41,413 nucleotides of DNA from an uncultured Gammaproteobacteria bacterium (GTDB lineage: Bacteria > Pseudomonadota > Gammaproteobacteria > Pseudomonadales > Ketobacteraceae): positions 1 to 41,413 of the forward strand of contig CAJXXT010000022.1 in the NCBI GenBank assembly GCA_913063495.1, given 5' to 3'. Shown one piece after another: positions 1 to 41,413 of the stretch. Numbering within the stretch: the first letter of the stretch is position 1; the number at the start of each line of letters is the position of its first letter. Under the pieces are notes generated by a model, which was given only the letters and a program-made list of their open reading frames with translations, searched no databases and was not told the origin of the DNA. The position numbers and the translations under genes were made by a program.

Positions 1-1445
1 CGGTAAGCGCCTTCGCTCTTAGGCTTGTATTCTTCTAATACATAGTGGAAGTTCGTTCCACCAAACCCAAACGCACTAATACCCGCTCGACGTGGTGTGC
101 CATCGGGCCTAGCAATCCAAGGACGAGTGTCTGCATTAATATAAAATGGAGAATCATCTATCCCCAATTTTGGATTAGGGTTTTTAACGTTAATAGTCGG
201 CGGTAGAACTTTATGATAAAGCGCTAACGACGCCTTGATAAATCCAGCGGTACCTGCCGCCGCTTTAGTGTGACCAATCTGAGACTTAACACTTCCCAAA
301 GCAATGTATTGCTTATCATCGCGCCCATCATCAAACGCTTGACGCAAACCATTAAATTCTGCGACATCACCAGCAGCAGTCCCAGTACCATGGGCTTCGA
401 TTAAACCTACCGTCTGAGGATCACAACCTGCATCTTCATACGCCTGAAGAAGTGCTTTTGCCTGACCTTCAGGGCGCGGAGCATAAATACTCTTAAACTT
501 ACCATCACTAGAAGCACCAACCCCCTTAATAACACTGTAGATACGGTCGCCATCACGCTCAGCATCTTCAAGGCGCTTAAGGGCAACCATACCCAACCCT
601 TCACCTACCAACATGCCTCGTGATTCTTCATCAAAAGTTTGTACACAATCCGCATCAGTAAATGCAGGAGTCTTACTGAAGCTCATATACATAGTGATTG
701 AGTTATCACAACATACACCGCCAGTAATCATCACATCACTGCGACCTTCCAGCAATTCAGACAGTGCCATTCGTGTTGCCGCTAGCGATCCAGCACAAGC
801 CGCATCAACCACACAGTTCATACCACCAAAATCAAATCGGTTAGCAATTCGACCTGCAATAACGTTGCCTAACATTCCTGGGAACGAGTTTTCTTCCCAA
901 CCTACGTAGGCTTTTTTAAACTTCTCAATAATAGTGTCAATGTCTTTCTCTTCTACACCACTGCTCGTTAATACCTTCTTTAGAACCGGATACTGAAGAC
1001 GAGATACCAATGGTGCCAATAGTTTCTGCCCACCACCTACACCCAGCGTAATACCAATTCTCTGAGGGTCATATCCAGAGTCAGGACCAATGCCTGCATC
1101 TTCTAGAACATCCTTTGCAACAATTAGCGATAGAAGTTGAGCAACATCGGTGATTTCTAAGATATTTGGCGGCAAACCAAATTCCATTGGATTGAAATCA
1201 AGCTCAGGAATGAACCCACCACGCTTACAATAGGTCTTATCTTCCGCTGTTTTATCTGCACTATAATAGTCTTCGATTTTCCAGCGATTCTCAGGAACAT
1301 CGATAATGCAGTCAATTTTGTTCAGGATGTTATCCCAATAGGACTGAAGGTTCTTTGCCTCGGCAAAAACACTGGCCATTCCAACAATAGCAATCGGTGT
1401 CTTTTGTAATCGAGAATTCAGTCGAGTGGTATTTTCCTCGCTCAT
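1..1445 (-). CDS. pfaA: PfaA-type polyunsaturated fatty acid synthase, N-terminal ketosynthase part (3' end beyond window)
   Basis: The first 481 residues of a large protein running off the left edge. They form a ketosynthase domain that condenses acyl and malonyl units in omega-3 PUFA (EPA/DHA) synthesis. All three catalytic residues are visible: Cys217 in DAACAGS, His352 in EAHGTGT and His392 in GHTK. The blocks CKRGGF, NPMEFGLPPN and GFGGTNFHYVLEEY closely match PfaA of marine PUFA producers such as Shewanella, as I recall that sequence. The ATG at 1445 has an AAAGGA ribosome site about 9 bases upstream. A full PfaA would continue with malonyl-transferase, tandem ACP and ketoreductase domains, with pfaB/C/D beyond the window. 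Another iterative type I PKS of the same clade is possible but less likely. Confidence 0.88.
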   Translation of the reverse strand, partial: MSEENTTRLNSRLQKTPIAIVGMASVFAEAKNLQSYWDNILNKIDCIIDVPENRWKIEDYYSADKTAEDKTYCKRGGFIPELDFNPMEFGLPPNILEITDVAQLLSLIVAKDVLEDAGIGPDSGYDPQRIGITLGVGGGQKLLAPLVSRLQYPVLKKVLTSSGVEEKDIDTIIEKFKKAYVGWEENSFPGMLGNVIAGRIANRFDFGGMNCVVDAACAGSLAATRMALSELLEGRSDVMITGGVCCDNSITMYMSFSKTPAFTDADCVQTFDEESRGMLVGEGLGMVALKRLEDAERDGDRIYSVIKGVGASSDGKFKSIYAPRPEGQAKALLQAYEDAGCDPQTVGLIEAHGTGTAAGDVAEFNGLRQAFDDGRDDKQYIALGSVKSQIGHTKAAAGTAGFIKASLALYHKVLPPTINVKNPNPKLGIDDSPFYINADTRPWIARPDGTPRRAGISAFGFGGTNFHYVLEEYKPKSEGAY

Positions 1446-1478
1446 CGCATGTTCCTTTATAGATAAATTCAAATAGTG

Positions 1479-1508
1479 GTTATATTTTTGTGAAAACGTT
1501 AATGACAA
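1479..1508 (-). promoter_or_regulatory. candidate sigma-70 promoter for the pfaA-like gene
   Basis: Read on the minus strand, TTGTCA and TATAAC lie 18 bases apart, about 35 bases before the ATG at 1445. The match is reasonable, but the region is AT-rich and chance hits are likely. The 5' leader would be short. Confidence 0.35.
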
Positions 1509-2163
1509 TTATTTTTTAGCCAAACCCAATACCCACACCCCACAGGTTGCGAAAGAATAGGTTCTGATTAGAAAGTGACTTAACTAGAATTTTTCTGACC
1601 CAAGAGTCGGCCTTATGACAATATAAATAAGCGCCGTCATCAGCCGTTATAGGTGTACACCCAAAAAACGAACGTTTTAGGGGAACCCTCAATAATATAA
1701 TTAAAATACGCATGATCAACTCGTTCAACATTAGCGTACTTTTGAGACCCTTATCTTTAAGCATTTTTAGTAACTATGTGTTTTGTTTTATTATTATTGT
1801 TATCGCTTTTACCTGAACACTAACCCTAAATAGATACAACATGATGACTAGCCCTTATCATATTGCTGCTTCTGAACAATCAAACCAATCAGTACGAAGG
1901 TTCAGAAAATTCATCACTATATAGATGGTTTATGTATTTTCTTTGGGCAAAGCGTGCTCAATCAAGCTAAATCCGTGAACGTACAAGACTACCTGACTTA
2001 ACCCCTAGCTATCAATTGATTATCGCCAATAAATGTAAACATTTGTTTTGTTTTTTGAAATAAGTACCATTCCGGCACATAAGCGCCTCTCGCCACTAAT
2101 AAACCAAGCATCCATGCCACACCTTGCAATTACCCCCACCAAGCGATTCTTATCAAGTTTTGT
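1509..2163. other. intergenic region with no convincing gene
   Basis: About 650 bases between the PUFA synthase start and tRNA-Ser. An 82-codon minus-strand reading frame at 1516-1764 has no recognisable domain and no good ribosome site, so I do not call it. The stretch is AT-rich and may hold regulatory sites for the PUFA operon, but I see no clear operator or terminator. Confidence 0.4.
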
Positions 2164-2199
2164 TTGAAATCTTCTTTAAAAACATATATCTTACGCGCC
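2164..2199 (+). promoter_or_regulatory. candidate promoter of tRNA-Ser
   Basis: TTGAAA (2164-2169) is followed by TATCTT (2187-2192) with 17 bases between, then a GC-rich stretch GCGCC (2195-2199). That GC-rich discriminator is typical of stringently controlled stable-RNA promoters. The -10 match is only partial. Confidence 0.45.
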
Positions 2200-2208
2200 T
2201 TACAGTTT

Positions 2209-2296
2209 GGAGAGGTGTCCGAGTGGCCGAAGGAGCTCGCCTGGAAAGCGTGTATACCGCAAGGTATCGAGGGTTCGAATCCCTCCCTCTCCACCA
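2209..2296 (+). tRNA. tRNA-Ser (anticodon GGA)
   Basis: An 88-nt class II tRNA with a 7-bp acceptor stem GGAGAGG/CCTCTCC, a long variable arm (TATACCGCAAGGTA), a T arm GAGGG-TTCGAAT-CCCTC and encoded CCA. The anticodon loop CTGGAAA gives GGA, reading UCC/UCU serine codons. The discriminator base 73 reads A, where E. coli serine tRNAs have G. Confidence 0.95.
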
Positions 2297-2548
2297 AGTT
2301 GTACGTTGTTTTTAAAAGGGATTTTTATTTTAACTCGTCATCTAGGGCTATTTTAGGGCAACCTTTTCTAATCAGCACCATTCTCCTATCAAATATCAAC
2401 AGCAAGCTAATACCTTTCCTCTGCCACATTTGATCGAATCTTATTCAAAATTGCTTTATTTCGTAGTGAAAACAGCCTCTAGATCAAACAAACTGTCTAC
2501 CGTTGGTGGCTGATAGTTTATATCTGAACCCGCCAGTTCCCGGCAAGA

Positions 2549-2896
2549 TCAAAATATCAACACCAGAAAAACCACAATCACAGTGAAACCGCCAATCCAT
2601 TTATATAAATCCCGCTTAGTCATCGGTGATTTTTGACTGCTTTTTTCTTTCATAATTAGCTGTGCAGCCAAAGCATCTAGATCCCCTTTACCCATATCCT
2701 TTGGGGGAACTTTAATAGATGCGACATTGATTTTAGGCGCCACCAACGCTTCCTTAGCCTTTACATTTACACTCTCAAGTAATTCTATAAGCGCTTGCCG
2801 ATCTTCATTAGGCATTGCCAATATGCCTTTGTGATCGTTTGCAGCGAGCTTATAGGTATTACCAGCGATGATTACTGTGATTGTGGAATTCATCAT
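2549..2896 (-). CDS. small tail-anchored membrane protein of unknown function
   Basis: 115 residues with no recognised family. The first 80 or so residues are soluble and mixed charged. A Lys-rich stretch (SSQKSPMTKRDLYKW) precedes a single C-terminal membrane helix (about residues 97-115) with almost nothing after it, so the protein should sit in the inner membrane with its N-terminus in the cytoplasm. Two adjacent ATG codons (2896 and 2893) are possible starts; AGGGCAGG lies upstream. It is divergent from the metallo-beta-lactamase-fold lipoprotein gene. The N-terminal repeat-like phrase TVIIAGNTYKLAAND does not identify it. Confidence 0.65.
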   Translation of the reverse strand: MMNSTITVIIAGNTYKLAANDHKGILAMPNEDRQALIELLESVNVKAKEALVAPKINVASIKVPPKDMGKGDLDALAAQLIMKEKSSQKSPMTKRDLYKWIGGFTVIVVFLVLIF

Positions 2897-3059
2897 ATAC
2901 CGACCTGCCCTTAAAACGCGAATTCAACCCCACCGATATCTAAACGTAATGATTGAACAACGGACACAGATTACCTGCAAGGTAATTGCGATTGATATAC
3001 ATAATAGCGAGAATTTATGTCAGCCGTACATCATTTAACGATTAGAAAGGTTGCTGTTT

Positions 3060-4046
3060 ATGAAAACTTTTGAATTCACCCTGCAAACACTAACGTCGAG
3101 GTTTGCATTGTTGCTAGCGCTGCTGCCCTCGTTACTAATGATAAGTGGCTGCGCCGGTCAGATGACACGAATGATGGGGCATATGGCGCTAGGGCAACAA
3201 GTGGATTATCTCAATATTGAGGGTGCGACCGGTTCGCACCTAGACCAGCTAAGCCCAAAGGTATGGACCTATAACTGGGGGTTTGATCGCACGCTGATCG
3301 TGGATACTAAGGTGGGCTTAGTCGTTATAGATTCCTTCACCAAAGAGCTCTCTAAGCGCTTGCTGAAGGAACTTAAACAGGTGGGCTTAGACAAACCGGT
3401 TCATACCTTAATTTATACTCATTTTCATCTTGATCATGTTGGAGGTGGCGCTCTTCTCAAACCTCAGCACGTTATCGCTCACGAGAAAACCGAAAGCTAC
3501 TGGCAAGACTTTGATATTACCCATCTTGGCATTGCTAAACCCACCAAAACAATCAATGGTGATGTAGAAATGAACATTGGCGGGGTTACTTTCCGCTTAT
3601 TGTACGGCGGCTTCTCTCATACAGATACGTTTTACGCCGTACATTTGCCGGAAGAAAATTTACTGTATGCAGCCGACACTGTTGGGGTAGAAGTTTTTTT
3701 GCCGGTGGGTGGAATCGCAATATATACACCAGGTTACTATCGCATGCTGGAACGCATTGGCAATATTGATTTTTCTACCTTTGTATCCAGTCACTTTAAG
3801 GTAGGAAACAAGCAAAACTTCCTAGAAGCGAAAGAACTACAATTTTCAATACGCCGTTTAGTGCAAGAAGAGATATTGAAATATAACGGCGAAGTAGCTT
3901 TACACCAGAACAAAGAAGCCATGTTAACGTTGTATGATAATGTACATGATCAGTTGTATGATAAGTACGGCGATTGGCATGGCTTTTCCGCGCAGATCGT
4001 TCCAACGATACTAGGAGCCTACGTGAATAGCCTCGTTGGCAACTAG
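3060..4046 (+). CDS. MBL-fold metallo-hydrolase lipoprotein
   Basis: A 328-residue zinc hydrolase anchored to the envelope. A signal peptide ends in the lipobox ISGC, with Cys31 as the lipidated residue and Ala at +2, which predicts outer-membrane sorting. The metallo-beta-lactamase metal motif HFHLDH (His121, His123, Asp125, His126) is intact, with later candidate ligands in GGFSHTDTF, YAADTVG and SSHFKVG. I chose the ATG at 3060 because GAAAGG ends 9 bases upstream; the in-frame TTG at 3051 touches that site and cannot use it. The substrate is unknown. The fold covers beta-lactamases, lactonases, glyoxalases and thioesterases, and nothing in the neighbourhood narrows it. Confidence 0.85.
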   Translation: MKTFEFTLQTLTSRFALLLALLPSLLMISGCAGQMTRMMGHMALGQQVDYLNIEGATGSHLDQLSPKVWTYNWGFDRTLIVDTKVGLVVIDSFTKELSKRLLKELKQVGLDKPVHTLIYTHFHLDHVGGGALLKPQHVIAHEKTESYWQDFDITHLGIAKPTKTINGDVEMNIGGVTFRLLYGGFSHTDTFYAVHLPEENLLYAADTVGVEVFLPVGGIAIYTPGYYRMLERIGNIDFSTFVSSHFKVGNKQNFLEAKELQFSIRRLVQEEILKYNGEVALHQNKEAMLTLYDNVHDQLYDKYGDWHGFSAQIVPTILGAYVNSLVGN

Positions 4047-4200
4047 AGAGTATCTCCACGCTCTATCCACAAACTAGATTTAGATTCAACCAACCCACTG
4101 ACGACACAATTTATTAATATAATTATCAGTGACTTTGAAACTTAAATGACTTATAAGTGACAAATAAGGAAGTTTTGTTAAAGAAGGAGTTTTACAAGCT

Positions 4201-4293
4201 ATGAGCATTCAACAAATGATAGACATATTTATCGTCTTTACTATTGCCTCCACCGTAACGCTAACAGCGGCTGGATTGGCTTTTTCAAATTAA
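4201..4293 (+). CDS. 30-residue membrane peptide
   Basis: A very short gene supported by an AAGGAG ribosome site (4184-4189) 11 bases before the ATG. The peptide starts MSIQQMIDIFIVF and continues into a Thr/Ala-rich hydrophobic segment (about residues 8-28) ending in FSN, so it is essentially one membrane helix. Its stop lies 33 bases before the SRAP gene, whose own start lacks a clear ribosome site, so the two may be co-transcribed. A leader peptide or a chance reading frame are alternatives. Confidence 0.45.
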   Translation: MSIQQMIDIFIVFTIASTVTLTAAGLAFSN

Positions 4294-4326
4294 GTTAAGA
4301 AGCTGTTAGCGAGAAAATACCCAACT

Positions 4327-4902
4327 ATGTGCGGAAGAATCAATGTTAATGCTGACCCTATAGTTGAGTGGGTATACAAGATCCTTGAGATACCTTTCAG
4401 CACAACATCAAACGATGACCTCCGACCAACTCAAGAAGTAGCAACTATCGCTATGCTGAATGGAGGCATACAGCAGCTCGATACAACATGGGGAATCAAG
4501 CCAAGTTGGTCAAAAAAGTTACTGATCAATGCTCAAGGCGAGAGTGTCGCTACTAAGAAGACGTTCCTGGACTCATTCAAAACTAAACGTTGTCTTGTGC
4601 CCTGTACCGGCTGGTACGAATGGCGTGACGAAGGTGGCTTAAAAAAACAAAAGTACCTATTTACTCAAGCTAATGGTGATCCGTTATTAATGGCTGGAAT
4701 TTGGTACGACAACAACGAAACCTCACAACTGGTAACCCTTACAACAGAACCAAATGATAAATGCGCGGAAATTCATAAGCGTATGCCAGTTTTAATACAA
4801 CCGGATAATATAGACACTTGGCTTAACGCCTCTACAAAGGATGCCCAATCACTTATCGAGCCTTTGCATAGCGACAAGGTAAGCATAAAAGCTATAAACT
4901 AG
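4327..4902 (+). CDS. SRAP-family (YedK/HMCES-like) abasic-site crosslinking protein
   Basis: 191 residues. SRAP proteins form a thiazolidine link between the amine and thiol of their Cys2 and an abasic site in single-stranded DNA, shielding it from breakage. The required MCGR N-terminus is present (Cys2). Asn68 in the NAQGES loop, Glu98 in GWYEW and His150 in HKRMPV correspond to YedK Asn75, Glu105 and His160. The usual NARxE motif has Gln in place of Arg here, and the protein is about 30 residues shorter than E. coli YedK, mostly at the C-terminus. There is no strong ribosome site, and no LexA box was identified upstream. It converges with the HExxH gene. Confidence 0.92.
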   Translation: MCGRINVNADPIVEWVYKILEIPFSTTSNDDLRPTQEVATIAMLNGGIQQLDTTWGIKPSWSKKLLINAQGESVATKKTFLDSFKTKRCLVPCTGWYEWRDEGGLKKQKYLFTQANGDPLLMAGIWYDNNETSQLVTLTTEPNDKCAEIHKRMPVLIQPDNIDTWLNASTKDAQSLIEPLHSDKVSIKAIN

Positions 4903-4913
4903 CCCAAAGCCCT

Positions 4914-5240
4914 TTATGTGCACTCTAACAGTTCTTTTGCTTCTTCTTTCGTAATATCAAGCCCGTAAGCATTAGCGAGCGCCCAAGCAGCACTATCAAC
5001 GCTTTTGCCATGCTTAACACTTACTTTGTAGGCTTCCAGCTCAAATTTCAGTCGCCACTTTTTCGAAAGGTTGTATAGTATCGGCTGAAGGATCCACCAT
5101 TTTAACACCTGACGCGTGTGAACCTTCTCGTGTTCAACGATGGATTTGACACCTTTAAATTTTGGGCGAATGAGAATCACAAAAAACAGGTTCATTGCGT
5201 CCCACTCTTTTTTGATGAATTTGTCTGTATAAATTATCAC
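4914..5240 (-). CDS. small HExxH (minigluzincin-like) protein
   Basis: 108 residues starting at GTG 5240. A hydrophobic segment (about residues 17-25) is followed by HEKVHTRQ, with His37-Glu38 and His41 forming an HExxH zinc-peptidase motif. FELEAY about 28 residues later offers Glu67 or Glu69 as the third ligand, the arrangement of small gluzincins and of M56-like domains (HEKxHxRQ). The gene starts 3 bases after the stop of the lipoprotein gene, and its ribosome site GGAGGG overlaps that stop, so translation is probably coupled. It is the third gene of the Tlde1-like cassette. Similar small HExxH proteins also occur in phage-derived modules. Activity and substrate are unknown. Confidence 0.7.
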   Translation of the reverse strand: MIIYTDKFIKKEWDAMNLFFVILIRPKFKGVKSIVEHEKVHTRQVLKWWILQPILYNLSKKWRLKFELEAYKVSVKHGKSVDSAAWALANAYGLDITKEEAKELLECT

Positions 5241-5243
5241 CCG

Positions 5244-5735
5244 TCACCCTCCAATTAGCTTAACGCACTCCTCAGCTCTACCCTCGCCTTTCAAAGCCAA
5301 CTCATTAAGCTTCGACTTAGCACCAGTAACAAAGCTATCCACCACACTTTGCTCTTCTTCTATAAACGGAATGGTACACAAGCGCTCCAAGCGAAACCCT
5401 AAGTCAACACCCGACAACACCAGCTCAGGCTCATAAGGCAAACCGCGTGACACTGAATAATTCAAGGCTAAACTTCCACCGGCATCGCTAACTTCATGTA
5501 ACTTTGCTGCAATACTAAGCCACACAGCGTCACCGCTTTTAACTCCGCGCTCAATGGATTCAAGAACTGCAAACCACTGAGGTTGATTGGAAACAATACT
5601 ACTCAACACTTCTTTATTCTTACCTTGAGAAAGGTGAGACAAAAACGAGTTGGGGTTTGAAGTGTCAAGCTCTTCGTTAGCTGTACATGCCGCCATCAAA
5701 GCGCAACACATCGGCACAATCAATTTTAACCTCAC
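5244..5735 (-). CDS. lipoprotein, candidate immunity protein to the Tlde1-like enzyme
   Basis: 163 residues from a GTG start that overlaps the stop of the upstream gene (GTGA), with GGAGGTGG upstream. A short signal peptide ends in LMAAC, so Cys17 is the likely lipidated residue; Thr at +2 predicts the outer membrane. The remainder is helical and charged, with no recognised domain. Position and compartment fit an immunity protein: Tlde1 effectors act in the periplasm, and their immunity partners are periplasmic and encoded next door. The assignment as immunity protein is inference from gene order and location only. Confidence 0.6.
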   Translation of the reverse strand: MRLKLIVPMCCALMAACTANEELDTSNPNSFLSHLSQGKNKEVLSSIVSNQPQWFAVLESIERGVKSGDAVWLSIAAKLHEVSDAGGSLALNYSVSRGLPYEPELVLSGVDLGFRLERLCTIPFIEEEQSVVDSFVTGAKSKLNELALKGEGRAEECVKLIGG

Positions 5736-6088
5736 CTAACCACCTCCAGCCTGCGATCTGCACTTCCTTCAATCAGTCTTCTCACATTTGGAGGCAAAAC
5801 TATGCAACCTTCTGAGGCATCATTAGACGCATTATCACCATGAATTCTGAAATGTGTTCTGCCGCGAGCGTTGTGAGCCACAGGATCAAGGTTCATCACT
5901 ACCGGGCCTAGAACGGAATGCCTGTAAGATATCCCTATATCGTAAGTTCCTCTGGGGATCGGGCCTTCAAATCCTCTATCCTCCATATCAGGATTGTTCC
6001 TACCTCCACCTGTGCCAGCGTACCCTTGACCCATATACGCACCATTTAACCTAATTACTCCACTGCTCTGATCATACTCCCAAGCCAT
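5732..6088 (-). CDS. Tlde1/DUF2778-domain L,D-transpeptidase-like protein
   Basis: 118 residues that make up one compact domain: WEYDQSSGVIRLNG, GYAGTGGGRNNP, GPIPRGTYDIG, then HGDNASNDASEGC. His83 and Cys95 fit the catalytic His and Cys of the L,D-transpeptidase fold. In Salmonella, Tlde1 is a type VI effector that cuts or exchanges D-amino acids on peptidoglycan tetrapeptides. The ATG at 6088 has AGGAGG 6 bases upstream; a TTG six bases earlier abuts that site. There is no signal peptide, so reaching the periplasm needs a delivery route, and no secretion genes lie in this window. Stand-alone DUF2778 proteins, including phage-linked ones, also exist, so effector status is unproven. Confidence 0.8.
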   Translation of the reverse strand: MAWEYDQSSGVIRLNGAYMGQGYAGTGGGRNNPDMEDRGFEGPIPRGTYDIGISYRHSVLGPVVMNLDPVAHNARGRTHFRIHGDNASNDASEGCIVLPPNVRRLIEGSADRRLEVVR

Positions 6089-6201
6089 CTCCAACCTCCT
6101 TATTAAACCCTATATTAAACACATACTTCTTATGCCGTACACAAGATGAATAATACAGCCTTTATTTCGAAAGAAAACACCTGTCTGAACCGTACCCGTC
6201 C

Positions 6202-7518
6202 TCAAAGCGACAGCCTAAGGTTTGACTCAATTTCATCCGCTAAAGAAGCTGGGACACCATGCTCTGTTGCAAGCCTTCTCCACTGCGAAACATGGCTGAC
6301 CGTTTCATCAATCATGTTGTTGATTTTATCTCTCGTAAATAAAAGGCTGAGCTTTTCAAGAGAGTAAAAGTCTTCACGTGAAAAGTTGTCTCGCTTCCCA
6401 TTTAAACTCATCCAGTGGCTGTTTACCCATTTACTGCCTGGTTTATAGCTGTAGGCCAAATCATAAGCAGGTGCCAACCCCCATTTTTTATCATTTAGAA
6501 TAAATGCAAAGTTCTTTGAATGATCATCATGGTTTCTCGCGATAATATTAAATACCATCCGCTTATAGAGTTGCTCCGCCTCCGCCACAGATAGCCTCGC
6601 CTGCCTCGCCACCCCTAGCAGTTCCGCATAAGAAAAGGAGCCAGGTTTTTTGTAATCGACATGGGCCATCCCATTTAAGGTCTGCACATGCTTTTTTTCA
6701 TCACCCTTTCGATCAAATCGCTGCGTAATGAAATGGCGGCGATTCCCCTCATCCAGTAATTGGCAAGGCATCATATCTATGCCGCAATCTTTCGCCATGA
6801 GGTAATAAACATACTCCATGGCACCATAACCAAGAGGGTCACCAAAGGTTTCTTTATGTTTATTGTTCTCACTTACCCCATCAAATTTCATTAAGTAGTG
6901 AGTAAACCCTTCGGGCACTTTAGCCTGACCAGAGCGAACTTGGGTAAAGTCACCATTAAAAGCCAGGACAGCCTTTGGCCGAGCACCACCTGCGCTCATA
7001 CCAACAGACAGTAACGCCATCATTTCTTCACGGTTTTCTTGCCCGTCTTTATTTAGCTCGACAGAGAAACCTCCGCGACTACCCAATATTTCTTGAGCAA
7101 TATTGACCAATGACTCAATTTCTACTTGTTGTGATGTGTTCAGGCTTTTTAGTCTTGTTGCTGGGGCATATTCAAGCGCCCCCATACCTCGCTTCCCAGT
7201 ATATTGGAGTCTTTGCAATGGTGTGATATCGCCTGGCTGCTTTCCACTACCCGCTATCCACGCATTAAGCACTGCACTGCCAAAGTCATCCGGCAAGGAA
7301 TCAGCAATTAAACCGGGCAGCCCTTTAAATGTTTCAAATTCAAGCTCTGGGAATGAGTAAATCCTTTTAGCCAGGGGCATCTTGATGGGGGAAAGTTCGA
7401 TCCCTTGTTTGATAAATGCGGGGTCATATTCAAATGCGCCAATACCGGTATCCGTATTAAAACTTACGGCGCCAACTTCGTAGTCTTTGTATTTAACATT
7501 GATAGCTTCCATCACCAT
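6202..7518 (-). CDS. hipA: HipA-family serine/threonine kinase toxin
   Basis: 438 residues, full length. In the HipBA type II toxin-antitoxin system HipA phosphorylates a translation factor (glutamyl-tRNA synthetase in E. coli), causing growth arrest and persistence. Visible elements are the N-terminal HipA subdomain (GLPGLIADSLPDDFG at about 66-80), the Gly-rich loop MSAGGARPKA with Ser175 where the autophosphorylated serine lies, the catalytic stretch RNHDDHSKN (residues 328-336), and the metal Asp353 in PAYDLAYS. The start overlaps the hipB stop by a few bases (ATG 7518 or ATG 7512), giving coupled translation. All key residues are present, so the kinase should be active. The target cannot be read from sequence. 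Confidence 0.93.
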   Translation of the reverse strand: MVMEAINVKYKDYEVGAVSFNTDTGIGAFEYDPAFIKQGIELSPIKMPLAKRIYSFPELEFETFKGLPGLIADSLPDDFGSAVLNAWIAGSGKQPGDITPLQRLQYTGKRGMGALEYAPATRLKSLNTSQQVEIESLVNIAQEILGSRGGFSVELNKDGQENREEMMALLSVGMSAGGARPKAVLAFNGDFTQVRSGQAKVPEGFTHYLMKFDGVSENNKHKETFGDPLGYGAMEYVYYLMAKDCGIDMMPCQLLDEGNRRHFITQRFDRKGDEKKHVQTLNGMAHVDYKKPGSFSYAELLGVARQARLSVAEAEQLYKRMVFNIIARNHDDHSKNFAFILNDKKWGLAPAYDLAYSYKPGSKWVNSHWMSLNGKRDNFSREDFYSLEKLSLLFTRDKINNMIDETVSHVSQWRRLATEHGVPASLADEIESNLRLSL

Positions 7519-7841
7519 TCGGGAGCACCTTCATCTTTGCTCTTTCTCTGTCCGGATGCTCTTTGGCGTTTCTTTCCTTGTAGCTTAGAGAGTTGAATGG
7601 GTGAGATATCTTGCTTGGGCAGGAACTTATTTAACTGACCAGCCAGGTTGAGAGCCTGCATAATGGCGATAAAAACCTCCAGCTGAACTTTTCCTTTTTC
7701 TGCGTTGAGAACCGCCTTTCTTGTGACACCAGCAAGCTCCGCTACTTTCGCCTGGGTTAGGTCTCCATTTAATCTGGCCTGCTTTAATCTCCCCCCAAGC
7801 TCTTCAGAGATGGCCACTGGAGATAAGTCGTCGATATTCAT
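7512..7841 (-). CDS. hipB: HipB-family XRE antitoxin/repressor
   Basis: 109 residues with a helix-turn-helix at about residues 15-70 (LKQARLNGDLTQAKVAELAGVTRKAVLNAEKG). HipB neutralises HipA and represses the operon. The gene precedes hipA with overlapping stop/start, the standard antitoxin-first order. The ATG at 7841 has AAAGGT upstream. The C-terminal 35 residues are basic and probably disordered (KKRQRASGQRKSKDE); such tails carry the degradation signal in E. coli HipB. Two copies of a GAACATTA-N15-TTAATG motif upstream are likely binding sites. Confidence 0.9.
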   Translation of the reverse strand: MNIDDLSPVAISEELGGRLKQARLNGDLTQAKVAELAGVTRKAVLNAEKGKVQLEVFIAIMQALNLAGQLNKFLPKQDISPIQLSKLQGKKRQRASGQRKSKDEGAPEW

Positions 7842-7856
7842 AACGTGACCTTTTTA

Positions 7857-7888
7857 GAACATTAGAGTTATATATTAACTTAATGCCC
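7857..7888. promoter_or_regulatory. promoter-proximal HipB operator candidate
   Basis: GAACATTA (7857-7864), 15 bases, then TTAATGCCC (7880-7888), just upstream of the hipB ribosome site. It has the same half-site and the same 15-base spacing as the perfect repeat 88 bases further upstream, but the right arm is degenerate beyond TTAATG. Confidence 0.55.
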
Positions 7889-7934
7889 CAATACTAGCAC
7901 ACTATGGGTCGATGTACATTAGTGCCTATAAAGC

Positions 7935-7986
7935 CCTTAAATTGGAACATTAAGACATTATATCTGGTTAATGTTCCAATTTAAGG
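7935..7986. promoter_or_regulatory. 19-bp perfect inverted repeat, distal HipB operator candidate
   Basis: CCTTAAATTGGAACATTAA (7935-7953) and its exact complement (7968-7986) are separated by 14 bases. The core is GAACATTA-N15-TTAATGTTC. It lies about 95 bases upstream of hipB and downstream of the cytochrome b561 gene. There is no T-run after the stem, so a binding site is more likely than a terminator. A weaker match (GTACATTA-N15-TTAAAT) starts at 7914. Confidence 0.6.
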
Positions 7987-8043
7987 ACGCTGTACTACCG
8001 CCGCACCGCCACTACAGAACCGTCACTACAGTACAACCAGACA

Positions 8044-8589
8044 CTAAACCATCCTTGCCAATACATCATTCTCAGAAACATCCATAAATTTGTGCTTAAC
8101 CACACCTGCCAAATGCAACACCAATGAGCCAACCAGGGTATACGCAGTGTACTCATGTACCGTATGAAAAATGCCATTCCAGTACTCACTTTTCGCCGTT
8201 ATATCTGGCACCGTGAACAGCCCAAACATATCCAAACCCTCTACATAGGCATACGTTGAATTCATCATATAACCACTAAATGCCATGCTGAACATACTCA
8301 CATACAGCAAACCGTGAACAGTGTGACTTAACCGTACCTCCCAACGTTGCAGCCCCTCAGGCGGCGTAGGGACATGGCTTTTCAAGCGAGTCACAATACG
8401 GACAAAAAACAACATCAACACAATAAAACCAAGCGATTTATGAATAGGATATAACTCATATTTATCCGAGGCATCCGGGTCAATATTTGACATATAAAAC
8501 CCAACAGCAATCAGGCCAAAAATAAGAGCAGCCATTACCCAATGTACTACGCGTAAACTTATCGAATATTTCATTGTTTCCACCCTCAT
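8044..8589 (-). CDS. cytochrome b561 (CybB/YodB-like)
   Basis: 181 residues with four membrane helices. This inner-membrane di-haem b-type cytochrome passes electrons, typically from ubiquinol. Candidate haem ligands are the His of RVVHWVMA in helix 1, HKSLG in helix 2, and the paired His of the last helices (HEYTAYTLVG and LVLHLAG). The ATG at 8589 overlaps the stop of the flavin reductase gene (ATGA). A second ATG at 8574 (MKYSISLRVVHW) has GAGGG about 8 bases upstream and starts where the family usually starts, so the true protein may be 176 residues. Together with the reductase it forms a two-gene redox operon, probably under the divergent LysR regulator. Confidence 0.9.
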   Translation of the reverse strand: MRVETMKYSISLRVVHWVMAALIFGLIAVGFYMSNIDPDASDKYELYPIHKSLGFIVLMLFFVRIVTRLKSHVPTPPEGLQRWEVRLSHTVHGLLYVSMFSMAFSGYMMNSTYAYVEGLDMFGLFTVPDITAKSEYWNGIFHTVHEYTAYTLVGSLVLHLAGVVKHKFMDVSENDVLARMV

Positions 8590-9158
8590 TGGTCGTTTAA
8601 ACGTGATGCCATGCTGGCAATCTGCGCACCCAACGCGTTAACCCGCTGCCCAAGCTCCGCGTCAACCAACTCCCCCCCTTCATTAAACGCCTCATAGGCA
8701 GCAGGGACAGCAATTTGCTTTGGGCTAACGATAGTCCCTAAATTATTCAAGACGTCACGTACATGCCCCAAACCCCGAAGCCCACCCAAACCGCCAGGAG
8801 ATGCAGCCATGATGCCTGCAACCTTTCCATCAAAAGCCGAGCCGATATCGATTCCCTGAGAGGGACGAGACAACCAATCAATCACATTTTTTAACACACC
8901 AGAGATAGACCCGTTGTATTCTGGACTTGCCAATAAAATACCCTGACTCCCTGCAAATAGATGCTTGAGGTCATTTACTGCAGCCGGTGTACCTTCTGCT
9001 TCTAAATCCTCAGAAAATAACGGAATCGGATAATCAGCCAGATCCACATACACAACAAGAGCCCCCTGCTCCTCTGCCCCTTTGGCAGCAATTTTCACTA
9101 AGTTTTTGTTATAGGACTGACTACGTAAACTACCTGCAAGTGCGATTATCTGTGTCAT
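8586..9158 (-). CDS. NAD(P)H-dependent FMN reductase (ChrR/YieF-like)
   Basis: 190 residues, flavodoxin-like fold. FMN-phosphate loop GSLRSQSYN (residues 9-17) and the signature SPEYNGSI (about 78-85) are typical of the ChrR/azoreductase-like family that reduces quinones, chromate and azo dyes by two-electron transfer, often to limit redox cycling. The length is normal for the family. It is translationally coupled to the cytochrome b561 gene and divergent from a LysR gene, with a strong inverted repeat between, which suggests induction by a quinone-like or oxidant signal. The natural substrate is not evident. Confidence 0.9.
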   Translation of the reverse strand: MTQIIALAGSLRSQSYNKNLVKIAAKGAEEQGALVVYVDLADYPIPLFSEDLEAEGTPAAVNDLKHLFAGSQGILLASPEYNGSISGVLKNVIDWLSRPSQGIDIGSAFDGKVAGIMAASPGGLGGLRGLGHVRDVLNNLGTIVSPKQIAVPAAYEAFNEGGELVDAELGQRVNALGAQIASMASRLNDQ

Positions 9159-9207
9159 GTTTTTCCCTTACCTTCATTGTTAATTAATGTATTTCGTAAC
9201 GTTGAAG

Positions 9208-9258
9208 CAAGTTTTGCACATGCATATTTGAAGAAAAACAATATGTATGCAAAACTTG
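9208..9258. promoter_or_regulatory. inverted repeat between divergent genes, probable LysR-type operator
   Basis: CAAGTTTTGCA (9208-9218) and TGCAAAACTTG (9248-9258) are perfect complements. The symmetry continues inward (CATATT 9223-9228 with AATATG 9240-9245) with a 2-base offset. It lies 50-100 bases upstream of the flavin reductase and ends 5 bases before the preferred LysR start, the usual place for LysR autoregulation and activation of the divergent gene. Confidence 0.65.
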
Positions 9259-9263
9259 TGTGC

Positions 9264-10178
9264 ATGAGCGCACAGATAACAGATTGGAATGACATACACG
9301 TGGCCTACCAGGTGGCCAAACTAGGAACCCTAACAGCGGCGGCAGAGGCATTAAATGTCCACCACAGCACGGTTCTACGGCGCATCAATGCCCTTGAAAA
9401 GAAGTTAGGTTCTCGACTATTTCATCGCCATGCACGCGGCTATGAACCTACCGAAGCAGGTCAATTACTCACACAAGTTGCTGAAGACACTCAGAATAGT
9501 TTTGATCGATTGCTAGGCAAACTAGAGGGAGCCGACACTCAATTAACCGGTACCTTGGTCATTACCACCGTTAATAATCTGGCCCCCTTTTTGATGCCGA
9601 TATTGGCCGATTTCCAGGAAGAATACCCCGAAATCAAACTGGAATACGCCACCGACAGTCGCCTCCTGAAACTGGAGCATGGTGAAGCCCACATCAGTAT
9701 TCGCCCAGGAAAAAAGCCTAACGACCCCGATTATGTAGTGCAGAAGCTCGCGTCTGTTGCCACCACTCTCTACGGAAGTCTAGATTATGTGATGAAGCAC
9801 GGCCTAATCCAAGACCTCAGCGATGTTACCGGGCACCGTTTTATCAGCACCATAGAGTCTTTTGATCGCACCGTGTTTATGCAGTGGATGAATGCAAATG
9901 TGCCACCAGAACAAATTTATTACCGATCTAATACTTTCAGCAATTTCCCGCATGCCGCTATTGCAGGGTTAGGTGCCGCCCCCATCGCTTGCTGGCAAGC
10001 GCGCATGGAAAGCTCCTTGCGCCCACTGCTTCCGCCACCAGAAGACTGGAATTTTGATCTTTGGTTACTCACCCATAGAGATATGCATCGCACAAGTAAA
10101 GTTCAGGCATTTACCCAATTTCTAAAAAATAGATTCATAAAAGAACAACATAGATTGCTAGGGCTAGACGAGCACTAA
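9264..10178 (+). CDS. LysR-family transcriptional regulator
   Basis: About 304 residues. An N-terminal winged helix-turn-helix (LGTLTAAAEALNVHHSTVLRR, then LEKKLGSRLF) is followed by a periplasmic-binding-protein-like effector domain. The ATG at 9264 (MSAQITDWNDIHV) places the HTH at the usual distance from the N-terminus and leaves the inverted repeat outside the gene; upstream in-frame starts at 9243 and 9177 would place it inside the coding region. No start has a strong ribosome site. It is divergent from the flavin reductase-cytochrome b561 operon, its likely target. The 3' end overlaps the convergent nitroreductase by 4 bases. Confidence 0.9.
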   Translation: MSAQITDWNDIHVAYQVAKLGTLTAAAEALNVHHSTVLRRINALEKKLGSRLFHRHARGYEPTEAGQLLTQVAEDTQNSFDRLLGKLEGADTQLTGTLVITTVNNLAPFLMPILADFQEEYPEIKLEYATDSRLLKLEHGEAHISIRPGKKPNDPDYVVQKLASVATTLYGSLDYVMKHGLIQDLSDVTGHRFISTIESFDRTVFMQWMNANVPPEQIYYRSNTFSNFPHAAIAGLGAAPIACWQARMESSLRPLLPPPEDWNFDLWLLTHRDMHRTSKVQAFTQFLKNRFIKEQHRLLGLDEH

Positions 10179-10741
10179 CCTTTACCCCAATACTCTACGC
10201 ATGACTCAAGGTCTTGCGCAACCGGAGAACGAGCCTCACCGACAGGCGTGCCCACATACAAAAAACCCACAACTTGATCTTCCGGCTCTAGCTCGAAATA
10301 TTTTCTAACCACACTACTGCTCGCCATATCGCCAGTTCGCCAGATCGCACCATACCCTAATTCAATAGCGGCCAACTGCATATTTTGAACAGCAACACCC
10401 GTTGCAATAACTTGCTCCATCACCGGCACTTTATGGCTGGTGGTAACATTCGCAATCGCCACGACCACAAGAGGTGCTCGCAGTGGCATCAACTTTGTTT
10501 TTTCACGCTTTTGCTCACTGGCATCAGCATCCTTCGCTAACAACGCCCTTTCAAACAACTCCCCCAAAGCATTTCTACCCTCTCCTTCAACAACCACAAA
10601 TCGCCACGGCTTTAACCGCCCATGATCTGGCGCCCTTACAGCACAACGTAACAATGTTTCCACATGATGCCTGGCTGGGCCTGGCTCACAAAGCTTAGGG
10701 CTGGATACACGGGCTTGTAATGCATCAACAATACTTGTCAT
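10175..10741 (-). CDS. YdjA-like nitroreductase
   Basis: 188 residues, close to E. coli YdjA (183). These FMN enzymes reduce nitro groups or related substrates with NAD(P)H and work as dimers. Family features are the N-terminal RVSSPKL, APDHGRLKPWRF (about residues 37-48), the KLMPLRAPLVVVAIA strand and ELGYGAIWRTG near residue 130. I start it at ATG 10741 with GAGAGAAG just upstream rather than TTG 10753. It faces the LysR gene convergently, so it is not in its operon. The substrate is unknown. Confidence 0.9.
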   Translation of the reverse strand: MTSIVDALQARVSSPKLCEPGPARHHVETLLRCAVRAPDHGRLKPWRFVVVEGEGRNALGELFERALLAKDADASEQKREKTKLMPLRAPLVVVAIANVTTSHKVPVMEQVIATGVAVQNMQLAAIELGYGAIWRTGDMASSSVVRKYFELEPEDQVVGFLYVGTPVGEARSPVAQDLESCVEYWGKG

Positions 10742-11048
10742 TGCTTCTCTCAATATTTTATCGTTGCTGGACTTTTGTGGAGGGTAGTTGGTTTAGCCAC
10801 TGACGGCTAGAATTTTTTACAGCTTTACCTCCTAATGAAATAAGGTTACCATTTTGACATCTTATTAACACAATCTAAAACTGCTAACTTCCAATAAATT
10901 GCGATGTAACTAATGTCGTATTCTTGTAATTTTATGCATCGGTTATCATTTATTTCATTTTTTTTGTGCAATGCTAAGCCTCTCTTGGTTATTTTTTGAC
11001 CTTGATTTAAAACACAACTGTCTAATTATTGGTAAGTTAACAACACAC
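10742..11048. other. divergent intergenic region with one candidate promoter
   Basis: 307 AT-rich bases between the nitroreductase and the endonuclease V-like gene. On the plus strand TTGACA (10854-10859) and TAAAAC (10876-10881), 16 bases apart, could drive the rightward gene, giving a long leader of about 160 bases. An ATG at 10971 extends the rightward frame, but without a ribosome site. Nothing else is evident. Confidence 0.4.
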
Positions 11049-11771
11049 ATGAAAACACACCAACTTCACAAGTGGACATTATCAACAGAAGAGGCTCGCG
11101 CTATACAAAAGAATTTGTGTGCGTGGGTATCAACAGCTGAACGGTGCCAATCGCCGTCACTTGTGGCACGTATTGAATTTAGCAGCACGCTTGATAACCA
11201 AGGGTCAATACAGTCAACAGTTACCGTTAAAAGCTTCCCATCCCTAGGTTTTCTTGAACGAAAGATAGGAATAAAACAGAGCAATTTCCCCCGAGTACCA
11301 GGACTGATATCATTTCAGAAAGCCCCCTCTGCCATTGCGGCACTAGAAAAGTTATCACACTCCCCAGATCTACTGATATGTGATGGTCGCGGCCTTACAG
11401 GGATAGACAGCTTTGGTGTCGCTTCCCACGTTGGCATCTTGTCCAACTTACCAACAATAGGCATAAGGCCCCCAAAAGCCCGCTTTAACTACAGCATGCT
11501 TGGCAACACCCGTGGTGACTGGCTACCACTGATTGAAGACAACCCTAATTCAGGGGTTCTACTCCGCGTTATTGATGGACTAGACCCGCTATTAGTTTCA
11601 CCTGCACACAAAATTACGCAAGAAGACGCCATTCAGCAGTGCTTAACATTCTTCCCAGAAACCATTCCCTCACGAGAATACATAGAGATCCTCTACCCAG
11701 ACACAGATCCCTACAGCACCGAAAAGTACAATGGCGTAGGTTCAGGGCCACACTTAAAAATTGTTAGTTAA
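11049..11771 (+). CDS. endonuclease V-fold protein with altered active site
   Basis: 240 residues, clearly related to endonuclease V (Nfi), which nicks DNA or RNA 3' to deaminated purines: VPGLISFQKAP, ALEKLSHSPDLLICDGRG, FGVASHVGILSNLPTIG and SPAHKIT align with the Nfi core. Against E. coli Nfi, Asp110 and His214 are kept (Asp112, His187 here). Asp35 becomes Glu43, Glu89 becomes Lys91, Arg88 becomes Gln90, Lys139 becomes Pro141, and the PYIP wedge becomes PRVP. A Lys in place of the metal-binding Glu should abolish normal cleavage. It is most likely a divergent paralogue with binding-only or new function. The gene stands alone. The ATG at 11049 fits the start of the domain. Confidence 0.8.
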   Translation: MKTHQLHKWTLSTEEARAIQKNLCAWVSTAERCQSPSLVARIEFSSTLDNQGSIQSTVTVKSFPSLGFLERKIGIKQSNFPRVPGLISFQKAPSAIAALEKLSHSPDLLICDGRGLTGIDSFGVASHVGILSNLPTIGIRPPKARFNYSMLGNTRGDWLPLIEDNPNSGVLLRVIDGLDPLLVSPAHKITQEDAIQQCLTFFPETIPSREYIEILYPDTDPYSTEKYNGVGSGPHLKIVS

Positions 11772-12013
11772 AACAGCCGCCTAACCTTATCTCTGACTCA
11801 AAAAACACCCAACATTCCTCCCCTTATTAATAGTTGTATGAAACATTACGAGCAAGTACACTCGATGACATAATTTGCAAATTGCCTATCCCCAACAGCC
11901 CTTAAACCCACCAATAGAAAAGCAAGCAAACTACAACTACACTGAACTGATACTTTGCTGTTTTTATAACCATAACTCTCCACGCTGCAATTCTTAAAAG
12001 TGATTTTTTACAT

Positions 12014-13414
12014 ATGGGTCAAAATTTATCCTATGAGTTTGCACCGCTAGACGAGGAGAATGACGACCTTTCACCTCATCTAGTGCGTTTTCTAGCTTAT
12101 TTCGTCGGCGCACTCATTTTTGGTGCTGGGTTACTGACTCAATTTTTCGATGTATGGCTCTGGTGGGTTGTTCCTTTTGCAATTCTCTACCCGTTGTTAA
12201 CGCACCTTCTAACCAAACCCCTTAGAGAAAGGCACGGTATTATTACCAACGCCACGCTAGTTATTATTGACTCTGGCATCTGTGGCGGTGGGTTTATCTT
12301 AATGGGGCTCAACCCCATTCCAACGGTATTACTCTTTCTTGTACTAAGTGCTAGCACCATGTCTTTAGGTGGATTTCGTGGCTGGCTGATCTGTGTCGGC
12401 TCCCTCTTTATTGGTGCAGCAATAGCCATGATCATTTTTGGGATACCCGAATTCAACACCAATGTCCCCCCCGTTTTTTTTATTATTCTCATTTCCGTTG
12501 TATCGGCGCTGTTTCTCACCGTGCTGTCCTATTACTCCTATAAAAGAGCCCGGTCGCTACTTGAGGCTCAACATGAGTTACGCTCTCGACAGAAAGACTC
12601 TGCATCCCTTTCACGCAAGCTTGCAAAGTATCTTCCTCCTCAAGTATGGGGATCCATATTCTCTGGGCAAACAGAAGTCAAACTTGAGACACAACGAAAA
12701 AAGCTCACGATATTCTTCTCTGACATCAAAGGTTTTTCTGAGATATCTGAAGAGCTTCAACCCGAGGCCCTTACTGAACTGCTAAATAGTTACTTTACTG
12801 AGATGTCCCGAATTGCCATGAAATACGGCGGCACTATCGATAAATTTGTTGGCGATGCCATATTGATATTTTTTGGTGACCCTACATCACGTGGTCAAAA
12901 GCAAGACGCCGTTGCTTGCGTTGCCATGGCGATAGAGATGCGTAAAAAAATGAAAATTATGCGACAAAAATGGGGGAGCTACGGCACAAACAAACCCCTC
13001 CAAATTCGCATGGGTGTCAACACAGGATACTGTACCGTGGGGAACTTCGGAGCAGAATCCCGTATGGATTACACGATCATTGGTAAAGAAGTAAACCTCG
13101 CCAGCCGACTAGAAAGTGTCGCACAACCCAACGAGATATTGATTTCCGAAAGCACCTATAGCTTGATTAGAGATACCATCATGTGTCGTGATCGCGGTCA
13201 AATAAACGTAAAGGGCTTCTCAAAATCAGTTCCCATTTATGATGTTGTTGACCACAGAAAAGAGCTAGGCGCTGCGCAGAGCTTTGTTGAATGTGAGCTT
13301 GATGGATTTTCAATGTATATCGATATCGATAAAATCCGTAATTATGACAAAGACCGTGTAATTGACGCGCTTGATGCAGCAAGTAAACGAGTAAAAGAAA
13401 AACTTATCGTCTAA
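12014..13414 (+). CDS. membrane-bound class III adenylate cyclase
   Basis: 466 residues. About six membrane helices (residues 25-175) are followed by a short linker with the KLAKYLPPQVWGSIFSG signature and a C-terminal cyclase domain (about 228-412). Metal-binding Asp237 (FFSDIKGF) and Asp281 (FVGDAIL), the adenine-selecting Lys277 and Asp352 (MDYTIIG), and the transition-state Asn361 and Arg365 (NLASRLE) are all present. It should therefore make cAMP as a homodimer at the inner membrane. The signal sensed by the membrane domain is unknown. It is a single gene with a 242-base upstream gap. A weak ribosome site leaves some doubt about the start. Confidence 0.93.
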   Translation: MGQNLSYEFAPLDEENDDLSPHLVRFLAYFVGALIFGAGLLTQFFDVWLWWVVPFAILYPLLTHLLTKPLRERHGIITNATLVIIDSGICGGGFILMGLNPIPTVLLFLVLSASTMSLGGFRGWLICVGSLFIGAAIAMIIFGIPEFNTNVPPVFFIILISVVSALFLTVLSYYSYKRARSLLEAQHELRSRQKDSASLSRKLAKYLPPQVWGSIFSGQTEVKLETQRKKLTIFFSDIKGFSEISEELQPEALTELLNSYFTEMSRIAMKYGGTIDKFVGDAILIFFGDPTSRGQKQDAVACVAMAIEMRKKMKIMRQKWGSYGTNKPLQIRMGVNTGYCTVGNFGAESRMDYTIIGKEVNLASRLESVAQPNEILISESTYSLIRDTIMCRDRGQINVKGFSKSVPIYDVVDHRKELGAAQSFVECELDGFSMYIDIDKIRNYDKDRVIDALDAASKRVKEKLIV

Positions 13415-13439
13415 CATGCTGCACAAGTCACAAACCTCG

Positions 13440-14324
13440 TTATTGGCGTACCAACTTAGTGTTATCGCAACACACCTCAAAGTTTGAGCGAAATGGGTTA
13501 ATATCAATCCCACCCCTACGTGTATATCGACCGTATATCGACAGCTTTTCCGGTTGACACTTGTCCATGATATCTGCAAACACCCGCTCTACACACTGTT
13601 CATGAAAGTCATTGTGGTTACGGTAAGAAACAATATATTTAAGGAGTGACTGGCGGCAAATCTTCAGGCCATGATAATGAACAAATATTGTCGCCCAATC
13701 AGGCTGCCCCGTCACCGGGCAATTAGAGCGCAACAGGTGACTAGACAAACATTCATCTACAGTTTCATCTCCACCACCGAGCCTCAGAAGCCCTGGGTTA
13801 ATGGAATATTCATCCGCAGTTATATCCTCATCATCAACACAAATAGCTGAAGTTAACTCAATCACTTTCCCCCGAGCCTCGCCCACCCCCAAACTACCCG
13901 TAGAAAACACCCGTTCACTGCCAATCAATGTTAACGAGACAAGAATGCTTTCCCCAACAATACGACTTACATCCTTCTGAATAGTATTTACTACATCATC
14001 GGAGCACGCAAAGATGGATTGATTTAACGACCCCAAATATAATTTAAGTGATTTTGACTCTACAATATTGGGAGATGACGCCGGCACCGTTAACACAGCG
14101 ACAGCGACACTAGGCTTGCCCTTAGCATTAAGCCACGAGACCTCATAGGCATTCCATATATCTACGCCGTCAAAAGGCAAAGCGCCATCGACCAACACGC
14201 CCTCTCTGCCCTGCGCCCGAGGAATAGGATACAAAAGACTAGTATCATACTTGTCGGGATAATCACTCACTTGACCTAGCGGCGAATCCTCTGGCTTACC
14301 TGATATTGAATTTTCAATTTTCAT
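13440..14324 (-). CDS. queF: NADPH-dependent 7-cyano-7-deazaguanine reductase
   Basis: 294 residues, the long (E. coli YqcD-type) form of QueF. It reduces the nitrile preQ0 to preQ1 in queuosine synthesis, using two NADPH, in the cytoplasm. Both T-fold halves are visible: ESKSLKLYLGSLNQS (89-103) is the QueF substrate motif, and SNCPVTGQPDW carries catalytic Cys202 (thioimide formation) and Asp209. YGRYTRRGGIDINPFRS near the C-terminus is also characteristic. The start is 3 bases beyond the stop of the ABC permease gene, so queF is probably co-transcribed with the ABC pair, though no functional link is known. Confidence 0.97.
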   Translation of the reverse strand: MKIENSISGKPEDSPLGQVSDYPDKYDTSLLYPIPRAQGREGVLVDGALPFDGVDIWNAYEVSWLNAKGKPSVAVAVLTVPASSPNIVESKSLKLYLGSLNQSIFACSDDVVNTIQKDVSRIVGESILVSLTLIGSERVFSTGSLGVGEARGKVIELTSAICVDDEDITADEYSINPGLLRLGGGDETVDECLSSHLLRSNCPVTGQPDWATIFVHYHGLKICRQSLLKYIVSYRNHNDFHEQCVERVFADIMDKCQPEKLSIYGRYTRRGGIDINPFRSNFEVCCDNTKLVRQ

Positions 14325-14327
14325 ATT

Positions 14328-15101
14328 CTAGCTACGGATTCCCGCACCTCGGTTCAACAAAAACAATGCCCAACTATAAAATACAGCGATAAACAAAAAG
14401 ATCATGCCATAAGTTAGCCACAAACTAACATCGGTAACACCAAGAATGCCATAGCGAAAACCGTTTACCATATACACGATGGGATTCGCCAACGATACGT
14501 TATACCAAAATTCCGGCAACATTTTAAGAGAGTAAAATATCCCTCCAAGATAGGTTAACGGTGTCAATATAAACGTTGGCACAATGCTAATATCATCAAA
14601 GTTTTTTGCAAAAACAGCATTAATAAAACCGGCCAAAGAAAATACAACCGCCGTAAGAAAAACAATACTTATCATAACTAACCAATTATGAATATGTAAC
14701 TCAGCAAAAGCCAAGGATGCGCAGGTAACAATAAACCCAACCGACAACCCCCTAGCCACCCCACCTAAAACATAACCAATGAGAATAATATGATTCGGTG
14801 TTGGTGAGACCAACAATTCTTCAATACTTCGCTGGAATTTGGTACCAAAAAAAGATGACACCACATTGGAATAACTATTCGTTATCACCGACATCATGAT
14901 TAAGCCGGGGACAATAAACTTCATATAATCAAAGCCACCCATCTCACCAATACGACTACCGACAAGATTGCCAAAAATAACAAAATACAAAGCAACCGTT
15001 ATGGCTGGGGGCAATAAAGTTTGAATCCAAATCCGAGAAAATCGTCGCACCTCTTTCACGACAATAGTTTCTAACGCAACCAACTGTTTTTGAATTTCCA
15101 T
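14328..15101 (-). CDS. ABC-2 type transporter permease (YadH-like)
   Basis: 257 residues with six membrane helices and the ABC-2 layout (VKEVRRFSRIWIQTLLPPAITVALYFVIF at the start, FILTPLTYLGGIFYSL near residue 180). These permeases, paired with one ATPase, export lipids, polysaccharides or drugs. The length and motifs match E. coli YadH. The ATPase gene lies 81 bases upstream and queF follows directly, indicating one minus-strand operon. The substrate is unknown. Confidence 0.92.
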   Translation of the reverse strand: MEIQKQLVALETIVVKEVRRFSRIWIQTLLPPAITVALYFVIFGNLVGSRIGEMGGFDYMKFIVPGLIMMSVITNSYSNVVSSFFGTKFQRSIEELLVSPTPNHIILIGYVLGGVARGLSVGFIVTCASLAFAELHIHNWLVMISIVFLTAVVFSLAGFINAVFAKNFDDISIVPTFILTPLTYLGGIFYSLKMLPEFWYNVSLANPIVYMVNGFRYGILGVTDVSLWLTYGMIFLFIAVFYSWALFLLNRGAGIRS

Positions 15102-15182
15102 AAATACACTTTACTCAACTATAAGTCAGAACTACAAATTAAAAACACAAAACGGGGCCTCAAAAAACAAGTGTAAAAACCA

Positions 15183-16106
15183 CTATTTTTCTACCGCATT
15201 CTCTACAATACCGACAAACAACTCCTCAAGGCGGTTAGTTTTGTTTCTCATACTCTTAACATCAATTCCATCCAAATCTAATTGTTGAAACACTGGGTTA
15301 AGTGTCTGCCCCTTTCTTAAATCCACTTCCAATGTATGGGAGTCAACAAGCCTCAACACAACACCTTCAACAATCGGCAGTACCGTCAAGTCATCTGCCA
15401 CATCAAACACAAACGTCTCACTGTCCAGTTTTCGTAGGAGCGATTTCATATCCGTATTTTCAACAATTTCCCCATGATTAATAATGGCGATATTGCGACA
15501 CAACTGCTCCGCTTCTTCCAAATAATGCGTTGTTAGGATGATCGTTGTACCTTGTTTATTGAGTTCGACTAAAAACTCCCACATAGACCTTCTTAACTCT
15601 ATATCCACACCTGCAGTAGGCTCATCGAGAATAAGCAATTCAGGCTCATGCACCATCGCCCGAGCAATCATCAATCGACGTTTCATGCCACCTGACAAGT
15701 TTCTTGAAACCTCATCACGCTTGTCCCACAAACCAAGTAATTTTAAGTACTTCTCCGCCCGCTCTTCCGACTGTACTTTCTCAATACCAAAAAACCCAGC
15801 TTGAGTTCGTACAATATCAGCGACCCTTTCAAACTGGTTAAAATTAAATTCTTGAGGAACCACCCCAACTGATTTTTTGGCCAACGAAAAGTCTTTATCA
15901 ATATCCACCCCCATAATTTCAACCGTTCCGGAGGTTTTGTTCACTAAAGAACTAATAATACCAATCGTTGTGGACTTCCCTGCTCCATTTGGACCAAGAA
16001 GTGCCATAAAGTCACCTTGCTGGACGTCAAAACTGATGCCTTTTAGGGCCTGAAATCCCCCCTTATAGACCTTATGTAAGTCCTTAACTACCAATGCCGC
16101 TGTCAT
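15183..16106 (-). CDS. ABC transporter ATP-binding protein (YadG-like)
   Basis: 307 residues. Walker A GPNGAGKST (38-46), Q-loop VPQE, signature LSGGM (137-141), Walker B LLILDEP (157-163) and switch His in TTHYLEE are all present, so the ATPase should be active. A C-terminal extension (about 220-307) is typical of CcmA/YadG-type exporters. It energises the ABC-2 permease encoded next. An 81-base gap between the two genes contains no obvious terminator. It is divergent from the TetR gene across about 260 bases, so the TetR protein could control both sides, but I see no clear palindrome there. Confidence 0.94.
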   Translation of the reverse strand: MTAALVVKDLHKVYKGGFQALKGISFDVQQGDFMALLGPNGAGKSTTIGIISSLVNKTSGTVEIMGVDIDKDFSLAKKSVGVVPQEFNFNQFERVADIVRTQAGFFGIEKVQSEERAEKYLKLLGLWDKRDEVSRNLSGGMKRRLMIARAMVHEPELLILDEPTAGVDIELRRSMWEFLVELNKQGTTIILTTHYLEEAEQLCRNIAIINHGEIVENTDMKSLLRKLDSETFVFDVADDLTVLPIVEGVVLRLVDSHTLEVDLRKGQTLNPVFQQLDLDGIDVKSMRNKTNRLEELFVGIVENAVEK

Positions 16107-16367
16107 CTTAAAAATCTCTTGTTTTCAAAGGTGGCAATTATAATAAATATTTCAATTATATTCATTGAAGATAACTCTTCGAGACAGTCTTTCTCACCAA
16201 AATAAAACCTTCCCCCCGACCTTAATCCATATTTGGAACAGTTCCATTCAGCACTTCCCTATTGCTTTACCAATAACGCCAAGCCATAATTTGACGGAGC
16301 GTCACGTTTTGACCAAGCGAATCAACGCAGCAATACGATGGCCTAACCCCATTAGCCCGGACAACGA

Positions 16368-17117
16368 ATGAACACACTAACTCGCAAGCAACGTGAATTA
16401 CAGCAACGCGAACAACTCTTCCTAGACACTGCGCGCCAGGTGATTCGAGAGCACGGCGTTTCAGGGCTCACAATGGAAGCTATCGCTGAAATCACAGAGT
16501 ATTCAAAAGGTACGGTATACAAGCACTTTACGTGTAAAGAAGACATTATGTGCGCGCTTTGTGCTGATGGGATTGAATATCTATTAACACTACTCGATCA
16601 AATGATGAGCTTTGAAGGTCGACCGCGGGAGAAGTCGGTCATCATTGCTCTGTCGTATTTACTCTATGCAGAACGCTACCCTGAAGAGTTTGACCTCATT
16701 GTTGCCGCCAGAAACACCAATATTCGTCAAAAAGCCTCTCCAGAACGCCTGGAAGCTACCGACAATGCAGACGAAAAGATTACATCCCTAATCAAAGAAC
16801 AAATTCATGCAGCCATCAAATGTGGCGACCTTGTACTACAAGAAGGCGTGACGGTAGACCAACTGTGCCTCGGCCCCTGGGCAATAAGCCTTGGTATGGT
16901 TGCACTCTATGAAGCAAGCGACCTCATCAAAAGCATCGAATTCGCCCCCATGCAAGAAACCCTATACCAACAGCTAAATTTCTTGCTCGACGGTTACCAA
17001 TGGCATCCATTAAGTACTCAGTTTGACTATAAAAAAACAATATGTGCCGCAGCCAAGCTGCTAGAAAACAACACGGACGACCCATCAATCCGCTCGACAC
17101 TAGGTATTATAAAATGA
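16368..17117 (+). CDS. TetR/AcrR-family transcriptional regulator
   Basis: 249 residues. The N-terminal helix-turn-helix (about residues 16-62: LFLDTARQVIREHGVSGLTMEAIA, then YSKGTVYKHF) is typical. The C-terminal ligand domain is longer than average. Its stop codon overlaps the start of the RND exporter gene (ATGA at 17114-17117), so the two are translationally coupled and the regulator almost certainly controls the exporter, presumably in response to an exported compound. Confidence 0.93.
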   Translation: MNTLTRKQRELQQREQLFLDTARQVIREHGVSGLTMEAIAEITEYSKGTVYKHFTCKEDIMCALCADGIEYLLTLLDQMMSFEGRPREKSVIIALSYLLYAERYPEEFDLIVAARNTNIRQKASPERLEATDNADEKITSLIKEQIHAAIKCGDLVLQEGVTVDQLCLGPWAISLGMVALYEASDLIKSIEFAPMQETLYQQLNFLLDGYQWHPLSTQFDYKKTICAAAKLLENNTDDPSIRSTLGIIK

Positions 17118-19564
17118 AAAATAATAAGGGATTTATCCACGCAATCGCCAATTGGCTAGTTGATTATCGCCTCTTCGTTTTCTTGACGACATTATTGATG
17201 ATAGCCATCGTCTCCCCAGGGTTGACGAAATTGACATTTACAGCTGACTACAAAATTTTCTTCGATAAAGATAACCCGCAACTGGCTGCACACGAGTTTA
17301 TCGAAGATACCTATTCAAAAATTGATAATGTTCTCTTTATTCTTGCACCAAAGGATGGAGACACATTTACTCAAGAAAACCTAGCAGCCGTCGAATGGCT
17401 CACAGAACAGGCCTGGCTACTCCCTTATTCACAGCGAGTCGATTCTGTTACCAACTTTCAACATACCAGCGCAAGTGAAGACGAGCTATTGGTGGGAGAC
17501 CTGTCAGAAGACTCTCTCAACAAAACAGACCAAGAAATCCAAAGCATCAAGCAAATTGCAATTTCAGACCCGCTGCTTATACATCGCCTTATATCACCGA
17601 CAGGCCACGTTAGCGCAGTAGATGCGATGTTATCGTTTCCAGACGATAATATTACCGAATCCTTAACCGAACTCATTACAGCAGCACGAGAGCTTGCAGC
17701 CAAATTTGAGACTCGTTATCCGAATTTTGATCTTTATATTTCAGGCATGGCCCCATTCAACAACGCATTTGATGAAGTCGCCAACCAGGATGCTGAACGT
17801 CTAATGCCTGTCATGATGGTCGTTGTGCTTGTTCTAGTAAGCGTACTGCTGCGATCATTTGCCGCAGCAGGTATAACCCTTACTATCGTTGTTACCGGAG
17901 TGGCAGCAACATTTGGAATTGTTGGCTTTCTAGGAATGGAACTAAACAGCATCAATACAGCGGCTCCAACGATCATCCTCACACTTGCTGTTGCTGATTG
18001 CGTACACCTGCTGTCTCATTTTCTTATGCGCCTAAAGCGTGGCGATAACAAGCTCGCAGCCATGAAATACAGCTTAGACTCCAATATCTTGCCCGTATTT
18101 CTAACGAGCTTTACAACTGCCATCGGCTTTTTAAGTATGAACTTTAGTGACTCCCCTCCGTTTAGAGCACTAGGGACTATTGCCGCACTGGGTGTCGCTC
18201 TTACCTTTATCTTCTCTATTACGTTGCTACCCCAGCTCGCCATTTGGTTAACGCGAAAAATCCCCGCTCAAGATTTAGAGCACAGCAACGGCTTTGACCA
18301 TTTAGCAAGTTTCACCATCAAACATCAAAACAAACTATTCTGGGGAACACTCGTTGTAGCATTTGCCTGCATGGCCTTCATCCCCCAAAACGAACTCAAC
18401 GACGATAACATCGAATATTTCAGTAAGAATGTCGACATTCGCCAAGCCGCTGATTTTGCAGAACAGAACTTAACCGGGGTGAATATTATTGAACACTCCC
18501 TGGATTCTGGTGAAACAAACGGCATTAATAGCATCGCGTTTTTAACAACTGTTAATGATTTTGTTGAATGGTATCGCTCACAGCCAGAAGTACTGCACGT
18601 ATTTACCTACACTGACATCGTTAAACGCCTTAACAAAAACATGCACAATGATGACGAAACGTGGAATCGCTTGCCCGAATCCAGAGAACTCGCCGCCCAG
18701 TACGCATTAATGTACGAGATGTCCTTACCCTTTGGAATGGATCTTAACAACCAAGTAAATTTGGACAAGTCTTCTATTCGCATTACCGTGACACTACAAA
18801 ATGTTAAAGCCAAAGAAATTCTGGCGTTAGAAACAAAAGCCCAAGAATGGCTAGCGGTTCACGCCCCCAGCATTGCCTCACCAGGTGCAGGTCCAAGCGT
18901 AATGTTTGCGAATATTGGCCAACGAAATATTCATAGCATGATTAACGGTACTATCATTGCGACACTATTAATTTCCATCACATTGATGTTATCTCTAGGG
19001 TCATGGAAACTGGGTGTATTAAGCCTGATTCCTAACGCATTCCCTGCACTGATGATGTTTGGCATATGGGGATTTTTTGTTGGCGAAGTTAACCTTGGTG
19101 TTGCTGTTGTGTTTAGCATCACTCTCGGTATTGTCGTGGATGACACGGTTCACTTTTTAAGTAAGTTTTTACGTGCAAAACGAGAACACAACTACGACAC
19201 CGAGCAAGCTATTCATTATGCGTTTACCCACGTTGGTGCCTCATTGCTTATCACAACATTTGTATTGGCCTTGGGTTTTGCGACGCTCTACTGGTCTGAT
19301 TTCACCGTTAACTCCACGCTAGGCGTTATGGTTGCTTTAACAATTTTGATCGCCATCGCCTTTGACTTCCTGTTCTTGCCAGGAATGTTAATAAAGCTTG
19401 ATGCACTATCGAAACGATTTGGAAAGCAATCACCTGCTCACATTAATGCAGATATAACCACGACAGAAATACCAACCACAGCACCGTCGTCACTCTTAAC
19501 ATCAACGCTGCCCACAGATGAACATAAAAAAACCAAGGAACTAAAAGAGGAAGTGGCCGTCTAA
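17114..19564 (+). CDS. MMPL/RND-superfamily exporter
   Basis: 816 residues with the RND duplication: one N-terminal helix, a periplasmic domain, five helices (around RLMPVMMVVVLVLVSVLLR through ALTFIFSITLLPQLAIW), then a second periplasmic domain and the final helix block. Asp residues in NTAAPTIILTLAVADCVH and GIVVDDTVHF mark the proton-relay helices. This is the lipid/hydrophobe-exporting MMPL/HpnN-like branch rather than AcrB (about 1040 residues). No membrane-fusion or outer-membrane partner is adjacent. I chose ATG 17114, which overlaps the TetR stop, over an internal start at 17042. A hydrophilic tail rich in Thr follows the last helix. The substrate is unknown. Confidence 0.93.
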   Translation: MKNNKGFIHAIANWLVDYRLFVFLTTLLMIAIVSPGLTKLTFTADYKIFFDKDNPQLAAHEFIEDTYSKIDNVLFILAPKDGDTFTQENLAAVEWLTEQAWLLPYSQRVDSVTNFQHTSASEDELLVGDLSEDSLNKTDQEIQSIKQIAISDPLLIHRLISPTGHVSAVDAMLSFPDDNITESLTELITAARELAAKFETRYPNFDLYISGMAPFNNAFDEVANQDAERLMPVMMVVVLVLVSVLLRSFAAAGITLTIVVTGVAATFGIVGFLGMELNSINTAAPTIILTLAVADCVHLLSHFLMRLKRGDNKLAAMKYSLDSNILPVFLTSFTTAIGFLSMNFSDSPPFRALGTIAALGVALTFIFSITLLPQLAIWLTRKIPAQDLEHSNGFDHLASFTIKHQNKLFWGTLVVAFACMAFIPQNELNDDNIEYFSKNVDIRQAADFAEQNLTGVNIIEHSLDSGETNGINSIAFLTTVNDFVEWYRSQPEVLHVFTYTDIVKRLNKNMHNDDETWNRLPESRELAAQYALMYEMSLPFGMDLNNQVNLDKSSIRITVTLQNVKAKEILALETKAQEWLAVHAPSIASPGAGPSVMFANIGQRNIHSMINGTIIATLLISITLMLSLGSWKLGVLSLIPNAFPALMMFGIWGFFVGEVNLGVAVVFSITLGIVVDDTVHFLSKFLRAKREHNYDTEQAIHYAFTHVGASLLITTFVLALGFATLYWSDFTVNSTLGVMVALTILIAIAFDFLFLPGMLIKLDALSKRFGKQSPAHINADITTTEIPTTAPSSLLTSTLPTDEHKKTKELKEEVAV

Positions 19565-19598
19565 CATTTTATCAAAACTTATTATTGTGCCAACTCAT

Positions 19599-19622
19599 AA
19601 GCCTGCTCTGCAGGCTTTTTTT
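19599..19622 (+). terminator. rho-independent terminator after the RND exporter
   Basis: Stem AGCCTGC/GCAGGCT with a 3-base loop (19600-19616), followed by seven T residues. It lies 35 bases after the exporter stop codon. Confidence 0.9.
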
Positions 19623-19641
19623 CTGCCTACAAAAAAACCAT

Positions 19642-19676
19642 AAAAAAAGGCCGTTACCCGAAAGCAACGACCTTTT
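19642..19676 (-). terminator. rho-independent terminator after tRNA-Gly
   Basis: On the minus strand AAAGGTCGTT pairs with AACGGCCTTT (one G-T pair) around a 10-base loop, followed by a T-run. It begins 8 bases after the tRNA 3' end. Confidence 0.8.
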
Positions 19677-19683
19677 AAAATTT

Positions 19684-19759
<76 letters not shown>

Positions 19760-19785
19760 AACACTTCATCCTGAAGACGAGGCGA

Positions 19786-19814
19786 ATTCTATTGACTCAC
19801 ACCCTTATCGTCAA
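19786..19814 (-). promoter_or_regulatory. sigma-70 promoter of tRNA-Gly
   Basis: Read on the minus strand, TTGACG and TAGAAT are separated by exactly 17 bases, followed by a GC-containing discriminator (TCGCCTCG). Position, about 25 bases before the mature 5' end, and sequence are typical of a strong stable-RNA promoter. Confidence 0.8.
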
Positions 19815-19856
19815 CCCCTTATTTTAAAAATCACAAAAAAACCTTACAAACCAGCA

Positions 19857-19901
19857 AGTTACTGTACTAGTTACGACACCGTAGTAACTAGTACAGTAAC
19901 T
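19857..19901. repeat. 18-bp perfect inverted repeat with 9-base spacer
   Basis: AGTTACTGTACTAGTTAC (19857-19874) is the exact complement of 19884-19901. It lies just beyond the 3' end of the epimerase gene. The stem is AT-rich and has no immediate T-run, so it is a poor intrinsic terminator. It overlaps the start of the 11-bp tandem repeats. Confidence 0.9.
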
Positions 19902-19930
19902 AAGTAGCAACTAAGTAGTAACTAAGCAGC
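19898..19930. repeat. three 11-bp tandem repeats
   Basis: AACTAAGTAGC, AACTAAGTAGT and AACTAAGCAGC follow in register, with a fourth degenerate unit (ACTAAACAGT) running into the stop codon region of the epimerase gene. This is probably replication slippage next to the inverted repeat. Confidence 0.85.
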
Positions 19931-19931
19931 A

Positions 19932-20996
19932 CTAAACAGTTGCCGCACCTCCCAGCTCAAACTTTCTACACACCTCCTTATTGGTGATATAGCCATTCTG
20001 AACAAACCAACTGACAGCATCACGTAAGGTTTCTTCTATAGCCCGACTAGGCAGACCTAGCTCATTTCTGGCTTTACTAGGGTCTGCAATCAAACCCGCA
20101 TTAGAGATTTCTAATTCTACAGGCGTCATAAAGGGCGCCTTATGTGTCACATACTTAGCGATTGCTTGGGTCAGGTATGCCATTGGGTACAAGGCACTTG
20201 GCGATACGGTGACTAGAGGGCGCTTTAAACCCACCACGTTCTGCAGGCTACCCATTAAATCTGGGTGACTAGCATTCTCGTTGCCTAAAATATAACTCTC
20301 CCCTGTTCTGCCCTTCTCTAGTGCCAACACATGCCCCATTGCACAATCTCGTACATCGATATAGTTCGATACCGTGTGGACACCCATAATCACGGGTAAA
20401 TTAAACGCATCGGAAATCACCCGCCCCGTTGGAGTAGGGCCATAATCACCTGGCCCAAGAGGACATGCAGGGTTAACAATAACCACATCAAGCCCATTTT
20501 TTGCGTAACTCTCCGCTAATTGATGAGATTCATATTTTGTTCGCGAGTAATAACTACAATCCAGCTTGAAAGGCGAGGTTTCATCACACGTAGCATCCAA
20601 CCCTTGACCCGCAAAACGTGCAAAAGAACTGGTATACACCACACGTTTAACACTCTGCTTTACGCATTCTTCAAATAATAACCGAGTACCACCAACATTC
20701 ACCCGGTCCATCAAGGTCATATCCGCTAACCACAACGCATACACAGCGGCCAAATGAAATACAACATCACACCCCTTTACTGCGGCAGTAACATCTTCCG
20801 GTGACGTTATATCACCAGAAAACAACTCAACATCCAAACCTTTTAAGTTAATCATATTATCGTGTGGCAAGTGCATAACACGTACAGGTACGCTATACCG
20901 CTCTAATAAGATTCTCACCACATGAGAGCCAATAAACCCAGCCCCTCCTGTCACCAAGATTTTGGTTGCACCGCTAAACTCTTCAGCTGACGTCAT
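19932..20996 (-). CDS. NAD(P)-dependent epimerase/reductase (extended SDR, HpnA/3-beta-HSD-like)
   Basis: 354 residues. Nucleotide-binding motif VTGGAGFIGSH (residues 15-25), NAG-equivalent HLAA (82-85), catalytic Ser in VYTSSFARF (about 124) and Tyr151-x3-Lys155 (YSRTK) show an active extended short-chain dehydrogenase. The closest relatives I recognise are hopanoid-associated HpnA-type epimerases and dihydroflavonol/3-beta-hydroxysteroid reductases; sequence alone does not decide the substrate (nucleotide sugar, steroid or aldehyde). A strong AGGAGGG site precedes the ATG. It is divergent from yegD. The 3' end runs directly into tandem and inverted repeats. Confidence 0.88.
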   Translation of the reverse strand: MTSAEEFSGATKILVTGGAGFIGSHVVRILLERYSVPVRVMHLPHDNMINLKGLDVELFSGDITSPEDVTAAVKGCDVVFHLAAVYALWLADMTLMDRVNVGGTRLLFEECVKQSVKRVVYTSSFARFAGQGLDATCDETSPFKLDCSYYSRTKYESHQLAESYAKNGLDVVIVNPACPLGPGDYGPTPTGRVISDAFNLPVIMGVHTVSNYIDVRDCAMGHVLALEKGRTGESYILGNENASHPDLMGSLQNVVGLKRPLVTVSPSALYPMAYLTQAIAKYVTHKAPFMTPVELEISNAGLIADPSKARNELGLPSRAIEETLRDAVSWFVQNGYITNKEVCRKFELGGAATV

Positions 20997-21188
20997 TTCA
21001 CCCTCCTTATATTACGAATCACACGAAACCAAGCAGTTTCGAGTGTGCCATACCAGAAGAATAGTGCTATAAATGCAGACTGACAGGTTCATCTTTCTGT
21101 CGCCTTCTCTTATCACTGGCCTGCCTTAATTCGATATGTTACTTTTCGCGATCTTTTCTACATCACTCCATTACCCACAGGTTTAACT

Positions 21189-22553
21189 ATGATCGCTGGA
21201 TTCGATTACGGCACGTCAAATTGCGCTATTGGCGTCCCCTCTGGAGAGAGTGCACAGCTAATTGCAATTGATCAGGGCAGAGCATTTATGCCCTCCGCCC
21301 TTTATGCTCTGGAGCGGGAGTTAATCTGTGAAACGGTAGGACAAAACATACCAAAAAAATCGTTACAAGAGAGTTTTATAGAACTCAGAGCTAACCCACT
21401 GAACCAAGCTCGCAGGGTTCGACGTGAACATGATATTCAAGCAAGCGAACAAAGCCTTTACGTCGGCCAAGAGGCTTTTGATCAATATTTTTCACTACCA
21501 GAGGAAGGTTATTTTGTTAAATCGCCAAAGTCATTCTTAGGTGCAAGCGGCCTGCGCCCAGAATTTGTCCACTTTTTTGAAGATATTGTCACGGCGATGA
21601 TGCAAACCATCAAACAACGAGCAGAGAATCAACTTGGACAAACGATCAATCACACTGTCATTGGTCGTCCGGTAAATTTTCAGGGCATGAATTCAGAACA
21701 AAGTAACCGTCAAGCGATTGAAATCCTTACTATATCCGCCAAACGTGCGGGGTTTTCATCGGTCGAATTTTTGTTTGAACCCCTTGCAGCAGGTTTCGAT
21801 TTCGAAGCGAGGCTTGATAAAAATAAAACCGTTCTTGTGGTTGATGTGGGCGGTGGTACAACAGACTGCGCCATGGTAAACATGGGGCCAAGCCATCGCA
21901 ATAAAATCGAACGCAGTGAGGATTTTCTCGGCCATAGCGGTGAACGTATTGGAGGGAATGATTTAGACATTCAGTTAGCAGGCAAGAATCTCATGCCATT
22001 ATTTGGTATGCAATCCATACTAAAAAACGGATTACCGATGCCAACCCAGCCATACTGGGACGCCGTCACAACAAACAACGTGGGTTCTCAGTCAACATTT
22101 AACAGCAAAGAAACAAGCTACTGCTTACAACAACTAATGCTAGATACCACTGAGCCAGCGCTGTTACAACGATTTATCAATTTGCGCGAACAGAAACAAA
22201 ACCATCATCTGGTTCGCTCTGCGGAACAGTGTAAAATAGCGCTATCTGACAACACTACAAACAAAGTAGCATTAGATTACATTGAACAAGAGCTCTCTTG
22301 TAATGTTAATCAACAACAATTTGCCGATGCGATTGAACGGCCATTGGCACGAGTTATTGCATTAATGGAAGATGTCATCACTCAAGCTGGTCGCCAACCA
22401 GACGTCATTTATATTACCGGGGGCTCAGCAAAATCCCCGATTCTTCGCCAAGCCATCGAAACAAACCTAGGCTCTATTGAAGTGTTGGACGGCGACCATT
22501 TTGGTAGTGTCGCTGCTGGCCTAACCCTTTGGGCGCAACGAATATTTGCATAA
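21189..22553 (+). CDS. yegD: YegD-like Hsp70-family chaperone
   Basis: 454 residues. It has the actin/Hsp70 ATPase fold: phosphate-1 loop GFDYGTSNCAIG (4-15), phosphate-2 VVDVGGGTTDCAM (about 217-229) and adenosine motif ITGGSAKSP near residue 415. There is no C-terminal substrate-binding domain, and the length matches E. coli YegD (450). The role of YegD is poorly known; it is treated as an atypical DnaK relative. It is followed after 10 bases by the amidohydrolase gene, which suggests co-transcription. Confidence 0.93.
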   Translation: MIAGFDYGTSNCAIGVPSGESAQLIAIDQGRAFMPSALYALERELICETVGQNIPKKSLQESFIELRANPLNQARRVRREHDIQASEQSLYVGQEAFDQYFSLPEEGYFVKSPKSFLGASGLRPEFVHFFEDIVTAMMQTIKQRAENQLGQTINHTVIGRPVNFQGMNSEQSNRQAIEILTISAKRAGFSSVEFLFEPLAAGFDFEARLDKNKTVLVVDVGGGTTDCAMVNMGPSHRNKIERSEDFLGHSGERIGGNDLDIQLAGKNLMPLFGMQSILKNGLPMPTQPYWDAVTTNNVGSQSTFNSKETSYCLQQLMLDTTEPALLQRFINLREQKQNHHLVRSAEQCKIALSDNTTNKVALDYIEQELSCNVNQQQFADAIERPLARVIALMEDVITQAGRQPDVIYITGGSAKSPILRQAIETNLGSIEVLDGDHFGSVAAGLTLWAQRIFA

Positions 22554-22563
22554 TAGGTACGCT

Positions 22564-24258
22564 ATGTTTAAACCACTTATCTTGTTGTGCTTGATAGCGC
22601 TACTAATACACAACACCTCCATAGCCAACACCTCACCACCTATCGCGAGCCAAGCGCTCATTAATGGCAGTATTTACACGGCAAACTCATCCCATCCATA
22701 TGCCGACGCCATAGCCATTAAAGGCGGAAAAATCATAGCAGTAGGATCGTTCAATCAAGTCAAAAACGTAATCGGTAAAAAAACAAAGGTTATCGACCTT
22801 AAGGGCAAACAGGTTCTACCGGGGTTTATCGACAATCATAACCATATCTTTGAAGCGGCGTCTGAAGCCGGTGGTAACTGTGAGCTATCTCAAGAAGCGA
22901 CACCCTCTGAACAAATCCCCTACTTGCAGGACTGTTATGACAACTCTAAACCCGGTCAATGGGTCGTGGGTTGGGGACATACCATTCAAGCCACTCTGAC
23001 ACTTGAAGAGGAAAACACCCCGCTTGAAATTATCGATCACATATTCTCCGATCGACCCGTAATTATTATGGAACAAACCTCGCATTCTATGTGGGTTAAT
23101 TCAGTAGCGCTGAAACTCGCGGGAATAACCCTATCAACACCAGACCCACAAGGTGGAAAAATCATGAAAACAGAAGATGCTGACGCTCTTCTAGGTATCT
23201 TGATTGATAATGCCGGTGATATCGTGATGGAACTAGCTTGGAACAGCCTCAAAAACAAATTCACCAAGAGCTATGATGGGTTACTCAACGGACTCCACGA
23301 GGTCGCAAAGAATGGAATCACCACGGTAGGTGATGGCAGATTGTATTGGAAAAGAGGTTGGTATGAAGTGTGGAAGGCAGTTGAAGCGGACGGCCAACTT
23401 ACTGCTCGTGTCTCATTACGCCCCTGGATCTATCCCCATATTCTACCAAAAGAACAACTCGCTTTTTTAACAAGCATCTATAACACGGACAAAAATGGGT
23501 TACTTATCGTTGACCAAGTTAAAATGTACAGTGACGGTATCATTATTAATGGCACAGCAAAAACACTGGCCCCTTATCAATTCACCTACTTCCCTGAGTC
23601 ACCTTACGGCCTTAGCTATATTCAACCAAAGGCGATGAAGAGCTGGCTAACAACACTTGCAACCATAGGCTATGGCGCGCACATCCATGCGATTGGAGAT
23701 GGTGCTGTTCGAGACACATTAAATGCGATTGAATCCGCCAGAAAATCCGGTTCAACTCACCATTATAGTATGACGCACTTAGAAATGATTAATGCATCGG
23801 ACTATTCTCGCTTTAAGACACTCTCCGTAGACGCAGATTTTCAAGTAGGCTCCGATTACATTGTTAAGAATGACCACGGCTGGGCGTATGCGTTAATTGG
23901 TAAAAAACGCTCACATAAATTAATTCCATTAGGTGACATCTATAACACCGGGGCAAATATTACTTTAAGTAGTGATTGGAACGTTAACCCTCTTAGCCCT
24001 CTGGCGGCAATCGCCAATGCTGTCGCCTTAAAGGATAAAGGCCTTCCTAGCGTACAAACTGCAATTGATGCCTATACTATTAATGCAGCCCGAGCACTTG
24101 GGTTAGAGTCAGTAACCGGCTCCCTTGAAGTCGGTAAATCAGCAGATATTGCTGTGTTAGATCATGCCATTGTGGATAAGGCACCTAAAAACATCAGGAA
24201 ATCCTCAGTAATCTGGACATTACTTCAAGGTGAAACTGTGTTTAAAACCACTTTTTAA
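22564..24258 (+). CDS. periplasmic YtcJ-like amidohydrolase
   Basis: 564 residues. Signal peptide of about 21 residues (MFKPLILLCLIALLIHNTSI then Ala) directs it to the periplasm. The amidohydrolase barrel has the metal motif His92-x-His94 (DNHNHIF), later His residues in GAHIHAIGDGA and MTHLEM, and Asp in LSSDWNVNPLSP. The C-terminus (GSLEVGKSADIAVLD) is typical of the YtcJ/AepA group. It hydrolyses an amide, imide or carbamate; the substrate is unknown. I prefer ATG 22564 because an earlier start at 22546 would place six polar residues before the signal peptide and overlap yegD. Confidence 0.88.
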   Translation: MFKPLILLCLIALLIHNTSIANTSPPIASQALINGSIYTANSSHPYADAIAIKGGKIIAVGSFNQVKNVIGKKTKVIDLKGKQVLPGFIDNHNHIFEAASEAGGNCELSQEATPSEQIPYLQDCYDNSKPGQWVVGWGHTIQATLTLEEENTPLEIIDHIFSDRPVIIMEQTSHSMWVNSVALKLAGITLSTPDPQGGKIMKTEDADALLGILIDNAGDIVMELAWNSLKNKFTKSYDGLLNGLHEVAKNGITTVGDGRLYWKRGWYEVWKAVEADGQLTARVSLRPWIYPHILPKEQLAFLTSIYNTDKNGLLIVDQVKMYSDGIIINGTAKTLAPYQFTYFPESPYGLSYIQPKAMKSWLTTLATIGYGAHIHAIGDGAVRDTLNAIESARKSGSTHHYSMTHLEMINASDYSRFKTLSVDADFQVGSDYIVKNDHGWAYALIGKKRSHKLIPLGDIYNTGANITLSSDWNVNPLSPLAAIANAVALKDKGLPSVQTAIDAYTINAARALGLESVTGSLEVGKSADIAVLDHAIVDKAPKNIRKSSVIWTLLQGETVFKTTF

Positions 24259-24306
24259 GCAAACTTTAGAATATTGCCAAATGAACCCTGTTGATATAGG
24301 TGCGCA

Positions 24307-25302
24307 ATGATTAAGGATAAACATTCAGACTCTCTTCGCTATGTCTACGACATTATCAAAGAAGGTGTTTGGGACTGGAATGCCAACACCGGCCGAGTAG
24401 ATCGAAGCCCCGGATGGTATCGCATGCTAGGGTATGAAGTTGACTGCCTAAAAAAGGATGTTTTCACCTGGGAAAATATCATTCACCCCGATGATTACCC
24501 CCAAGTTATGGCAATATTTGACGCCTATATTACTGGTAACAGAGATACCTACGAAGCTGAATACCGCTGTAAAAAGGCAAATGGGGATTATTTATGGGTT
24601 ATCGATCAGGGGAAAATTGTTGAAAGAAACCCTGATAACTCAATCGCACGAATGATTGGTGCGCATACCGACATCCACACCCAGAAGCTCGCCCAAGAAG
24701 AACTAAGACGACAAAATGAAACCCTAACACAAAGTAACTTTAATTTAGAAAATACCGTTCGAATGCGAACTCTTGAGCTCGAGGAAATTAACAAATTACT
24801 TCAAAAGCAAGTCAACCAATCAAGCCAAGATGCTAATACAGATTCACTCACAAACCTCTACAACCGCAGAAAATTTGAAATAGAACTACAAAAAGAAGTT
24901 GCCAGAGCAAAACGCTACAATTCCCCTCTTAGTTTAGCGCTATTTGACGCAGACCACTTTAAACTAATTAACGATACCCTTGGCCATGCAGCAGGGGACA
25001 AAGCACTACAAATCATAGCAAGTGAGATATCAGGCAATATCCGCGAAAATGATATCGCATCACGCTGGGGTGGCGAAGAATTTACGGTGATCTTTCCGGG
25101 CACCACACGTAAGGGCGCACACGCTACAGCAGAAAAGATACGCGCCAGCATCGAAGGTTCAGTAACAAGTATCGATGCAACCATTACCTGCAGCGTTGGC
25201 ATTGCCGAGTTTGATTTCACAGAAAGTCTCGAGACATTATTAAAACGTTTAGACCAGGCGTTATATGAGGCAAAAGATAGCGGCCGGAACTGTATACGTT
25301 AA
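24307..25302 (+). CDS. PAS-GGDEF diguanylate cyclase
   Basis: 331 residues. A PAS domain with PAC-like tail (about 15-125, HPDDYPQV and MIGAHTDIHTQK) is linked by a coiled coil (about 126-172) to a GGDEF domain. The active site reads GGEEF (255-259), competent for c-di-GMP synthesis, and an RxxD inhibitory site (Arg246-Asp249) lies 5 residues before it, so product inhibition is expected. There is no membrane segment, so it is a cytoplasmic sensor. It starts 48 bases after the amidohydrolase gene and its stop overlaps the next start by one base. Confidence 0.95.
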   Translation: MIKDKHSDSLRYVYDIIKEGVWDWNANTGRVDRSPGWYRMLGYEVDCLKKDVFTWENIIHPDDYPQVMAIFDAYITGNRDTYEAEYRCKKANGDYLWVIDQGKIVERNPDNSIARMIGAHTDIHTQKLAQEELRRQNETLTQSNFNLENTVRMRTLELEEINKLLQKQVNQSSQDANTDSLTNLYNRRKFEIELQKEVARAKRYNSPLSLALFDADHFKLINDTLGHAAGDKALQIIASEISGNIRENDIASRWGGEEFTVIFPGTTRKGAHATAEKIRASIEGSVTSIDATITCSVGIAEFDFTESLETLLKRLDQALYEAKDSGRNCIR

Positions 25303-25538
25303 TGCTATATTACGTCATGCAAGGCATTGGTTTATTTGGGGCAATTGCCCTACTGCTTGCTTACCTACAGGTTTCAAGAAAAGCACTCACAACCACCAGT
25401 AAACATTACCATCGATTAAACCTATTAGGGGCCAGTTTAGTGGTCATCAACACCGCATATTTTGAGGTCTATGGCCCTTTAATTCTTAATGTTATTTGGA
25501 TGTTAATCGCAATCAAATCCCTGTCATCAGAGAATTAA
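25302..25538 (+). CDS. small membrane protein, CBU_0592-like
   Basis: 78 residues with three hydrophobic segments (about 5-23, 42-58 and 58-73). The pattern GIGLFGAIALLLAYLQV, then RLNLLGASLVVINTAYFEVYGPLILNVIWMLIA (read in two parts), resembles the CBU_0592 family of small inner-membrane proteins of unknown function. The ATG overlaps the stop of the diguanylate cyclase gene (TAATG), so the two are translationally coupled. Confidence 0.75.
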   Translation: MLYYVMQGIGLFGAIALLLAYLQVSRKALTTTSKHYHRLNLLGASLVVINTAYFEVYGPLILNVIWMLIAIKSLSSEN

Positions 25539-25674
25539 CCCGCTTTATCACGAGTATTTTCTTTGTTCTATTAGCGAACTGATCAAGTATTGGGTAAGAT
25601 GCCCCGTTTATCACTATCTCTACAATTTCAGCCTCAACAATTTCAAACAATCTCGACATTAGCGGTGCACTCAT

Positions 25675-27009
25675 TTGACTAGCAACAACGAAGAAAACAA
25701 AACAGTAGGTTTTATCTCACTCGGCTGCCCTAAGGCACTTGTGGATTCCGAACGTATCCTAACTCAATTAAAAATTGATGGTTACGATATCGTACCAACC
25801 TATGAAGATGCGGATATCGTTGTTGTAAATACCTGTGGCTTCATTGATTCCGCAAAAGCAGAATCCATAGAAGCAATTGGTGAAGCCATCGCAGAAAACG
25901 GCAAGGTTATCGTAACCGGCTGTATGGGAAAGGATCAGAAAGCTATCACTGACATCCACCCTAGTGTACTGGAAGTTACAGGCCCTCAAGCCTATGAGGA
26001 AGTTGTTGGCGCGGTACATAAATATGTACCTCAAACTGTAAAACACAACCCCTACACAGATTTGGTACCACCACAGGGTATCAAACTAACCCCCAAACAC
26101 TATGCCTACTTAAAAATCTCTGAAGGCTGCAACCATAGTTGCACATTCTGCATTATCCCTGATTTGCGTGGAAAGCTGGTTTCTCGTCCGATTGGCGATG
26201 TTATGGAGGAAGCAGAACGCTTGGTTAATTCCGGTGTTAAAGAGCTGCTGGTCATCTCTCAAGACACCAGCGCTTATGGAATCGATACAAAATATCGCAC
26301 AGGGTTTTGGCAAGGCCGCCCAATCAAAACACGCATGCAAGAGCTGTGTGAAGCCCTTGGTGATTTAGGTGTCTGGACACGATTGCATTATGTATACCCC
26401 TACCCCCACGTCGACAAAATCATCCCTTTAATGGCTGATGGTAAAATCCTTCCCTATTTGGATATCCCTTTTCAGCACGGCAGTCCTCGAATCCTTAAAA
26501 TGATGAAACGCCCAGGGGCTATTGATAATACACTTGAACGTATCCACACATGGCGCAAGACCTGCCCGGAGATAACCTTACGCAGCACGTTTATCGTTGG
26601 CTTTCCCGGTGAAACAGAAGACGACTTCGATCAGCTATTAGGTTTCCTTGATGAAGCCCAACTGGATCGCGTAGGTTGCTTTCAATACTCTCCAGTAGAC
26701 GGAGCTCAGGCCAACAAGCTTGAGAACCATGTTCCTGATGAGGTTAAACAAGAGCGTTTTGAGCGCTTCATGCAAAAACAACAAGAAATCAGTACACAGC
26801 GACTTCTTCAGAAAGTAGGCACCACACAAAAAGTCATTATTGATGAGACTGATGATGAAGGTGCTATTGGCCGTAGCATGGCAGACGCCCCAGAGATCGA
26901 TGGCATGGTATATCTAAATGGCGAAACCTCACTAAGCCCTGGAGATATTGTGGATACAACAGTCATAAATTCTGACGAGTATGACTTATGGGCAGAACTT
27001 AAAAAATAA
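25675..27009 (+). CDS. rimO: ribosomal protein S12 (Asp89) methylthiotransferase RimO
   Basis: 444 residues. A radical-SAM enzyme that adds a methylthio group to an Asp of ribosomal protein S12. N-terminal UPF0004 cysteines Cys18 ([12 protein letters not shown]), Cys54 ([10 protein letters not shown]) and Cys83 (TGCMGK) bind the auxiliary cluster. CNHSCTFC (Cys152, 156, 159) binds the SAM cluster. A C-terminal TRAM domain (about 375-444) follows. The start is TTG at 25675; no in-frame ATG fits and the ribosome site is weak, which may keep expression low. An intrinsic terminator follows. Confidence 0.97.
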
Positions 27010-27057
27010 CCCATAACCACAGCTCTCGCGTGTTTTTATCCCATTTACCACGTATTC

Positions 27058-27080
27058 AATGCCCCTTTTCAGGGGCATTT
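27058..27080 (+). terminator. terminator after rimO
   Basis: AATGCCCC (27058-27065) pairs with GGGGCATT (27072-27079) around a 6-base loop, followed by a short T stretch. It lies 50 bases after the rimO stop. Confidence 0.75.
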
Positions 27081-27215
27081 CTAACAGATTTATAACGAAC
27101 CATCGCGTTTTCATAACATCGTTCTCTCCCCCCTTTTCAACCCCTCTTTTTTTCGCCACACTGAACCTATCAGCTTATTACAGTACATTTATTACAATCC
27201 TTACCGAGGTTTATT

Positions 27216-28346
27216 ATGAAATTATCAATGGGTGGTTATTTACTAGGAGCGGTTTTATTAGCAGGTTGCTCCCAAAATGCTGAAACTGCAGCGTCCACCA
27301 TTAAAGACAGCATGAACAACTCAATCACCGCTAATTCAGCAAAGCTTAGCACTGCGACCTTTGCTGGTGGTTGTTTTTGGTGCGTTGAATCAGACCTTGA
27401 AAAGGTTGATGGCGTTTATGAGGTTATCTCTGGATATACGGGCGGAAAAATAAAAAACCCAACCTACAAGCAAGTCGCCTCAGGTGCTACACGTCATGTA
27501 GAGTCCGTTGAAGTGAAATACGATGCGAATACCGTGTCCTATGAGCAATTACTGGATGTTTTTTGGCGCAACATTGACCCCACTGATAGTCAGGGTCAAT
27601 TCGTAGACAGAGGTCACCAGTATCATTCAGTAATTTATGCTAATACTCAAGACCAGAAAAACATTGCGATTCAATCGAAAAAAGACCTTGCTGCTAGCGG
27701 GGAATTTTCCAAACCTATCGTGACCGAAATCATTGATGCTACAACCTTCTACCCAGCTGAAGATTATCATCAAGATTATTACAAAAAAAATCCTGTTCGA
27801 TATAATTTTTATCGTTACAATTCAGGTCGAGATCAATTTCTTGCAAAACATTGGAAGAATGACAACCACTCATCTAACAAGATGGAGCATGCAATCATGA
27901 GCACAAAATCCTACAGCAAACCATCCGAAACCGAATTGAAAAACGCTTTAACCGATTTACAATATGATGTTACCCAAAATGAAGGGACAGAAAGAGCATT
28001 CAGTGATGGCTATTGGGATGAGAAACGTCCAGGTATATTTGTTGATATCGCAAGCGGTGAGCCGTTATTTTCGTCTAAAGACAAATTCAATTCTGGCACT
28101 GGCTGGCCTAGTTTTACTCAACCCATCGAAAACGGGCGAGTCACTGAAAACAAAGATTTTAAATTATTCGCCCCACGTACTGAAGTTAGAAGTAAAGGTG
28201 CTGATTCTCACTTAGGCCATGTATTTGAAGATGGCCCTGCACCAAGTGGATTACGTTACTGTATTAATTCCGCATCACTACGGTTCATTCCTTTGGAAGC
28301 GATGGCAGATGAAGGGTATGAAGCTTATATTGTTGCCGTGAAATAA
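27216..28346 (+). CDS. msrAB: MsrA-MsrB fusion methionine sulfoxide reductase, lipoprotein
   Basis: 376 residues carrying both stereospecific methionine sulfoxide reductases. A lipobox (LLAGC, Cys18) anchors it to the envelope. MsrA (about 45-200) has catalytic Cys53 in GGCFWC. MsrB (about 238-370) has catalytic Cys349 in [11 protein letters not shown] and GTGWPSF. The MsrB part lacks the two CxxC zinc pairs and has [10 protein letters not shown] instead, so it is the zinc-free form. It repairs oxidised envelope proteins; the source of reducing power in the periplasm is not encoded nearby. The ATG has GAGG 6 bases upstream. The 3' end converges with the hybrid kinase gene with only 18 bases between. 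Confidence 0.95.
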
Positions 28347-28364
28347 TCGTTACATTTATAATGA

Positions 28365-31300
28365 TCAAATAGTTCTAAGGTGGTCGGTTAACGTATTTTT
28401 AATCGCCACTTTGTCTATTGGTTTCAACAATACCCCACAAAAACCTGCATTTTCACACTCACGCTGCGTTTGTTTATCTGGATCAGCGGTTAACGCATAG
28501 ATAGGGGTTTGACACCCTGAAGACATCAATTTTTCCCCTGCTTCTAGCCCATTAAGCTTTGGCATCTGTAGATCCATAAAAATAAGATCGAACGCCTCCT
28601 TACTTGCCTGTTCGAATGCAGATTCTCCATCACTAGCAAGAGAAACGACAGCTCCTAGCTTATTTAAATAACGTTTGATAATCACCTGATTAACTTCATT
28701 GTCCTCTGCAACCAAAATCTTGCCCTTAAATTTGACGCTCTCCTCCGCCGATTGATAACGAGAAAGTACTTCGTAAAAATGAGGCCTGTTTATGGGTTTT
28801 TCAACACAGTCATTAAACCCTATATCTAAGTATGCCTCTTTTTCATTTGCCATTACATTAGCCGTACACGCGATAACAGGAACATTATACCCGTAGGCTC
28901 TTAGCAATTTTGTAACGGTAACTCCTCCAATTATGGGCATTTGAATGTCCATTAAAATCAGATCTGGCTTATTCTCCAAAAAATATAAAATAGCTTCAAC
29001 ACCGTTATTTACAACATCTATATTAGCCCCAGCTCGCTTCACCAAGTTTTTCACCAACTGCTGGTTTACCGGGTTATCTTCAGCATAAAGAATTCTTCCT
29101 TTTAACGACCTTATCGCGGTATTCTTTGTTTTAACTTTCTCAACCTGTATTTGGTCAGAGGAAACAATAAAATCATTATTGTTTTTATAAGAAGCGGGTA
29201 TACAAGCTTTAAAGGTAGAGCCGGAGTCCAACTCGCTACTCACCGTTACTTCTCCACCCATTAGCTTTAACAACTGTTTTACTATATTTAAACCTAACCC
29301 TGTCCCGCCATAAGACCTGGTTGTAGATACATCTGCTTGAGTAAATGCATCAAAAATTTTCTCTTGCTGACTAGGTGTCATTCCTACACCTGTATCCATC
29401 ACAATAAACTCAAGCAGCCTTTCGGCACTGTTATAGTTTACCTCCAGCCTTACGCTCCCTTCTTCCGTAAACTTCAAAGCATTTCCAAGCAAGTTCAGTA
29501 TGACCTGCTTCACACGAGTAGGATCGATATTCGCTACCCTAGGCAATGGAAAATGATAATCTAACGTAAACGTTAATCCCTTTGCTTGAATCCTCTGCTC
29601 GAAAACTGATTGAACATCTGACATCAGAGAAAACAAGTCGACACTAAGGACTTCAAGTTCCAATTTCCCTGCTTCAATTTTAGAAATATCGAGAATTTCA
29701 TTAATAACGTCTAATAAATGATGTCCGCTACGAACGATAATATCAACTGACTCCTTAAGCTCAGCCTCTCCCATTTTCTCATCTCTAGCATCTTCGGCAA
29801 ATCCAATAATAGCGGTTAACGGTGTTCTAATTTCATGACTCATATTGGCCAAAAATGCACTTTTTGCGGTAGTTGCTGCTTCAGCATTTCTTTGAGCTAA
29901 TTGTGCTTTTTCTTTTTCTTTATACTCACTAATATCTCTAACATTTCCCTCATATATTTTTATTCCATTCGTATATGAACATCGCAATAGGAGACTTACC
30001 CATATGAACTCACCATCAAATCTTTTTATTTCACACTCTTTAACTTGTACAGTCTCTTGAGTTTGAAATTTATCGGTAATTCGCTGTAATTCACCTGTAT
30101 CAAAAAAAAGATGAAAAAAACTACGCTGTTCGTTAGGTAAGTGGCTTGTCCCGTTATTTATCCCGCTACTTATGTCAGTCAAAGAGCTATCGGGCTGATA
30201 TCCAGTAATCCGAGAAAATGCAGGATTTGAATGCATTACCCTGCCTTGCTGATCCGCTTCAAATATCCCATCAAGAGATTTTTCATACAACCCTTGATAC
30301 CGAGACATATGTATAACTGTTTTTTCCTGAGCCTTAATGGTTTCTTCTTGCATAACACTTATTCTGCTCGAAAGAGCCATTGAAAGAGTAACCACCTGAA
30401 CCAGCACACCAAACTCCACCATATGCACTGTATAAAAATTGGAAGGTAACACCCCTAACACCGTTAATACTGAAACAATCCCTCCTGCTAAATAGGCAAA
30501 CCAACCGATAACGAACAATCGGGCCATTTTTATTCGCTTCAACCATACCTCAATACCAACACCGTACAATGATAAAAAGTTAATAAGAAGCAACCATAAA
30601 GCGATGCTAAGAGCACTGTTGTAAGGTAAAACAAACACTGACGCCACACTAATTGTTGTCACCCAACCCAATACCGTAAGGTACTTGTGCGCCATCGGTG
30701 TATTTGTTTTTGTTTGCAAATAACTTTGAGCAAAAAGAATTGACACGACACAGAGAAAATCATCCGTAATCGGTCTTAGAATAGGGTTTATTTGTGGAAA
30801 ATCCCCCCAAAGATACTGAAATCCATAACCCGTAACTAACAACCGATGTAACAACCCAGCCATCAACATTAGACTAAAGTAAATATAGGTAGCATCCTTC
30901 ACCATCAAACCTAAAAATAGGTTGTATATCGACATGATCAATAAAATACCAAACATCATCCCATAACTGATAGTTCTGATATTCTCATTTTTCATATATA
31001 TTTCTGGCGCGCGCACCACAATGGGTAGCTGCATATTATTGGTAGCGATAACACGAAACCAGAAGATATGCTCTTCACCAGGCTTTACCGATATGGGAAA
31101 AACAAACGTAGGGGTATCGAAAGGCCGTTGAATGAAGGGAAAGGTATTCCCTGTAAGTGGAAACTCGGTAATATCACCATTAATTTCATGATAAATTTGT
31201 ATTCTGTCGAGCAATGGATCCTCAATTTCCAAGTACACAACGGGGAATTTATCGACATCAAAATCCTTTGCTATGTTAAGGGGGACTTTAAACCAATGTG

Positions 31301-31553
31301 GTGACTGTAAAATGCCCGCATTAAAACCGTTTGGAGCTCTTTTAAAGCGTTGCTGCCTTAGGCTCGATGTATAACTTTCAATGCTCTTCCCTGCATCCTC
31401 TTCGCTATAGAACCAAATGTCTGGCTCCAGCCCTCCCTCCATCATCGCCGCATTATCCAGCGTATTGTTATTAGCTGCATATACTGGAGAGAATAAAAAT
31501 ACGCTTAAGGCGTTCACACAGATGAAGGCCGCTAACAACCCATTAAAACGCAT
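28365..31553 (-). CDS. 7TMR-DISM hybrid histidine kinase with two receiver domains
   Basis: 1062 residues. Order: signal peptide (MRFNGLLAAFICVNALSVF start), periplasmic 7TMR-DISMED2 carbohydrate-binding-like domain (about 35-170), seven membrane helices (about 180-380), PAS (about 410-535), HisKA with His573 (SHEIRTPL), HATPase_c (NLLGNALKF, DTGVGM, GGTGLGL), receiver 1 with Asp869 (LMDIQMP) and receiver 2 with Asp994 (FMDLQMP). All phosphorelay residues are present. There is no HPt domain, so a separate phosphotransfer protein is needed. I prefer ATG 31553, with GGGGA upstream, over 31619, which would add 22 residues before the signal peptide. The ligand and output are unknown. Confidence 0.94.
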   Translation of the reverse strand: MRFNGLLAAFICVNALSVFLFSPVYAANNNTLDNAAMMEGGLEPDIWFYSEEDAGKSIESYTSSLRQQRFKRAPNGFNAGILQSPHWFKVPLNIAKDFDVDKFPVVYLEIEDPLLDRIQIYHEINGDITEFPLTGNTFPFIQRPFDTPTFVFPISVKPGEEHIFWFRVIATNNMQLPIVVRAPEIYMKNENIRTISYGMMFGILLIMSIYNLFLGLMVKDATYIYFSLMLMAGLLHRLLVTGYGFQYLWGDFPQINPILRPITDDFLCVVSILFAQSYLQTKTNTPMAHKYLTVLGWVTTISVASVFVLPYNSALSIALWLLLINFLSLYGVGIEVWLKRIKMARLFVIGWFAYLAGGIVSVLTVLGVLPSNFYTVHMVEFGVLVQVVTLSMALSSRISVMQEETIKAQEKTVIHMSRYQGLYEKSLDGIFEADQQGRVMHSNPAFSRITGYQPDSSLTDISSGINNGTSHLPNEQRSFFHLFFDTGELQRITDKFQTQETVQVKECEIKRFDGEFIWVSLLLRCSYTNGIKIYEGNVRDISEYKEKEKAQLAQRNAEAATTAKSAFLANMSHEIRTPLTAIIGFAEDARDEKMGEAELKESVDIIVRSGHHLLDVINEILDISKIEAGKLELEVLSVDLFSLMSDVQSVFEQRIQAKGLTFTLDYHFPLPRVANIDPTRVKQVILNLLGNALKFTEEGSVRLEVNYNSAERLLEFIVMDTGVGMTPSQQEKIFDAFTQADVSTTRSYGGTGLGLNIVKQLLKLMGGEVTVSSELDSGSTFKACIPASYKNNNDFIVSSDQIQVEKVKTKNTAIRSLKGRILYAEDNPVNQQLVKNLVKRAGANIDVVNNGVEAILYFLENKPDLILMDIQMPIIGGVTVTKLLRAYGYNVPVIACTANVMANEKEAYLDIGFNDCVEKPINRPHFYEVLSRYQSAEESVKFKGKILVAEDNEVNQVIIKRYLNKLGAVVSLASDGESAFEQASKEAFDLIFMDLQMPKLNGLEAGEKLMSSGCQTPIYALTADPDKQTQRECENAGFCGVLLKPIDKVAIKNTLTDHLRTI

Positions 31554-31763
31554 ACATCCCCAGTAAAAATATTGTATATCATCACCTAAGGGTAGCAAAA
31601 GGCATTGGATATTCAACACCCTGATAAAAGCATTAAAACACCCCTTCCATAGTTCAATATCAATGGAAACTTGTATTAAACCTACTAACCTTCAACATTA
31701 GGAGAAAGGGTTGCCTCCACTCAGGACACCCGACACGTTCACAAAGTTCAAGCCAGGTTCGGG

Positions 31764-34163
31764 ATGCCAAGAAAAAACCCACTTCTTGAAAATATTCTTT
31801 TTAATCATAGAGTTGCATTCTTGTTTGCATTTCTATTGATAACCGTATTTCTGATCTACCAGACCTATGATCTCGAAATGGACACCAGCATCAAAAAAAT
31901 GGTGCCTCTTCAGCATGAATATATAAAAAACCTCTACAAACATAAAGACGAGCTGAGTCTAGGCAATGACATTCGTATTGCAGTAGAACACACCAAGGGC
32001 GACATTTTTGATAAAGAATTTATAGAGACATTACGGGAGATTACAGAAGAAGGTTTTTATCTACCTGGTGTCAACAAAGGAAAGGTTAAGTCTCTGTGGA
32101 CCCCAAATGTCCGCTGGACAGAAGCCGATGAATTTGGTTTTAGTGGAGGGGAAATGATCCCCCCTGGTTACAATGGATCGAAAGAATCGCTACTGGAGCT
32201 CCAAAGAAATGTTTTAAAATCAGACATAATTGGAAGACTTGTTGCTGACAACCTACGTTCCACCATCGTTTACCTCCCTCTTATTGAACAAGACTCAAAT
32301 AAACAAGAAGACAAAAACAACAGTATTGACTACAAGTTACTGTCAGAAGAGCTAGAAAGCAATATTAGACAGCAGTTTGAGTCAGACAGCATTCGCATTC
32401 ACATTATAGGCTTTGCAAAAAAAGTGGGCGACCTTATTGAAGGCGTCAAAGGTGTTCTAGGTTTTTTTATTATCACGGTCATTATAACGTTTCATTTATT
32501 GATCATAGATTGCCGCTGTGTTCGCTGTGCTGGCGTAATTCTAATAGGGTCTTTGATGGCCGTGGCCTGGCAATTAGGTATTGTAACGCTGCTACGAAAA
32601 TTGATGGCCACATTTCGAGAAAGTGAATATTGGCTCCCTTTTCTTAAAGCCAACTCAGCATTCGAATCAATTCAGTTTGGTTTAGACCCCTATTCAATGC
32701 TTATCCCCTTCCTTGTCTTTGCAATTGCGGTGAGTCATGGCGTTCAGTACGTTGGAGAGATGGGCGCTCGCATCGCTGATGGAGCTACCGCTTATGATGC
32801 ATCAACCAATACATTTAGAGCGCTTTTCTTACCAGGACTATTAGCACTGATTAGTGATGCCGTTGGATTTGTGACGCTCTGGTTTATTGATATAGGTGTA
32901 ATACGAGAACTTGCCATTACAGCGAGTATAGGTGTCGCAACAATCATCCTAACAAAACTTATGTTTGTTCCCATTGCTATGTCCTATGTAGGGATTGGGG
33001 ATAGAGCAATTGAGTTCGCCAAGAAAAAACACGCATCCCCATCAATAGTTTGGCTAACACTATCAAAGCTGGTTAAACCAAGATATGCCATTTGTATTGT
33101 GTTTATTTCTCTTGTTGGCGCAGGGATCGGCAACGACATAAGAAAGGATCTAAAAATTGGAGATCTTGATCCAGGAGCACCTGAATTACACCCTACATCT
33201 CCCTACAACCTTGATAATCACTACATTACAACAAATTATTCTATCAGTGCTGACGTTCTCGTTGTGATGGTTGAAACACCCCCCCAATCATGCTCAAGTT
33301 ACAGAGCACTTAAGCTCATAGACAGATTTATGTGGAAGATGGAGCGCTTAGATGACGTTGAATCGGTGGACTCACTCGTTTCGGTTGTTAAACATGTATT
33401 GAGTGGATTCAATGAAGGTAATATTAAGTGGTCTGCACTCCCCAAAAACCAAGAAATTATTGGCGGCGCGCTTACATACTTACCCTCAGGCTATCAAAAC
33501 CCTGACTGTAGTTTGGTTCCAGTAATTATATACTTAAAGGATCACAAGGCGACCACGTTGAGCAATGTTGTTTCTGCTGTTGAAGCATTTGCAAAGAAAA
33601 ACAACAGCAATACGCTTGCCAACTTTATCCTCGCATCAGGTAATGCTGGGGCAGAAGCAGCAACCAATCAAGTTATCGCAAGTGCAGAAAAACGTATTCT
33701 TATCATGGTCTATAGTGTCATTTGTTTAATGATTTTTATCTCCTTTCGATCGATACGCCCAGTAATATGCATTGTATTACCTCTGTTTCTGACATCCATC
33801 CTTTGTGAAGCAGTAATGACTAAAATGGGCATGGGGGTAAAAATAGCAACACTCCCCGTGATTGCACTAGGGGTTGGAATTGGCGTCGATTATGGCATTT
33901 ACCTGTATTCAAAAATGCGCTATCACCTCGACCTAGGGACAACCCTGCAATCTGCGTATCTTTCGGCTTTGCAGATAACAGGGAAGTCTATCGTATTCAC
34001 AGGAATCGCTCTCAGTTTGAGTGTTGGCACTTGGTATTTTTCCGACATAAAATTCCAAGCAGACATTGGCATACTGCTTACATTTATGTTCCTTTGGAAC
34101 ATGATTGGTGCCATTGTATTAATGCCCGCTCTCTTGGTATTTTTTGGTAAATATGAAAAATAG
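31764..34163 (+). CDS. second MMPL/RND-superfamily exporter
   Basis: 799 residues with the RND layout: helix 1 (VAFLFAFLLITVFLIY), a first periplasmic domain, a helix block (IIGFAKKVGDLIEG onward, with FAIAVSHGVQYV), a second periplasmic domain (about 455-640) and a final helix block containing GVGIGVDYGIYLYSKM. It differs from the exporter at 17114 and resembles the RND permeases that in other Proteobacteria are often found with YCF48-like and DUF1302/DUF1329 proteins; none of those is here. There is no adjacent regulator. The substrate is probably lipid or another hydrophobic compound. It is divergent from the hybrid kinase across about 210 bases. Confidence 0.9.
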   Translation: MPRKNPLLENILFNHRVAFLFAFLLITVFLIYQTYDLEMDTSIKKMVPLQHEYIKNLYKHKDELSLGNDIRIAVEHTKGDIFDKEFIETLREITEEGFYLPGVNKGKVKSLWTPNVRWTEADEFGFSGGEMIPPGYNGSKESLLELQRNVLKSDIIGRLVADNLRSTIVYLPLIEQDSNKQEDKNNSIDYKLLSEELESNIRQQFESDSIRIHIIGFAKKVGDLIEGVKGVLGFFIITVIITFHLLIIDCRCVRCAGVILIGSLMAVAWQLGIVTLLRKLMATFRESEYWLPFLKANSAFESIQFGLDPYSMLIPFLVFAIAVSHGVQYVGEMGARIADGATAYDASTNTFRALFLPGLLALISDAVGFVTLWFIDIGVIRELAITASIGVATIILTKLMFVPIAMSYVGIGDRAIEFAKKKHASPSIVWLTLSKLVKPRYAICIVFISLVGAGIGNDIRKDLKIGDLDPGAPELHPTSPYNLDNHYITTNYSISADVLVVMVETPPQSCSSYRALKLIDRFMWKMERLDDVESVDSLVSVVKHVLSGFNEGNIKWSALPKNQEIIGGALTYLPSGYQNPDCSLVPVIIYLKDHKATTLSNVVSAVEAFAKKNNSNTLANFILASGNAGAEAATNQVIASAEKRILIMVYSVICLMIFISFRSIRPVICIVLPLFLTSILCEAVMTKMGMGVKIATLPVIALGVGIGVDYGIYLYSKMRYHLDLGTTLQSAYLSALQITGKSIVFTGIALSLSVGTWYFSDIKFQADIGILLTFMFLWNMIGAIVLMPALLVFFGKYEK

Positions 34164-34172
34164 CCTCTCCTC

Positions 34173-34604
34173 TCACTTATACTTCTTACGCAACACCGGG
34201 TTCAAAATACACAAATAGACGAACGCACTTAACGATAATACTGACCATAAAAAAGGCACTGCGGTAGATTTCATATCAATATGAAGCTGCCCTGCCGCCC
34301 ACCACAAGCCTGAAAGCAAGAGCGGCGACAACCACACCACAGCAACAAACAGCACAATTAGCGATTGCGTTAAACGCGACCCCGCTTTTTTAACCGTCCG
34401 TTCCATGGTTGTGCGCAAGTCATAATGAATTGACATCAGTTTCACATCTTTTTTAAAAAAAGAAAACGATGCATAAAATGCAACAATCACCAATATATGC
34501 ATAAATCCCAAAGACTGATAATCATAGGCAGCCAAGGGCCCAAGACCCAACAGTAACCCAATAGAAACAGTCACAACACCGAGGCTATAAAGCCTGAAAA
34601 ACAT
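34173..34604 (-). CDS. small inner-membrane protein of unknown function
   Basis: 143 residues with four predicted membrane helices (about 6-25, 34-50, 80-103, 115-135) and a basic C-terminus (LRKKYK). No family recognised. ATG at 34604 (MFFRLYSLG) is preferred over a TTG two codons earlier. The gene follows the IsdG-like gene by 26 bases on the same strand, so the two may form an operon, and a membrane partner in haem or iron handling is possible but unproven. Confidence 0.7.
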   Translation of the reverse strand: MFFRLYSLGVVTVSIGLLLGLGPLAAYDYQSLGFMHILVIVAFYASFSFFKKDVKLMSIHYDLRTTMERTVKKAGSRLTQSLIVLFVAVVWLSPLLLSGLWWAAGQLHIDMKSTAVPFLWSVLSLSAFVYLCILNPVLRKKYK

Positions 34605-34630
34605 TAACAAAATGCATCACCACTTACCGG

Positions 34631-34933
34631 CTATAGAACAGAAGTAAACCCTTCAAATTTAGGAGGCCCCATATAAACGTCTTTATTGCCACCCGCTCCA
34701 GCGTGTGCCTTTCTAAACGCTTCAGATGTCGTCCAATCCTTAAAGTGCTGCAAACTCTCCCACACCGTATGAGAAGCGAACAAGGTATACTCTTCCGTAG
34801 TATCGCCTTGCAAGAGATCAAAGCTGTTAAAACCAGGCACTTCATCCAAGAAGGTCTCACGCTGACTCCAAATATCAATAAACGCCTGCTCTTTGCCTAA
34901 CGCTATCTGAAATCGATTCATCGCTATGTACAT
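34631..34933 (-). CDS. IsdG/HmoA-like haem-degrading monooxygenase (ABM domain)
   Basis: 100 residues, one ferredoxin-like ABM domain. Enzymes of the IsdG branch open the haem ring and release iron. The catalytic triad of Staphylococcus IsdG (Asn7, Trp67, His77) is matched by Asn6 (MNRFQI), Trp67 (FKDWTTS) and His77 (FRKAH). The stretch TVWESLQHFKDWTTSEAF is very like IsdG. The start is ATG 34933 with GGGAG upstream. Other ABM proteins act on quinones or antibiotics, but they usually lack this triad. No haem uptake genes are adjacent. Confidence 0.85.
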   Translation of the reverse strand: MYIAMNRFQIALGKEQAFIDIWSQRETFLDEVPGFNSFDLLQGDTTEEYTLFASHTVWESLQHFKDWTTSEAFRKAHAGAGGNKDVYMGPPKFEGFTSVL

Positions 34934-35012
34934 TACATTTACTCCCTTAACACGAATTTAAAGGGGTAGATTAGTAGAATTGGCGCCTCAATACCAGATC
35001 CACACCATATCA

Positions 35013-36656
35013 TTACACATCAAAACGTATTCCCTGTGCTAAAGGAATATCATCGCCATAATTAATCGTGTTGGTTGTACGTCTCATATACTGCTTCCAA
35101 GCATCTGAGCCAGACTCCCTTCCTCCGCCAGTATCTTTCTCACCGCCAAAAGCGCCGCCAATTTCAGCACCCGATGTACCTATATTGACGTTTACTATGC
35201 CGCAGTCAGAGCCTGATGCCGACATAAAAACTTCTGCTTCTCGAACATCGGTAGTGAAAATAGCAGATGATAGCCCTTGAGGTACATCGTTCTGCCACGC
35301 TATCGCCTGGTGTAGCGATTGATAACGAACCACAAATAATAGCGGTGCGAAGGTTTCTAGTTGCAACAACGGCTCATCGCTAGACACTTCTACTATTGCA
35401 GGTTCAAGATACACCCCACCCCGATCTCCACCTCCACAGACTCCTTCTTCAAACTGCCTGCCTGCTAACTGCTTGCCACCAACCAACAATTGCCCCCCTC
35501 TAATGCTGACCTCATTTATGGCTTGATTCATTACATCTCGCGTCTGCCCGTTAATAACAGGGCCACATAAGTTGCTTTCGTCTCTCGGGTCACCTATTGC
35601 GATGGTTTTATACGTTGCAACCAACTTTTCCAAAAAGGCATCTGCGACAGATTCGTGAACAAATAAGCGACGCAAACTGGTGCACCGCTGACCACTAGTA
35701 CCCACCGCTGAAAATACTACGGCTTTTAACGCCATGGTTAGATCTGCACTTGGCGTAACAATTAAGGCATTATTCCCACCAAGTTCTAAAAGCGAGCGGC
35801 CTAAACGATGCGCAACACGTTCCGCTACGCTACGCCCCATTGGGACAGAGCCTGTGGCCGACACCAAAGGAATAAACGCATGATCAGCAATATTCTGTCC
35901 AACATCTTTATGACCATTAACAATCACTGACAGCGCAGGATAACTTGACAAAAGACCCATATCTCTTAACGCCGACACCAGCAATCGATGGCATGCCAAC
36001 GCACACAGCGGTGTTTTTTCCGAGGGCTTCCATACAACCGCATTACCACATACCAGAGCCAAAGCAGCGTTCCAAGCCCATACCGCCATCGGGAAGTTAA
36101 ATGCCGTGATAATACCCACAACACCCAACGGGTGCCACTGCTCCATCATCCGGTGATTCGGCCTTTCACTAGCTATCGTTAACCCATGTAATTGACGAGA
36201 CAAACCTACGGCAAACTCACAGACATCGATCACCTCTTGAACTTCTCCCAGAGACTCCTGCCACGTTTTTCCTGCCTCCAGTGTAATTAATTTTGCTAAT
36301 TCATTTTTATCTTGTCGTACTTTTTCTGCAAAACGTCGAATTAATTCACCACGTTTTGGTGCAGGAACAATGCGCCACTTAAGAAAACTTTCATGAGCTT
36401 GAGATATCGCGTCCAATACCGCCGTTTTTTCTGCAATTCCGCAATGCCCCAACACTTGGTTATCAATAGGTGAATGAACCGGAAAGGTCTGCATGGGCTC
36501 TGTTTTCACAAGCCCTTCATTTTCACCCACACACACAGCCGCCCAAACAGACTCACTCTCATCCTCGCTATCACCCACGGAAACCAAGGGTAAGATCTCA
36601 TTCGCGGTACCGACTAAGCAACCATTCTCCTGGGTAAATACTGTTTTCATCTCCAT
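35013..36656 (-). CDS. amaB: ALDH7-type aldehyde dehydrogenase (probable alpha-aminoadipate semialdehyde dehydrogenase)
   Basis: 547 residues. NAD-dependent oxidation of 2-aminoadipate 6-semialdehyde to 2-aminoadipate in lysine breakdown is the expected reaction. The ALDH core shows the Rossmann segment ITAFNFPMAVWAWNAALALV, general-base Glu in LELGGNNA and catalytic Cys325 in GQRCTSLRRL, which is the ALDH7 (antiquitin/AmaB) pattern. The first 40 or so residues (DSEDESESVW and nearby) extend beyond the usual 500-residue family length. The gene starts 14 bases after the saccharopine dehydrogenase stop, with GGAGA before the ATG. Gene context, more than sequence, fixes the substrate. Confidence 0.9.
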   Translation of the reverse strand: MEMKTVFTQENGCLVGTANEILPLVSVGDSEDESESVWAAVCVGENEGLVKTEPMQTFPVHSPIDNQVLGHCGIAEKTAVLDAISQAHESFLKWRIVPAPKRGELIRRFAEKVRQDKNELAKLITLEAGKTWQESLGEVQEVIDVCEFAVGLSRQLHGLTIASERPNHRMMEQWHPLGVVGIITAFNFPMAVWAWNAALALVCGNAVVWKPSEKTPLCALACHRLLVSALRDMGLLSSYPALSVIVNGHKDVGQNIADHAFIPLVSATGSVPMGRSVAERVAHRLGRSLLELGGNNALIVTPSADLTMALKAVVFSAVGTSGQRCTSLRRLFVHESVADAFLEKLVATYKTIAIGDPRDESNLCGPVINGQTRDVMNQAINEVSIRGGQLLVGGKQLAGRQFEEGVCGGGDRGGVYLEPAIVEVSSDEPLLQLETFAPLLFVVRYQSLHQAIAWQNDVPQGLSSAIFTTDVREAEVFMSASGSDCGIVNVNIGTSGAEIGGAFGGEKDTGGGRESGSDAWKQYMRRTTNTINYGDDIPLAQGIRFDV

Positions 36657-36670
36657 CGTTCGATCTCCGA

Positions 36671-37777
36671 TTAAATGGTGCTTTTAATGTAAGCTTGACC
36701 AAACCTATTCGCTTCAAACAACTCCAAATCCACATCCTCTTGGCGTAAAAAACCAGTATCAGGAAGCTTCCCTTCAAAATGTAAATCCAGGATTGCACAC
36801 ATTGACGATGCGGTTGTTAACTGAATTGAACTCCAATGTTCCCCATTACGATATTGGTGATAAAGCTTACGAGCATCGGTTATTTGCTCAAGCCGACCAT
36901 CTCGATATCCCTTCACCGTAACAAATATCAAAACAACATCTTGTTTGGTAATCGGTATAGATGTTTCAAATATCTGCTTTAGCAACGGCCTACGAGCGCT
37001 TTCTCCCAACTGAAGGTCTTGCATCAGAAATTGCATCAGGTACTGATGGCCTTTGTAACGAACCGTTTTATACGTTAACTCCTCAACCTTTCCTTGCAAC
37101 GTCTCACATAAGGTGCCCAGCCCACCCGAGGTGTTAAATGCCTCATAATCAACGCCATCTAAAGAAAAGCATTCCAACCCTTCCAAGGGTATAAGATCAA
37201 TACGTTCTCCGTGCTCAATAGCTTCGCATAAATTACAATATTCATTTATTAGCCCATCGGTTGACCACGTCAAGTTGTACATCATCCGGTTCGAAGGGTA
37301 CTTCGGCAATGCTCCAACCCGCATCTTTACAGACTGTACACGCTCAAATTTTCCCGCCAGATGGTAAGCAAGAATACCGATAAAACCAGGGGCCAATCCG
37401 CACTGTGGCATAAAAACCTGACCAGAAGCAGCATTAATAGCTATCTGCTTAATAGCCGCTGTCATTGCGACATCTTCGGTTAAATCAAAATAACTACACC
37501 CCTTATTCAGTGCTCCCTGCGCTATGATTGCACTCACATCATAGGAACAAGCCGAGACTACAGCATCCTGCCCCGTCAACGCTTGGGACAAGGCGTTAGA
37601 ATCGGTAACGTCGAGCTCCAATGTCGACACTTTATCTAAACCATTTAGCTTATTTAAAAACGTGTGCGCTTTATCTGCTACGGTCACCTCATAAGCACCA
37701 CTTTCTGCTAAAAGCTGCACTATCGCTGAACCAATCTTCCCAGCACCGATAATCAATACCTTATGATATTTCGACAT
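36671..37777 (-). CDS. saccharopine dehydrogenase family protein (lysine catabolism)
   Basis: 368 residues. Expected to oxidise saccharopine to glutamate and 2-aminoadipate 6-semialdehyde, which the neighbouring aldehyde dehydrogenase then uses. The Rossmann motif is VLIIGAGKIGSA (7-18). The segment MPQCGLAPGFIGILAYHLAG is typical of bacterial saccharopine dehydrogenases. ATG 37777 has GGGAGGTGG directly upstream; longer in-frame starts to 37888 add a basic, unlikely leader. It forms a two-gene operon with the aldehyde dehydrogenase. No lysine-ketoglutarate reductase gene is in the window, so either it is elsewhere or this enzyme works in a variant pathway. Confidence 0.9.
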   Translation of the reverse strand: MSKYHKVLIIGAGKIGSAIVQLLAESGAYEVTVADKAHTFLNKLNGLDKVSTLELDVTDSNALSQALTGQDAVVSACSYDVSAIIAQGALNKGCSYFDLTEDVAMTAAIKQIAINAASGQVFMPQCGLAPGFIGILAYHLAGKFERVQSVKMRVGALPKYPSNRMMYNLTWSTDGLINEYCNLCEAIEHGERIDLIPLEGLECFSLDGVDYEAFNTSGGLGTLCETLQGKVEELTYKTVRYKGHQYLMQFLMQDLQLGESARRPLLKQIFETSIPITKQDVVLIFVTVKGYRDGRLEQITDARKLYHQYRNGEHWSSIQLTTASSMCAILDLHFEGKLPDTGFLRQEDVDLELFEANRFGQAYIKSTI

Positions 37778-38074
37778 AACCACCTCCCTAGGACGAGAAG
37801 GCAAACCTACACTAACCCGCTCATCAACCCGTCTATCTACGCTACGCCGTTTAACAACACAAAGTAAAGAACGCATATATTCGAACAAAGCGGCGGCTTA
37901 TAACGTTTATTCCTTAAGAATTCGCCCCCCATATGACTACGGGGTCGATCATTTTGTAAGGAAAAATGAATATTTAGGCAGAACATTCTAATTTCCAACG
38001 ATAATATGCGCACAAATCAAACAAACTGGCTCTTTAAAGCCACTTCGTACTTTGGGAATAATGAGGAAACAACA

Positions 38075-38524
38075 ATGCAAGATAAAGTAAAAGCACAGAT
38101 AGAGCAGATTCAAGAGCAAGTAAACAAGCAACTAGATAGCGCTAAAGTTGAAGGCTTTCGCATCTTAAAAGAGCTTGGTGCTAACGTTGAAACTGAAGAA
38201 TTAAACATCTCTGAAGTTGTTTCTGAAATCCGTGAAGCCAATCCTACTGTTAAAGAATTTGTACGTAACTTAAACGTTGCAACGTACGACAACCGTTTTC
38301 GTGCAAACTGGAATGCAACAATGGGTACTGCACTCGCTAAATTGAACATCGAAAAAGCGTATGTTCGTAGCGTTAAGCCTCGTATCGCAGAAGCTCGTGA
38401 CACTGTAAACTCACGCGTTAAAGACATTCAAGAGCTTTCTGAGAAAGCTCAAGATAAAGCACAAGAGCTTAGCAAAACTGCACAAGACAAAGCTCAAGAG
38501 CTTCGAGCTAAAATAGCGGGTTAA
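38075..38524 (+). CDS. small helical protein with C-terminal AQDKAQEL repeats (phasin-like?)
   Basis: 149 residues, strongly helical and charged, with no signal peptide. The C-terminus has two near-identical 11-residue units (AQDKAQELSKT, AQDKAQELRAK), an amphipathic pattern as in LEA, apolipoprotein or phasin tails. I do not recognise the middle part (NLNVATYDNRFRANWNATMG). Start ATG 38075 has GAGGAA 8 bases upstream; an earlier in-frame ATG at 38006 lacks one. A strong terminator follows. The compact single-gene unit with a good ribosome site suggests an abundant protein. Phasin-like binding to storage granules or membranes is a guess. Confidence 0.8.
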   Translation: MQDKVKAQIEQIQEQVNKQLDSAKVEGFRILKELGANVETEELNISEVVSEIREANPTVKEFVRNLNVATYDNRFRANWNATMGTALAKLNIEKAYVRSVKPRIAEARDTVNSRVKDIQELSEKAQDKAQELSKTAQDKAQELRAKIAG

Positions 38525-38552
38525 TCGCCACTATATTACCTTCTTCTTTTTG

Positions 38553-38580
38553 GGTCCTCTTCTATGAGGGCCTTTTTTTT
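38553..38580 (+). terminator. rho-independent terminator
   Basis: GGTCCTC (38553-38559) pairs with GAGGGCC (38566-38572) around a 6-base loop, followed by eight T residues, 29 bases after the helical-protein stop codon. Confidence 0.9.
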
Positions 38581-38671
38581 GCCTGAATTTTGGTTTTAAC
38601 AAAAGTGGTGGTAGCATGAGTGGCAACGCAGGTTCCCATCGAATAATATAGCTTCACACATATAAAGCCTC

Positions 38672-39172
38672 ATGAATAATAACGATAGTATTCTCTACAC
38701 CCCATATTCACAGGATAACAAAGAAGAGTCTCCCGTTGCGCTGGATCACAATGATGACCTTCCGGCCAAAGTTGCCGAGCCCGACACCTTATCGCGCCTT
38801 GTACCTCAATTAAAAAACAGCAAATCCCTAAAAGAAACCCCCAGAATCATTTGCAGAGCTTGTCACTTCACCATTACATCACCATTATTTTTAATGGCCG
38901 TAGGTCAAAGTGCCTACCACGTATTTACCAACCCTTCCGGTATGAGTTTTGACATTCAAACTTTTGATATTGCCAGCGGCTGCATCGTCAGCGGGGCATT
39001 TACTGAACACTTCTCTTGGTTTCCTGGTTATTTATGGCAATACGCTTACTGTGAAGGATGTGGCGAACACTTAGGCTGGCATTATAAACAAGCGGAAGAA
39101 CAAAATGCAGGGAGCGCTGAAGGGGGTCGTTTTTTTGCCCTCATAACAGATCACCTGACGTTTCAGGATTAA
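38672..39172 (+). CDS. CULT-domain protein (bacterial cereblon homologue)
   Basis: 166 residues. After an acidic, probably disordered N-terminus (about 1-50), residues 57-163 match the CULT domain of eukaryotic cereblon and of Magnetospirillum MsCI4. Zinc ligands are Cys61/Cys64 (CRAC) and Cys127/Cys130 (CEGC). The aromatic cage that holds glutarimide, uridine and thalidomide is complete: Trp116 and Trp122 (SWFPGYLW) and Trp136 (HLGWHY). The phrases NPSGMSF and HLGWHY are near-identical to MsCI4 as I recall it. The natural role in bacteria is unknown; C-terminal cyclic imides are the proposed ligands. There is no signal peptide. The ribosome site is weak. Confidence 0.9.
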   Translation: MNNNDSILYTPYSQDNKEESPVALDHNDDLPAKVAEPDTLSRLVPQLKNSKSLKETPRIICRACHFTITSPLFLMAVGQSAYHVFTNPSGMSFDIQTFDIASGCIVSGAFTEHFSWFPGYLWQYAYCEGCGEHLGWHYKQAEEQNAGSAEGGRFFALITDHLTFQD

Positions 39173-39243
39173 TCCACACAAAACCAATTAAACGTTGAAC
39201 AATTAAGCGCTAAACAATAAATCGTGCATGAAATTTCAGGCAT

Positions 39244-39273
39244 AAAAAAGGCCCGACATTTACATGTCAGACC
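39244..39273 (-). terminator. rho-independent terminator after tRNA-fMet
   Basis: On the minus strand GGTCTGACAT pairs with ATGTCGGGCC (two G-T pairs) around a 4-base loop, followed by six T residues. It begins 13 bases after the tRNA 3' end. Confidence 0.88.
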
Positions 39274-39286
39274 ATTTTTATAAAAG

Positions 39287-39363
<77 letters not shown>

Positions 39364-39377
39364 TCGAAGAGGTGCGT

Positions 39378-39406
39378 ATAATACTTATTTGCCCCTTATG
39401 CGTCAA
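39378..39406 (-). promoter_or_regulatory. sigma-70 promoter of tRNA-fMet
   Basis: On the minus strand TTGACG and TATTAT are 17 bases apart, located 15-43 bases before the mature tRNA 5' end, and just after the phoD-like stop codon. It is very similar in layout to the tRNA-Gly promoter. Confidence 0.8.
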
Positions 39407-39419
39407 GCACTTACGGTAA

Positions 39420-41081
39420 CTATTTTAATTTTAATCTCATTCGTTCAAAACTTGAAAGGTTCGGCGCAAAGGCTGCGGTTTCATTTTTTGGCTTCTCTTT
39501 AGATGGTGCATCTACACGTACTAAACCTGCCTTACCATTCATAGTTTTATACCCCCTTGCAAAGAACTGCCAATCACTACGTCGAGTGATTGTTCTCATG
39601 TGATACCACTCTCCCTGAATTCTCTCAGGTGTCACATCTAATAGAACATATCCCCGATGATAGTATTCAACGTATTTAATATGTGGAGAACCCGCCTGCA
39701 CACTTTGAGAAGCGGCCCATGCCAATTGATAATTTTCAATTCCTGGCGATGATACTGCAGGGGTTACAAACTCCACTGCAATAGCACCATCTCCTGTATC
39801 TTTATCATAGGTGCTCGCCACAAAAGGTGTTGGCGTTATATCACTGGCCCAAGAAGAATGAATGTCTCCGGTAAGCACCACCATATTATCAATCTCGTTA
39901 TCGATAAGATAATTGTGTAAACGCTGCCTGGCCAAAGGGTAGCCATCCCACTGATCCATATTAAAACCAATTGCCCCAGCAGAAAACTGAGCCATCATTA
40001 CTTGCTGACCCAACATTCTCCATTGTGTGTTATTTTCAACAGATGCATCCAAGGCATTAAACAACCAAGACTCCTGCTTCTCTCCAAGCAAGTGCTGATC
40101 AACATCAAGTATCTCTCCTAAATTACCAATCTCTGGCTGCTTGGTTCTACCCGCAAGGCGTGTATCAAGCATTATCAAATCCAACAAATCACCAAAACGA
40201 AAATCACGATAAATGAGGTTGTCGCCATAAGCATCTTGACCATGCTCTCGAATGGGCATCCATTCAAAGTATGCCTGTATTCCTGCCGCCCTTCGATCTA
40301 ACCACCCTCCCTCAGTATTTGCATCATGGTTTTGAGCCCCTTCCGACCAAGAATCATTTGATGTTTCATGATCATCCCATATCGTTATGAAGGGAAATTG
40401 CTGATGTACTCGTTGTAAGTCCTGATCCGTTTTATACTGGGCATGGCGTAATCGATAATCAGACAGGCTGATAATTTCCCTATCTGGGCTGTGGACTCTA
40501 TCAATTTTATCTGATGAATAAGAGCCACCATACTCGTAAATATAATCACCAAGATGAAGCACTGCGTCCAAGTCCTGACGATTTGCGATGGCGGCATAAA
40601 CATTAAAATACCCGTAGGTATAATTGGTACAAGAGGTCATTGCCAATCGAATATGAGACACACCCCCTACCGGAAGCGTTTTTGTTCTTCCCGTATCTGA
40701 GGCCCAATTAAGCGCCTCAAAACGATAATAATAGGTAGTACCCGGCAGCAAACCTAACGCATCTATTTTAACGGTATAGTCTTTATCTAAATCAGTTTCA
40801 CCACTCCCCGTAAGCACAATATCATTCAACGTAGGGTCAGTTGCAACCAACCACTGATAACCAATAATACCCGGTCTATCACTGCCCTGCTTAATATCAC
40901 CCTTATCATTCAGTGGCGTTATTCGCGTCCAAAGAATTACCCGATCAGATAACGGGTCACCGCTAGCAATGCCGTGTAAAAATGGGCTATAGGATGATGC
41001 GCACCCCGTTACAACGGGTAATGTTGCAGCCCCCGCAGAACCAATGGCCCCTTTAAAAAAAGCTCTTCGTGAAAAAGCCAT
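39420..41081 (-). CDS. phoD: PhoD-like alkaline phosphatase/phosphodiesterase, Tat lipoprotein
   Basis: 553 residues. Twin-arginine signal (SRRAFFKG, residues 4-11) runs into a lipobox VTGC (Cys27), so the folded enzyme is exported by Tat and probably lipid-anchored. An N-terminal PhoD domain (about 30-135) precedes the metallophosphoesterase core with Cys151 (TSCTNY, iron ligand), Asp179 (HLGDY), Asp236-Asp237-His238 (WDDHE) and TGDIHSSW. PhoD enzymes use Fe and Ca and release phosphate from mono- and diesters, including teichoic acids, phospholipids or extracellular DNA. No Pho box was searched for with confidence. It is a single gene. Confidence 0.93.
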   Translation of the reverse strand: MAFSRRAFFKGAIGSAGAATLPVVTGCASSYSPFLHGIASGDPLSDRVILWTRITPLNDKGDIKQGSDRPGIIGYQWLVATDPTLNDIVLTGSGETDLDKDYTVKIDALGLLPGTTYYYRFEALNWASDTGRTKTLPVGGVSHIRLAMTSCTNYTYGYFNVYAAIANRQDLDAVLHLGDYIYEYGGSYSSDKIDRVHSPDREIISLSDYRLRHAQYKTDQDLQRVHQQFPFITIWDDHETSNDSWSEGAQNHDANTEGGWLDRRAAGIQAYFEWMPIREHGQDAYGDNLIYRDFRFGDLLDLIMLDTRLAGRTKQPEIGNLGEILDVDQHLLGEKQESWLFNALDASVENNTQWRMLGQQVMMAQFSAGAIGFNMDQWDGYPLARQRLHNYLIDNEIDNMVVLTGDIHSSWASDITPTPFVASTYDKDTGDGAIAVEFVTPAVSSPGIENYQLAWAASQSVQAGSPHIKYVEYYHRGYVLLDVTPERIQGEWYHMRTITRRSDWQFFARGYKTMNGKAGLVRVDAPSKEKPKNETAAFAPNLSSFERMRLKLK

Positions 41082-41233
41082 AACACTCCCCTATTGATTT
41101 GACCGCGGCCAAACCACCAAACCATTTTATTATTATTTTATGGCATGATAGTACCAACTAGAACTCAAGGCAATATACTAAAGAGTTATGACGTTTTTGT
41201 GGTAATGAAAAAATATGATGGTAGAAAAAGTAC

Positions 41234-41413
41234 TTAACCGAGCTCATCCAATGTTAAGCGATAGCTGGGAACAAATTTATCCAAGAAAAAGCGCACCTCA
41301 GGCTGAGCATTATCGCCTAGCAATAGCTCAACGCGAGATTTCGCGACAACAAACTCCGCGTTCCCTGCATCAACTTCTTGAATACATTTTAAATAGGCAG
41401 AAATAATATCTGC
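41234..41413 (-). CDS. C-terminal fragment of an unidentified gene entering from the right edge
   Basis: Reading the minus strand from the last base gives 59 open codons ending in TAA at 41234. The fragment begins ADIISAYLKCIQEVDAG and ends VPSYRLTLDELG, a balanced, protein-like composition with charged helices. I prefer it over the overlapping plus-strand frame at 41215-41406, whose composition is less protein-like. It would be upstream of the phoD-like gene on the same strand, 153 bases away. The product is not recognised. Confidence 0.55.
   Translation of the reverse strand, partial: ADIISAYLKCIQEVDAGNAEFVVAKSRVELLLGDNAQPEVRFFLDKFVPSYRLTLDELG

Follow-up and report, generated by a model that had tools for sequence, protein, structure and literature searches.

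The window studied here, a stretch of 41,413 nucleotides from an uncultured gammaproteobacterium of the family Ketobacteraceae (contig CAJXXT010000022.1), encodes a small protein that is a real, apparently intact new member of an already known bacterial group of CULT proteins. Judged from its residues, it is of the cereblon type and has an intact zinc site and aromatic cage. By analogy with human cereblon, it may be a stand-alone reader of C-terminal cyclic imides, a role to which we assign a probability of roughly 0.4. Coordinates of the features discussed are listed in Table 1.

Table 1. Positions of the CULT gene, its parts and its neighbors in the window, with the loci elsewhere that pair CULT with an RluA-type gene
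Feature	Position	Strand	Remarks
CULT protein	38672..39172	+	166 aa; open reading frame with ATG start
Segment ahead of the CULT domain	38777..38845	+	residues 36-58; helix-like motif LSRLVPQL at 40-47; basis: congener identity, motif statistics
Zinc ligands	38852..39061	+	C61, C64 (38852-38863) and C127, C130 (39050-39061); MsCI4 C24, C27, C90, C93
Aromatic cage	39017..39085	+	W116, W122, W136, with Y138 at the base; MsCI4 W79, W85, W99, Y101
HmuQ heme-degrading protein	34631..34933	-	above NCBIfam cut-off
L-piperidine-6-carboxylate dehydrogenase	35013..36656	-	above NCBIfam cut-off
Saccharopine-dehydrogenase-like protein	36671..37888	-	adjoins the preceding gene
Helical protein, unnamed	38006..38524	+	probable start 38072; synteny only
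Terminator-like hairpin and T run	38552..38583	+	between the helical and CULT genes
tRNA-Met(CAT), initiator type	39287..39363	-	
PhoD-like phosphatase	39420..41081	-	between tRNA and YfbR; not found in L022-L025, of the same genus group
YfbR (5'-deoxynucleotidase), 3' end	41234..41413	-	cut by contig end; syntenic neighbor
CULT-RluA loci			L035, L040, L173, L175-L178, L180, L182, L191, L206, L208, L210, L213, L214, L216, L218-L220, L224

Identification of the CULT protein

Crystal chains of MsCI4 are the top result of a phmmer search with the window protein against solved structures (E 1.3e-19, 7ps9_A, covering residues 60-162). Chains named 'Protein cereblon' rank after them (E 2e-10 and weaker), and all 46 sequences listed carry the name cereblon. 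Similarity of this degree goes far past what chance would give. The match to MsCI4, together with zinc and cage residues at MsCI4 spacing, bears out the family call of an earlier sequence-only reading, which had named the product a cereblon-like CULT protein. In Pfam, the protein resembles Yippee-Mis18 (PF03226) at E 1e-5 and 26.1 bits, just under the curated cut-off of 26.6; Yippee and Mis18 are beta-tent relatives. A scan against NCBIfam gave no match at E 0.1, and no LON domain was matched in Pfam at E 0.1 within the 166 residues. CULT proteins secreted by animals and oomycetes carry an N-terminal signal sequence; in the window protein, no long hydrophobic run is apparent by eye in residues 1-56. 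The protein stands alone and is probably cytosolic.

MsCI4 (MGR_0879 of Magnetospirillum gryphiswaldense; PDB 4V2Y and others) is likewise a stand-alone, single-domain bacterial CULT protein. Small CULT-only proteins also make up the bacterial group of Lupas et al. 2015, which was described as mainly delta-proteobacterial with a few alpha- and gamma-proteobacterial members, gamma proteobacterium BDW918 being among its sources (PMC4287342). The CULT (thalidomide-binding) domain of human cereblon has the zinc pairs and the tri-tryptophan cage in common with the window protein. Unlike human cereblon, however, the window protein has neither a LON domain nor a DDB1-binding region, and its 166 residues in all leave no room for the latter.

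Zinc site and aromatic cage

Both CxxC pairs that had been reported from the letters are present, at residues 61-64 and 127-130, as are all three cage tryptophans. The C1-W-W-C2-W spacing is that of MsCI4 without a gap, the first cysteines of the two pairs are 66 residues apart in both proteins, and each residue number in the window protein equals the MsCI4 number plus 37. Over residues 60-138, which align gap-free, 36 of 79 positions are identical. The MsCI4 residues matched comprise C24, C27, C90, C93, N50, P51 and G53, and further F77, S78, W79, Y83, W85, W99 and Y101. Shared features are therefore the zinc ligands, the NPxG hairpin motif (N87 P88 S89 G90), the three cage tryptophans, the tyrosine at the cage base, and the equivalents of Phe77 and Tyr83 (F114 and Y120). 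In MsCI4, Trp79, Trp85 and Trp99 form the glutarimide pocket, and hydrogen bonds are made by the backbone of Phe77 and Trp79 and by Tyr101 (PMC8900816). Among the positions compared, the window protein differs from MsCI4 in having His113 for Glu76, which sits beside the pocket, and Ser89 for Ala52. Its post-cage loop is also 7 residues longer.

The three tryptophans and four cysteines are found at identical spacing in 83 of 86 CULT loci, a collection comprising the window, locus L022, and further sets of 18, 26, 20 and 20 loci. By eye, the set is also kept in L075, with a one-residue shift, and in L092, where the script mis-set the first cysteine. The CULT homologue in L096 has no CxxC in the frame read, and is possibly decaying or mis-sequenced. 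Of the 83 loci with fixed spacing, the other three of the 86 being left out, 52 have Phe at the base of the cage and 31 have Tyr, and 77 retain NPxG.

Candidate ligands

The sequence-only reading had called the function of bacterial CULT proteins undefined, and this agrees with the portions of PMC4449219 and PMC4287342 cited here, which leave the natural ligand open. In the mechanism that we favor, a zinc-stapled beta-tent would present the three-tryptophan cage. The cage would close on a ring with a CO-NH-CO edge, as was shown for MsCI4 and as the matching pocket residues suggest here. The likeliest natural ligand would be the C-terminal cyclic imide of damaged or cleaved proteins, as with human cereblon, by which such imides are recognized and removed (PMC11974815). 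Because bacteria are without a cereblon-type ubiquitin ligase, the helix-like segment at residues 40-47 might dock the loaded domain onto a partner or a second copy.

Protein carboxyl methyltransferases promote cyclic imides in mammals (PMC11974815), and 181 of the 194 genomes from the order encode such an enzyme, including all 37 that bear CULT and 144 of the 157 others (0.06 by chance, relatedness ignored). Because the enzyme is near universal in the order, this co-occurrence does not discriminate and lends the imide reading little support.

MsCI4 binds both thalidomide and uridine, the latter in the low micromolar range, and binds neither thymidine nor cytidine (PMC4449219). Because uridine is bound too, the pocket itself does not pick between ligands. 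The cage might therefore read uracil or uridine, either free or in RNA, in which case the protein could act in nucleoside sensing or RNA modification. We consider this role somewhat unlikely, and the gene contexts that bear on it are described below. A different occupant, for example methylated lysine or arginine or a quaternary ammonium compound, is improbable. Similar cage architectures do bind cationic groups, and the same was proposed for cereblon, but the binding studies of such groups are called inconclusive in that paper (PMC4449219).

The N-terminal extension

Sixty residues precede the first zinc cysteine in the window protein, compared with 23 in MsCI4, and these 37 additional residues bring with them the helix-like motif. 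The extension had been described as acidic and of low complexity. The first part of this description holds in a mild form, and mainly for the first half: residues 1-35 have a net charge of -5 (8th percentile) and average complexity (51st percentile), and residues 1-56 have a net charge of -4 (23rd percentile). The second part does not hold, as residues 1-56, with an entropy of 3.74 bits, stand at the 20th percentile. These percentiles refer to 1229 overlapping windows taken from the contig's ORFs with a length of at least 140 aa.

The window protein and its two closest congeners are 100% identical over residues 36-58 despite diverged synonymous sites (dS 1.18-1.45), compared with 54-58% for residues 1-35 and 90-94% for the core (residues 59-138). 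Against the more distant L022, the corresponding identities are 43% for residues 36-58, 26% for residues 1-35 and 79% for the core. Thus, the core is under constraint and so, within the group of closest congeners, are residues 36-58. At the distance of L022, this segment is less constrained than the core, because 43% stands against 79%.

Within the segment, LSRLVPQL fits an amphipathic-helix pattern located 14-30 residues ahead of the first zinc cysteine. Of 22 genera sampled from the order, 13 show this pattern (shuffle mean 1.54, 0 of 5000 shuffles as high), although the test was not blind, because the pattern was set after the sequences of the order had been viewed. Outside the order, it is found anywhere in the N terminus in 2 of 33 genera (shuffle mean 1.66). 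In a later-fetched set, 12 of 20 species have the pattern (shuffle mean 1.96), as do 5 of 10 genera (shuffle mean 0.86), with 0 of 5000 shuffles as high in either case, and it occurs in 2 of 5 later loci from previously unsampled genera (shuffle mean 0.30, 0.015). All these statistics draw on sequences that are related and thus not independent, with start codons picked by rule. By eye, no motif is universal to the N terminus over the 86 loci. AlphaFold models built on 4-sequence alignments, with three relatives each, have low confidence (mean pLDDT 39.3 for the window protein and 43.9 for residues 36-166). The first has a helix at residues 40-48 and the second at 39-49, which lends weak support to a helix near residues 40-47.

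Neighbors in the window and its family

The CULT gene lies between the helical protein gene and the initiator-type tRNA-Met gene, as had been noted from the window itself. The further proposal that it stands as its own unit is also supported. A terminator-like hairpin within the 147 bp that separate it from the helical gene points weakly in this direction (4 such hairpins found versus 1.7 expected in shuffles), and CULT is absent from the closed genome G005 of the same family, which has the same flanks. The tRNA has a mismatch at position 1:72 and GGG/CCC in the anticodon stem, as initiator tRNAs do. Its first base and the base at position 72 are both U, and two tandem copies are present in L021 and L025.

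The order of genes in the family raises the possibility that CULT forms one system with the helical protein or with YfbR. In 11 of 13 family loci, the gene immediately upstream, and on the same strand, is the helical one. YfbR lies downstream in convergent orientation in each of the 12 family loci apart from the window, at whose edge its 3' end lies; that fragment matches residues 134-192 of the L023 YfbR with 92% identity over 59 aa, and the family assignment was demonstrated for its relatives in L025 and L026. However, G005 keeps PhoH-YfbR-helical-SDH-P6CDH-RimO without CULT, with 229 bp between the flanking stop codons and no CULT remnant. The helical gene is found in 14 of 15 family genomes, versus 12 of 15 for CULT. 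Across the order, 11 of 194 genomes have it, 3 of them without CULT, and in the two f7 genomes that have both genes, these are on separate contigs. YfbR, moreover, is on the opposite strand. Because G005 retains the block without CULT, we regard the window neighbors as background synteny and CULT as dispensable, and a single system of this kind is highly improbable. On the same grounds, we rejected the idea that CULT is partnered with the helical protein, with YfbR, or with the pair formed by the P6C dehydrogenase and the saccharopine-dehydrogenase-like protein.

The helical protein has a conserved NVATYDNRFRxNWN-like stretch and no match above cut-off in Pfam or NCBIfam.

RluA-type pseudouridine synthase genes in sister families

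A comparison of gene neighborhoods, which the sequence-only reading had suggested, thus gave ordinary synteny for the flanking genes in the window's own family, and it revealed a pairing with RluA-type pseudouridine synthase genes in five other families. The scan covered one locus per genus label (44 of 66 loci) and 135 neighbors no more than two genes from CULT and no shorter than 100 aa, smaller ORFs and ORFs cut by the locus end having been dropped; genes were called by a simple rule that may err in G+C-rich loci. These neighbors matched 163 Pfam families at E 1e-6, the commonest of which occurs in 4 members, and pseudouridine synthases account for 3 of the 135. CULT has no fixed partner gene. 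TauE, SLT, epimerase and poly(A)-polymerase-type genes, which lie close to CULT in 4-5 of the genera in the class, look like a single syntenic block.

In 10 of 86 loci and in 10 of 20 later ones, or 20 of 106, the gene directly downstream on the same strand is of the RluA type, as judged by a profile derived from seven pseudouridine synthases that neighbor CULT. By family, these are 13 of 14 loci in f24, 3 of 5 in f294, 2 of 2 in f17, 1 of 1 in f280 and 1 of 2 in f4. One more f294 locus has the synthase 4.4 kb away. The distance from the CULT stop to the synthase start is 8-92 bp in 17 of the 20 and 158-278 bp in the other 3. Because MsCI4 binds uridine, the pairing is a possible context for CULT, and it fits a uridine-reading protein that would be co-expressed with the synthase in these sister families. 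Also in line with such a protein, a TrmJ/YjtD-type RNA methyltransferase gene directly follows CULT in both f2 loci (L034 and L179), and the YfbR gene adjoins CULT in the window's family.

Several observations weigh against reading uridine, however. The synthase is directly downstream in 0 of 36 other loci of the order, including 0 of 13 in f1, the window's family, and in 0 of 46 loci outside the order, although absence is uncertain where contigs stop near CULT, as in L037, L038, L039, L222 and L223. One locus outside the order, L086, has an RluA-type gene 1.8 kb upstream on the opposite strand. In L172 and L174, CULT persists next to the DUF2244 gene that follows, and the synthase is missing from the block. 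YfbR is kept in place in G005, where CULT is missing. The three synthases scanned have RluA as their best NCBIfam match, but at 173, 232 and 246 bits they fall below the equivalog cut-off of 286. Finally, all 20 cases belong to six genera within one order, and a single genus contributes 13 of them, so common descent explains much of the pairing. Because many of these loci share an upstream methyltransferase gene, part of the adjacency reflects a wider conserved block. On the CULT tree, which is poorly resolved, the synthase label changes 6 times, at least 3 of them by well-supported branches.

RluA-family synthases are encoded in 15 of 15 genomes of the window's family, none of them above the RluA cut-off, and among those listed for the window's genome none is on the window's contig. 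The main text of PMC4287342 contains neither the word 'operon' nor 'neighborhood', and no report of a CULT-pseudouridine-synthase gene pair was found by title or abstract opening in a literature search that mostly left subscription papers outside. A still more specific proposal, in which bacterial CULT proteins would be uridine readers tied to RNA pseudouridylation, with CULT and an RluA-type synthase as a two-gene operon in part of this order and the helix-like motif, recurrent in the order and also present in the window protein, as a docking element, strikes us as a long shot. Recognition of C-terminal cyclic imides is the reading that we prefer for the window protein.

Distribution and inheritance

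CULT is found in 12 of 15 genomes of the window's family and in 19 of 38 relatives. At higher ranks, it is found in 59 of 390 genomes for the order, 29 of 369 for the class and 21 of 398 for the phylum, and every one of these counts includes the window's genome. The class total of 29 includes matches in G122 and G393, which are in pieces and were left out of the loci fetched. The family genomes without CULT are G004 (87% complete), G006 (54% complete) and the closed G005, and the gene can thus be missing from close relatives.

The tree has 86 rows (85 loci, with L096 excluded, plus MsCI4) and just 100 columns, and many of its forks are open. The 13 family rows form one clade (100/99), in which the window groups beside L023 and L024 of its genus. 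Because these rows form a single clade, we read the history of CULT within the family as vertical inheritance. The 13 rows include L022, whose CULT protein is 58% identical to that of the window. L022 is recorded as Fluviicola (Bacteroidota) yet carries the CULT and YfbR genes of the window's family, and is probably a mis-binned contig.

A mobile or defence origin was rejected, since no search gave a confirmed match: tblastn with the window protein found no CULT relative on plasmids, one peptide pattern matched 22 stretches of viral contigs of which 0 were confirmed, and PADLOC had no match for CULT at E 0.01.

Significance

The pocket that thalidomide targets in humans thus has a small stand-alone bacterial version here that looks intact and inherited. 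Because such proteins were already known, the window protein itself is of modest value, as one more intact member whose N-terminal segment is now better described. The most useful outcome lies outside the window, in the CULT-RluA pair of sister families, which offers a testable context for uridine binding. With CULT kept beside an RNA-uridine-modifying enzyme in some genomes, and missing from a closed genome whose block is unchanged in other respects, the question can be put to the test. If CULT proteins do read uridine in connection with pseudouridylation, this would supply the missing biological context for the long-known binding of uridine by the thalidomide pocket.
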